A stretch of DNA of 64,000 bases, from contig CM046327.1 of assembly GCA_025403435.1 (NCBI GenBank), positions 9,912,218-9,976,217 of the forward strand, in the 5' to 3' direction. Source of the stretch: Artocarpus heterophyllus (Eukaryota > Streptophyta > Magnoliopsida > Rosales > Moraceae). The translations under genes and the position numbers were made by a program. A model generated the notes under the pieces. The model was not told where the DNA came from and did not search any database. It was given only the letters and a program-made list of their open reading frames with translations. Below, in pieces: positions 1 through 64,000 of the stretch; the first letter of the stretch is position 1; each line of letters begins with the position of its first letter.

Positions 1-2699
1 TAAGCATGCATGATATGGATAGCTGGTATACGGAGTGCCTTGTACTCTCGAAACGTATCCGTATTATGTTTGTAATGTGTAATATTCTGTTAATATTATG
101 TGGAAGTACCAGAGTCAGTTATGGGGATATTCCATATGAAATATGAGTATATTATTTGGGTTGAATGTTTGTGTCATGAGGATAGCTGTTTAATGAAAAA
201 TATGTCGGGTATGTTTGCAACTCTGAGATTCCGCTTAATATCTCTATGAGTAAGTTTAATGTATAGTTTTGAATAAAAGTGTTTGTGATATATGTTTTAT
301 GATTATGTTTTAGTTTATTAGTTGAGGTATGAAATCAAATATATTTGACTTTTCCTTACTCAAAAAGGAAAAGGAACCTAAAGATGAAGTATATAAAATT
401 TCTCTGGCAATCTCCTTAAATGTGATTGTAAATCACAGGTCCATGGACAATGAAGGACTGGAATCATGGTATGGTAAATATGTATGCCTGATCAGATTCT
501 TAGACTATTATACGGTGTTACAAGTTGAAACTTGTCAAAATACTCTCATTGAGGGATTTAGGAGTAAGATTTATTATGCAAGTAAATAAGTGGAGATACG
601 ATGACTTAAATTTGAAGGACAAACAACATTAACGGTTTAGACTCGGAATTGGAATCATAATGGAATTAAAATTTTTACTAGTATTGCTAGAATTGAAATT
701 TCGAGGACGAAATTTCTTTAAGGGGGGTAGAGCTGTGACACCCGTTATTCTCCTAACGGGTATTGAGGTAATTAAATTAATTTTTAATGTATAAAAAAAA
801 TTGCTTCATTTAAATTTATTTTACAATATTTATTTTTATCTATTTTTTAAATTTTCTAAAATTCTCCTATATTTATTTAGTATGATTACTAAAAAGCCTT
901 AGAACTTCTAATAAATCTCAAAAATGTCATATTGGCATTATGTGTGTTAAAGTCTTTAGATGAGACATAAGGATATCTTTTCCAACTACTCTTGACCCTC
1001 ATTTTCTTTATTTCCTCCGTGACATGCTTCAACATGTCTCCTCTATAATTGTTTCTATCACTTCTCTTCAAAGACTTCATCTTTTCTTCCTTTCTCTTCC
1101 ACGGTTCCCACACTCTTCTTCTCATTTCTTTGCTGAAGCAAAATACTTAGAGAACTTCTTCAAGGCAGCCATAAAAATCAGCCACCATCACCTCCATTTG
1201 AGCAAGAATTTCAGTCATACCGAAGTAAAGGAACCTGTTTTGAAGCCATTTTAAGCTTCCAACTAACCATAATCCGAGGTTAGAATCTTATGAACAAATT
1301 TAGTCTTTCATTTATAAATTTTCTTTTATACTAAAGGATTATTCAAATTTGCGTTCTTAAACCTAAGTATATGTTTGTTGCTATTTTGGAGCATATGTAT
1401 GAAGTCTAAGTGTATATGCCCTAGACAGAAAATTTATATTGTTAAACTTTATAATACCTCTATGGGCAGTGGTTATTTCTTAAAATTCTAAGATTAAATT
1501 AAAATAAATTTTATGAATGTAGTTGTATGTTGTGCTTTAGTTTTAATTGTCCTTATGCACGCCTTAGGATCAAGGGAGTATGGAGCTAACGTTAATTGAT
1601 TCCAGGATTAAGAGACTGTTGATAAGCTTGAAAGGTAGGGATTCTATTACTCATCTTTTGTGAGGTTTTTATAGAATTAAAATTGATTGTTTTGCCGCAA
1701 TATATATATATCTATGTTGAACTGATATTATATGATTATCACATATGAAACTATGACATGGACTCGTCTTGTATTGTACGGCGAGGAACATAATGAATTG
1801 ACACATGTTATAAATTGAGAAGCATGGTTAGGAAAACTAACTCTATTGATAATGATTCAATATAGAGAAATTGTGAGACATGAAGAGGGCGACGGTTACG
1901 TCCTTGGGCATGAATACCCTAAAAGGTAAAGTAGGGGGAAGGCGATGACGCTTCCTTGGGTTGAAAGTCCCAGAACACACTGTACAGGAATTGATTTGGT
2001 GAGGACTCGGGGCTTGATGTCCCCTCACCGGAACACCCTTGGAATGTTTATAGGGTGATCAAGTGCGCCCATTTGGGTTTCGATGAGTTGAGTGATACTC
2101 AATTTAACATGGATACCTAGGAACAATGATGATTGGTAATATTTGTATAAATGTGTAATTATGACACTTGGTAATGATTAACTACGGTATCCATAAGATG
2201 TGATCATAATAAACCTCATAATCTGGAATATGATGTAACTTACTAACCATGCAGATTTTAATGTGGTAATGATAGAGGTGAGTAATGGCTTTCTCTACTG
2301 AGCATAGTGTTGCTCATTCCCTTATGTTTATATCTTTTCAGGACTCACTAAGTGTGAGGTGGCTACGAGAAATATAGTTGAGGAAGTGATGTAACTATAT
2401 TACATTGGGACTGCTTCAATCGTTGAGAATGTTCTTCATGATAATGTAAGCATCAATTGTTACTTTCTGTGACTGTATTATAATGTGTTGAGGGTTAAAA
2501 TGATGATGACAACAGTTTATATTATTAAATTTAAGGTGCTACATTAAAACTGTGGTTTATTTGTCGTTTATATTTTTATTTTTGAGTTGAGAGTTTTCAT
2601 TTAAGTCCCGGGCAAATTTTATTTTTAAGGTTTTACTTTTATTATTTATTTTTATTTTATCTCATTAAAAACTGTTAACCCCCATATAGGGGCGTTACA
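1..2699 (+). mobile_element. 3' part of an LTR retrotransposon (same family as the element at 35693-44663), cut by the window edge
   Basis: Positions 1-733 align without length change to 41571-42303 of the intact element, with only scattered substitutions and small compensating indels. They are followed by an LTR at 734-2699. A polypurine tract (aaggggggtagagc) sits directly before the LTR. The LTR begins TGTGACACCCG and ends GGGGCGTTACA. The 5' LTR and both cargo ORFs, if present, lie left of the window. The copy is older than the intact one because its LTR differs from the other two by substitutions and a 387-bp deletion. A small ORF at 329-589 is frameshifted in the other copy and is probably not coding. 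Confidence 0.9.
734..2699 (+). repeat. 3' LTR of the left-hand retrotransposon copy (1966 bp)
   Basis: It starts TGTGACACCCG and ends CGTTACA like the 2360-bp LTRs at 35693 and 42304. It lacks a segment corresponding to 36471-36857, which is flanked by the direct repeat TTATGAAT. This is the signature of a deletion between short repeats. A few further small indels account for the rest of the length difference. Confidence 0.92.
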
Positions 2700-3862
2700 A
2701 TTTGTTATAAACATATGAGGTAATTTTGAATTAGGAAATATAATTTAAGGCTTGATATGAACCTTTTTCAAAGTTCAGTATACATTTATGAAATTAATCA
2801 ACTTTCCATATTATGTAATTTTGATGTGATAAATCATAAAACGTTTAAAATTAATACTAGCCAAATTTAAGCCACAATCCTAACCTAGAACTGAATTATG
2901 ACATAGTGAATTCATCGTAGTTTCAGAGCTGCTCACTGACTCTATCATCACCACTAAAAAATTTATGGGGATTGCAAAAAATTACACAATTTTAATTCTT
3001 AATGTAAGTAAATAGCATATATTTTAAAATATTTAAATAAATTGTATTTCTAAAATTACCGTTCTTTTTAAACACCTCTTCTTCTTGTTTTTATTTTTTA
3101 TTCTATCTCGACTGCTTTGTGTTTATCTCTACGTAATTCTCTATGAAAATAAATTTTATTTTAATTTTAATGGGCTATTTACTTAACACTATTATATTTT
3201 GATATTTTTATTTTTATTCTTAATTGATAATGGCCTAATTTTTTAATTCTCCCTTTTATCTTTTTATGTTACCATATATACGCCAAAACCAAACTATTTG
3301 GCACATTATAAACGTTCATTTTTTTCCTTTTCTTTTGGTTTTTGGTTATAATGTATATATAGCAACATAAAAGGGTAAATCACTAGATATGAAGGGGTTT
3401 CACATGCATGTTTTATTGGTGAAAAATTATTAGTGTGATTTGCTACTTTAGTTCAAACTAAATTTTTTTATTGTTGTAGTGTAAAGCTCTTATATGCTTA
3501 AATGTCAAGAAAAAATGAGTTATAATATAAAGCTCTCATATGCTACATTGTGAGAATTAAAACTTTTAGTTCAAATCATGCTTCCCCAATCACACTATTG
3601 TTCCGTTCGATAATGTCATTTCAACTATATAATTCTAACTGTTATAATATAAAGCTCTCGCATGCAACTGCATAAAGCAAAAGTAGACTAAAAGCTCTCA
3701 CATACTACAGTATATTAGTTTAACTTTATAGTTCCAACTAGTTTCCCAACACTATATGCATGTTTTATTGGTTATAAAAATTGCGGCTTTCACATAAGGA
3801 CCAAAAGCTTGGATGTGGAAAAAGTGAAAGGGTTTTTATTATTTTGGTATTATGTATTTTAA
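2700..3862. other. AT-rich intergenic DNA with repeated fragments
   Basis: No gene is visible. Between about 3420 and 3770 there are several copies of a short motif (AAAGCTCTCATATGC and variants). This is the reverse complement of the core found in the MITE-like elements at 4251, 5338 and 8914, so the stretch probably holds fragments of that repeat family. Confidence 0.5.
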
Positions 3863-4245
3863 GAAAACATCATATTAATACCCCATTGTTTGAAAGATAT
3901 CAAAATGGTACCCTATAGTTTTTTGAAAATATTAATTTAGCACCTCGAGCTCGTGTTTTGGGATATGAAATTTCAAACTTATACTTTTATTAATGAACCT
4001 CAAATTATTTTTTAAAAATTATAAAAGCAAATAAATAAAAATAATGCCAAAAATGAATAAGTCCACATATATAATATTTCTTTGACTAGTTTTGTTTAAT
4101 TTCTTGTTTTGATTTTCTATTATAGTTTTACAAAATTAATTTAGGATTCATTAATAAAAAGCAAAAATGAAATTTTACGTAAAAAAAGAACTCATGACAT
4201 TGTTTTGATATTTTCCAAACAACAAGGTACCAATGTGATATTTTC
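3863..4245. mobile_element. Foldback/MITE-like element with about 50-bp terminal inverted repeats
   Basis: The left end (gaaaacatcatattaatacc...) pairs with the reverse complement of the right end (...ggtaccaatgtgatattttc) over roughly 50 bp, including the blocks GTTTG, AGATATCAAAA/AAATATCAAAA and GGTACC. The interior is AT-rich and noncoding. No clear target-site duplication was seen, so the superfamily is open. Confidence 0.6.
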
Positions 4246-4250
4246 TTGAT

Positions 4251-4412
4251 AGGCCGTTTGAAAGAATAGTTAGAACCAACGGTTTTGATTTAAGAACCGT
4301 AACATATGAGAGCTTTTTACTGTAGCAACTCTTTCTTTTTACAATAACATATGAGAGGTTTATACTATTTACAACTGTAATTCATGGTTTCAACTACTCT
4401 TTTAAACAGCCT
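4251..4412. mobile_element. Small MITE with terminal repeats AGGCCGTTTGAAAG / AGGCTGTTTAAAAG
   Basis: The ends form an inverted repeat of about 27 bp, also pairing AATAGTT with GAGTAGTT. The interior carries the family core CATATGAGAGCTTT-ACTGTAGCA twice. It abuts the element at 3863-4245. Related copies lie at 5338, 8914 and 63724. Confidence 0.65.
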
Positions 4413-5337
4413 ATAAAACACAAAGTACCTAAACAGTGATATCCCCCAAAATGAAAATATGCTTGCGAGTTGTTTCAAGGCGGGATTTATGTTCCTCCAG
4501 AGTTGTTTATAAGAAGAGGTGTTGTTATTGGCGGCAGAGCAAGAGATTATTGCCCCTAGAGCGATTAAGAAGATCCATCGGTTGTATAAGGGGTTGTCAG
4601 TTGCCTTAGCGCCACAATTATGTCAACGAGAGCTTCACCCATGCTCACTGTCTGTGTGCTAAGGTGTTTCTCGATATTAAGCCTTAAGAATACATCTGTC
4701 TCTTCGAGCGACATTAGAATTTTCTAATGGATTGATCTCAAACAGGAGGTATGTCTCATATATCACTGGGTCTTTTATTTTAGTTTCTAGTTTGTATCAA
4801 TCTTTCGTGTAGTGTGCACTAAAAAATTCCTCGTTCAACAAAAATGCTAGCGAGTGGGGAAAGCGACGAAAATAAGGCAAGTGGCGCGGCATTTGGTTTT
4901 CCATTATTTAACATTTTATTTGGTGACGGCCCCACAAAATAAAATCAAAAACGGACAATATTACTGTTCATACGCACGCGAGGGTACCATGAAAAACATG
5001 ATAACATGATCATTAAGTGCTGTAGATAGACCCCTCCTTTCTCTCAGGTCAGATCTCTTCAAGATTGCAAAATATTTATCCCTCCAATTCCTCAATCCTT
5101 TCATGACTTCTGTGCTACCCTATCGATGGCCCGGATCTCGTCTCATGCCGTACGGTTGGACGAGATCCCCGCCGTCCAAACCAGTGTTCGTGTTGGATTT
5201 GGATTCACGCAAGATCTTCACCTCTTATTTTCTTTCCTTGTTCGTTTTTCCTTTACACGCAAAGTCAAACGCAATGATAACCCTGATAAAAAATATAAAA
5301 TAAAATAAAACGGTACACTAGTGTCGGATGTGTTTTA
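4413..5337. other. Intergenic DNA, no supported gene
   Basis: Local GC is higher at 4480-4720 and 5040-5220. No conserved protein is recognisable, and the overlapping ORFs of 60-66 codons at 5103-5308 have no known domain. They could be relics of a gene or of a mobile element. Confidence 0.4.
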
Positions 5338-5504
5338 TAGGGTGTTTGAAAAGGTGGTGAGAACTATTTTTATTATAGTATGTGAGAATTTTATACTGTA
5401 GTATATTTTTTATTGTTATTGTAGCATGTGAGAGCTTTACACTGTTTATAACTGAGATTGTGGTGAAAACTGAATGATTTTCTCCACTGTCAAATACCCC
5501 CTTA
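5338..5504. mobile_element. MITE of the GAGAGCTTTACACTGT family
   Basis: The start (agggtgtttgaaaaggtggtgagaac) and the reverse complement of the end (gggggtatttgacagtggagaaaa) form imperfect terminal inverted repeats. The interior carries GTAGCATGTGAGAGCTTTACACTGT. Confidence 0.6.
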
Positions 5505-7000
5505 ATCTATTTGCACTTGCCACGTGTCAAAGTTTAATAGGTAAAATTACTTAGCATGAAGAAAATAAAAGGCTCAATTAATGTTTTACATGCATTACTT
5601 GATACGAGTTATTATTTATATAAAGTCCCTCTATGACATGCCAATTGGAAAATACAAAAATCAAAATGCAATGGCATATATAATTAAACTGAGATTCGAC
5701 AATAATTGTTATCAATGGCAATATTTTTCAACCAACAATAAAAGCAGTTTGAAATTAACAAAATATTCCTTTTTATGTTTCGGCCAAATTATGATATCAA
5801 ATCAGAAAAAAATCACAAAGTACATTAGATGATGATTTTGTAATTATCTCACCTTCAACCTTTATTTTTTTTAACTGACAATTAACCACTTTTTAGTGGC
5901 GAATCAAAGTTTTTTTTTTTTTTTTTTGGAACAAAGGAGCATGGTCTTTATTTACAAGCGTGCAATCATAGAATTACTTTTGGAATTTGTGCGTTGTGTT
6001 AGATTTTTAGGCCGTGTGGGACCCACGGATTCAAGAGCAAGATTCTCTGATGAATTTCCCTAGTATTTATTTAGATAGCGTGGACCTCGTACCAACACCA
6101 TGAAGCCATAATGAGGGCTGTATCTTTGGCATTGTCACGTCTAACTTGTACCTAATCTCAACTAAACCTTCATCTAACACTTTTTAGCTTATGATATGAT
6201 CTGAAAACCGGTGATCCAATTTAGCTGTTATTTTCATCAATTATTTCTCTTTGTTCACTTTAGTACTATTGTAATATATAGCTTCTTTTTAGTTGCTCTA
6301 GTCATCCTGAAAAGAAGTGATAATTTTGGGCCCCACCAAATCTTTCTTTTAGATTGTTTATTAATACGTTATGAGAAAAACAAAAGGAAAGGAAAATATA
6401 AAACAAAAATGGGCGTTTGGTTGCATTCCACTATACTTTGATTGATTTTTTTATTATGACTTGGTGCCTAATCACTGGGTTTTTTATCCGTTTAGACTAG
6501 GAGTCTAAGATGATATTGTCGAGTAGCTACATATATATATATATATAATTGTTTTGAGGTTATATTATAATTGGTGATTGAGACTCAAAATGGGGCACTG
6601 CCAATTCACTTTTTTCTAGGAATAGAAGTTTTTTAAGAATTATTTTGGTGTGCTTTTTTTTTTTTAATTTCTTCTTTTACCCTTTTCTCTTTCTTTCAAT
6701 TATCACGAGTTATTTATTTAGTTTTTTCACCTTTTTAGTCATAGTGTAGTACTGATTATGTGCTAAATTATTGGTGTTACGGACTACAGTCAACAGTTCT
6801 GAATAGTAACTTTTCTTGCTAAAAGTTCGCAGAGCGTATATATGCATGGTTGTGGAGCTCGAGGACAATCTTTGCTCTTGATTAGTCTAAAATGGGCCAT
6901 TCTCGACAATTGATGTGGGCTATTTGGCATGGAGAGAGAAACAAATGGGCCATAGAATATCCAAATGGACTAGTGTTTATAGAAAGCCTTAAAAAGTGAA
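5505..7000. other. AT-rich intergenic DNA
   Basis: Long A and T runs, a short (AT)n tract near 6531-6547 and ORFs under 85 codons without recognisable domains. No gene is supported. Confidence 0.5.
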
Positions 7001-7893
7001 TTAGGTGGGGTATTTCACAAAAATGCCATAAATTCTTGGTTTAGATTGATTTATATCACCAAAAAAATATTTATAAAAAACACTACAATTATATTATACA
7101 ATATATTTATAATAAAAAATATACCTTTAAGTTTCGTGATTCATGCCAATTAAGCTCTATGGTTATTTTGTTGAAATACTTGTTGATTAAGAGGGTATAA
7201 TTGTGTAACAAAGTAATTTTGTTTAAACAGCATTACAGTGAATGTAAGACTTTTTTAGAGTGTGGTAAAGTTTAATCCACTAGATTTTTCTATGGCATGC
7301 TTTCTAAATATCTCAATTAGGTGGTATGTCACTTCTTTAATATCATTATTGGGTTATATCAGTTATTTTTTCTCTCTTTGATTCACACCACTCTTTCTAA
7401 CCAAAAAAGCCATAATATCCTTAGATAATACTTGTTTGCTTAATTTCAACCCAAAATACTTATGATCAATTATATCTTCATGCTCTTTTGAAGTTATATG
7501 TTTCAAACTTTATCATAAAAGTGGTAAGATTGAAAAACAATACAACATATTAGTATTTCTCAAATTGACCCAAAGCCTTAGCCCTATTTTTGAGCTTTTT
7601 ATCCTAAATGCCATCCTTTACGGAGGTGGATTGATAATTGCTAGAACCCAAAAAAGTATTACAATGCATGCTACACTTATTTAAATAAAGTTACTGCTAC
7701 GACGATTTTATTAATCTCTCAAAATTTCATATGTACCTTCTTCAACCTTATATCATTGAACTCCTGTACATGGTATATTTGGAATATCATATGTAATGTA
7801 ATGATATGGTAGTGGCATTCTTTGTAAATGTTTTTTATGGCATAAATTAATCTAAGTTTTATTTTTGCGGCATTTGTATAAAGAGACCTTAGT
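7001..7893. mobile_element. Non-autonomous DNA transposon-like element (about 0.9 kb) with long inverted ends
   Basis: The left end at about 7001-7077 (core CAAAAATGCCATAAATTC, then TTTAGATTGATTTAT) pairs with the reverse complement of about 7821-7893 (core ACAAATGCCGCAAAAAT, then TTAGATTAATTTATGCC). The inverted repeats are at least 57 bp with mismatches and have no coding interior. Long terminal inverted repeats without a transposase suggest a Mutator-like derivative, but the target duplication is not clear. Confidence 0.5.
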
Positions 7894-8913
7894 TTTGGAC
7901 TACGGGCCTAGTTGTTTGGATTCTTTGTGGTTAATTTAATAATATCACTTATGTGACATTGTTTTTTAATTTTATGAGAAATTTTAAAACATATCATCTT
8001 AGATAATATAAAGACATAATTGATCATATCTATTTTAGGTTAGGGTTAGACAAATATATTTTATCTATCTAAGGGTATTTAGACATTTTTATTTAAGAGA
8101 ATTAATATGAATGAAAAGAAAAAAAATGATAGAAGACAATAATAGTAGTAAAAAGTAGAATCTTGCCATCGGATACCTTTAAAAAAAATGTATTTGCACC
8201 TTGAATATTTTTAAAGACGCCCGAAAATAAAATATCAAATTCAAAATTTAAAATTATCTACTTTGTTGATATTAGAATCCATTACATTTTTCAAATACTC
8301 CTTACATACACCCCGACAGTTAATATTTAAAAAACAAATCCCTTCAGATATTTAAAAAGAAGCAAATCCCATGTCTGCACATTGTGCAAATGAAGTCTTC
8401 CCAAGTGGAGGGCTAATTACAGCCTCTGCGTACATACATTCAACGGCTTAGCAGCCAACAAAAAAAAAAAAAAAAAAAGAATAGTCGCTTAGTAACATTC
8501 ATTATTGCCAAACTCTTTTTTAGGTGGCGTTTCATTTATAACACGTGAAAACTTGGCGGCCTACAATTTTTTTAAGTTCACATTTAACAATAATATGAAA
8601 GGCCGAGGTCTATACACGCGTCTGTATGAAAATGTGTCCACGATTTAAAGCAGATAGTTTTCTACTTTGTCGGTGGATCTGCGAAAACAGTTCTAACCAT
8701 GTCAACAATAATAACGATATTATGGCCCTCAACACCACGCAATGTGAAACCAGTGACCGGTGCTATGTGAGGGATTTAGTTGATTATTAGTTCTTTTATT
8801 TTAATTATAAGTTAAAAGTTTGAGTTATGTTTAGCTTCATTTAAAAATAATGACATTTTTTTTTTGTTTTAAACAAAATAATAGCATTTGTGTGTTTTTA
8901 TATGAATTATTAA

Positions 8914-9066
8914 TAAGATGTTTGATAGAGTGGTTATAACTATTTTTTATTGTAGCATATAAAAGCTTTATATTGTAGCGATTTTTTTTGTTCTTGTAGC
9001 ATATGAGAGTTTTAGACTATTTATAACTAAAAAAGTAGTACAAATCACTTTCTGCCAAATACCTTA
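8914..9066. mobile_element. MITE of the GAGAGCTTTACACTGT family
   Basis: The start (taagatgtttgatagagtgg) pairs with the reverse complement of the end (taaggtatttggcagaaagt). The interior carries GTAGCATATGAGAGTTTTAGACTATTTATAAC, a variant of the shared core. Confidence 0.6.
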
Positions 9067-11600
9067 AGTGTCATTCTTTTTCTTAGATTTCAACGAAAAG
9101 TTTAAACAAAAAATTAAATTTTTACAAGAGAATATACTGTAAAAAATAATTTAAACTGTGTTCCGAACCTACAAACCAAACAAACTAGAAGTAATTCGAA
9201 CTCTAGAATTGCAACTATAAACAGTATAAAACTCTTACATATTATAGTATAAAATAAATTACACTATAATATAAAAGTCTTATATACTATAGCCTATGAA
9301 TCAATTTATTGTGATGTGAACTATTCTCCTGAGTATCTAAATGTTAAAAAAAAACTAGTAATGCTCAGCTTTATACTCTAATAAATCACGAGCCTCACGC
9401 TGTTGAGTCTATAAAACTCTTGTTCTTTATTAAATGTGATGCTTAGCTTCAACAATCTCTTTACATCTAATACAATTGCACAAGACATCTAACTTAGTCA
9501 GGTGGCAACATCAAATAATGTCACCACTAAATCAAAATTAAAAAAAAAAACCAACAATTCAACATCACACATTAATAAAAAAATAAATTTCAAAGTGTGA
9601 GACTTAGAAAGGAAACTTACATTTTATTAGTTATTGTGCTTAATATTGTTAATGTCTTCAAACATTGTTTAAACAGGAAGTAGAGTTTTACTTGTAAACA
9701 ATATAAAGCTTTTATATGCCATAATATCTACAATTCTAACTTACAGTTGCAATCATGTTTCCAAACGTCCTCTTGAATATTGATTTCTTAACGGACAATG
9801 TTAAATGCAAGGATGAAAATTTTGGCAAAATTTCACTAGAAATTTTGAAGTACCAAAGTTTTTTAAACTGTATTATTGATTTTGGCATAATATCAAAGAA
9901 ACATCAAATATCAATAAATTTTGGTAAAAATTTGATCGCAAAATCTGTAGTATATTTTATCAAAATTTTGTCAAAATTTTGGTAATGTCAAAAATTACAA
10001 AATTTAATAGGTTTTTTCCTTTTAAATAATCTATCGGGATTTTATGCTTTCAATGAATCAATTTTTTTTTTTTTTTTTATATACATTAACTTTGTAGCAC
10101 GATTTAGCCTTCCCCACCGTGGAAACTATGATAGTTATAAAATTTTTAATTATCGTTATTAAAGCATATCACCATCATTTTAGGCAAATAATTGAGAGAA
10201 TTCACGGTTTTCCATCCATGGAAATACAATGGGAATAAGCCAACAAACCTACATATGTCATATTCATAACTACATTCAACACTACTCAAATAACATATGA
10301 CATAAATATTGATTAAATCAAAATAGAATCCTAATCATGTTTGAGCCTCTCAAAACTTCCTTTTGTATTGACAAATATAATATATATGAAGTTCATTATG
10401 TAGATCGTGTTTATTTATATTTCTTTTTAATATTTATTGTATCTTAAAGTATTGAGATATATTTAATGTAGAATTTATGTAATTTTTGTAAATTTTGTCA
10501 AAATTTTTGTCGACATAGATATTATTTTCATTTTTTTTGTAAAATTAAAGTATTGATATTTTCATCATTGTTAAACAATAGTTATATCATAGTTCATCTT
10601 GAATATTGATGGTACACGATGATGCGAGTCTGGATGAAAAAGTAAAAATCATTTTCATTTTCGTAGGATTATATAGCTCCGTTACTCACAAAACTATGAG
10701 TCTCAATATAATAAGTAATGTATGTTTTAAACTGGACCAAATATTTTATTAGTATCAAGATTATAATCTCGTAAGATTTGTTATAATCATGAGCTTTACC
10801 ATGAGATAATAGGATTTCAACTCCAACGGTTAGCTTATTGAGCAGGCAAGCCTACTACTTTATAAAACCATTATAGATCTCATTTATTGTCCATAAAGGA
10901 CTTTGCCTCCGCCTCTAACAGGATTAAATAGGATTGTTTACAAAAACAACACAAATTATATCAGAGTTCATCTCGAATACGGATGGTACATGATGACGCG
11001 AGTCTTAACACATAGGCATTCATCCAAGAAAGACAACGATCTATGCGGCGCAACTTAGCCTGATTCCATGAATAAGATAGCAGAATACAAGGACATCTTT
11101 GTTAACATGAGCCAAGTACCCCAGCCTCTAAAAAGCGGGATTTTAAAAAATAATTTTAAGAAAAACTGTTTTTGACAAAATAATTTTTTTTGATAATTTT
11201 TTGACGTTAAAAAATATATTTTTTAGACATAAAAATAATTTTATTTTTTTTTTATTTTGTTAAGGTTTTTTTTTCGTTATAGTTATTATTTTTTTTTTTA
11301 AAACTAAAACGTGTTTTTTTTTTTAAAAAAAAAAGGACTTTTTTTCTATTAGGATTTTTTTTTGCCATTTTGTCTAATTCTCCCCTCTGAAAATCTCTTT
11401 CCTCTTGGATTGGCCCGTGTTTTCCCTCCAATATTAGTTTCTAGATTCTCTCTCTGTCTTTGGATTGGTGACATTTTCTATTTATTTATTTTTCCTCCTT
11501 GATTATGTTTGGTATCTGGTATTTGTGGCTAGGCTTTTTTCAGAATCATATAAGACAAGTACTAGTAGAAAAGAAAAGAAAGAAAAGAAAGAAGAAGATA
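9067..11600. other. AT-rich intergenic DNA upstream of the coiled-coil plastid protein gene
   Basis: No gene is supported. Fragments of the MITE core recur near 9215-9300 and 9695-9760. A stretch of about 65 bp is repeated in diverged form at about 10575-10635 and 10950-11005 (shared blocks: ATATCA.AGTTCATCT.GAATA and GATGGTACA.GATGA.GCGAGTCT). Dense T runs occupy 11180-11360. Confidence 0.45.
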
Positions 11601-11685
11601 GAAATGAGTGATGAATGAATGAGATTATGAGAATGGCTGAAACTAATCAACGTTAGATCCTTGGAATGTTCCAGAGACATCTGCC

Positions 11686-14600
11686 ATGGCCTTCTCTGCT
11701 ACTGTCAGATCCAATATTCCTTCATCCTCTTCTTTCTGCCACTCCAAGGTGCTCTTTCTTCTGTCTCTACATATATATGTATGTATGCGAAAGTTCGTTC
11801 CTTTGACATTCATGTTCTTCAATTTTTACCTTATATTAACTTATAGTCTTACAAAACGATGAAGAATTTGGGTTTCTTTCCGAGAAAGGAAAATCTAGGG
11901 TTTAGTTATTCGAGTTATCTTGAAGAACAATGTCGAGAAGTTATTTTATAGTATTTTCTGAATTTTTGATAGTGAAGAATGTCATATTTTTTTTAAAAGA
12001 AAATCTGAATCGAGACTAGTGTCCGGTTAATTTTTTAGATAGCACCTTTTTTTTTAATATGAATAAATAGTTTGGGAAATAAAAAATAATCAAGATCAGT
12101 GCTATTTATAAAGTATCTTTTCAGTGCTATAAAGTAAATTACCCCTTGAATTAACACTAGTTTTGTTTTAATTTAAAAGTTTTTTTCCCTTGAAATTAGA
12201 AATGGGATTAGCATATTGGGTTTAGTTTCCTACTTCAGTTTTCTTGAACTTGTTTCTTTCTTAAATTTCACTTACTTTTTCATATTGAGGATTTGATGGG
12301 ATCCTTCCATAATTTTCAGTGCTGCACTAAACATTTGAGATTGTCATATAAAATCCGTTTATTTGGAACTTTTTTAACCTGTAATTCTTAAATTGAACGG
12401 AAACTATGAACTTAAAGATGGTTGTGCTGTGGCTTTACTGGTTCTTATTGTTGAGTAACTCCTTACGGGGGACTTTATGCTTTTCGCAGTTTTGCTCTTT
12501 GAGGCACAATGGAAACCGTAACAAGCTAGTTTTTGGGACAACCTTGAGACGAAGAAACTCTTCTTTGAAGATAATTAAGTCAGTCTTAGACAACAGGGGT
12601 CCAAGGGTTAGTGACAATGGAGCAACTGAACCTGCAAGGATTCTTCTCGAGAGATTATTTGCACAGACGCAGAAACTCGAAGAACATATGAGTAGAGATT
12701 CTCATCTGCCTTGGGATGTTCAACTGGGGCTTAACCTTGAAATGCTGGAGGCTGATCTGATGGCTGCATTTGAAGTGCTGAAAGAGAAAGAAGACGAGCT
12801 GCAGAATGCAGAAAAGACGGTCCATTTGGAACACAGTGAATTAAACCGTGCAAAGGAGGAGCTGGAGCAACGAGAGAAGGAAGTTGCCGCTGCTCGTTAC
12901 AAGTATGAAAAGATAGAGGAAGAACTGAAGCATGCCAATCTTAATTTAACCTCTCAAGCTAGGCAGATAGAAGATCTAAAACTTCGGCTTAACGAGAGGG
13001 ACAGGGAGATTGGCGCTGCGCAGTTTGCGTTGTCTCTTAAAGAAGAGGAAATGAATAAAATGAGAAACGAATTGGTGAAGAAGAGTGAAGAAGCTGCTAG
13101 GATCAATTTGGAGCTTAAATCTAAGGCTCAACTTCTGAATCAAGCCAACAAAATAGTGAATGAACAAGAAATTGAACTTCAAGGACTCCGAAAAGCCATC
13201 CAAGAAAAAGAAGAAGAGCTAGAAGCTTCTTTGACCCTTAGGAAACTTGAAGAAGAGAAGGTAAAAGTTGCAAAGTCCAACCTGGAGAAGCAGACAATGG
13301 AATGGTTAGAAGCACAGGAAGAACTGAAGAAACTGGCAGAGGAAGCATCTAAACATGCGGGAGAGACTTATGAAACATTGGATGACTTTAGACGAGTGAA
13401 GAAACTTCTTGGTGATGTGCGGTCTGAGTTGGTTTCCTCTCAAGAAGCTCTGGCGTCCTCTAGACAGAAGATGGAAGAACAAGATCAGCTGTTAGAAAAA
13501 CAGCTGGCAGAACTCGAAGAACAGAAGAAAAGCGTGACGTCTTACATGCAAAATTTGAAAGCTGCCCAAATTGAAATAGAGAGTGAAAGAGTTAAGCTCA
13601 GGGTTGCAGAGGCTCGAAACAAGGAGCTTGAGCGGGACCTATCGATGGAGAGGGAGTTGGTGAAAGAGTTGCAGGAGGAGTTGAAGAAAGAGAGGTCTTC
13701 ACTGCGGCAGGCAAAGCAGGAGATGTATTCTTTTCAGGAGGAGCTAAGCCAGAAAAGTACTGAATTTGAGAAAACGCATAATCTTCTTCAGGTCAAGGAG
13801 TCGAAACTTGTGGAGGCTAAGATGGAGATCCAACACTTGAAATCTGAGCAGGCTTCACTTGAGCTAGTATTGGGTGAAAAAGACTCGGAGCTCTTGAATG
13901 CAAAGAAGAAGCTTGAGGAAGTGAGCGAGGAGGTTGCAAGCCTAAAGATGCTTTTGAACGGTAAAGAGGACCAGCTTATCCAAGCAACTACCTTGTTAAA
14001 GGAAAAAGACGAACACGTTGGCATAATTCAAAATGAACTGAATGATGCAAAGCAGAAATTTTTTGACGCTGAAACTGTGGTCGGACGGATTGTAGAGCTC
14101 ACAAACAAGTTGGTTATGTCTATGAAAGACAAGGACTATGGTGCATTAACTCCACCCGATGATTCGGGCCAGGAATTATTCCAGCTACCGTGGGAAGAAC
14201 CAAGTGATGATTTTAGGTTGCAGAAGAGACAACTGGAAACTGAGCTCAAATTAACTAAAGAGAGCTTAAGAAGAAAAGAAATGGATGTTCTAAATGCTCA
14301 GAGGTCTCTTGCAATCAAAGATGAAGAGGTTAAGCTGGTTATTGAAAGATTGGACACAAAGGAGAGAGAAATTGAGACGATGAAAGAAGAAATGGAACGA
14401 GATGCTAAGGATCTTAGAAAGCTTTATGCATTGTTGCAAGAGACAGTAGGTGAGAAAAGTGTCGGAGACTTGGCAATCGAGAAGTTCCAAATCGAGGCAG
14501 CTCAACTAGAAGTCGAAGCTGCAACAAGCGCACTCCATAAGCTTGCGGAGATGAGTCGAGAACTTTTGAATAAAGCTACCATGACCGTCGAGGCTGGTAC

Positions 14601-14748
14601 CGATGCCAGCATCTTCCCGATGGATAGCTTCGATGCATGGACAAGTATAATGGAAAACAATGAATGTTTTACTGAGGTCAAAACCGAAGTTCTCCGGCTT
14701 TCTGCCTTGACTGAGGAGCTTGTGAAGGAGGCTGGTATTGCAGGCTAG
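11686..14748 (+). CDS. PII1: Myosin-like coiled-coil chloroplast protein, probably PII1/MRC (starch granule initiation)
   Basis: I read two coding exons, 11686-11748 and 12490-14748, with a GT-AG intron at 11749-12489. The frame is kept exactly and the protein is 773 aa. Exon 1 encodes MAFSATVRSNIPSSSSF, a Ser-rich acidic-residue-free chloroplast transit peptide. The longer uninterrupted frame from 12406 starts in the intron and gives a hydrophobic N-terminus that is probably spurious. After the conserved EPARILLERLFAQTQKLEE segment, nearly all the rest is heptad-rich coiled coil (Leu/Glu/Lys), broken by a Pro/Asp-rich linker (LTPPDDSGQELFQLPWEEP). Length and architecture match Arabidopsis At4g32190, known as PII1 or MRC, a plastid partner of starch synthase 4 that promotes granule initiation. 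The position next to KOC1 and ATP synthase b' supports orthology. The coiled-coil call is firm; the named function rests on memory and synteny. Confidence 0.78.
11749..12489 (+). other. Intron 1 of the PII1-like gene
   Basis: The donor is AAG/GTGCTC and the acceptor is TTTTCGCAG/TTT. The intron is phase 0 and AT-rich. Splicing here replaces the implausible N-terminus of the open frame by a transit-peptide-like exon. Confidence 0.75.
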
Positions 14749-15809
14749 GAAAGTGCTGATTGTGAAGCAGGCGACTAGATTCTGTATATAAGATGATGTG
14801 ATTGATTTGTTTTCGTACGATTAGAAATAATCGCCAATGGTAATTGGTCTTCCTGTAGTAGAATGTTTATTCCTCCGTCAATTGAGAATACGTCTGTGTT
14901 TCCACTTGGATATCGATTATAAAAGAAAGCACGAAGAAAAAGATATATTTTTTTATCTTCTTCGCCATTTTTGTTGATTCCGTGCATTTGGAATGTTTCA
15001 TTTGTGGGCCTGCGGTCGAACATTAACAATTTATCTCCCTCCTCCGCTTTACTACATTTAGAAATGCCTAAGTCGATGTCAAATATCGTTTTATTATTTT
15101 TTTTCCCCTTTTTGGTCCCCTTAACTGAAAGTGAATTAGTGAGTTTTCTCACAACTTTTAGTTTGGCAAATTTTCTCTGAATTAATAAAATATTACAAAG
15201 TATTCTCAAAGTGATGAAAGATGTTAAGACTGTAGAAGAAAATAGGAATTAACTGGCAAATCCGTGTAAATATGAATTCTAAAACATACTTTAAAAAAAA
15301 AAATGAAAGTAGGAATTAATTTCAGGGGGTTTGAATTCGACGTGCGGGGATTTTACAAACTAAATTAGCCATTATGGTGCTAAGGTTACGTCTGGACGAA
15401 AATAGGTGAAAAGAAGAATAATCCTACAAGACAATCTAAAAAAAATGAGGAAAAAGGAGTAAATATGATAAAAATTAATCTGAGGCAACATATAACTAAA
15501 TTAAAAGAAAGTAAATTCTCAATGAAGAGGAGTGACGTGAAAAAAAACAAAATTACAGTGACCAAGTCTCTTCCTTGCTCAAGGAATGTGATATATCAAA
15601 GGGGTTTAATTAACAGGTTATTAATTATGCATCTTTACAATTATATGCAGGTAAATATTGTTAACCATCAAATATAGATAACCATTTTGGCAATTGATAG
15701 TGGTGGACAAGAGCAAGAAGCCCCATGCTGGCTTGGCAAACCAGTCACTGCAGATAACCATCCGACTTCACAAAACTCCAACTAGCTTTGTGGAAACCAG
15801 GCTAAAAGG
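14749..15809. other. Convergent 3' intergenic space between the PII1-like and KOC1-like genes
   Basis: Holds the 3' untranslated regions of two genes that converge on it. The 144-codon antisense ORF at 14775-15209 has no recognisable domain and low-complexity composition. No separate gene is supported. Confidence 0.5.
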
Positions 15810-18401
15810 CTACCGAGCTGACGATGTGGCAATGCCTTCTCTGAAAATAGTTGCAACTTTAGGAGGAATCCATGCAGAGCTTCCAGCATTCTGGCTATTA
15901 ATCTGATGATGACTTGAACTTTCTTTGTCACTGCTTTGTAGCCTTCTTACCTTTGACCTTCCCATTCTATTTCCGACTAAAAAGCCTAGCTTCATGGCTG
16001 TAAACAGGCCAAATGCAATGAGAAGAGGTCTTACTGCCCAATGGAAATCCTCGAGATGCTGGTACTTCTTCACCATCCCTGGGCAAGTGCTGAAAGTAAC
16101 CAGTTCCACTTCAGCTGGATCAGCCAAGAAGGTGCTGCTCTCCTCCTTTAAAGTTGGGATTCCGGGGAACTTGACAATGAGGCATCCGTTTGGTAGGATC
16201 CACCAAATCCTCCCTGTGGCCCAAGCCCCTCCTGTTTTACGAGGCCATTTGAATCGGGGGCTCAGAACATTTGATTTTAGCCTCACAAACTGGCCAATGC
16301 AGTAGGATTCCGCCATCTCAAATGCTGAAGAATTCCCCTCCCAAAGAGTTTCCATCCCTATAAATCCAACTGCTACTTGACCATCGCGATGGATTGAATG
16401 AAGTATACCTACTGGTGAGTGTTTCTTGTCTTCTTCCTTCAAGCATAACCAGTCACCAGCAGCCAAGCCAAAAGTGACACGCTCGAGAGTCGAAACGTGA
16501 ACCCTTAGTGGATCGTGAATTCCGTGGACCCTTACAAGTACAAAACCATCGCGATCAGTGTCGCGTTCTAGGCCCACCACTATTCCTTCAGGCACAGTCA
16601 TGCTATCCAGCTTGCAAGAGTTTGGTGGCTTTCTGGAACGGACCATGTCACCCACTTGCAGTCGATCTTTTAGAAGGAACCACTGGGTGTAACCAGTGCC
16701 GCTTGATCTTTCTGTTATTGTTGCACTCCCAGGACTTTCCCAGCCTCCATCAGCAGAGACTGCATTATGTGAGCTGCAAAGTAGCAATCAGGAATGAGAA
16801 GACACAAGGAAGTGAACAATGAACTTCAATTTTCCCGACTAGTATAGACCAAAAAGATCATAAACTAGCGCATACTTGCATCAACTGTAAACTATCAACC
16901 AACTAAAGATAGCACAAATTCTATACTCAACTGGGTTAGTTAATATAGCTTATCTAGCATAAACTAGATGCAGCTGACAGCAGTCGCAGAAGCTAGTCAA
17001 AATTACAATTTACTATTTGATAAATATTCCTATACTTCTAGAAACCTCGAAAAAGATATACTACGTCTACGAGACTGCATTGTGTGAGCTGCAAAGTAGC
17101 AAGAAATTAGTAATAAGTAGGCACAAGGGCATGAAGAATGCTAACTTCAATTTTCCTGACAAGTACAGGCTGAAAAGACCATAAATTAGCACATAAATCA
17201 ACTATATACTACATCAGTATGCCTGATATCAAAGGCCCATCCAAAACATAGAAAAAGATATACCTTTTAAACACATGCAATATATCTGACATCAAAGGAC
17301 GGTTTCTCAAGTCATACTCAAAGCAACCACGGAGGACATCTTCAATAGGAGGAGGAAGGCCACTTGGTATTTGGGGTTTTTCTTGCTTTCTGACAACTGA
17401 ATGATATATTTCATCAGCAGATCTCCCATGCCAAGGATGAGTGCCAGTCAACATCTCCAGGATGCAGCACCCAAATCCCCATGAGTCGGTCTCAAAGGAT
17501 ATTGGACCTCTTACTTCTGGTTGCCATTGTTCTGGTGCCATGTAGTTTGGCGTTCCAAGCCTGTGAGCAATATCTGAGCTTGGAAATGAAATACCGAGCA
17601 GTAGATAAGGAACACCAAAGTCTCCAACAATTGCTTTGTCACTTTCATTAAGAAGAATGTTAGACGGTTTAAGGTTGAGAACCAAGATCCTTTTTGAGTG
17701 TAGTTCCAGAATTCCCTGAGCCAACTCAATACCATACCTGCAACTAGTAGGCAGATGGTGAGGACTGTAAATTCATACCTTTTGTTTTATGCATCAACAA
17801 AAACATAAGACCGATATTTTTAATGTCCAATCCAGACCCACATCACCTTAAAACATCAGGGACTGTGAGCTTTCCTCCTCTAAGGAGAGCAAGTTTGTCT
17901 GCAATTGAACCCTCATAGAACTTCATAACGATACAGATCTGCCAATACATACCAAAAATTGATGTTAGCATACCTAAGTTCAGAGACGTGAGAGAATCCC
18001 AATTTAGTTTACCCAGCAAAAAAGACATGACTCACCTTTCCACTAATGATCGAGACCCCATACAGCGAGCAAACACCTCCTAATCCTTGACAGTTTGCAA
18101 ATAAACTGTCAAATTTATCCAGGAAAACACTCATCTGATCCTCTTTAGTAAGAGGTAACATCTTGACAGCCACTTCACGATACTCATCACCATCTTTGGA
18201 AGACTGATGATGGGTTGCTAACCAAACATCACCAAAAGTTCCTCTCCCGATTCTGTGTCTAAGTTTCAATGTTGCTGGTTGAATCCAAGGACTTACTTGG
18301 GTTGACGAAGCAACAACAGTTCTAAGGTGATCAGGATCACCCTCAAATAGCTCGAACTCAAAAGAAGCAGTTGGTTGAGCAGCACCAACTTTTTTAGACA
18401 T
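15810..18401 (-). CDS. KOC1: Kinase-like protein with MIB/HERC2-type repeats and a C-terminal membrane anchor, KOC1-like
   Basis: Four coding exons on the minus strand: 18036-18401, 17847-17938, 17264-17737 and 15810-16773. All junctions are GT-AG and in phase, giving 631 aa. The start is the ATG of MSKKVGAAQ. An upstream in-frame TTG is not a start, and an acceptor (TTGCAG) lies 8 nt upstream, so a 5'UTR intron is likely. The kinase domain shows the Gly loop IGRGTFGDVW, the lysine in EVAVKMLP, a DFG (VGDFGVPYLL) and GTPNYMAPEQW. The HRD motif is replaced by VLNLKPSN, so the usual catalytic Asp is Asn. The C-terminal half has the Trp/Gly-rich repeats known from KEG-type proteins. It ends in a hydrophobic anchor, near AVRPLLIAFGLFTAMKLGF, and a short basic tail. 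Arabidopsis At4g32250 (KOC1) has this architecture and is a chloroplast outer-envelope kinase linked to TOC protein import. Confidence 0.83.
16757..16895 (-). repeat. Unit A of a local duplication spanning the last-exon acceptor of the KOC1-like gene
   Basis: This segment contains the real acceptor (CTTTGCAG/CTCACATAATGCAG on the minus strand) and adjoining intron. It is about 80% similar by eye to 17068-17205, inside the same intron. Confidence 0.7.
17068..17205 (-). repeat. Unit B of the local duplication, carrying a decoy acceptor within the last intron of the KOC1-like gene
   Basis: It carries CTTTGCAG/CTCACACAATGCAG, nearly the same acceptor and exon start as the true last exon. The copied exon stub runs out after about 17 bp, so its use would need a downstream donor. 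Confidence 0.65.
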
Positions 18402-19510
18402 TTCTTGTTCTGCAACTATATCAAACAATTCTTTAAAATTTCGCCCCACAAAGTCCAAATCATTATATCATCATTAAGAGTAAATCAAAATAAGGAAGGG
18501 GAAAAATAGAAAACGTCAAACCGTAAGATACTAGAGAGTCCCCACATCACAAGGCCATAAAAACTGAGAAACACACACACACACACACACAGAGTCAGTT
18601 CTCCCCGATTCTCTGTGATAGTTGTCTATGCATAAGTAAATCAGAAAACAAATGCCCTCGTTTGGTCCTTCCTTCCTAACATGACAAGTTCAGCTACTCA
18701 ATTACAGCATGGAATTTTCATTTCAGCACTGGACCTGTGGACCATGGTTTCTCTAGTGGCTCTACAAAAGAACCTTCCAGAAAAACTTTTTTTTTTTTGG
18801 GTCTGGTTGAACCCAACAATATGGGGGCGGGTGTTTTTTTGTGTGTCAAAACTATAATTTGTTGTCAAGTTTAATGCTTTAGAACTAATCGCTAACGATT
18901 CCACACAATTTTTTAAGAACCCAAATATCACTTGTTTACAAAGAAGCAGAGAAACAAATTTCACAACGCTCAAACAAAATCATCTAAACAGATTCAAAAC
19001 CCTTTTGGTAACCAGAATTTAAAAAGCTCAACCCTTCAACCATTCTGAGTTATTTTTTTTCCCCTTTTATTTTACTTTTATTTTACTTTTGCTAACAATT
19101 TATGCACACTTAAAGCTCAACACTAATGGACACAAAATCCAATATTCCATTACACAAGAAAAATAATTAAAAATAAGTTCGACCTCTTTAAAGCCTTTCT
19201 CTCAACTCTTTTTTTTCTCTATAATTCATCGTCAAACTCAAAGCTTTCCATTAAAATGCAAACAATCAGATAAGAGAAGCTAAAGAAGTAGAAGAAACTG
19301 ATGCTCACTGAAACTTGGAGGGTAATTCCGTTGAACTCCTTCGACCTCCGACCGAAGAATTAATCTTTTTTTTTTTGTTTTTTGTTTTTTTAAGAAAAAG
19401 CGTATATACCCAAAAATAAAGAGAAGGAAAGAAAGTGGTAGGGAAACCCGTGGCTTTGGATTCCCAGAGAAAAAAGAGAGTGAAACCGAGACGAAAACAA
19501 GAAGAGTAAC
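18402..19510 (-). other. Probable 5'UTR and leader intron of the KOC1-like gene
   Basis: An acceptor at 18410-18411 lies just upstream of the start codon. A candidate leader exon lies at about 19310-19510, followed by a GTGAGC donor (minus strand). Between them is a (AC)n microsatellite at about 18570-18591. No other gene is seen here. Exon limits are inferred from splice consensus only. Confidence 0.4.
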
Positions 19511-19559
19511 GGGTTGAATAAGTTAAGTTAACCTCTCATAATCCTAAGCTTGGATTAGA

Positions 19560-20376
19560 TCTTTTAATCACTCTTTTCCACACTTCCAAATTACCGTTTT
19601 GCACTTTGGAACTGCAAGTAACTCCATATTAACCATCGTAATAGGAGGATTTGACAATTACGATCATTTTTAGTCCCCAAATCATAAACCAAATGTCGGT
19701 TGTGTTTCGCAACACTGTTTTAATAATTGTTGTAACGTAAGATAAAAGTAAGCTATGATATAAAATTTTTACATATATTATAATAAAATCGTTTCAATTT
19801 TTAATTTTGACTATGTTGTCAAACACACTTAAATAGTGTTTTTTTTTTTTTTGAAAGTGCTCTCGATCTTGTTCCAGATTAGTTTTTAGACAGTTTTTAT
19901 AAATACATACATATTAAAATAATACACAACTTCGACATATAATACAAAAAATAGTATGATAAAACTTTTTTAAATATAATATAAATAAAAACATCTTTTA
20001 AAAATATAGCATAATATGTAATTTCTTCCCAATCTTTTTGTCCAATTGTTAAAATACAGACGAAAAAAAGAAAACGAAAACCATGTGCAATTCATAGAGT
20101 TAATAACCACGTTAGGGCGTAACTGTACAACGAACGGAAATGACTAATTCAAAATATGTGATCAGGAAGTCTTTTTACCTATTTATTTTTTTAACTTGAG
20201 AGAATTCAAACATTTTACCTTTAGCTGTTTTAATGTTTTAAAATATAATTTCACTTACAGTCTGAAGAATAAATATTGTTTTACTTTTGGGAGGGATTGG
20301 AAGTCAAGATCTTAATGTCATATGGAGGAAGGAGTGTTTTTAACAAATTAGCAACGTGTTTACGCTACAAAAACGC

Positions 20377-20410
<34 letters not shown>

Positions 20411-22898
20411 TTGCAGTGGATCTTTTTTCTTTCTTTTTTTATTTTTAATTTTAGTTGAGAAGAAAATTGCGTGGGGAGTGGATGTTTATGAATCACTCAT
20501 TTACCTTTCATATACTTGGATTTCTTTTGTCCATGGAAAAAAAACTATTTTAGTGCTTTCTAGCTTTAACAAAAAAAAAAAGCAATTTTCTTTTCAATGT
20601 CAGAAATATGCAACACCAGGAATAATTTTGGTTTTAATTAATGCATATGCACACTTCTCATCTTTTAATCGTTGAATAAATCTTCCCATAAAAAAATAGT
20701 TGAATAAATCTTAAAAACAATCTATTGAAATTTTTTTGGTTTTATAAAGCGATAATTAATAGCAAGTCAAGTAGTTATTTTAAGGGCCAATACTATTTTC
20801 TTTTTGACAAGTGAAGGTAGTTTAGTTGGTTGTAAGTTATGCTAGTTTACTTATTATTATATACATCTTTGGGCTTGATTAATCCAGAATCTAAGGGAGT
20901 GAAAAAAAAAAAATATATAAAGCCGCTGAGCTCAAAGCTATGGTGGCAATTTTATTTTATTTTGGGGCTGAAATTTCAAAATACTGGTTGAAAAAATAAA
21001 TAATAAAAAATATACAAGTTCCTGAAGATGTAGAAGGATGACTTTTTTTTTTTTATGGATGAAAGGATGGTATATTATTCGTGACTACTTTATACTATAA
21101 CTAATTTATAATTTGTTTGTATAAAGTAAGGATAAATTATTTGCAAAAGAAGTTTGCATTTGATTTTCTTTTCATCTTCTCGTTGTCCTTCATACGACAC
21201 CCGAACAGACACGCCATTTTGTCGATGACAAATTGAGAGACAGAGAAATGGATAATGGGTCATGGTCCATGGGTGGCGTACTCGTATATTGTTGCAACTG
21301 CTTCCAAGGAACTCCAACAAGTTGTTTCTTTAGATTATTGCTACTATTCAATCATTTATTTAGCAAGAGAAATGCTAATAGTATTTTTTTTTTCTTTTTT
21401 ACACTATTAATATTCAGAGTCTGACATATAAAATTTATTAATACAATAAATATTATTTAAACCAAAAAAAGAGATAATGGATTTTACGTATAAGACAATT
21501 GAACATAAAAAGCATAAAAAAGGGTAAGAAAAAAAGAAAAAAATGTTGCTACCATTTTTCGTTTAGCATGACCAATTGCTTGTACTATCACTCCTTCACC
21601 AGTGCGTTAAGTGGTGGGCATTGTAAAATGATTATAGGCTATTTTACATTTTGTTGTTTGAGAGAAATCCTGTCGTTTTTACACGAATTATTGAAAAGAT
21701 TAAAAAATCTTGCTTTCTATTGGATAGATTATTCTTGAATTTATCTTTTAGGAGCTTTGAACACTAAATTGAAAACTAACGATGTATTTTTGAAGTTCAA
21801 CGTCACGCACCTATCACGATAACTTGAATTTTTAAAAATGTTTATTTTAAGTACAAATACTCTAGTTTGAATGGTCTTCAAGGATGTAGTGTAAAGAGCA
21901 TTTTGGTAAATTATTGTAAATTCTAAGTCATACTATAAACATATAATCAGTTCAGTTTTTTTAGGAAATAATTATTTCACTTTAGCAATTAAAATTTATT
22001 GTCAATTTTACAATTATGCGCCCTTATAAGAAAAAAAAAAAAAGCAGCAAATTATTGGTCAAAGAAACATGAGGACCAAATCGTTAAGATGATAATTGGT
22101 CGTAAACCAAGGACTCAAGATCTTTCAAAAATTTATGTTAGTTTGAAGAAATGTTGTCGTTTGTAAAAATTATTGTTGTTTCAGTTTGTAAGAGAGGTTA
22201 TACTGCCATTGTTGTTATAAAAACTCGTGTCGTTTATAACATTATTCTTTTTGCCTTTGAGAAACGCAAAATCTGCTAAAATGGTATTTTTTTTCCTACG
22301 TGAGTTTTAGCTTTTAAAAAAAACAATCCTATTTAACCCTATAAGATTATAATACTGCTATTAACAAAATAATGTCTTAAACTAAAAAGTATATTGTATA
22401 CTATAGCAGTGGGGTTTTAACCCCACGAAAATAAGAGTGCTTCTTTCTAGAAAATGATATTTTGTCATTTTTAAATAGAATTTTTTTTCATCCTTACCTT
22501 CGCTATTCATAAGACTATAAACCTTAGTTTAATATATAATATATTTTATAGACTAGGTCTCATAATTTTATAAGTAATAGGGTTATAACCCCATAAAATT
22601 AAATGAGATTGCTCTTTTAAACATGCTGTCGTTTGGTAGATCCGTTTGTATTTTTAAAGTATCATTTCTAAAATGAAACGTTGTTGTTAGTCTTAATTTG
22701 GAAGTTTAAAACCGCTTGGTCAGTTACTTTTGTGAGATACATTGTCGTTTTATAGGAATATACACGTCGTTTTTGACTGACGTCCTCCCGTTCCACGCCC
22801 CCATTATTTTAACACGGATTATTGTCTTTCGCCCGATTGTTAGGGATGCTGTCGTTTCTCCATCACGCCGCCGATTCATAACTGACGGTTTTCTATAA
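19560..22898. other. AT-rich intergenic DNA
   Basis: Contains a (TA)n tract at about 20378-20411, MITE-core fragments near 19700-19830 and many A/T runs. From about 22140 the motif TGTCGTTT recurs (for example near 22152, 22230, 22629, 22745, 22767 and 22850). No gene is supported. Confidence 0.5.
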
Positions 22899-23036
22899 AT
22901 GTCGTCGTTTCTCGAAGATGCTTTTGTTCAATTATATGTTTACACCGCCGCCCAAGCTACCGGCGTACCCACTTTCTCGGAGCAGGTTGAGAGAAGGCAG
23001 TTAGCTGACACATACGTATTAGTTTCTCCTAGGTAA
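22899..23036 (+). CDS. Short unrecognised ORF (45 codons) of gene-like composition
   Basis: The frame starts MSSFLEDAFVQLYVYTAAQ and ends VSPR-stop. It stands out from the AT-rich surroundings by its higher GC content and balanced residues. CCTAG/GTAAAT at its end could be a splice donor, so it may be a lone first exon or a captured exon. I do not recognise a family, and no downstream exon was identified. Confidence 0.2.
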   Translation: MSSFLEDAFVQLYVYTAAQATGVPTFSEQVERRQLADTYVLVSPR

Positions 23037-23535
23037 ATTTTTGGCTTGAGGTATATGATTTTTACATTTTATCCCTGTTTTGGTTTGTCATTCGAATGGT
23101 GGTTTGGGCAACTGCTGATTCAGTTGACAAGAACAATATCATTAAATTAAACATTACTATTGTTGGCCATCCACGTGCTCTCCAGTAATTGAAAAGCTGC
23201 AAAAATGGTTTTTTTTTCTTTTCTTTTTAAAGGATCTGAAACTAAAGTGACTACATATTTTTCCCCTCTTTAAAGGAGAGATTATAGTCGCTGTATAGAC
23301 TAATAAGGTCCTTTCGTCAAAACTAGAACTTACATTGAAAAAAAAAAAAAAAAAAAACCAAAACAAAGCAAATATGTTGCCTGATTATCATTCATCAACA
23401 GCATTATATCATCCCATAAAAAAGGTATCTTACAAATATAACATTCTCCAACCCCTTTCCTTCAATCTCCCACCCATGAAAAATCGCTATAAAAAAAAGG
23501 AAGAAAAAAAGAAGAATAAATACAAGGAGACAGAA

Positions 23536-24183
23536 TTAAAGTGGAAGGACCTTCTTGACGATGTCGTCGCTGAGGGCGGCGATCTGGGCATCGAGGGCCT
23601 TGATGGTTTCCTCCGTCTGTTGCTGAAGCTGAGCAAGGGCCTCCTGCAGCTCCGCGTCGATCTTCTTCCGCCCCTCGGCCAGCCTCTGCTCCACCTCCAC
23701 CTGCGTCTCCTTCTTCATCTTGTTTAGCGCCGCTGATATCTCCGCCCTCGCCGCCCTCATCACCGCCGCCGCCTGCTCCTCCAGCTGCTTCACCTCCCCC
23801 GACGTGTCCTTCACGCTGCTCAGCTTCTCCTTAATGGCGGCGTCCCTCTCGTCCATGAACTTCCCCAGCGGGGTGAAGTAGATCTTGTCCAGAGCCACCA
23901 TGAGGATCAGAAATTCGGCCATGATTATGGGGAGAGTAAGGTTGAAGTCGAAGAGAGCAGCCTTCTCGATCTCCTCCGCCAGGGAGGGTGGCGCCAGGGC
24001 AAGGGAGGTGGCGGCGGCGAGAGAGAGAGATTTGAGGGAGGAGAGGAGTTGGGTTTTTGGGATTTTGGGGATTTTCACTTGTTGGAGGAGGGAGATTCTG
24101 GGACGGGAAGTGGATGGGGAGGGGGTGGAGGTGAGGGAGGGAGGGGAGAGGGGTTTGGAGGAGGCCATGATCATGTTCGCCAT
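23536..24183 (-). CDS. ATPG: Chloroplast ATP synthase subunit b' (CFo subunit II), nuclear encoded
   Basis: A single-exon frame of 215 aa. I chose the start [14 protein letters not shown] because the longer frame upstream (from 24333) is low-complexity and 5'UTR-like. Residues 1 to about 60 form a Ser/Pro/Arg-rich chloroplast transit peptide. It is followed by a hydrophobic Ala/Leu-rich segment ending APPSLAEE, the thylakoid-targeting part of the bipartite presequence known for this subunit. The mature part starts [21 protein letters not shown], has one membrane helix, then the long charged stalk helix ([21 protein letters not shown]...). Subunit b' pairs with plastid-encoded b in the peripheral stalk that joins CFo to CF1 in the thylakoid membrane. 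Length and motifs match Arabidopsis At4g32260 (PDE334). Its GC-rich coding sequence contrasts with the AT-rich flanks. Confidence 0.95.
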
Positions 24184-26215
24184 GGCTGTTTTGTTTGGTG
24201 ATTGTTTTTGATTATGAGTTTGAGGAATGTGCGTGTGTTTTGATTGTGTTGGGAATTGCAGAACTGTTCTAAGCTGTGTGTGTAAGGGATTTCTCAGAGG
24301 GGAGCAAATCTGATCTCTCCCTTGGCCACACAAATTTGTGAGGGTGGTGGTGGTCTCGGTGGGGCCAGTTTTCGCACGTGTGTCTGTTGCGTGGGCGTGT
24401 GAGATGTTTAAAGCACAGTCCCATTTGGGGGTTGGGTTCTCTTTTGGGTCGGGTCCAAGTAACGGATTGTCAAACTACACAACAAGCTTGTTATGCGGGT
24501 GATTTAAGCTTAAAGTGAATGATTTCAAACAATATTTTTGTGAAAAATTAACATTAATTTTCAGCTTAAGGTGATACATAAGTAGTATAGAACCGAACGA
24601 TTGGCCTTAAGATCCGAGAACCACTAAGCAAACGAGTTGAAATCCAAGTGCCAATAGAAGCTTGCCATTGCTAATGCCAATTATAGGATATGTAATGAAA
24701 CATTAATATGAGATCATACGATGTGAATAAAAGAATTCAGTAAAATTAAGTACCATACACTGAGGTCACTAGCTCGATTGGTTCTTTCATGGAAAAGATA
24801 AACGTACATCATTATTCACTAGCACTAGTGTTTTTAACTTCTAACAACAAGAATGTGTGCTTTAGAAAATCGAGAATCAAAGCAAACTGCAAGTCGGGTA
24901 TTCTTCGAATGTAAAGAAAATGAGCTTCAACCAATATTCTTGCGAATACCAAACGTGCATTCCAAGCATTGGTTTGTTTCTCTGAATATTCCTTCAAGGA
25001 TCACGTCTTCCGTGAGAAAGCAGTATAGTAGCCCTTCCAGAATAGAATTTTTCACCACAACGTTGTATGATATTCTTAAAACCTCCCAAGAAACCAGTGG
25101 CTACTCTTGATGGACACGGTAGATTATCAACTCTCTTTTTTTTTATAGACGCGATCTTGCAGTGCGAAAACCAGTCTCGCAACATATTAGTCAACCTGAT
25201 TTCATGCTGTCCCATGAAACAACCCTGATCAGCATAATGATGGAGCTTCCCCTTCCCTTTATCCTTGCATTTGTGGTGTTTGTTGTCATTTTGTTCTTCG
25301 TCTTTGCAGCTAGTTGACGGCAGCCATGACCTGCATAAGAAAGAGTATCAGAGATGTACGTATGGTCATGGTTCAGCAGGATTAGTTCTTTTACTTGAAA
25401 GAAGAAGTAAATACATGAACATTGTTTGTATTATCTTTTATAGGTAACACAACCTACATTAAGCTTCTCGTATGTAAATGTAGAGATTTAGTACTCGATT
25501 TATTGAGCTTTTATATGGTATTAAATGTTTGTGTTGGTGGAGACAAAATGGGGTGATGTGCTATGGAGAATATGGTGTTATTCGCAATTGCCAATTATGA
25601 TGTTCTATCGATAGTGGTGGAAACAAAAGGAGTGATAAAATGGTCGTTTTAATTATTGGCGATTAAAATTAAGAAAATTGGTCTTCTTCAAGGAAACAGG
25701 AAAAAAAAAAAAAAGTTATTGTCCTATGTTTTTTATATTTTTGGGTTAATTTTAGAATTCTACAGAGAGATCCTTACATATTTTTGTGTTTTGAAGCAAC
25801 AAATCCTTTCTTAGATCGCTTTTTTACCATGTGATAGCTGACTGAGACATGCCGCATGAACTGAAGCTGCATGTACCAAAGGCAGAAGAATCAACAATAG
25901 TACAGAAAATTTGATTTGCCGGAAGTCACTTGAAATAATTTCCAAAAGCTGAAATGAAAGAACAAAAACCAAACTGACAAGAGCTGAACTAAAATGCATA
26001 TGGAAAAAACTGAAGAAAACATTATCAAATTCTTTTACTAGAAGGGGTTACTAAATCCATATATACACGCAAAATCAATAACCTATAAGCATATCTTCAC
26101 CCTTGGTTAGATTGGGTCCATATACAGTCTATCAATATAACCTCTTCTGTTTTTTCCATACCAGTAATAATAAATATGTATCTAAGTCACCCAATCAACA
26201 ATTGCAGAAGCATTA
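24184..26215. other. Upstream region of the ATP synthase b' gene and intergenic DNA
   Basis: 24184-24480 is the likely 5'UTR and promoter of the minus-strand ATP synthase gene. The ORFs of 60-85 codons on both strands at 24812-25447 have no recognisable domain and overlap each other, so none is called. About 25800-26215 is probably 3'UTR of the next gene. Confidence 0.45.
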
Positions 26216-27041
26216 TCATCTCACATAGGAGTTACTCATGCATCTTGAAGCGAGAAAGTTGTGACAGACCTGATCACCGTCCTTGATGCCATAATCTCTA
26301 ACGTAGTCGGTATCTACGACTAGCTTCTGACCGTTATAGCTCAAACAGAAATCTCCCCAAACGTGTGGCCTGCATAAACAAATTTTGATTAAGGAAAGCG
26401 AACCCAAATAAGCACTTTTGGATTCATAAACAAATTTTGAATTTTCACAGTGAATCACTAAGCTAAGAAAAATCCATCCCAAAATCGAAATCCATAAAAA
26501 CCAAACGAAACCATGAAATTTTTCCAGGTCCTTTCTGCTGAAGGTGACTGAAGACCGCCTCCACTGCCCGCTTTAGCTCATAAATCGTGGCTGCTTTTGC
26601 AACTTCAACATCTGTAATGGCGAAAAACCTCAACTAATTATGAAAATTCATAGGAATTAAAAAACTCAAATTCACCACAAATCCTACTGAGAAACGAAAA
26701 GAAAAGAAAACAACTTTAGATCTGCCAGCCAGATCCACACAATTGGGGTCTGATATACTCGAAACTCGACAATAGCCCTAAAACTATACCCAAAATTTTG
26801 TGAATCGAATCTGGTTAGAGAAAGAATTACCGAAGGAAGAGCCGTCGAGTTTGAGAACGGAGAGGTTGATGGGCTTCTGGGGAAGCTTATCGTAGGAGAG
26901 AGAAATGCTCTTCCGAGAAAAGCAATCGATGAGAGAGAGAGGAGACGAGGGACAACCCAGAGAGCACCGATGGGTTTCGAGCGAGACGCGATGAGGGGCG
27001 AATTCGTCGTCATGGCTGGTCCCGACCCTGCCTTGAGCCAT
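26216..27041 (-). CDS. Ubiquitin-fold protein of the SNRNP25 (U11/U12 25K)-like family
   Basis: Three exons on the minus strand: 26831-27041, 26512-26611 and 26216-26369. GT-AG junctions keep the frame, giving 154 aa. The start is MAQGRVGTSHDDEF; the longer frame begins at a GTG upstream. Exon 2 encodes a ubiquitin-like helix (DVEVAKAATIYELKRAVEAV). Exon 3 encodes the family hallmark ISWPHVWGDFCLSYNGQKL followed by DYGIKDGDQ. This fold occurs in the U11/U12 25-kDa protein of the minor spliceosome and in a plant relative, At4g32270, which the local gene order points to. The usual residues after DGDQ (hydrophobic strand, FIRH-like) are not seen. Instead the frame reads VCHNFLASRCMSNSYVR, so the last turn is diverged or the real 3' end is spliced differently. 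Confidence 0.8.
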
Positions 27042-27083
27042 GGCACGAAGTGTTGCAGAATCCACATCTTATTGCCCTTAATC

Positions 27084-27134
<51 letters not shown>
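27084..27134. repeat. (AT)n followed by (AG)n microsatellite in the promoter/5'UTR of the SNRNP25-like gene
   Basis: About 22 bp of AT dinucleotides, then cacagagag and about 24 bp of AG dinucleotides. On the gene's strand this is a CT-rich leader tract followed by AT repeats. Confidence 0.85.
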
Positions 27135-27357
27135 TTCCTAAGAGAGTAGAACACGCATCGGCATTGGCCATTGTGATGTGGTGTTGTGAAGGAGGAGCGT
27201 CGAAGCTCTATTCTTTTGGTGCTTGTGTCGGAGGCAATTCCTCAAGACAGTAGAAGAGGAGAGCTGCTTTTCGCTCCCTTTCCATTTTCCTCAATAAATA
27301 AATCGATTATTAAGAGGATTATTTTAAGGGAAAAAAAAAAGATTTATATTTATATAT

Positions 27358-28395
27358 TGTCGTTTCCGCCATTTAGCTGCTCTTGTTATTGATTTTACTT
27401 TTTTAGAAGATAAGAAGATTTTATTTACTTCAGAAAACAAAATCTTGAGTAAACTAAAATAAATGAAATTATTGTTTGGGTTTTCTATTTGGAGTCAGTT
27501 GTCGTTTCAATTCTATTTTTGTTGTTTACACTCTATCGTCGTTGCACCTAACTTGTCGTTTATTACAGTTTTTGACGTATCATGTTTCACGTCGTTTTCT
27601 GTGATTGTTATTTTTATATTTTTTGTCGCTTCGTTCTTAATAATTAGACTTTTTCCGTCGTTTCTGAGATTTTTTGTCGTTTTTTTTGTCTCTTGGTCCA
27701 TTTATTTATGACGTTTGTTTCCTTTTATGTTTTTTGGGTAGTTCGAAAATTTTCTTGTCGTTTCTGCTTCAAATGTCGTTGCACATGATTGTCGTTCACA
27801 GTTTATTAGTTGACTATGTATACTCGTTTCACCCTTGTTGATCATTTTTCCCTTTATTGTCCACTTTTACAGTCCCTTGATTGTTTGTTGTTTATTATAT
27901 TATTACTATTCCATATTTTATGAGCGTTTTTCATTTTGTTGTTGTTTTATACATTACCGTTTTTGTAAATGTCGTTCCTTCTTCATAACTTCGTCGTTGT
28001 TCCTAACGTCTGGGTTTGATTGTCGTTTATCGCATTATTGACTTTTCATATTCATTGTTGTTTTCACATTGTTGTCGATCACTACGTTTTGTAGCGTAAT
28101 CTTTGTCGTCATTTCTCCTCGATCGTTCACTTATGCTGTTGTTGTTTTCAAACTATTTATGTTTTCTATTTAGTTGTCGTTCTCTCTCTCTCTCTCTCTC
28201 TCTCAAATGTTTTACATTTTCGATCATTTCAAAGTTTAATTTATGCATGATGTTCTCATTTTTTTACGTCTTTTCTCTCTTTGTAATAGTTTACTTAGTT
28301 TCATCTTTGTCGTTATTATTCATTTGCAGTCGTTTCATAGATTACCGTTTATTATGTCCTTCGACAGCTTCATTTTTATGGTCGTTTTCCGTTTG
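27358..28395. repeat. GTCGTT-dense low-complexity stretch
   Basis: About 17 copies of GTCGTT occur in about 1 kb, all on the plus strand, mostly as TTGTCGTTT, with irregular spacing. The rest is T-rich with almost no other CpG. It includes a (CT)n microsatellite at about 28182-28204. No coding frame is convincing. It lies between the 5' end of the SNRNP25-like gene and the 3' end of the transporter gene. Confidence 0.75.
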
Positions 28396-28440
28396 GCTGT
28401 AGTTTGTATTCTAATAATTTTTTTAATACGATTATATGAG

Positions 28441-29261
28441 TAGTAGGTGATGTCGGACTTCGACACAATCATATTTTGGTCCTGTCAATCCCAAAAGCAC
28501 TAGCAGCGCGCTAAAGGTCTCTCTCGACACACAACGCATCATGCCATACAAATATGCAAGACCAAGAGACCACATTATTCACCGTCGGTTTGCTCAGCTC
28601 CACGACGTGCGAGAAAATCCTCTCCGGTTGGAACGCTGATGACAATGGCCTCAAAACTTCCATGGAGACACAAGTTTTGAATAGCACTAGTATCACTAAA
28701 ACAGAAGAATGGTGATAGCCATTGCCAAACTTCAGATCAAATTCGATAGAAACCAGAGAAGGAACACAACTAAATCGAACCAGTTAGAAGTACAGCATCT
28801 AAAGCAGACATACAGCCTTTGGCATGTCCTATTTGTGTTCTTTGTAGTGCTGAAATGCAGACCGAGAAAACAACACAAGAGGGTTATAAACTCATCAAAA
28901 TTCTCAGTAGGTTCCCTGTAATTGGAATTTGGTCTGTTACAACAATTGTACTCTGTCAGTTCTGATCACTATTCGTTTCTCTAAAACTAATAGCATTTGA
29001 TGTCAAGGACTCGAGGAAATTAGAAAAAAACAACTCCTAAACAGCCAAGCAGAGGCTTCTATACTATATCACATGCTAGGGAAGGAACACAAAAAAAAGG
29101 TTGCTGTCATGCGGTACTGGTTTCTAAAGCCACTCGTCTACAACTAAAGCCTGTCTTTTCCTAGAGAAGCAGGGTAGGGCCTTTTAACTCAGAAGTAATA
29201 TCTTGTGTCATAAGCAGCTGTTGATCATCTCCAATTCAAATAATCAACCACGCTTTAAGAA
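28441..29261. other. 3' flank of the transporter gene, no supported gene
   Basis: The first 250 bp have higher GC and a 61-codon minus-strand ORF (28511-28696) of unknown character. The rest is probably 3'UTR and downstream DNA of the UGNT1-like gene. Confidence 0.4.
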
Positions 29262-32200
29262 TTACTTCCCTACGAGCTTATAGTATGCGTACAACCCGGA
29301 GCCAAGGAAACCAAGAAATTGCCCAATAACGTTAAACTACAAGAAGATGCACATAAGAATCGGTCATGAGAGTAAAGCAAAAATGGCGGTACCTCAAACA
29401 GATTACAGGATTAAGCAGTTAAAAAGAGAGAAGAAAAGAGAGAAGAGTTGATACTCACGAGGTCAAATGGAAGCCCCCCAAATAGCATCCAGCCAAGGCC
29501 AATGGTAAAAAGATCCTATAACGTCACAATAACCAAAAAGTTGAAAGAATGAAGTTTCCTTTACATTCAATAGGTCAGAATGCAGAGGACATGGAAGATG
29601 CAAAATGTAGACAAACCTTCAGATTACCACAAATTGTCTGTGTGAGTGCTGAATTAAGCGTTGTGTTAAGGAAGATACTGTAGTTCAAGAAGAAAGCAAG
29701 AATACAGGAACAAAGCAACACAGCCTGCCCAAGAAACAAGCAAAGTTTAGCGACAAATGGAAACCCAATAATACACCAATCATAAGCCTTCCAGTCAAGA
29801 ACATTCCAGAAGCTCTGGTCAACTTTCTGGGAATGAAGTCAACACTGTATGAAAAGAGTAGAGTGTATTTGGTGAAGAAGAAGTACCATAAATCCAGGAG
29901 AAAGAAGAAAAGGAAAATTGAGAGTTGCCTTCAAATCACCCCAAGTAAAAGTCCACAACAGCAAAACTGGTCCACATATAATTCCTTTACAGAAAGAGCA
30001 ACATTATTTTTTGATCATATATGCAATTAAACTTAACACGAGGAAGTTACAAAGCCATGAAGTATGTTAAGATCTATAAGCTTACCATTGCACCACATAA
30101 GGCCAAAGCTGTTGAGACCACTAGATTTCCCTGTGAAACAGCAAATTTTAGTTTATATTTGAAAAAGGTGTTAAGATAGTAAGTAGAAGTTTAACGATTT
30201 TGTATTTTTAGAAGTACTACCAATACGGGATATGGTTGCAAGATATATTGCAGTGGTGATGTTTGACAAGAAAACAACAGAATAGCCATAGGCATCAAAG
30301 GAGAAGTCCCGAGCTCCAGCGATAAATGCACCAAGAACGATCAATCCAACACTGATAACTTGAAATTTTCAGTTATATGAGGGAATCAGAAATATAGCCA
30401 GTTAAGGCAAACGTCTATGAACTAATCCCGCAACAAATAAAAATTTTACTCAGGATTCATCACATGCTAGAGTTTGAACAATTTATCATCAGTGTTCTGC
30501 AACAGGAAAAAAAATGCACGAGATAGGAGGACAATAAGGGTGGGAGGATGTCCAAATTTTGTGTTGTTAGAAACACAATCCTAGCAGCATAAGCGCGTCT
30601 AGAAACTGTGTAGCCAACACCACTACCACTCAAAGAAGGCCGGCACAATAGTTTACAAAGAGCATATTGACACACCTAATCATTCTAACTTCTCCATGCA
30701 TCCTTTTCAATATAGAAAAAAAAAGGTAAAATTTCATTCATGAACAAAATTCAAAGATTTTGATCAAAATTGTATTAAAAAGTCCTTATGCCTTTATTCC
30801 ACGAGAATGAAACCAAGAAATGCTGGCATGTACAATAAAGAAAAACCTGCTAATTATCATTTATAAATTTCTAGCATTACATATGTACAGAAAATGAAGC
30901 ATGAAGGCCGTTTACCTTCCTACAATTGAAGATGTATATCTTTGTCCCGCCAAAATATATTCCACTATCATGGTAAATACCACTGTTGTCCGCCTGAGGG
31001 TGGTATACATGGGAACATTTACTCCACGAACTGACTCCATGGTAGCTAACTTTCGAGGTCAAAGTATTCAATAGGAAAACGTTAATACATATTACAACCA
31101 AAAGTCAAATGCTTATCTGTTATCAACCAGAGAAACGTGTTTGCAATATTATATCATGCATACCATGTAAAGCAAATAGGCTCCTGCAAGAGGAAGGGTA
31201 TGCTTCACAGTCTTTAGTGGCACAAGTGTCACAGAATTATCAGGAACTGCCAAAGACTCGCTGACCGTGAAAGAAATTATCTTCAAGCGTCTCATTATAT
31301 AAAGAAAACAACATGAACATATCATCTGTAACAACATTCAAATTGAAGGTGTTCAAAATACAGGCCACATGAATATTATACAATACGAACAAAAAAGATA
31401 AAAAATAATATTAAGTTATGGGCATACATGATACACACACAATCACACATGGGCATTACAAAAAAAAAAAAAAAAAATGAAGAACCAAAACCTTAAAGGT
31501 CTCTGGGGCCTAGGAGCAGGTGGAAAGCTGAAGAAGAAAAAGGTGAAAGGAAAAAGGAATAGATGGCAGAATAAGTTTGAACAAGGGCCAAATTGAGAAA
31601 AGACAAAAAGTTAGTTAGAGGATTGAGTTATGGTTTATAGAACTATAATTGAAAATATTTTGCGTGTGAAATGATGAATTAAAAGTTAAAGCATCAGAGT
31701 TATCTAAGCTTCCAGCTTGCATCCTTTCTCATTTGTTTGGCCAGTTGACCAATATTCTACATGAATGATGATTTTTTTACGTGAATGAAATAATTCACGG
31801 TCCATGATTATAATCCTGTAATTAAGCAGAATAAGCCCCTAGAAACTTCAACCTACTCCTTTGTAAGTAACCTAAAATACTGCATCAGAATGACATTTGG
31901 GTTTAATTCAACAATCATAAATTCGAATATAGCATCAAAGAATTCAGGTGGGTTGGAAGCTACCTGAATGAGAGTGATGACATTTGCACAAGGAAAGTTA
32001 TAAGAAGAAAGAGCTGCTTTGTTGAATATAACCAAGAGCACTGCAAAACAGATATGCAAATATCTAATCACCTGATTCTTAATTACACACATACATACAT
32101 AATACGAACTCTTTGTAATTCTCGTTCTATGTCCTCTTTGACGTCTCCTAAAGCCAGAAAATGCCAATTTGTTTAAATTCCATTCTCAATCAGCAATCAG

Positions 32201-32600
32201 TTCCGTGCATTTTGCGTTCACGCCATGGCAAACAAAATTTTATCAAAACGATTCAAATAAACCTGAATTCCAAAATGATATAGTAATTGGACCAAAGCCT
32301 TTTCCCCAATTATGCGTTAATCATAAACCCAAAGCGAACCACACAGAAGAAAAAAAGTTAGTTTACGAAGGAAAACAAATATATTTAGGTTCTGAAGCGA
32401 GCACATCAAGAAGAAGAAAGAGCACCGGCGCAAGACATGTAGGAAATGGCGGCGTAAGCTCCTCGCTTGGTCATGGCGGATCCTCTGAAGAGCTTATCAT
32501 CGCCATCTCTGTGGAGGAGCCTCCCCCTGTCTTCGTCCCTCGGAGGATCTGAAATTGGCAGCATCAGGTTTTTGCCAGAGCTCGACGCCTTCAGGGCCAT
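29262..32600 (-). CDS. UGNT1: Nucleotide-sugar transporter of the NST/TPT (EamA) family, UGNT1-like (Golgi UDP-GlcNAc transporter)
   Basis: Ten exons read on the minus strand: 32426-32600, 31964-32040, 31164-31325, 30916-31049, 30221-30351, 30086-30130, 29887-29984, 29617-29724, 29459-29515 and 29262-29336. All junctions are GT-AG and in phase, giving 353 aa. The N-terminus is a short cytosolic segment (SDPPRDEDRGRLL...). It is followed by about ten hydrophobic helices: for example CAVLLVIFNKAALSSYNFP, AGAYLLYMLATMESVRGVN, VGLIVLGAFIAGARDFSFD and AVLLCSCILAFFLNYSIFL. The family blocks NVPMYTTLRRTTVVF, LNSALTQTICGNLKDLF and GFLGSGLYAYYKLVGK are clear. These proteins exchange a nucleotide sugar for the matching nucleoside monophosphate across the Golgi membrane. 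The assignment to UGNT1 (At4g32272) follows from the sequence type and its place between the At4g32270-like and IAA29 genes. Substrate specificity itself cannot be read from the sequence. Confidence 0.87.
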
Positions 32601-32730
32601 CTCTCTCTCTCTCTCCCCCCTTCTCTCTCTAAAATTATCTGATCGCTGCGCTCGAACGAGATTGGGAAGGAGCGTTAAAAGTGACGAAGACGAAGACGAA
32701 GACGAAGACGAAGAGCGAGCTCAAACTTGA
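32593..32730 (-). promoter_or_regulatory. 5'UTR/core promoter region of the transporter gene with CT and GACGAA repeats
   Basis: A (CT)n/(AG)n tract at about 32601-32630 directly precedes the start codon. Hexamer repeats GACGAA at about 32682-32712 read as TTCGTC on the gene's strand. CT-rich leaders are common in plant 5'UTRs. The transcription start is not determined. Confidence 0.4.
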
Positions 32731-33626
32731 ACATTGCCAACTCGGTTAGCAGGTAACCCGGCCGATTCTCCTATCCTTAACTCGGTCTCTAAAATGGTTA
32801 TTTTAAATTTCTGCCCAAATTTTAGCTACTTTTTCACTTTTTTCTCTGGGTTTTAAAAGGTGTCATTATTTCTCCATTATTTTTTTTGGTAATGCCTCCT
32901 TGATAGTTGAAAATTTTGCATAAATGCTTGATATTAGGAAATAGTGTTTTCAAATTTAAGTTGTAATTGATTCTGACGTTTTTAATCCTAATTACACATC
33001 TTTGTTGCAATTTAAAGTCTTTTACTCTACTTTTCTCTTTTTTTATTATTACATAAGTTCCTGAATTGAACAAAATGAATATTATATGAACTTAAAAAAA
33101 AATTAATAGATGAAAGAATTTAAACTCTATATTTTTTTAAAGTTAAGTGTGAAATTATTTCTAGACCATACTTGCACAACAGCATTATGCAAACTTTTGA
33201 ACACCAGAAGGCTGAAAATGAGACATTTATAATTATAAAGAATAGTGAGTGAAATTTTAGGGTAAATTTTAAAATTTTTTCTATATAGTTATTTATAAAA
33301 TTATAATTAGAAATCTGAAAAAAAAAAATTATAAGTAGTTATCCAAATCCAATTAAGGTGGCAACTGGTCAGGTTTAGTTTCAATCTAACCGACCCACTA
33401 AAAGGTTCAGTCCCACAAAGAGAATCGCTGAGCCACAGGCCTTTATTGGTATTTTGGGCTTTGAATTTTAAGCAGGTGTTAACCGTTAAAAGTGCTCTCT
33501 CTTAAACGTTGACATACTTGACTATCGACTTTTCCAATCTGCAGTTAATGAATCAATTATCAGAGATGACGTTAGGCCGTAGCAAAGAGACATAAAGACC
33601 AATTAAACAAATGTTTGACAACTTTG

Positions 33627-33905
33627 AATGTTGTTGAGGTGTTAAGAGCTCCGATCAGAGCCTTACAGATATCTCAAATATATTATTGGGGAGGCTGTTT
33701 GGGAGCCTTTATAGGAATTTGTGATGGATTGGTACCTGGGACACCTTAAGACCCTCTTATTTAAGAGGAAATGGGTTCGATTTTTAGGGGACGCGCTTTT
33801 CCATTGGAGGCAAATTCGAGTAGAGGCTCCCCAAACAGCCTCCCCGACAATACGTTCGAGGTGCCCGTCAGATTCCAGTCGAAGATCTCAACACCTCAAC
33901 AAATA
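33627..33905. mobile_element. Foldback element with about 80-bp inverted ends
   Basis: The left arm runs from TTGTTGAGGTGTT to GGGGAGGCTGTTTGGGAGCC (33688-33707). The right arm runs from GGCTCCCCAAACAGCCTCCCC (33825-33845) to AACACCTCAACAA. The inner 20 bp pair almost perfectly; the outer arms pair imperfectly. No coding sequence is present and no clear target duplication was found. Confidence 0.65.
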
Positions 33906-34536
33906 TATTGATTAAAAGTTTTATATTAGAGCCTATGATTGTTTATACTGTAACATGTTGTACACTATTCAAATTTAAACAAATTTTTTTTTTCAAACAT
34001 TATAAAGGTAAAGCCTCAATTATCACATAAGAGCGTTAGTAGGATAAAATAGCAATTCAAAAACTAGCTTTCTCAAACAAAGTATATAGTAAAATGGTGG
34101 CTCTATAACAAGTCCAAGTACCCTAACCTGCGGTTGCTGCACAAAGCTGATCACCTTAACTAATCCTACCCATTTATGGGGATTCAAGAGCTCAAATTAA
34201 AGCCATGAAACAATAGCTACTCCTATTTGATATCGAACACTCTTAAGAGTGATAATTTATATATACATTTTTTCCACCTAAAGAGTTATCAGTCTAGTGT
34301 TCTGTTTAGCAGCCACGGGAAATGATATCAAAAAAGAGTTTGACAGTGCTTCAGGCCCACATGCAAAAATGACTACATAAATATAATCGATTTGTTGGTA
34401 TATATATGAATAGAGCAAGAAATGAAGGCTTAAATTTATAGCAATAAAGATAGGTTTGAGGCAAATAATGAATACTCTTTTTAAAGATTTTATTTGCTCA
34501 TAGTTACAAAGTTTGTTAATAAGTCTAACAAAAAAT
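33906..34536. other. AT-rich intergenic DNA left of the nested elements
   Basis: No gene or clear repeat is seen. The 92-codon minus-strand ORF at 34278-34556 runs into the LTR boundary and is not convincing. Confidence 0.4.
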
Positions 34537-35105
34537 TGTTGGCCCCAAGATTTCAAATGAAATATTTATTTTAATTTTGATGACAATAAATAATTAATTA
34601 CTTAAATGCTAATAATTTATCTTAAGTATATAATGTCATTTAGAGTGATTGTTTTTGGCAACCCAACATTATTGAAGGAAACTTATCAAGACTCCGAAGA
34701 AATTGAATCAAAAGACGGATTATATTGCCAAGAGCTTAAAGATTGAAGAAATGACATCAACAAGCATGATAAATAGGCTTATGTTTTATTTCTAAGCTTG
34801 TATGATGTTAAAGCATGCAAGAAATTTTTTATTAAGTTCAATTCACTCAAAGAATTACTTTTTCATAAACTATTTTCAAACTCAAATTGATTTCAAGCAT
34901 TTTATTGTTATTTTTAATTTATAAAAAATATATTTAAATCTGGTAAAAATTGTTCTAATATTTTTTTTACATATTATAAAATTTTCAAAGACAGAAATTA
35001 TATTAAAATTGCTTTTAAATCTATTTTAAAAATAAATTGATTTATAAATTGCTTTAAATTTTTAAAACAAACTTTTTAGGGCCTATTGTTGCAAAAGAGG
35101 CATGG

Positions 35106-35210
35106 TTGACCGCGCTATACCTATAGCGGTCGACCGTGGTATCCCATTAGGGCTTCCTCATCATGCAACATGGTTGACCATGTCATGTATATAGCGGTCG
35201 ACTGCGCAGT
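35106..35210 (+). repeat. Inverted GGTTGACCGC / GCGGTCGACC repeats in the U3 part of the SIRE-like LTR
   Basis: Two copies of an imperfect inverted repeat (GTTGACCGCGCTATA...TATAGCGGTCGAC, and GTTGACCATG...TATAGCGGTCGAC) lie about 75-175 bp upstream of the TATA box at 35282. Confidence 0.7.
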
Positions 35211-35687
35211 CTAACGACTAGTTTTTTAGCCATTGCAAATTCGCCTCAACGACTATAAACGGCTAGTTTCAGGTTCTAGCCTATAAATAGCCTCATTTTT
35301 GAATTTGTTGATACCCAAGAACACTTGGAATAATCTTTGTATTAGTCTCTAAGTTTTCAACAAGCCTTTTGATCATTATTGAAACAAACTTGTCAAAAAT
35401 TCTCATTGTGTGCTTAATCATCTCTTAGTTCATTCAAAATTGTATTCTAAGCATTTCTAGGAGTTGTGAATGTTGAGCTTAAACTTTCAAACTCTTGTAA
35501 AACTAGTGCATTAGGTTTCCAAAGCCTTAGTGAAATTCGGGGTTTTTTGGTCAGCTAATCTCCGTAAAATTGGTGGATTGTAAGAGCTTATGGTGAGCCC
35601 TGGGTAGACAAGTCATTGGATTGTTATTGTGGAAAATCTGCAAGTGCACAGAATCGTAGACAAGTAATAAAGAGTGAGTAAAGTATC

Positions 35688-35692
35688 GTTCC
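35688..35692 (+). repeat. Target-site duplication GTTCC, left copy
   Basis: GTTCC directly precedes the 5' LTR at 35693. The same five bases follow the 3' LTR at 44664-44668. Confidence 0.95.
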
Positions 35693-38052
35693 TGTGACAC
35701 CCGTTATTCTCCTAACGGGTATTGAGGTAATTAAATTAATTTTTAATGTATAAAAAAAATTGCTTCATTTAAATTTATTTTATAATATTTATTTTTATAT
35801 ATTTTTAAATTTTCTAAAATTCTCCTATATTTATTTAGTATGATTACTAAAAAGCCTTAGAACTTCTAATAAATCTCAAAAATGTCATATTGGCATTATA
35901 TGTGTTAAAGTCTTTAGATGAGACATAAGGATATCTTTTCCAACTACTCTTGACCCTCATTTTCTTTATTTCCTCCGTGACATGCTTCAACATGTCTCCT
36001 CTATAATTGTTTCTATCACTTCTCTTCAAAGACTTCATCTTTTCTTCCTTTCTCTTCCACGGTTCCCACACTCTTCTTCTCATTTCTTTGCTGAAGCAAA
36101 ATACTTAGAGAACTTCTTCAAGGCAGCCATAAAAATCAGCCACCATCACCTCCATTTGAGCAAGAATTTCAGTCATACCGAAGTAAAGGAACCTGTTTTG
36201 AAGCCATTTCAAGCTTCCAACTAACCATAATCCGAGGTTAGAATCTTATGAACAAATTTAGTCTTTCATTTATAAATTTTCTTTTATACTAAAGGATTAT
36301 TCAAATTTGCGTTCTTAAACCTAAGTATATGTTTGTTGCTATTTTGGAGCATATGTATGAAGTCTAAGTGTATATGCCCTAGACAGAAAATTTATATTGT
36401 TAAACTTTGTAATACCTCTATGGGCAGTGGTTATTTCTTGAAATTCTAAGATTAAATTAAAATGAATTTTATGAATTGGTTTGCATATTTGAAAAGTAGC
36501 ATCCTAGGCTTTCTAACGAGCTATCATAAACCTAAATCGGAGTTGTATTTTATTTTCTAAGAATTATTCAATTTTTGTATTGGAAACTAGTAAATCTGTC
36601 AATTTGTTATGGTATACCAGTTGCTAACCTGAACCAAGAACCCATCTTTGCTCACCACCTAATTCTTTAATGTCTTGCAACCTTTCCAATATTATCCTAA
36701 GTGATTGATGAATCTTATTAGGGACTAAAACATATAGATTACTTGTTCACATTTTATATTGTGTTAAGACAAAAATTGTTTACTGTGGTATTCAAAAGAG
36801 ATTTATATAAAAGCTTTAATGGCATACTAGTAAGATAGGTTTACACATGATTTATTTATGAATGTAGTTGTATGTTGTGCTTTAGTTTTAATTGTCCTTA
36901 TGCACGCCTTAGGATCAAGGGAGTATGGAGCTAACGTTAATTGATTCCAGGATTAAGAGACTGTTGATAAGCTTGAAAGGTAGGGATTCTATTACTCATC
37001 TTTTGTGAGGTTTTTATAGAATTAAAATTGATTGTTTTGCCGCAATATATATATATCTATGTTGAACTGATATTATATGATTATCACATATGAAACTATG
37101 ACATGGACTCGTCTTGTATTGTACGACGAGGAACATAATGAATTGACACATGTTATAAATTGAGAAGCATGGTTAGGAAAACTAACTCTATTGATAATGA
37201 TTCAATATAGAGAAATTGTGAGACATGAAGAGGGCGACGGTTACGTCCTTGGGCATGAATACCCTAAAAGGTAAAATAGGGGGAAGGCGATGACGCTTCC
37301 TTGGGTTGAAAGTCCCAGAACACACTGTACAGGAATCGATTTGGTGAGGACTCGGGGCTTGATGTCCCCTCACCGGAACACCCTTGGAATGTTTATAGGG
37401 TGATCAAGTGCGCCCATTTGGGTTTCGATGAGTTGAGTGATACTCAATTTAACATGGATACCTATGAACAATGATGATTGGTAATATTTGTATAAATGTG
37501 TAATTATGACACTTGGTAATGATTAACTACGGTATCCATAAGATGTGATCATAATAAACCTCATAATGTGGAATATGATGTAACCTACTAACCATGCAGA
37601 TTTTAATGTGGTAATGATAAAAACCTAAAGGTGGGTAATGGCTTTCTCTACTGAGCATAGTGTTGCTCATTCCCTTATGTTTATATCTTTTCAGGACTCA
37701 CTAAGTGTAAGGTGGCTACGAGAAATATAGTTGAGGAAGTGATGTAGCTATATTACATTGGGACTGCTTCAATCGTTGAGAATGTTCTTCATGATAATGT
37801 AAGCATCAATTGTTACTTTCTGTGACTGTATTACAATGTGTTGAGGGTTAAAATGATGATGACAACAGTTTATATTATTAAATTTAAGGTGCTACATTAA
37901 AACTGTGGTTTATTTATCGTTTATATTTTTATTTTTGAGTTGAGAGTTTTCATTTAAGTCCCGGGCAAATTTTATTTTTAAGGTTTTACTTTTATTATTT
38001 ATTTTTATTTTATCTCATTAAAAACTGTTAACCCCCATATAGGGGCGTTACA
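35693..38052 (+). repeat. 5' LTR (2360 bp)
   Basis: TG...CA ends, followed by AGAATTTT-free spacer GAATTTT and the primer site. It is the same length as the 3' LTR, and side-by-side reading showed no mismatch. Confidence 0.95.
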
Positions 38053-38059
38053 GAATTTT

Positions 38060-38091
38060 TGGTATCAGAGCCTAGGTTCGGTTAACCTAGG
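38060..38091 (+). other. Primer binding site for initiator tRNA-Met, followed by a perfect 8-bp hairpin
   Basis: TGGTATCAGAGCC (38060-38072) complements the 3' end of plant tRNA-iMet. It runs into CCTAGGTT (38071-38078), a 5-nt loop and AACCTAGG (38084-38091). Such a hairpin could serve RNA dimerisation or packaging, but that role is inferred. Confidence 0.85.
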
Positions 38092-39530
38092 GAGTGTAGC
38101 ACCACTTTAAAAAAATATATTTTTGAGATGGTTTTGAAGCTGAATTTTTATTGTCATCATCAAAATGAACCTTCACATTGATTTATACAGTCTAGAAGGA
38201 TGTAACATGGAAAGGCCATAGAATGAAAATATCAATAGTTATATGAGTACAATAATTATATAGAAGGAAAGTATTAATAGTTATAAGGGAATGATAATTA
38301 TATGGAATGAGTTTATAAGTAGAATGCTTATGAGAGATTCGTATAATATTTGGATCTATAAGCATATTTAATTCGTATAAACGATGAGAAATTCGTATAG
38401 ATACGAGGATTTAAAAGCCTTTTGTCTCGTGAAAAACAATAAGAAATATAAGGCTTGATTTATTGATTTTAAAGTTTGGCATATTTTTCGTAATTGATTC
38501 AAACCTAAGTAATGATTATGTGTGGATTCGATGGAGCACATAAGTGTCAATGTCTTTTCTTGAAAGTTCTATTTATTTGAGGAATATGATATAAGTTGGA
38601 AATCATGGTATTGAATCATGAGAGAGATAAATGTTAGACTTTTGGTCTGTTGAGACTGTGTAAAGTCTAGAATGCATGAATCTCAAAATTGGAATATTTT
38701 GTTACGTACATTGTATTTAAGTGTATCAGTGAATCTTTTGGTTACCTAAGGTTTTGTTATATGAGGAAATTATATATTGTATAAGTAGAATTGTGGGGAT
38801 TGTAGATGTTCTTAAGTAGTAACATCAAGTGTCTTTGTTCATTTATATGGTCTACGTTGGAAGACGTAAATCGTATTGATTTCAAGGTTAGTCGCATTCT
38901 AAACCCTTGGTAGTAATGATGATGAATCCATTGATAGATGTTAAGTATTATGAATAACATATGGGTGTATGTATTGTTCAATAAAGTTTTGATTAAAACA
39001 AAATCATTTGAGTTGCTGGAAGATTGTGTTGTTATGAAATGATTTTAAATACCATTCAGGAAGATCCTTGTTGTCGTTAAATTAGATTTGTTGTTTATAG
39101 TCAACTTTATCTATAGTGGACTTTGAATTGGATTTAAGATTTATACAAATTGGTTTTCAATTTTATGTTTGTTATTTAACTCGTTCTAAATGTGTTAAGG
39201 CCCGAAACAACCTGACCATTTTCAACTTAGAACATTTGGGCCTAGTTCAAATCTTAAATCAGTTTGATTCACACTGTCTCTCCCACGTGGTCTCTATACG
39301 TGTCATATACAGTGGTTTAATTATTGTTTACATATACGTTTACTGTGCATAAGAGTTTATTTCTCCGAGTTCACTTTTTCTCTCTTAATTTGTTATTTTC
39401 TCTCTAAATCGCAAATCCTCTTCTTTTTCATTAAAAATTCTTCTTTTTCTCTAAAAGAAGAAGGAATTCTAGGATTCTGCAATTTACTATCTTAATTTTT
39501 CCTTTCTATTTACTCTTCTTTCATCTCATC
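38092..39530 (+). promoter_or_regulatory. Long leader of the retrotransposon with a candidate internal promoter
   Basis: About 1.4 kb without a plausible ORF. Near its end, CCCACGTGGTC (G-box, about 39286-39296) lies upstream of a CT-rich stretch (39360-39525) that looks like a plant 5'UTR and ends directly at the start codon of the first ORF. A captured promoter or an LTR-driven leader are both possible. Confidence 0.35.
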
Positions 39531-40052
39531 ATGGACCCAAAGTACCAACACATGAGAAAGTATTTCCCATCACTCTCCCAAAAGATTCTCAGAAAGAAAT
39601 ATAAGGCTAGAATTACTCGGTTGTGGATTCTTATGCGTTTTGGTATCCCTTGTGATGTGAGAATGTTAATAGAGGGGAAGATCCGTCCGAGTGACTTTAG
39701 TCAAGATGTCGGTTTACCAGGAACAGGTACCAGTCGTAGTGCAATGAAAAGAAGAGCTCGTGCCATCGTGGTCACTTGTAACAAATGTGGAAGACAAAAT
39801 TGTAACGGTAAATGTACTTCACCTGGTTATATGTCTACGAATAGAGAGGATAAAATAAGGTTTTGTAGGGATGGACTTTCAAAGGAGAACTTGGATAGCA
39901 TCCATCCTCCTCTCCACGGTCACCCTAGTGGATATGTTCAAGGAGCTATTTTTAAACTCTGGCCTAAATTTTATACAGAAAGACAACGCCTCAGGAATAT
40001 GGTATTTCTAGATCCTGTTTGCCAAGCCATAAGAAAACTGGATGGGGAATAA
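39531..40052 (+). CDS. Basic Cys4 protein, resembling the cysteine-rich nucleic-acid-binding proteins of plant betaflexiviruses (cargo ORF 1)
   Basis: A complete 173-aa frame with a true ATG after a CT-rich leader. The N-terminal third is basic and amphipathic (KILRKKYKARITRLWILMR), followed by GIPCDVRMLI. Residues 61-79 read GLPGTGTSRSAMKRRARAI, and then comes C83-X2-C86-X4-C91-X3-C95 with CGR and NGKC inside. The order of hydrophobic N-terminal part, Gly/Ser turn, Arg-rich basic patch and Cys4 finger is that of the small cysteine-rich proteins (CRP/NABP) of carlaviruses and relatives, which bind nucleic acid and affect silencing and host transcription. The region after residue 110 has no match I can name. 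The alternative is a degenerate gag zinc knuckle, but the spacing (CX2CX4CX3C instead of CX2CX4HX4C) and the lack of other gag features argue against it. The relationship is inferred by motif only. Confidence 0.5.
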   Translation: MDPKYQHMRKYFPSLSQKILRKKYKARITRLWILMRFGIPCDVRMLIEGKIRPSDFSQDVGLPGTGTSRSAMKRRARAIVVTCNKCGRQNCNGKCTSPGYMSTNREDKIRFCRDGLSKENLDSIHPPLHGHPSGYVQGAIFKLWPKFYTERQRLRNMVFLDPVCQAIRKLDGE

Positions 40053-40697
40053 GTCATCGCACTATAAAGGTTATTTTGTCTTTGCTTATTTGAAGCAGTT
40101 TTAGCTGATGTTCAACAGTTTGTGTTTTTCTTTTACTCAGAATATTTGCTTTTGTGTTTGAAATAATTGTGATTATTAGATTGATACAGTAAGTGTTAAT
40201 ATCTTATTTAATTTATGATTTTCTTAAATATATATATATAATAAAATATATTATCTTATCAGACACGTTACATACGGTACAGTAATATGTTTGAATTTTG
40301 AAAAACTTATCCAGATATTTCAAGATTTGTGTCTCAAATTTCAAAAGTTCTACAGTATTTGTCGTTTATATTAAATTTCTAGACTTGGTGTATATTTGTC
40401 AAAAAGTCTACAGTTGTGTCATGAGGGTCTTCTGTCGAATTGTTCTCAATTGTCAAAAGTTATACAATTAGAGTCTAATCTTTTTCAAAAAGTGAATCAG
40501 ATTTTTTGTAAACTATCAATCACCTTATCTTACTTTCTTATCCGCACAATATTTTGTTTAAATCTTTGGATTACCTTTTCATTACCTACTCGTCTATCTC
40601 TTTAGCCCTTTTTGTATATTTCTCATCTTTAAAAACTCATGTAGAACCCGAAGTCTAAGTGGAGCAGACATTAAGCAACCACTTCTATAAACCAAAT
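40053..40697 (+). other. Intercistronic region between the two cargo ORFs
   Basis: 645 bp of AT-rich DNA. The 69-codon ORF at 40396-40605 has no recognisable domain. How the second ORF is translated is unclear: it may have its own promoter, be spliced, or be expressed poorly. Confidence 0.4.
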
Positions 40698-41348
40698 ATG
40701 TCTACCTCCCAGTCCACGAAGAAAATAAAGAATGTCTGTGTCTTTTGTGGTTCCAGCCTTGGAAAAGATAAAGCCTATTTAGAAGCTGCAAATCACTTAG
40801 GGCAAGTCCTAGCACGCAAGAAGATTAACATAATCTATGGGGGTGGTAGTATAAAAATGATGGTAAATATGGCACTAGCAGCTAGGTCTAGCGACGCTAC
40901 TGATGTAAGAATTTGGCCTCATATTCCAGTTGAAGGAAACCTTTGTAAGGAAGCCATAGGTAAGGGAGAAGGAGTCAGGAGTATCCCTAAAAATTTTAAA
41001 GACATAATCTATAATTCTGATGCTTTTATAGCATTACCTGGTGGTCTAGGTACTCTTGAGGAAATATTTATAGTTGCTTGTGGGCAATTGTTGGGCTTTT
41101 ATTCCAAACCTTTGGGACTGCTGAATGTAAATGGTTTTTATGACGGTCTTTTGAAATTTCTAGATTACGCTGTGGAAGAAAACATCACTACAGAATCGGA
41201 GAGACAAATCTTTGTCACTGCTTCAACAGCTGAGGAATTGATAGATAAAATGCAAATCATACATCCAGAATCCGACACTGCAACATCCAAGCTTGAATGG
41301 GAAAGGGAAAGCCGGGAGCGGCCAATTGATTTGAATCTCCATCTGTAA
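40698..41348 (+). CDS. LOG-like protein (cytokinin riboside 5'-monophosphate phosphoribohydrolase family), retrotransposon cargo ORF 2
   Basis: A complete 216-aa frame from MSTSQSTKK. The longer frame starts at a GTG and is not used here. The length is typical of plant LOG proteins. Visible family parts are VCVFCGSSLGKDKAYLEAA (Rossmann start), INIIYGGGSI, DAFIALPGGLGTLEE (the PGGxGTxxE signature, intact), and KPLGLLNVNGFYDGLLKF with DYAVEENIT. LOG enzymes cleave ribose phosphate from cytokinin nucleotides to release active cytokinin in the cytosol. Two sites depart from the family: GGGSIGLMG has become GGGSIKMMV, and the Met-X2-Arg-Lys segment before the signature is absent (SIPKNFKDI). The middle (residues about 60-90) is strongly diverged. 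Activity is therefore uncertain. The frame is intronless although plant LOG genes have several introns, which suggests capture through RNA. Confidence 0.85.
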   Translation: MSTSQSTKKIKNVCVFCGSSLGKDKAYLEAANHLGQVLARKKINIIYGGGSIKMMVNMALAARSSDATDVRIWPHIPVEGNLCKEAIGKGEGVRSIPKNFKDIIYNSDAFIALPGGLGTLEEIFIVACGQLLGFYSKPLGLLNVNGFYDGLLKFLDYAVEENITTESERQIFVTASTAEELIDKMQIIHPESDTATSKLEWERESRERPIDLNLHL

Positions 41349-42289
41349 TCTTTTTGTTTTATCTTTGGCATGTAGGCATGTGTGTCCGTATTTCGTGTGT
41401 TACGAATAACCGTTTGCCTTGTATTCTGTGTTTCTTGTGGTACGTTGTTGTTCAATCTTTTAGATTCATTGAGCCTAATGCCGGGATGGCTGGATACGGA
41501 GTACTTGATGCTCTCGAAACGCATCCTTCTTAAGGTCCGATCTTTTGTTTATCGATGTTTTTGTATCCTATAAGCATGCATGATATGGATAGCTGGTATA
41601 CGGAGTGCCTTGTACTCTCGAAACGTATCCGTATTATGTTTGTAATGTGTAATATTCTGTTAATATTATGTGGAAGTACCAGAGTCAGTTATGGGGATAT
41701 TCCATATGAAATATGAGTATATTATTTGGGTTGAATGTTTGTGTCATGAGGATAGCTGTTTAATGAAAAATATGCCGGGTATGTTTGCAACTCTGAGATT
41801 CCGTTTAATATCTCTATGAGTAAGTTTAATGTATAGTTTTGAATAAAAGCGTTTGTGATATATGTTTTATGATTATGTTTTAGTTTATTAGTTGAGGTAT
41901 GAAATCAAATATATTTGACTTTTCCTTACTCAAAAAGGAAAAGGAACCTAAAGATGAAGTATATAAAATTTCTTTGGCAATCTCCTTAAATGTGATTGTA
42001 AATCACAGTCCATGGACAATGAAGGACTGGAATCATGGTATGGTCAATATGTATGCCTGATCAGATTCTTAGACTATTATACGGTGTTATAAGTTGAAAC
42101 TTGTCAGAAATACTCTCATTGAGGGATTTAGGAGTAAGATTTATTATGCAAGTAAATGAGTGGAGATACGATAACTTAAATTTGGAGGACAAACAACATT
42201 AACGGTTTAGACTCAGAATTGGAATCATAATGGAATCAAAATTTTTACTAGTATTGCTAGAATTGAAATTTCGAGGACGAAATTTCTTT
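41349..42289 (+). other. 3' untranslated part of the retrotransposon interior
   Basis: No supported ORF. It contains a diverged repeat pair, 41488-41526 and 41591-41630 (both CTGG.ATACGGAGT...CTCTCGAAACG.ATCC). The part from 41571 on is shared with the left-hand copy at 1-733. Confidence 0.6.
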
Positions 42290-42303
42290 AAGGGGGGTAG
42301 AGC
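42280..42303 (+). other. Polypurine tract of the retrotransposon
   Basis: TTTCTTTAAGGGGGGTAGAGC lies directly before the 3' LTR. It is preceded by CGAGGACGAAA, as in Tekay/Del elements. This is the plus-strand primer site. Confidence 0.85.
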
Positions 42304-44663
42304 TGTGACACCCGTTATTCTCCTAACGGGTATTGAGGTAATTAAATTAATTTTTAATGTATAAAAAAAATTGCTTCATTTAAATTTATTTTATAATATT
42401 TATTTTTATATATTTTTAAATTTTCTAAAATTCTCCTATATTTATTTAGTATGATTACTAAAAAGCCTTAGAACTTCTAATAAATCTCAAAAATGTCATA
42501 TTGGCATTATATGTGTTAAAGTCTTTAGATGAGACATAAGGATATCTTTTCCAACTACTCTTGACCCTCATTTTCTTTATTTCCTCCGTGACATGCTTCA
42601 ACATGTCTCCTCTATAATTGTTTCTATCACTTCTCTTCAAAGACTTCATCTTTTCTTCCTTTCTCTTCCACGGTTCCCACACTCTTCTTCTCATTTCTTT
42701 GCTGAAGCAAAATACTTAGAGAACTTCTTCAAGGCAGCCATAAAAATCAGCCACCATCACCTCCATTTGAGCAAGAATTTCAGTCATACCGAAGTAAAGG
42801 AACCTGTTTTGAAGCCATTTCAAGCTTCCAACTAACCATAATCCGAGGTTAGAATCTTATGAACAAATTTAGTCTTTCATTTATAAATTTTCTTTTATAC
42901 TAAAGGATTATTCAAATTTGCGTTCTTAAACCTAAGTATATGTTTGTTGCTATTTTGGAGCATATGTATGAAGTCTAAGTGTATATGCCCTAGACAGAAA
43001 ATTTATATTGTTAAACTTTGTAATACCTCTATGGGCAGTGGTTATTTCTTGAAATTCTAAGATTAAATTAAAATGAATTTTATGAATTGGTTTGCATATT
43101 TGAAAAGTAGCATCCTAGGCTTTCTAACGAGCTATCATAAACCTAAATCGGAGTTGTATTTTATTTTCTAAGAATTATTCAATTTTTGTATTGGAAACTA
43201 GTAAATCTGTCAATTTGTTATGGTATACCAGTTGCTAACCTGAACCAAGAACCCATCTTTGCTCACCACCTAATTCTTTAATGTCTTGCAACCTTTCCAA
43301 TATTATCCTAAGTGATTGATGAATCTTATTAGGGACTAAAACATATAGATTACTTGTTCACATTTTATATTGTGTTAAGACAAAAATTGTTTACTGTGGT
43401 ATTCAAAAGAGATTTATATAAAAGCTTTAATGGCATACTAGTAAGATAGGTTTACACATGATTTATTTATGAATGTAGTTGTATGTTGTGCTTTAGTTTT
43501 AATTGTCCTTATGCACGCCTTAGGATCAAGGGAGTATGGAGCTAACGTTAATTGATTCCAGGATTAAGAGACTGTTGATAAGCTTGAAAGGTAGGGATTC
43601 TATTACTCATCTTTTGTGAGGTTTTTATAGAATTAAAATTGATTGTTTTGCCGCAATATATATATATCTATGTTGAACTGATATTATATGATTATCACAT
43701 ATGAAACTATGACATGGACTCGTCTTGTATTGTACGACGAGGAACATAATGAATTGACACATGTTATAAATTGAGAAGCATGGTTAGGAAAACTAACTCT
43801 ATTGATAATGATTCAATATAGAGAAATTGTGAGACATGAAGAGGGCGACGGTTACGTCCTTGGGCATGAATACCCTAAAAGGTAAAATAGGGGGAAGGCG
43901 ATGACGCTTCCTTGGGTTGAAAGTCCCAGAACACACTGTACAGGAATCGATTTGGTGAGGACTCGGGGCTTGATGTCCCCTCACCGGAACACCCTTGGAA
44001 TGTTTATAGGGTGATCAAGTGCGCCCATTTGGGTTTCGATGAGTTGAGTGATACTCAATTTAACATGGATACCTATGAACAATGATGATTGGTAATATTT
44101 GTATAAATGTGTAATTATGACACTTGGTAATGATTAACTACGGTATCCATAAGATGTGATCATAATAAACCTCATAATGTGGAATATGATGTAACCTACT
44201 AACCATGCAGATTTTAATGTGGTAATGATAAAAACCTAAAGGTGGGTAATGGCTTTCTCTACTGAGCATAGTGTTGCTCATTCCCTTATGTTTATATCTT
44301 TTCAGGACTCACTAAGTGTAAGGTGGCTACGAGAAATATAGTTGAGGAAGTGATGTAGCTATATTACATTGGGACTGCTTCAATCGTTGAGAATGTTCTT
44401 CATGATAATGTAAGCATCAATTGTTACTTTCTGTGACTGTATTACAATGTGTTGAGGGTTAAAATGATGATGACAACAGTTTATATTATTAAATTTAAGG
44501 TGCTACATTAAAACTGTGGTTTATTTATCGTTTATATTTTTATTTTTGAGTTGAGAGTTTTCATTTAAGTCCCGGGCAAATTTTATTTTTAAGGTTTTAC
44601 TTTTATTATTTATTTTTATTTTATCTCATTAAAAACTGTTAACCCCCATATAGGGGCGTTACA
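42304..44663 (+). repeat. 3' LTR (2360 bp)
   Basis: Same length and ends as the 5' LTR. It is followed by the target duplication GTTCC at 44664-44668. Confidence 0.95.
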
Positions 44664-45523
44664 GTTCCCATGAGGATTGCATTAATCTAGCTAAGTACCG
44701 AAATTGGTTAACCCTAAAATTATTTGAACAATCAAATATAAAATAGAAAAATAACCAAACAAAAAATATAAATGAAAACCTAAATAATAAAAGACTATGG
44801 CATCCGATTTCACCTAAATTAATCCTATTCAAATTATCTAACTTAATCAACTGATGTTTACTCCTATGCCGATAACGAAGTTCTCTTAGGTAGTCATTAA
44901 TCTTTCTCAAACATTAATAATTTATCCTAGTTAGCAAATTTCCTACAACTCTGTGGAAACTCTAAACTTACCGAGATTCATTAAGAACAAGAAATTCATA
45001 GTGTTACACAAGTCTCATAGATATCTCTATCCTATGATGATCTCATGGCATTCAATCATGGTCTAATTTAATTATCACTTCTCAGCCTCAAATTAAATCA
45101 CAAATCATGCAAAAGGTGCGCAAACTTTTACAAGCATTAAGATTAGATTAAACACTCAGCATAGATAATGAATAAACATCGAATTGAATTAAATTAAATA
45201 AAAGTGAACATTCATAATCCGGCTACATCGTAGCCCTAGAATAGAGAAAATTAGTTCCTAATGAAACTAAAAACAATCCTAAATAATGTCTTAAACATGA
45301 TGAGTGAAGGAAAAGAACTGTGTTTAGATGCGAAGATGGTTTCCGTCTCCGGGTTGCACCGTTCTTCTTTCTTCTCCAAAGCAGTGAGTTCTCCCCTCTT
45401 GTTTGTAGTTTTCCTTCTTTAGAATTTGTGTTCCAACCCTCTATAATGTTCTATTTATAGGTTAGGGTTTGAAAAGGTAATTTTGAAACGAAATTACACT
45501 GAAATTTGGACTGGAATCGTAAT

Positions 45524-45621
45524 GGCGCCTAGGCTTCATTACGGTGCCTAGGCGCTAGGATTGTAGCGCCTAGGCGCTATACTTGCCTGTGGACGGTTTT
45601 CTGAATTGACGCCTAGGCGCC
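45524..45621 (-). repeat. Four GCGCCTAGGCGC-type palindromes in the middle-layer LTR
   Basis: The copies lie at about 45525, 45543, 45565 (AGCGCCTAGGCGCT, a perfect 14-bp palindrome) and 45610. On the element's strand they sit about 65-170 bp upstream of its TATA box. Confidence 0.85.
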
Positions 45622-46484
45622 ATAAATACACTATTAAATTCTTATAAATCGCTCAAAACTAACAAAAATATTGAGTGAGAATCATCTAATTAATTAGACT
45701 AAAACTAACTTATCAATTGTACTTGGAGTAATCATTCCGAAAATATAGTCAAGAGAGTGGAAGAGGTTAAGGCAAGGTCTTGCTCGACGACAATAGATGT
45801 ACGTATTTTACCGAACTAGTATAAATAACATTTGTATTTTTTTCCCTTTTTTTTTGCTTTCGCACATTTATATTTGCTTGAATTATTATATGTGTGTTTA
45901 TTGCTTAAGTGTTTAATCTAGAAATTTTTTAGTAATTGTAAAAATTTTAAAATGCAATTTACCCCTTCTTGGGTAGCTATTCTTAGGCTAACATAAATTA
46001 TTTCCAAGATATAATAAATCTTTGAACATAATATCTAACAATAATATTATGTTCCAGAATAAGATATAAAACCTGTAAAACTTTGAAAATTAAATAAAAG
46101 ACAAATGTGTCATTTTTTAAACCGATACCACCAATATAATCCATGCAACTTTCACATAGAAATACGTTTCATTTGTAAAGGTATCTCTTCACACAATGTC
46201 ACAACTATTATAACAAATATATTTATTGGTAATAGGCATTCAAGTTTATATAAAAACATACAACCATATAGTACAACGGTTCAAATAACTCTATGTCACT
46301 TCTCTTTAAGACTAAAAAAGTGCCGCGACACTTTGTTAGAAGTAACGGTGCTGGTGCCTTCGAGCCATAAAATCTGGCCTCAGTGTTACTTTCGTTTTTC
46401 ACATAAAAATAATATATGTCCATTCACACATGACAATTAACTTTTTATTTCAAAGATATATTACAATCTCTCTTGTATTCATGC

Positions 46485-46536
46485 AGCTTTCTTTCTTAGG
46501 GGATTTCTTTATTTTTTTCCCCTAAGAAAGAAAGCT
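46485..46536. repeat. Perfect 18-bp inverted repeat with a 16-nt loop
   Basis: AGCTTTCTTTCTTAGGGG (46485-46502) and CCCCTAAGAAAGAAAGCT (46519-46536) pair completely. The loop is T-rich. The flanks do not extend the stem, so a MITE relic or transposon footprint is likelier than a microRNA precursor. Confidence 0.85.
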
Positions 46537-48040
46537 CATTTCCATGTATTAATTAATCAAGTTTATGGAATTAGAACGATTCAAGTTCATTTGTCTATTC
46601 CATCAATCTCTAGGACTTTTAATAGCAAAAAAAAAAAAAAAAAACTCTAGGACTTTGTTAGCTAAAGCTGCTTCTACAACATTATTTTTAAGAAAAATAA
46701 AAAATAAATAAAATTTTGTCACGCAAACTTGTGTCGTTCCTTATACTCTACGGATCAGAGATGGTTAATAAGTGTATTTATAATTAGCTTAAATTATAGC
46801 AATGGTAATAATCATTAGAAATCATCATTCATACATACTTGTGGGCGATAATTTAGAAGCTTTCGACTGAATGGACAGGAAGATTAGCATCCACATTGTC
46901 AATCTTCTATGTTCTTGTTCCTCTTAATATATTTACTAATACTAGCTTTAACTAATTTTAAAAACAAACTTTATATATATCTGCACACATTAATTGGAGA
47001 GACTCTCATTACATATTCCTATTTACCGTACGTAGTTATTTTTTTCTCTCATTTTTTTGAGTCATATAACAGTCGTTAATCGGTCCGTAATTTTCTATAT
47101 AAACCTTATATATATATATATATATATATATCGTTTTGACAAAATCGTTTGAACTACATAGTTCTTACTGTTGTAGTTTGAAACTTTCACATGCTACTCA
47201 AAATTACTTTACATGCTATAATGTAAAATAAAAATAAGCTACAATATAAAATTCTCACGTGGTAGACAAAATTGCTTTCAACAATCTTAAGCTTTGGAGA
47301 TGATTATAGTCCATGTCATATTCTTATTAAGTCATATTTACGTGTACTATTTTTTCCTTTCGCTGATGATTTGGCGTCTATCTAGCTATTCATTTCTACC
47401 GTGTGTTTCTTCCCTTTTTTTCCTTTTTTTTTTTTTTCTCTCTATTGCGTTTTCATCCGATGCCTCTTTGTCCTGAATTTGACGATAAATTTAGAATGCA
47501 TAATAATGCGTTGTTGAACATGAAACATTAAAAGAAGATAAGATAAAACCCTTTTTGACGTCTTCACTAGGATATAATTATAATTAAGATACATATGATA
47601 TCGGTTAAGCATGTCATGGAAATTAACAAAAAAAACAATATAATTATGTTTCAGCTTGGTGTCCCATCTCCACCCTCCAAGAAAACGACCTCTTTCCGGC
47701 TGGTTCCTAGGAATTAAACAAACTAATGATTAAAGGAATCTAATCATGAACTAAGTTCACATTTTCGCATAACTAAAAACCAGTTCTTAATAATCTAGGG
47801 AATAATTCGTTTGAATTAAGCACGAACGAAAACAAAAACTAATCAAAAGACTACCCCATATGATATCTTATCATGCAATGATGACTCTTTTCACCCTGTT
47901 AGCTTGTATACATTATTTTTCCAAAGCTCATTATGCAATATCAAGGGAAGCATGTGGGCACTTAAGATGCTACATTTTGACGTACCAGGAAGACAGACTT
48001 GTTGGGATGAAGCTCCAAACAAGCAAACAATAATAGTATA

Positions 48041-48077
<37 letters not shown>

Positions 48078-49987
48078 GTGTGTGTGTATGCTTTTACTAA
48101 ATAGTCTTAACTGTGGCTGGGATGCTTACATCAATCTTATCGAGTAGACAAGTTTGTTTAAACTTGTTGTCCAAAGCACTTTTTGTTACATAAGAAGCCA
48201 AACAAATGGGGAGGATAATGGTTGCATCAATGGTCTAATCCAAATGTTGGTAACCCTAATGACAAAAAGTGAAGCTTACCATGCCCCCCACGCGTGCCTT
48301 TTTTAATCTTCATGCATGTGTTTATGCACCTAGCTATATAGCAAAGGAAAGTTCAGATTTTTTCCATTGGATGAATGTCCTAATTGAGTGTAAGATAGTG
48401 AAATAAATTGGAGAAACTGTATGTAGTGTGATATAAAAGTATATCTTCGTGAACGGGCATAAAAATGAAAGTGCCTTTTAAATAAGCAGCTTCTTCTTTG
48501 GGTTAAAAATTCTGTATTATTAATTGTGATATATACATATATGCTTTAATTAATCCCCTTTAGGGGTTTTTTTTTTTTTTTGGATGGTGTGGCGGGCTCA
48601 TTAAGAAAACGACAAAAGAACGTGAACACTTTAGCAAGAATATGCTATGTCCACTACTTGCATGACTTCAAGGAGTGGTCCTTTTGCTTGCACTTCTAAA
48701 GGGCATAGCATGCGCTAAAGGTGGACCAAAATAAAATTCGCATATAATGAGTATAGTTAGGTTAGAACTAGCACCTTTTTCAACAAGAGCATGGTTTGGC
48801 TTTATTCGGGAGAGGCTCATTGATTTATGAGAAATCCTGTTATAATCATTACTGACAAATTAAACTGTATGTTTCAGTCTTGCATATAATGTACTTTTTA
48901 GATCGGATCTTATCGTTTTCTTAATAGCAATATTATAACCCTATAAGATTAAATATGATTGTTCTTGATTTATTTACTGTTTAGTTCATGTGTTGGAATT
49001 GTGAATGTTTTTTGTTTAAACTAAACTGTGTGATTTATACTGTAATTTGAATTGGCGTAAAGAGTTGAAAACATCAATAATTGTGAGAAAATAAAAAAAG
49101 ATATGATTTTACTGTAACAAACTACAAATATTTAATAAAGTAAGTTTTAAAATTTTAGGTTTTGACTAGTTCAAAACCACCTCTCAAAATACAAATCCAA
49201 TCACCAGTTTAAATTGGGCGCATGGATTCAAACTGAACCCATAAAAGCTAACACCAACTTCGATTTTAATATCAACTACCAAGTCCTCATTAAATTTTGG
49301 TGTCTCCTTGCTTAAATTTGACGATTGCGTCTAGAACTAACCGTAAATTTTTATAGCCTTAGCTCTCAGAATTCGTCTGGTCTAGCTATAGGGGGTTGAT
49401 TTTTTCTTTTCCTCAATATTGCATCAACCCAATTACGACATGGAGTATCTAGTTGGTGCAAGTTCAAATTTGTCGTCCTAGTTAGTTTCCTATCTCACTG
49501 ATTGCTTCTTCCATTAAATTTTGACACCTTATTTGATTGTTCAAGTATTTTCAGTATTTAATATTTATTATCTGATTAAGTTGAAATAAGTAATATTATC
49601 ATGAAAGGGACATCTAATAAAATATATAAAAAAAAAGATAACAGATTTGAACTCAGTTGATGAGTCTAGGTTGGTTCAAGTAAGGACATTATTCTTATTA
49701 TAAAGATCGTACTCATAAAAACTAGAATAATAATAAAAAAAAGAATATATTCCTAGAGTTTCATTTGTCCTTGGATTTCGCTAAAACAAAGCTTGAGAAT
49801 ATTATTTGCCGTTGCCAAAAGTAGTGATAAGTTTTGGTAAATTTATTAGTCCCCATGTACCCAAATCCATAATCAGATTACATAGGTTACATGCAAGCAT
49901 CATGGGTGACTTCCGATCAAATTTTCACCAACTCTGTCATTTATGCATATAGTTTTTGAAGTTTGACTATAAAGTTATAAGAAGACC

Positions 49988-49990
<3 letters not shown>

Positions 49991-50046
<56 letters not shown>
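49991..50046. repeat. (AT)n microsatellite, about 28 units
   Basis: An uninterrupted AT dinucleotide run of about 56 bp, the longest in the window. Confidence 0.9.
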
Positions 50047-50050
<4 letters not shown>

Positions 50051-50335
50051 ATTCATCGAACGTGATCAGTCCTAACTATATGGTGACACCCCAAAACTCA
50101 AAGAAACCGGTGGAGCAATCTTACCCCATATGTTGTTATTCTCCATATCCCCACTTACTAAAAAAAGGTTTAAATAATAAATTAATCAACTTGGTTTTCA
50201 AGTACTACTTACACGAACAAGATAGCTCCCTCTCTATCTTCTACTGATCAAAATTGACAAGATTATTCGATTCAAGAATCATATTTTTTTAATTAATTTT
50301 TTTTGAGAGCTCTTATGAAGATATGTATTTTGATC

Positions 50336-50697
50336 TTACTGGTAGATCATATTGTTTTAAATGTTAGAATAATTTTTAATGGCTTGATTTACGACTGTTC
50401 ATATTAAAAATTTACAACGCACATGGTGCATAACTATTTCTAATCATATATCAAGTTGTTGAAAGTTAATTAAACGGTTAAAGTAACAAGAAATACCGAT
50501 AGAGCAAATGTGACCTATTGGTAGGTTACGTTGTTTTAACTGTTAAATTTTTTTTTAACCGCTTGATTTATGACTATTCATAATAAAAATTTACAACGTG
50601 TGATCTAAACCTATTTCTAGTTATATCTTAAACTGTTGAAAGTTAATCCAGTGGTTAAAATAACATAACTTATCGATAGAGCCAATGTGCCTATCCT
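50336..50697. repeat. Diverged tandem duplication of about 180 bp
   Basis: The two units (about 50336-50517 and 50518-50697) share blocks such as GTTGTTTTAA, TTGATTTA.GACT.TTCATA, AAAATTTACAACG, CTATTTCTA.T.ATAT and GTTGAAAGTTAAT, then CGATAGAGC. No coding frame is conserved. Confidence 0.65.
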
Positions 50698-51267
50698 AGC
50701 TACCATAAGTTTTGTCCTTTTTTTAGGAATTCTTATAGTGAAAAAGACAATTATACAACACTAGTAGAGTATCAGTGTTTTAACCGTCGGATTAACTTTT
50801 TTATAGTTTTATCTACGATTGAAAGTAGTTCTATATCTTGTGCTATAAATTTTAACATGGTTAATCATAAATTAAACTATTAAAACACCTTGCTTTTATA
50901 AGTAGTGCAAAATTATCTTTTTCACCATAAAGAGTTTTTTTTTTCCTTCTTTTTTTAAATATGTATACAATCCAATTGCCAATTGGAACAGATCATATTG
51001 GAGTACTGGTATAACTGTTTAGTAGTGCCAGCTAAAAAGGACAGTGCACATAATTTTGGTCGACCTGTTGCTCAACACGAGAGTCAGCATTCCAGGCAAG
51101 ATTGATGAGACGGATCGTTGAGTTGGCTCTTTTGAAGATTGTTATCTTATGCGTGCAACCAAACACCATGGGTTCATCGACTCATGTAGCTAATTAAACA
51201 TGTCGTGGCCATTTTGCTGATTTTTCACGTGGACTTCACAAGGGGCTAAAGAGGCCTAGCTATTGTT

Positions 51268-51300
<33 letters not shown>

Positions 51301-51412
51301 GTGCTTATATGCACACAAATATATGCACATATATATCGTTTTCCTATATATTCCAAACAAAGCTTGATGCCTCCCAGCAAATTGAGCCCTACACTTGTAT
51401 GCATGAACACAC

Positions 51413-52204
51413 TGTTGCAGATGTGGAGCCAAATCAAGTTGACAACCCAGCAAAAGGAAGGAAAATGGAGAAAATCGCGTCCTCGAAGGCAGAGAGCAAG
51501 CGCCGCGGCTCTGGCAGAAGAGCGCCGCGGCGCTGGGATGAGGACGCCTAGGCGCCATAAGGAGAGCGCCTAGGCGCCAGGTGAATTGCGCCTAGGCGCA
51601 ATGTGGCAAGCGCCTAGGCGCCAAGATGTTTATGCCGAGGCGTCGAGTTGATGGCGCCTAGGCGCCAGGTGAAGAGCGCCTAGGCGCCGCAGGGGAGCGC
51701 CGCAGCTCTCGTTTCGAGCGCCTCGGCGCTGACGCGCTGTGCTGCGCGATGTTTTTGAATCAGAGTCGAATTCAAAGGTCCCAAAAACGGGAAACCACTA
51801 GGGTTTCCCATTAGTTGCTATTTTCTCCTCCTTTGGTTATAAATAGACACAAGGTGGCTAGGGTTGGGTGTGTGAAAGGTGTGTGAAAAGTGTGAGTGGC
51901 ATAATTTTGTGAGAGGCAAAATTCTTGAGAGCTCTATCCTTGAGAGAGAAAAAATTCCCATTGGGTGTTAGATAGAAGAGAGTTTTGGTAAGCACAATTT
52001 GTGAGTGTGTGAGAAACTGCTCTTGTAATCTGTAATCTCCTTCATCATAGTGGAATCTGCAAGCGGCAGAAACAGGACGTAGTCTCAATTTGGACGAACC
52101 TGTATAAAAATTTGGTGTCTCTTTTCTTCTTTTCTCCTATTTATTTTTCTGCAATTGTTCGTTCTTGCGATCCTTGGAATTAGGAGTCGCCTAATTCCCC
52201 AACA
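51413..52204 (+). repeat. 5' LTR of the copia element (792 bp)
   Basis: TG...CA ends and TATA box TATAAATA at 51838-51845. The U3 part contains the 22-bp palindrome array at 51499-51730. It is 39 bp shorter than the 3' LTR. Confidence 0.93.
51499..51730 (+). repeat. Array of eleven 22-bp units centred on GCGCCTAGGCGC / GCGCCGCGGCGC palindromes
   Basis: Unit starts read at 51499, 51521, 51543, 51565, 51587, 51609, 51631, 51653, 51675, 51696 and 51717, a period of 21-22 bp. The central units carry the perfect palindrome GCGCCTAGGCGC and the outer ones GCGCCGCGG. It is strongly GC- and CpG-rich within AT-rich DNA and lies about 110-340 bp upstream of the TATA box. A matching array is in the 3' LTR (about 55018-55279). 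Confidence 0.9.
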
Positions 52205-52206
52205 AA

Positions 52207-52220
52207 TGGTATCAGAGCGG
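52207..52220 (+). other. Primer binding site (tRNA-iMet) of the copia element
   Basis: TGGTATCAGAGCGG, two bases after the 5' LTR end. Confidence 0.9.
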
Positions 52221-52238
52221 AGGTTTTGATCAAGAACG

Positions 52239-53112
52239 ATGACTGGAGAAGAAGGTATGGCAGCCGGCATCACCAAATTTGATGGTTCAGATTTTTCCTA
52301 TTGGAGGATGCAAGTAGAGGGCTACCTATACAGCAGGAAACTGCACTTGCCCTTGGGTAGTAAGCCCGAAGGCATGAAGGATGAGGAGTGGAGTCTCCTT
52401 GATAGACAGGTACTCGGTGTGATCCGTTTGACTTTGTCAAAGAACGTTGCCCACAACGTTGCGAAGGAGACCACTACAGCAGGGATGATGAAGGCTCTGT
52501 CAGAGATGTATGAGAAGCCCTCAGCCAATAACAAGGTACATCTCATGAAGAAGCTCTTTAATTTAAAGATGTCTGAAGGTGCCTCGGTGGTAGAGCACCT
52601 GAACAGTTTCAACACCGTTCTAAACCAATTGGTCTCGGTAGAGATTAAATTCGAAGATGAGATCAATGCTCTAATCCTTTTGGCCTCGTTACCGAATAGT
52701 TGGGAACCCATGAGGGTGGCCATTACAAATTCGCTTGGGAATGCCAAATTAAAGTTTGTTGATGTCAGAAATTCTATTCTGGCGGAAGAAGTTCGCAGGA
52801 AGGACTCAGGAGAAGCCTCTTCGTCGAACTCGGCCCTTAATGTTGATAATAGGGGCAGGAAACTTGATAGGCAATCCAACAGGGATAATGGCAGGAGAGG
52901 CAAGTCGAGGAATGGGAGAAGCAAGTCAAGGAACGGTAGGACTATGGAGTGTTGGAACTGTGGGGAAGACGGGCCACTTGAAAAAGAACTGCAGGGCTCC
53001 AAGGAAGAATGAAGACAAGACTAATGAAGCAGCCAACGCCGCCACTGAAGAGCAACAGGATGCTTTAATCTTGTCTGTCGACAGTTCTTTTGATTCGTGG
53101 GTGATGGATTAG
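52239..53112 (+). pseudogene. copia gag with a frameshift in the zinc knuckle, running into a broken protease start
   Basis: The frame from 52239 (257 codons) has the copia gag features: FDGSDFSYWRMQVEGYL near the N-terminus, then the UBN2-type capsid region. A basic Arg/Gly/Ser stretch leads to CWNCGE, where a frame change near 52965 disrupts the CX2CX4HX4C knuckle. The rest of the knuckle is in the overlapping frame that continues to 53112. That frame ends DSWVMD followed by a stop, where copia proteases have their D-S-G active site. So both the gag end and the protease start are broken. Confidence 0.88.
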
Positions 53113-54470
53113 GAGCATCATTCCACACCACAGCACACCGTCATGTCCTGGAGAACTACGTTGCTGGAAATCATGGTAAGGTTTATCTCGCTGATGGAGA
53201 ACCTTTGGATATAGTTGGCATTGGAGATGTCAGTTTAAAATGCCTAATGGGTCGGTATGGAAGATTCATAAGGTGAGACATGTTCCAAAATTAATGCGCA
53301 ACTTGATTTCGGTGGGGCAACTGGATGATGATGGACATAAAGTAACCTTTAATTGTGGAGGTTGGAAAGTCACGAAAGGAGCGATGGTTATTGCTCGGGG
53401 ACGCAAGGCTGTAACTCTCTACATGAACTCAAGTTGCAAAGATACCCTAGCAGTTGCTGATTCTGCTGCCAATACTGAGCTATGGCATTATAGGCTTGGT
53501 CACATGAGTGAAAAGGGTATGAAGGTGCTTCACTGCAAAGGAAAACTACCGGGTTTGAAAACTGTTGATCACTGTTTGTGTGAAGCCTGCATCTTTGGTA
53601 AACAGAAGAGAGTCAGTTTCTCAAAGATGGGTAGAGAGCCTAAGTCCAGGAAATTGGAGCTTGTTCACACTGATGTGTGGGGGCCCTGCGCCGGTGACTT
53701 CCCTTGGTGGCGCAAACTACTATGTGATGTTCATTGATGACTCAAGCAGGAAGGTATGGGTTTACTTTCTGAAAAAACAAATCTGATGTGTTCGATGCTT
53801 TCAAGAGATGGAAAGCCATGGTGGAGAACGAGACAGATTTGAAGGTGAAGTGCTTGCAGTCTGACAATGAGGGAGAGTACCTAGGTGAAGATTTCAGGCG
53901 GTACTGTGCTGAGAATGGGATAAAGATGAGGAAGACCATTCCAGGGAAACCACAACAGAATGGGATAGCTGAGAGGATGAACAGGACTTTAACGAGCGTG
54001 CTAGGAGCATGAGGTTACATGCAGGGCTGCCAAAGATGTTTTGGGCTGAGGCGATTAACACAGCCGCTCATCTGATCAACAGAAGTCCATCCACACCGCT
54101 GAAGTTCAAGCTACCGGAAGAAGTCTGGAGCCATAAACAGGTTGATCTCTCTTACTTGAGAGTGTTTGGTTGTGTTTCCTATGCACACATTGATTCTGCT
54201 GCTAGAAGTAAACTGGATGCCAAGTCAAAGAAGTGTTTTCTGGTTGGCTATGGCGGACTTGAGTTTGGTTATCGTCTCTGGGATGACCAAAGCCGGAAGA
54301 TTATCAGGAGCAAGGATGTGATCTTCAACAAAGGTGTTCTGTACAAGGACAGAGACAGCACGGACTCCAGGGGTTCAGGTTCTGAAGATAAGAAGCCTGA
54401 GGTGATTCCATTGAAGGATCTGCCTGAAGTGGAGTTGCAAAATCCAGAGGTTGAAGACCAGGAAACATAG
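53113..54470 (+). pseudogene. copia pol remnant: pre-integrase zinc domain and integrase core, in several frames
   Basis: The pieces at 53240-53737, 53565-53786, 53788-54012 and 54009-54470 together cover the GAG-pre-integrase zinc region (HYRLGHMSEKGMK, CEACIFGKQKR), the first integrase Asp (HTDVWGP), the second (SDNEGEY) and the Glu-bearing QQNGIAERMNRT. The C-terminal part reads LRVFGCVSYAH. Frame changes near 53700, 53780 and 54005 and a stop at 54468 make it non-functional. Confidence 0.88.
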
Positions 54471-54568
54471 CTCCAGAAGAAAACCAGAGGACTCCTGCCA
54501 CACCAGTCAGGAGGTCTAGCAAGACAATCAGACCACCGCAGAGATACTCCCCAACTCTGCATTACATC

Positions 54569-54871
54569 TTGTTGACCGACAGAGGTGAGCCAGAGAGCTT
54601 TGATGAAGCCGTGGAGGCTGGAGATTCGGTCAAGTGGGAGTTAGCCATGAGGGACGAGTTGGATCGGACATGGCAACTGGCAAAGTTACCACAGGGTAAA
54701 AAGTCCTTGCACAACAAGATGGTATACCGGGCAAAAGATAAAAGTGCTGGCAGCAAGCGGTATAAGGCAAGGTGGGTGGTAAAAGGATCAAGAGATATGC
54801 TCACCAAGATGGATCCGATTGAGAAACTGAAGTTGTGCGCAACTTCAGTTGGACTTCTCCATGAGGCATGA
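54569..54871 (+). pseudogene. Fused edges of copia reverse transcriptase and RNase H
   Basis: The frame begins in the conserved start of the reverse transcriptase domain (MRDELDRTWQLAKLPQGKK, then KRYKARWVVKG). It jumps directly to the very end of the RNase H region (DMLTKMDPIEKLKLCATS, then VGLLHEA-stop). The YVDD catalytic site and all between are missing, so most of RT and RNase H (more than 1 kb) has been deleted. Confidence 0.85.
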
Positions 54872-54919
54872 GAAGTCATTGCCGCTGCAGTGGGGAGACA
54901 TGGTGAATTGATTAGTCTC

Positions 54920-54931
54920 CAAGTGGGAGAT
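54920..54931 (+). other. Polypurine tract of the copia element
   Basis: AAGTGGGAGAT directly before the 3' LTR, the standard copia plus-strand primer. Confidence 0.85.
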
Positions 54932-55762
54932 TGTTGCAGATGTGGAGCCAAATCAAGTTGACAACCCAGCAAAAGGAAGGAAAATGAAGAAAATCGCGTC
55001 CTCGAAGGCAGAGAGCAAGCGCCGCGGCTCTGGCAGAAGAGCGCCGCGGCGCTGGGATGAGGGCGCCTAGGCGCCATAAGGAGAGCGCCTAGGCGCCAGG
55101 TGAATTGCGCCTAGGCGCAATGTGGCAAGCGCCTAGGCGCCAAGATGTTTATGCCGAGGCGTCGAGTTGATGGCGCCTAGGCGCCAGGTGAAGAGCGCCT
55201 AGGCGCCGCAGGGGAGCGCCGCAGCGCTCGTTCGAGCGCCGCAGGGGAGCGCCGCAGCGCTCGTTTCGAGCGCCGCGGCGCTGACGCGCTGTGCTGCGCG
55301 ATGTTTTTGAATCAGAGTCGAATTCAAAAGGTCCCAAAAACGGGAAACCACTAGGGTTTCCCATTAGTTGCTATTTTCTCCTCCTTTGGTTATAAATAGA
55401 CACAAGGTGCGCTAGGGTTGGGTGTGTGAAAGGTGTGTGAAAAGTGTGAGTGGCATAATTTTGTGAGAGGCAAAATTCTTAAGAGCTCTATCCTTGAGAG
55501 AGAAAAAAATTCTCATTGGGTGTTAGATAGAAGAGAGTTTTGGTAAGCACAATTTGTGAGTGTGTGAGAAACTGCTCTTGTAATCTGTAATCTCCTTCAT
55601 CAATAGTGGAATCTGCAAGCGGCAGAAACAAGACGTAGTCTCAATTTGGACGAACCTGTATAAAAATTTGGTGTCTCTTTTCTTCTTTTCTCCTATTTAT
55701 TTTTCTGCAATTGTTCAGTTCTTTGCGATCCTTGGAATTAGGAGTCGCCTAATTCCCCAACA
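54932..55762 (+). repeat. 3' LTR of the copia element (831 bp)
   Basis: TATA box at 55391-55398. It differs from the 5' LTR by point changes and by about 39 bp of extra repeat (a duplicated GAGCGCCGCAGGGGAGCGCC segment near 55215-55260), so the insertion is older than the nested element. Confidence 0.92.
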
Positions 55763-55767
55763 CACAC

Positions 55768-57429
55768 GGCAAAGAACATATACCAACGTATTATACGTGG
55801 TTGGTTGCTTTGTCCTAAGGCATATATTATGTATTCACATACAATCACCTTCTCTCTCTCTCTCTCTATGTTTCTCTCTCTTTCATTATTGGATTGGAAT
55901 TGTAGAGCTGAACTCCGACAAAGAGAATCCGCAATATTAATTTTAACGGAGAAATAGTGGGGGGTTTAATTTTTTTTAGTAGTTGTAGTACTACTTTGAA
56001 ATGAGACCGTGATATTATTCATCATGTCAATCGATAAGATCAAAGAGGAATATATGTGTTATGGTAAGAATATTTATAGGACCCGTTATTCATGGAAGTT
56101 TGAAAAAATGGAGTTCAATGCATCATTAGCTGTTTGACGGATGTTTGCCGACATATTGGACTTGTTTAGGATTTAAACTCATGTGCACGAACTACTTAAA
56201 TCTAATATGAAAATAGTACATATGCCACTGGCCGAACTTTATTAATTAAATGAATCAAAGTCAAGTTCGCAACTACTACATTGCACATTGTTGAACTTGG
56301 GTAGATCTTGTTATTTTAAAATTCTTACTATATATATATATATGTGTATATATAATGTGAAAACGTGTGCGATGCACTTGAGTAGTGAAATATTATAGAT
56401 TTTAGTAACTGGAAATAATTCTGATCCGGAAAGTAAAATGTTCAAACTTGGTGGAGATATACTACAAAATCACACAATTGATCATTCACAAATTTGACAA
56501 TATTTTATCCGGTAAAAATCTTAACATATATGGTTTTGTCATGATCATGAAAAAAATAATAATAATTACAAACCATCCTCTTCGTATGAAGTCTTGGATA
56601 AATACGATGACAGCCATGATAATCATAATTATCATTTCACACATCGACACTATATAGATATGGTAGAGAATTTAAACTCTATACTGTTGAAGTTTATTAC
56701 TGTTAGACAATGTTTGCAAACACACACGTCAAAACTATATGCCATTGTACGTTGATAATTAAGCAACTAATAAAGCAAAACCTCTAACCTTAATTACCGT
56801 AGAGAGATCATGTTTCCTTAATTATAACACGTAATAAGTACTAATTAATTATATCTAGTGCTCTAATTAGGTTGAACACGCGAAATAAGATATCTTGAGA
56901 AATGTGACTGGCTCATAGACTGAGCAGCATATTTGTTAATCTCCACCGGGGACAACATGACCCCTGATCAAGGTAATTGCAAGCAAAAGATCTCATGAGA
57001 GAGAAAGAAGTGAATGAACATAACAATATTTCAAGAGAGAGAGAGAAATATTGGGGTAGCGGTCCAAACACGTTAGCGAGACCATTTACTCGGCCGTCCA
57101 TGTCAGTGCCACTCTTTAGCCGACCCAACTTCCATGCTGTCCCTCTACTTCCTGTCTTCCACAAGACATTAGTCCTTTTCACCTCTCCACATATATCCCC
57201 CTAAACCCCTTATATAATACATATATGTCTGTTCAACTATATATAAAGCTGCTTCTCCTATATATACATCTCAAAATACTAATTAAGTAACACAAAATAA
57301 ATGAATCAACATATTCACTCTTGTATATATATAACAGACTGCTGATAAGTTTCTTCTGCATGTTCTATATAACTGCTTATTACTAGTTTGTTAAACTGCT
57401 ACCTATTATTATATATTCTGTTATCTATC
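55768..57429 (+). promoter_or_regulatory. Upstream region of the IAA29-like gene
   Basis: No gene is seen. A (CT)n tract lies at about 55850-55867. A TATA-like stretch (CTATATATAAAG, about 57238-57249) lies about 180 bp before the start codon. A GAGAGAGAG tract lies near 57034-57045. Specific auxin- or PIF-response elements were not convincingly identified. Confidence 0.35.
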
Positions 57430-59624
57430 ATGGAACTTCAACTTGGTTTGGCCCTTCCGGTTTGCAGTCCCATAATCAAAGGTTTCGACTTGAACGAACG
57501 TGAATTCGAGCCAGATCAAGATAATGATTCGTTCCCGATATCGAAAAGCGCCAAACGTAGTTTCGAAGACGCTTTCGGGAAAAATATTGGAGATGAAGCG
57601 TCGCATTTCTTGGTGTGGGATGGCCATCCGAATGAGGAGGACGATAGGAGGGGACATAAGAAAAGACATTCCCACCACATCAACAAGTGAGTTTCGCCTG
57701 ACTTTCATATATATATATATAAATATATGTATATGTATATTTATATGTATATGTATGTGTATAACATTAGTTTGGAGGTTTAGAGTTCGCAGTGAAAAGG
57801 GTTTAAAATAAGAAGTCTAAATTATATATATATATATTTATATATATATGAATATAAATGTGTATAAGTATATATACATGCACAACATTTAAAAATGTTT
57901 ATATGATTGGTATAACTATAGCACTTGGTGGAGTCTCTTTTTCAAAAAAGGAAAAAAAAAATGAAAGGAACACAGCACTTGTTTGATAAAAGCAGTATAA
58001 TTTCTCTGTATTAAAGCTAGGTAGAAGATTCCATACAATGTCTTGTTAACCTATCTTTTTTAATTTATGTCGACATTAATTTGTGTTGTGGCTTCCAGAA
58101 GAAACAAATGGATTGATTATAATGATGAAAGGAGAAGAAGAAGAAAGACCTTTTACTGTTTTTTCCCCTTCTGTATTTACCTGCTGGAATATATATGTTC
58201 TATATGTATCTGTTTATAGGCAATATTCCAACATATATAGCGCAAGAGTACCGCTAAATTATTTCCCTAGTAATGTGGTTTCCTTCCTTGACTTCATTTC
58301 TTTATTCTTCGTTGGACAGCCCAACTTTTCAAAAATAAAGAATAAAAAAAAATTCCCTGGAGAGCAAACTTATGTCTCGTCTTATTACTCAGTTAAAAAT
58401 AAACTCATGAAGAAAACCCCATAATTTAGATCCTTTTTGTTCCTCAGTTCAAGCACACCAAAACCCTTGTCTTTTTCAAGGCACAAATCAATGTCAAATA
58501 GTAGAAATATTGAAAACTTTCCCTAATTCGGTCAGATTTTTTATTTTTTTATTTTTACAGGGGCATATCTATGAGCTGTTTAGCCTTGTAAATTATAATT
58601 AGTTCTGCATCACTATTGGTTGCAAAAAAACTTCGGTGATATTTCCACGATTTTATTGCCCAATTAATTAATTTGATTTAAAATAATATAAGCCCTCTTG
58701 TGTTGACGTTAGATAGTTGTATAGGTACCCGATTTAATCCCCATTTTTAATACTTTTTTATTTTCCTAAACATCCCCATTTTTCATAATTTACCATTAAG
58801 TTAATTTCAATTACTGATGATAAGCTTTATCAACTTGGCCTGATCAGGAGTGAGGGTGATGAAGAAAGTTACATTGTTGGGTGGCCGCCAATAAAGTCAT
58901 CCAGAAAAAAGGAGCTTCTTCAAAACAACGGGAGGCGCGTCGATCATCATCATCAGATAATTAAGAATAAGCGTCCGTTAATGTTAATGGCCAAGAAGAA
59001 AATCGTGATTAACGGATATAATTCATCATCAGCAATGTTAATTAACAGCAACAACAACAATAATAATAATAATAATTCCATATACGTAAAGGTCAAGATG
59101 GAAGGCGTGGCAATAGCAAGGAAGATTGATCTCTCCCTCCACCATTCTTATCACTCCCTTAAAAACGCCTTAATTACCATTTTTACCAAATGTAAGTGTT
59201 TTTTTACTTTTCTATCCACAACTTAATTACCTCATCTATGTCACTAGTACTCCAAAAAAAAAAAAAAAAAATCTTACTTAAATTTATGTGTACAGATGAT
59301 AGAAAATGTACTACTGAAGATAGTGAAAGCTACACACTCACTTATCAAGACAAGCAAGGCGATTGGCTGCTTGCAGGAGATGTTCCTTGGAAGTATGTAT
59401 ACATGTACTTGTACTTCTATGTATCTTCTAATTTTTCTCTTTCTTTGATTTTGTCAATAAATTTATTTATCTAAATAGACAAAGAAACAATTAATGAGGA
59501 AAAAATATTTTTCTCTCTCTCTTTCTTTTTTTTTTTTTTGTGCTAATTATGGTGTTAATGATGGTTTTGTAGGAGCTTCATCAAGTCTGTGCAGCGTCTG
59601 GACATAGTGAGGAATGGCGGTTGA
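57430..59624 (+). CDS. IAA29: Aux/IAA transcriptional repressor, IAA29-like
   Basis: Four exons: 57430-57686, 58848-59191, 59296-59392 and 59573-59624. GT-AG junctions are in phase, giving 249 aa. All Aux/IAA domains are present. Domain I is MELQLGLALP (LxLxL repression motif that recruits TOPLESS). A KR-rich nuclear signal (GHKKRHSHH) follows. Domain II is YIVGWPPIK, the TIR1/AFB degron core, so auxin-dependent turnover is expected. Domain III is YVKVKMEGVAIARKIDLSL and domain IV is YTLTYQDKQGDWLLAGDVPW, the two halves of the PB1 fold used to bind ARF proteins. Between domains II and III there is a nine-residue Asn run encoded by AAC/AAT repeats. Length, the spaced-out structure and the position match Arabidopsis IAA29 (At4g32280). 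The protein acts in the nucleus. Intron 1 (about 1.16 kb) holds AT-rich microsatellites. Confidence 0.92.
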
Positions 59625-61300
59625 TGAGGTTGCTATTGTATTATGTAGTACTGGTTTTGTCTCGTTTACCTGGCCTTGAAGGACAAAGATTTGGTTGTTT
59701 TATTATATTCTAGTTTAGTCTACATGATCAGCAGAGATATTTTCTTAATAAATAATTTGTATGGAAGGAAATATATAGGCTATGAAGTTGGAGCAAAATT
59801 AAGAAAAAAATAAAAACACAAAAAAAGAAGGAAAAGAAGGAGGAGGATAAGAGTATCACAATTAGCTTGTTTGTAATTAGCTGGAGTATTGTTTGACTAC
59901 TAGAATGAATGTATATCTTGTTACCCTTATTCTTAAATACAAAAATTATCTAAGAAAATGTTTAATTATGACATGACCAGTTCTAAATTTTAATTTGCAT
60001 TTCTTTTACATATTAGTTGGTCATCATATATATATATATATACACACACTCGCGCGCGCGCGCACGCGAATAAACTAATGTGAATTGTAAGATCCTAGGC
60101 TCATAATATGCCACAGATTAAGGAAATTTAACATTCTTTATGTTTAATCTTGGTCACTCCTACATCATTATGAAATCACAGAAACGCCAAAACAAGAATT
60201 ATATGGAATCAATGGAGAGCTATATGCATGTGTGTGTGCGTGTGTGTTTTTCTTTTTTAATTGCAGCCCCGTAAATCATAATAAATCTTCCATCCTCTAT
60301 AGTTTTTGCAACATCAACACCATGATTTGGAGTCCATAACCTATTTGCTCATAGAAAAACTTCATGATTAGTTGTTGGAGTAAGTTCTCTAGATTACCAT
60401 AATTGAGCTTCTCAAAAAGGGGGGGGAAAAAAAGGAAATCGAGCCATCTGAAAATCGTCTTGGTCTATAACTTGAGACATATTTTGAGTATTGTTGAAAA
60501 CTTCTCAATTGCGAGTAATTTATTAAAAAATAACATATATGGGGATTTGCTTAGAAGGATTTTGGTTACATTATAGCAAGATTATTCTAAAATTCACCTT
60601 CAAATTTGTATTGTTCTGTGAACCATTTTTCTTTATTGATTATGATGTCTAGTGTAAGTCCAATTGTCAAAAAAAAAAAAAAAGATTTGCATTCCACTGG
60701 ACAGAACTCAAGCCCCCAATCTCTTTCCATGCGCCACTTTGCCCTATGTGTATGTTTCTGTTTATTGTCAATCACATAAAAATATCTGAAGAAAAAATCA
60801 AAAACAGAAAAAAGAAAACAAAAATCACGGTTCCGCTAGACTCCCATATATATTATTTTTCTTGAAAAAAAAATAATTACACTCCAATGTCTTTTTTAGA
60901 ATTGAGCTAAGAGATTCATTGAAGATGCTCAGTCAAATAAAGAGAGGACAAAACACAAGAGGTCCCTATATTGCTGTTCATGTCAGAGAAGATTTACAAT
61001 CCTTAAAAACACTTTCAGTTTGAAAAACAAAAGTAAAAAATAGAAGTATATAGGGGAGTCTATGAAGATTTTGATTTAGTCACACTTGCAGATAGTCGAA
61101 GGTAGACCTACTACTTGTCTTGGATTTTGCTCCTGTTTTTACAAGAGAGATTCCAATCTTTATGCATTATTAAGATTTGAACCATGATTTTCAAATTCCA
61201 AATCAAGATTATTTTAGATTTTATAGCCGGCCTTGAGCTCTTAATCTAGTTTGTATTTGATCTTATCAGTGCTAAAAGTGCAGGACTAGCGTGATCAGTG
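59625..61300. other. Intergenic DNA between IAA29 and the LRR kinase relic
   Basis: Contains the IAA29 3'UTR, an AT/AC/CG alternating tract at about 60029-60068 and a GT tract near 60229-60247. No gene is supported. Confidence 0.5.
60029..60068. repeat. Alternating purine-pyrimidine tract (AT)n(AC)n(GC)n
   Basis: ATATATATATATACACACAC, then TCGCGCGCGCGCACGCG. It is an almost unbroken alternation of about 40 bp ending in a CG-rich run, unusual in this AT-rich DNA. Confidence 0.85.
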
Positions 61301-62350
61301 ATGGAGTCCTGGACCGTCTTTTTTCTTCTATTATGTATGTTGCAGCTTAGTTATGCTCAAACAACAACTGACCCTGATGAAGGTTAGTTAATTTAGTTAC
61401 AAAACTGTTGCAGTTTTAAATTCTGTTAAGTCTTTTGGGGATGGGTCTTTGAATTACTTGCTGATTGTGAATTTCTTCTACTGGCTGCTCTGAGCAAGAT
61501 CATAGATTACTGGAAGTTGGGAAGATATTTGAATATCACAACTGATCCTTGCAGTGCAAATGCAAAATGGGCACCTGATAGTGCCAACCTGCGAGTGGCT
61601 TGTGATTGCTTGGGAAATACATGCCACATCACTCACCTGTTGGTTTACCACAGTCCTTTTTCTCACCATTCTTACTTATAGCCATTAAGCTCTAAACAAA
61701 ACATCAATAGGTTGTACTGTCTTTTTCTCTTTTCAAGATGCGTCAAGGTTCGATACTCGGTAGCCCTAAATAGAGTTCCTGCTCAGCCAATGAGCTATGC
61801 GGTGTTGGACTTATGGTGGTGTGAGTGAAACTAGGCTCATCTTTTGAATAGAAGTGGATTAGGCTTTTTTTCTTCCATGATGGCCTTACAATTCCTTCTA
61901 TGTACGATATGGATACGGGGAAGATGGTACCAATGTTTCACAAGAAAAAAGCTCTTAAATAGTTCTCGTCTTAAGAATGAATGTCTTTGTGTTTTCTTCA
62001 CAATCACCATGTACCGGAAAATATATGCCTTGGACATACCTGCTGAAATACCAAAAGAGCTATTTCAGCTAAAGAAGTTGATGGACTGGTGAGAATTAAA
62101 CCCTTGAAATTCTATGAATTGTGTTTGCCAACTTGTTCTGATTTATATATATATATATAATGGAAATGATTGAATTATGATGCCGGAATCTTGCTCAGAA
62201 TGTTCTCAGTGGCTATGTTCCTCCTGAAATTGGTCAGCTATCACACATGCAGTACCTGTAATTTTCTATTTCTATGCACTTCATTACTTAATAAAGTTAT
62301 TTTGATACGAGTATTATTATCCAAATTATTATCTGTTTCTCTGTTTAAAG

Positions 62351-62432
62351 TATGCATGAATTTTTTCATTAATGTTGAATGATTGACTGGTTATGCATGA
62401 ATTTTTTCATTAATGTTGAATGATTGACTGGT
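62351..62432 (+). repeat. 41-bp perfect tandem duplication ending at a splice acceptor
   Basis: TATGCATGAATTTTTTCATT... is repeated twice with period 41. The second unit is followed directly by the CAG acceptor of the next LRR exon. Confidence 0.9.
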
Positions 62433-63723
62433 CAGGAGCCCGGGCATAAACAATCTGACAGGGCCAGTACCAAAAGAGCTTGGCAACTTGACCAGGTTGA
62501 TTTCCCTGCGAGTACTCCATAAATCTTCAATGTGTCATATGCCCCTATTGTTTTTTATTTATGGAGACCAACTTTTCTTTACTTTATTTATGTTTTAAGA
62601 TTAATGTCTATTGACTCATTTTAAGGTTGTTTTATGTAACGGAAGTTTTAGCTCAAACAGTTTTTGGACAATTGCCAAAAGAGCTTGGAAACTTGACCTC
62701 ATTACAGCAGTTGTAAGTATAGCAAATTTGAAAAAGATACTTCATTTTCACTTTTTTCTTCATTGCGGCTGTTGATACACCTGATAATATCCCACACCAC
62801 CTCTCATTTTTTGAAGGTACATTGATAGCAGTGGAGTAACAGGACCAATTCCACAAGAATTTGCAAACTTAAAAGCACTTCAAATCCTGTACTTAATTTG
62901 ACCATTTTTTTCCTCCATCTTATAAGTTGTTTGATGTCTCTTTTTTACAAATATTCAAAGATATATTGATTGTATCATAACTTTCTGCTGTTTCAGTTGG
63001 GCATCTGACATTCTCTTCACTGGAAAACTCCGGGAATTCTTGGGGGATCTCACAGAACTTATAGACCTGTATTTATGAATTTCCCGTAACATCTTTATAG
63101 ATCACAAGTAGAGATTTCACTGTAGTTTTGATATTTTAAGGTTTATAATTTTGACTAGTACTGTTTGTCTGTCTATCACGGACGAATTGAAGGGATCATC
63201 GCTTGAAGGTCCAATTCCTACTAGTTTTAGTGCTCTAACCAAACTGAGACCCTGTAAGGCCTACTGTTAATGCTTAATTTTATTTTTTTTTAGCATTTTC
63301 CTATTCTTAGAAAGTATGACTCAACATGAACTTTTTATTTTTCTGTCAATTATGTTGTAGTTGGACTTACTTATGCTCTTATTACATCTATGTTATGTAG
63401 GAGAATTGGTGATCTAAACGAAGGAAGACTCTTCTCTTAAATTCTTGGAAAATCAAACAATTCTGTCCATACTGTAAGACTCCATGCACATCTAAACTTG
63501 TTAGAACAACAATTGGCTCTATATTAAAATTCCAATATTTCTTGGAACTTGACTGAATTTTTTCTCTTACAACTTGTTCTACAGAACTTTGAGAAACTGT
63601 TGACTGTCCGCGAAATTCCGGAACTAGTTGGCAGATTTTCTAAGTTGCAGCACCTCTAAGTTACCTTGATCCATAATGATTCATATTTCTTTACTTCTTT
63701 TCGTTTGGGAATCAGTGAGAACA

Positions 63724-63850
63724 AATGTTTTAAGTTTAAAAACTATGACATATGAGAGCTTTACACTGTAATAATTTTTATTTTTATTTTTTACTTTAAT
63801 TGCTAAGAGTTTTACACTATTTATAGTTTTTTTAATATTCCAAACACTTC
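63724..63850. mobile_element. MITE of the GAGAGCTTTACACTGT family inside an intron of the LRR kinase relic
   Basis: It carries ACATATGAGAGCTTTACACTGTA and GAGTTTTACACTATTTATAG. The ends (AATGTTTTAAG / CCAAACACTT) are weak inverted repeats like those of the other copies. Confidence 0.5.
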
Positions 63851-64000
63851 AATAACACATGGGTTTCACTAACTAATTTGTTTTCTTCACTGCTTTAGGG
63901 ACATGAGCTTCAATAAGTTGACTGGTTCAATCCCAAACTCACACCAAAACCTAACTACGTTGCACTATCCGTGAGTAGATCATGCTCTTATTTTATTTAT

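What the first reader, a model, noticed from the sequence alone, without database searches (positions are those of the whole stretch)
35693..44663. A recently inserted LTR retrotransposon whose whole coding capacity is cargo: a Cys4 protein and a LOG-like protein
The sequence shows an intact 8971-bp element with 2360-bp LTRs that look identical, a GTTCC target duplication, a primer site and a polypurine tract. It has no gag or pol. Instead it has two complete ORFs with no retrotransposon ancestry. Plant elements with a captured host fragment are known (maize Bs1 is the classic case). An element that has replaced all of its own genes with a cytokinin-type enzyme homologue and a possibly viral-type nucleic-acid-binding protein is something I do not know of. 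If expressed, it could alter host development or silencing to its own benefit.
Basis: partly seen in the sequence, partly recalled or inferred. Interest (0 to 1): 0.93.

Follow-up and report, generated by a model that had tools for sequence, protein, structure and literature searches.

The report
Gag-pol-less retrotransposon keeping two accessory genes
A young, abundant jumping gene in a plant genome lacks every gene needed to copy itself, yet keeps two other intact genes, one resembling a plant-virus zinc-finger protein and one a hormone enzyme that seems to have lost its catalytic residue, as if it were a satellite that helps itself while borrowing another element's machinery.

Summary
Window 35693-44663 is a complete LTR element: LTRs identical at 2360 of 2360 bases, GTTCC duplication, primer site, polypurine tract, no gag-pol, two intact ORFs. 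It is one of many. Twenty of the 40 scored leader hits were fetched as 10-kb stretches: 18 are collinear elements of about 8.2 kb without gag-pol, one has a broken 3' LTR, one is nested and cut off. Of 36 alignable copies ORF1 is intact in 35, the LOG-like ORF in 32. Variants shared between copies are short of amino-acid changes (13 of 31; p about 2e-4), but controls temper this. The 3' end resembles that of chromodomain elements in the same genome. ORF1's relatives match carlavirus cysteine-rich protein profiles. The LOG-like protein lacks the catalytic arginine in 42 of 42 copies, so "cytokinin enzyme" is probably wrong. A LOG domain is already reported in Ty3/gypsy consensuses (PMC9289625). 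New here: an abundant family whose only genes are accessory. Function is inferred; no gag-pol partner was found.

The parts
35688..35692 (.). target site duplication GTTCC, left
35693..38052 (+). 5' LTR, 2360 bp, TGTGACACCCG...GGCGTTACA; holds about 378 bp (36477-36854) absent from the LTRs of 18 of the 20 fetched copies (1964-1987 bp)
38060..38072 (+). primer binding site TGGTATCAGAGCC (initiator tRNA-Met type; type recalled)
   Evidence: read
39531..40052 (+). ORF1, 173-aa Cys4 protein: KRRAR block then C-x2-C-x4-C-x3-C; relatives match Carla_C4/Viral_NABP
   Evidence: intact in 35 of 36 aligned copies
40698..41348 (+). ORF2, 216-aa LOG-like protein; PGGLGTLEE kept, conserved Arg replaced by Asn99, GLMG region changed (K53, V56)
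   Evidence: intact in 32 of 36 aligned copies
42269..42303 (+). polypurine tract block TTTCGAGGACGAAATTTCTTTAAGGGGGGTAGAGC, similar to the block behind pol of chromodomain elements of the same genome
   Evidence: BLAST, two loci; by eye, five more
42304..44663 (+). 3' LTR, identical to the 5' LTR
44664..44668 (.). target site duplication GTTCC, right
1..2699 (+). 3' part of a second copy (end of internal region plus a short-type 3' LTR), 98-99% identical

Best explanation
The element is a non-autonomous, satellite-like derivative of a chromovirus (Tekay/Del type by recalled features). It keeps LTRs, primer site and polypurine tract, so gag-pol proteins of autonomous chromoviruses could package, reverse-transcribe and integrate it in trans (inferred from anatomy; the partner is not identified). 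In place of gag-pol it carries two accessory genes that appear to be held by purifying selection across rounds of copying (supported for ORF1, weak for ORF2). ORF1 most likely works like carlavirus cysteine-rich proteins: a basic, zinc-finger nucleic-acid-binding protein that weakens host silencing or switches on transcription, to the benefit of the family's own RNA (inferred). ORF2 is a LOG-fold protein that has lost phosphoribohydrolase activity (predicted) and was perhaps reused as a ligand-binding or dimerising partner (guess).
For: Complete element, identical LTRs, TSD. Of 20 fetched stretches, 18 hold a collinear element of 8150-8224 bp with two LTRs and no room for gag-pol; 17 have matching 5-bp duplications (16 different ones), 12 of those 17 no LTR mismatch (up to 2 gap columns). 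First-look candidates 5817 (ORF1), 6125 (LOG), 2355 (leader); of the best-scoring ones listed, 150 of 150 ORF1 hits are 99-100% identical and stop-free and 149 of 150 LOG hits stop-free. Variants in two or more copies: ORF1 9N/12S against 74.5% N expected (p=0.002), LOG 4N/6S against 72.6% (p=0.03), combined p=1.7e-4; no off-frame of either ORF gives a signal. 3' block: 91% over 33 bp and 80% over 49 bp in the two chromovirus ends compared by BLAST, similar by eye in five more; Chromo domain PF00385 in the two translated. Uninterrupted frames of 1554 or 1578 aa around the integrase SH3 domain in 13 of 150 listed hits. Carla_C4 in 15 of 16 and Viral_NABP in 13 of 16 members of ORF1's alignment at E<=0.1, best 3.5e-7 and 1.9e-7. 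Carlavirus CRPs are said to share silencing-suppressor function (PMC12172455, passages).
Against: No expression, small-RNA or protein data. No gag-pol element with this LTR was found: 7 chromovirus ends read of 150 listed hits (13035 candidates), and the pattern search for a partner never ran. Two of 9 non-coding control frames also reach p<0.03 (0.026, 0.029), so the LOG result alone is weak. Single-copy variants, expected near neutral, lean synonymous too (ORF1 16N/11S p=0.06; LOG 18N/15S p=0.02), so part of the signal may come from the null model. In the 36-copy set ORF1 diversity (.0137) is not below the spacer (.0126); only LOG is (.0076). The LOG-like protein sits on a very long branch, i.e. 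altered constraint. ORF1 alone is below Pfam cut-offs and its fold model is poor (pLDDT 56.6). One of 40 copies lacks ORF1 and one lacks LOG in the stretch fetched.
Confidence: 0.57

Rival explanations
1. An autonomous master (gag-pol plus the same two accessory ORFs) still exists; these copies are its deletion derivatives and the selection was exerted on the master.
For: LOG/YgdH domain in LTR-retrotransposon consensuses that were built around a reverse transcriptase, from two Citrus species and, with a looser filter, P. trichocarpa (PMC9289625). Only 40 leader hits were scored of 2355 candidates.
Against: 18 of 20 fetched stretches are collinear gag-pol-less elements and L025's internal region is too (L020 is cut off). 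At least two LTR-length variants exist among gag-pol-less copies, which suggests copying in that state.
Confidence: 0.2
2. Passive cargo: the ORFs are intact only because the burst is very recent.
For: 12 of 17 LTR pairs have no mismatch. Some copies already carry stops or frameshifts (LOG 4 of 36, ORF1 1 of 36). Single-copy variants and two of nine control frames show part of the same lean; ORF1 diversity is not below the spacer's in 36 copies.
Against: Shared variants are short of amino-acid changes, combined p=1.7e-4. ORF1 has relatives of similar length in other plants with conserved Cys and basic residues. Two contig-length coincidences suggest the pair also exists elsewhere.
Confidence: 0.16
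3. Active hormone cargo: the LOG-like protein releases free cytokinin and alters host cells.
For: LOG fold match to At2g37210 (2a33, 1.2e-43); PGGLGTLEE kept.
Against: The arginine found in 113 of 119 listed relatives is Asn in 42 of 42 copies; in CgLOG the residue at the equivalent spacing (Arg99) is a proposed catalytic residue and alanine changes of the active-site residues, Ser19 excepted, almost abolish activity (PMC4979012, passages).
Confidence: 0.04
4. A fragment of an endogenised carlavirus-like RNA virus was picked up by the element.
For: Carla_C4/Viral_NABP similarity.
Against: No other sense ORF of 90 aa or more, hence no further viral gene seen. Of the 120 listed relatives the 9 with an organism name are plants; the other 735 of 855 hits were not listed.
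Confidence: 0.03

Closest known systems
LTR-retrotransposon consensuses of Citrus and Populus with a YgdH/LOG domain (Alvarado-Marchena et al. 2022, PMC9289625, section 12 read; it cites Steinbauerova et al. 2011, not held)
   Same: LOG-type domain as an extra domain of a plant LTR retrotransposon
   Different: Those consensuses were built around a reverse transcriptase; here no gag-pol is left and a second accessory ORF is present
Phalaenopsis Gypsy elements with an AlkB RNA demethylase (PMC9289625, passages)
   Same: accessory ORF thought to counter host control
   Different: 25-kb elements with Gag and Pol, different protein
Retand elements with antisense TRP28 ORF (PMC11963269, passages)
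   Same: accessory ORF predicted to bind DNA; 10 of 63 clusters lack some gag-pol domain
   Different: other lineage, antisense ORF, most gag-pol domains kept
LARD/TRIM non-autonomous LTR elements and maize Bs1 (recalled)
   Same: no usable gag-pol; must move in trans
   Different: LARDs and TRIMs have no conserved coding capacity; Bs1 cargo is a host fragment
Carlavirus cysteine-rich / nucleic-acid-binding proteins (PF01623, PF05515)
   Same: profile matches across ORF1's relatives; basic block followed by a Cys4 motif
   Different: window ORF1 itself is below the profile cut-offs; it is coded by plant DNA
Begomovirus betasatellites (recalled; analogy only)
   Same: satellite without replication genes that codes a suppressor-type protein
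   Different: DNA virus satellites; no relation by descent

Membership tests
LTR retrotransposon | paired LTRs, TG..CA ends, target duplication, primer site, polypurine tract | tested here: met
Non-autonomous LTR retrotransposon | no gag-pol in the copies | tested here: met
   window copy and 18 of 20 fetched stretches collinear with it, plus L025's internal region; L020 cut off; the other copies were read only over the ORFs
Tekay/Del chromovirus lineage | 3' polypurine block like that of chromodomain elements | tested here: met
   two by BLAST, five more by eye; that these are Tekay rather than another chromovirus clade is recalled, not tested
Tekay/Del chromovirus lineage | own reverse transcriptase placed in the clade | tested here: not met
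   no RT in the element; hence 'derivative of', not 'member of'
LOG phosphoribohydrolase | sequence match to LOG structures and PGGxGTxxE motif | tested here: met
LOG phosphoribohydrolase | catalytic Arg and Glu | tested here: not met
   Glu122 kept, Arg replaced by Asn99 in 42 of 42 copies; residues named for CgLOG in PMC4979012 (passages), equated by spacing, not by an alignment with CgLOG
Carlavirus-type CRP / NABP | Pfam Carla_C4 or Viral_NABP above cut-off | tested here: inconclusive
   window ORF1 is below both cut-offs; 15 of 16 alignment members match Carla_C4 at E<=0.1, best 3.5e-7
Carlavirus-type CRP / NABP | silencing suppression or transcription-factor activity | not testable with these tools
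   needs a bench assay

The most novel reading that the evidence does not exclude
A retrotransposon counterpart of a helper-dependent satellite: a family that dropped all replication genes but kept, by selection, a viral-suppressor-like zinc-finger gene and a LOG pseudoenzyme, and thereby became a numerous, very young family while using chromovirus proteins in trans.
Probability: 0.38. Interest if true: 0.9.

Novelty: new variant of a known kind. Interest (0 to 1): 0.75.

Why it matters
Accessory ORFs of plant retrotransposons are usually studied beside gag-pol, where their own contribution is hard to separate. Here accessory genes are all that is left, so what they do for the element can be tested apart from replication genes. 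If ORF1 suppresses silencing, this would link a plant RNA-virus protein family to retrotransposon counter-defence and would show that non-autonomous elements can be more than passive parasites.

Tried and rejected
Rejected: single capture of flanking DNA (both ORFs recur in copies with different target duplications); active cytokinin enzyme; viral contigs as a source of ORF1 relatives (54 pattern matches, none confirmed). A fold search for ORF1 was not started because the model was poor. The search for a gag-pol partner by LTR start plus polypurine pattern did not complete. Papers, seen as listings: titles and abstracts showed none joining carlavirus-type proteins with LTR elements; (PF01623) listed two papers on methylglyoxal genes; one search found none; one search found only PMC9289625 for YgdH with retrotransposon.

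Rows set aside before counts: L020 and L054 (the fetched stretch ends inside the LOG ORF), L045 (ORF1 not found in the 2001 bp fetched), L052 (LOG ORF not found in the 2001 bp fetched) were left out of the 36-copy alignment. In one search L020 was left out and 19 fetched copies plus the window copy were used. Six copies chosen by ORF1 (L009, L010, L013-L016) were used for LOG only, in the 42-copy rows. One search stopped with an error before any variant count and was repeated.
Full report
WHAT IS THERE. Window 35693-44663 is a complete LTR element. Its two 2360-bp LTRs agree at 2360 of 2360 bases, begin TGTGACACCCG and end GCGTTACA, and are flanked by GTTCC. Just inside are a TGGTATCAGAGCC primer site and, before the 3' LTR, the purine run AAGGGGGG. 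The 4251-bp internal region holds two complete sense ORFs and no gag or pol frame: ORF1 of 173 aa and a LOG-like ORF of 216 aa (229 from an upstream GTG). A second copy's 3' part lies at window 1-2699.

IT IS A LARGE YOUNG FAMILY. The window lies in a 985-Mb assembly of 334 contigs. A 600-bp leader query gave 2355 first-look candidates (40 scored); ORF1 gave 5817 (150 scored) and the LOG-like ORF 6125 (150 scored). Candidates are not confirmed copies, and the scored ones are the best. Of these, 150 of 150 ORF1 hits are 99-100% identical and stop-free; 149 of 150 LOG hits are stop-free. I fetched 20 of the 40 leader hits as 10-kb stretches (ranks 9-28). Eighteen hold an element of 8150-8224 bp with two LTRs, collinear with the window element and so without room for gag-pol. 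L025's 3' LTR breaks off, and L020 is a copy interrupted by another copy that runs off the stretch. Seventeen have matching 5-bp duplications (16 different sequences); 12 of those have no LTR mismatch (up to 2 gap columns) and five have 1 to 3. L033 has 16 mismatches in 1972 and abuts Ns. The LTRs of these 18 are 1964-1987 bp; the window copy's hold about 378 bp more.

ARE THE ORFS MAINTAINED? Of the 40 leader-chosen copies (window copy included), 36 could be aligned over both ORFs; L020, L045, L052 and L054 were set aside (reasons in Tried and rejected). ORF1 is intact in 35 of 36, the LOG-like ORF in 32 of 36. Variants seen in two or more copies are 9 nonsynonymous to 12 synonymous in ORF1 (74.5% nonsynonymous expected from the family's own non-coding mutation spectrum; p=0.002) and 4 to 6 in LOG (72.6% expected; p=0.03); together 13 of 31, p=1.7e-4. 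Against this: single-copy variants, which should be nearly neutral, lean the same way (ORF1 16/11, p=0.06; LOG 18/15, p=0.02). The same count in nine non-coding frames of the 20-copy alignment gave two with p of 0.026 and 0.029, while the off-frames of both ORFs gave none. Diversity in 20 copies is .0160 leader.0130 ORF1.0134 spacer.0072 LOG.0168 3' part; in 36 copies ORF1 is .0137, spacer .0126, LOG .0076. So constraint is likely for ORF1 by variant type, and for LOG by low diversity; neither is proven.

WHERE THE FRAME COMES FROM. SH3 domains of chromovirus-type integrases are abundant here (13035 candidates, 150 scored), and 13 of the 150 lie in uninterrupted frames of 1554 or 1578 aa; the rest of those frames was not checked for gag and RT. 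I read the DNA behind seven of the 150. The two compared by BLAST share with the window a block before the 3' LTR (91% over 33 bp, E 1.8e-6; 80% over 49 bp, E 5e-7), and the other five show, by eye, the same block with a few changes. The two translated ends hold a Chromo domain (PF00385). The element is therefore a likely derivative of a chromovirus, Tekay/Del type by recalled features. Two broad LTR groups were seen among the seven; neither matches the window LTR beyond roughly its first dozen bases, so the partner is not identified.

ORF1. Alone it scores below Pfam's cut-offs. A first search found 15 relatives at E<=1, and a profile of these plus ORF1 found 855 proteins at E<=0.01, of which 120 were listed; the 9 listed with an organism name are from Xanthoceras, Populus, Acer, Hibiscus, Rhamnella and Orobanche. 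In the 16-member alignment, 15 match Carla_C4 and 13 Viral_NABP at E<=0.1. 104 of 126 sequences hold C-x2-C-x4-C-x3-C, and the positions of the KRRAK and NREDKI blocks are at least 90% conserved. Carlavirus CRPs are said to act as silencing suppressors (PMC12172455, passages). That ORF1 acts likewise is inference. Its AlphaFold model is poor (pLDDT 56.6).

ORF2. It matches Arabidopsis LOG structures (2a33, 1.2e-43) and 6535 proteins at E<=0.001, 120 listed. The arginine present in 113 of 119 listed relatives is Asn99 here, and the GLMG turn is changed as well. In CgLOG, Arg99 and Glu122 are the proposed catalytic residues and alanine changes of the active-site residues, Ser19 excepted, nearly abolish activity (PMC4979012, passages); I equate the positions by spacing. 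Asn99 is present in 42 of 42 aligned copies, Glu122 too. In a quick tree of 120 LOG proteins, in which P0016 (listed as 100% identical) stands for this family, its branch is by far the longest. A catalytically dead LOG fold is the simplest reading.

IS THE PAIR OLD? Two contig lengths, 8723 and 4511, appear both in the ORF1-relative and the LOG-relative lists with a shared data source; among contigs of 4-100 kb (17 and 20) a double coincidence arose in 6 of 20000 jittered trials. This suggests, without proving, that the pair travels together in other plants. A LOG (YgdH) domain in LTR-retrotransposon consensuses of two Citrus species and, with a looser filter, P. trichocarpa is in print (PMC9289625, section 12; it cites Steinbauerova et al. 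2011, which I could not read).

VERDICT. Real, recent and high-copy, and probably not passive. It is best seen as a non-autonomous chromovirus derivative whose only genes are two accessory genes, the first possibly counter-defensive. The kind (non-autonomous LTR element; accessory ORF) is known; the combination, accessory genes kept with all replication genes gone, I did not see in the listings and passages of the papers searched.

Noticed in passing
window 36477-36854 (and the same part of the 3' LTR): About 378 bp inside the LTR are absent from the LTRs of 18 of 20 fetched copies (1964-1987 bp); both LTR-length variants include copies with identical LTRs.
   Followed up: partly
window 41494-41532 and 41598-41636: Two direct repeats (79% alike over 39 nt) sharing ATACGGAGT and CTCTCGAAACG downstream of the LOG-like ORF, possibly a cis signal.
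   Followed up: no
window 39376-39530 and 40576-40640: By eye, pyrimidine-rich stretches before each ORF and a CACGTG box at 39284-39289 resemble plant promoter and leader sequence; each ORF may have its own transcript.
   Followed up: no
window 51413-55762: A Ty1/copia-type element (gag PF14223) with direct repeats 94% alike at 51413-52204 and 54932-55762.
   Followed up: no
L055 about 790-1500: By eye, a copia-type reverse transcriptase fragment follows the start of a chromovirus 3' LTR, probably a nested insertion.
   Followed up: no
   Followed up: partly
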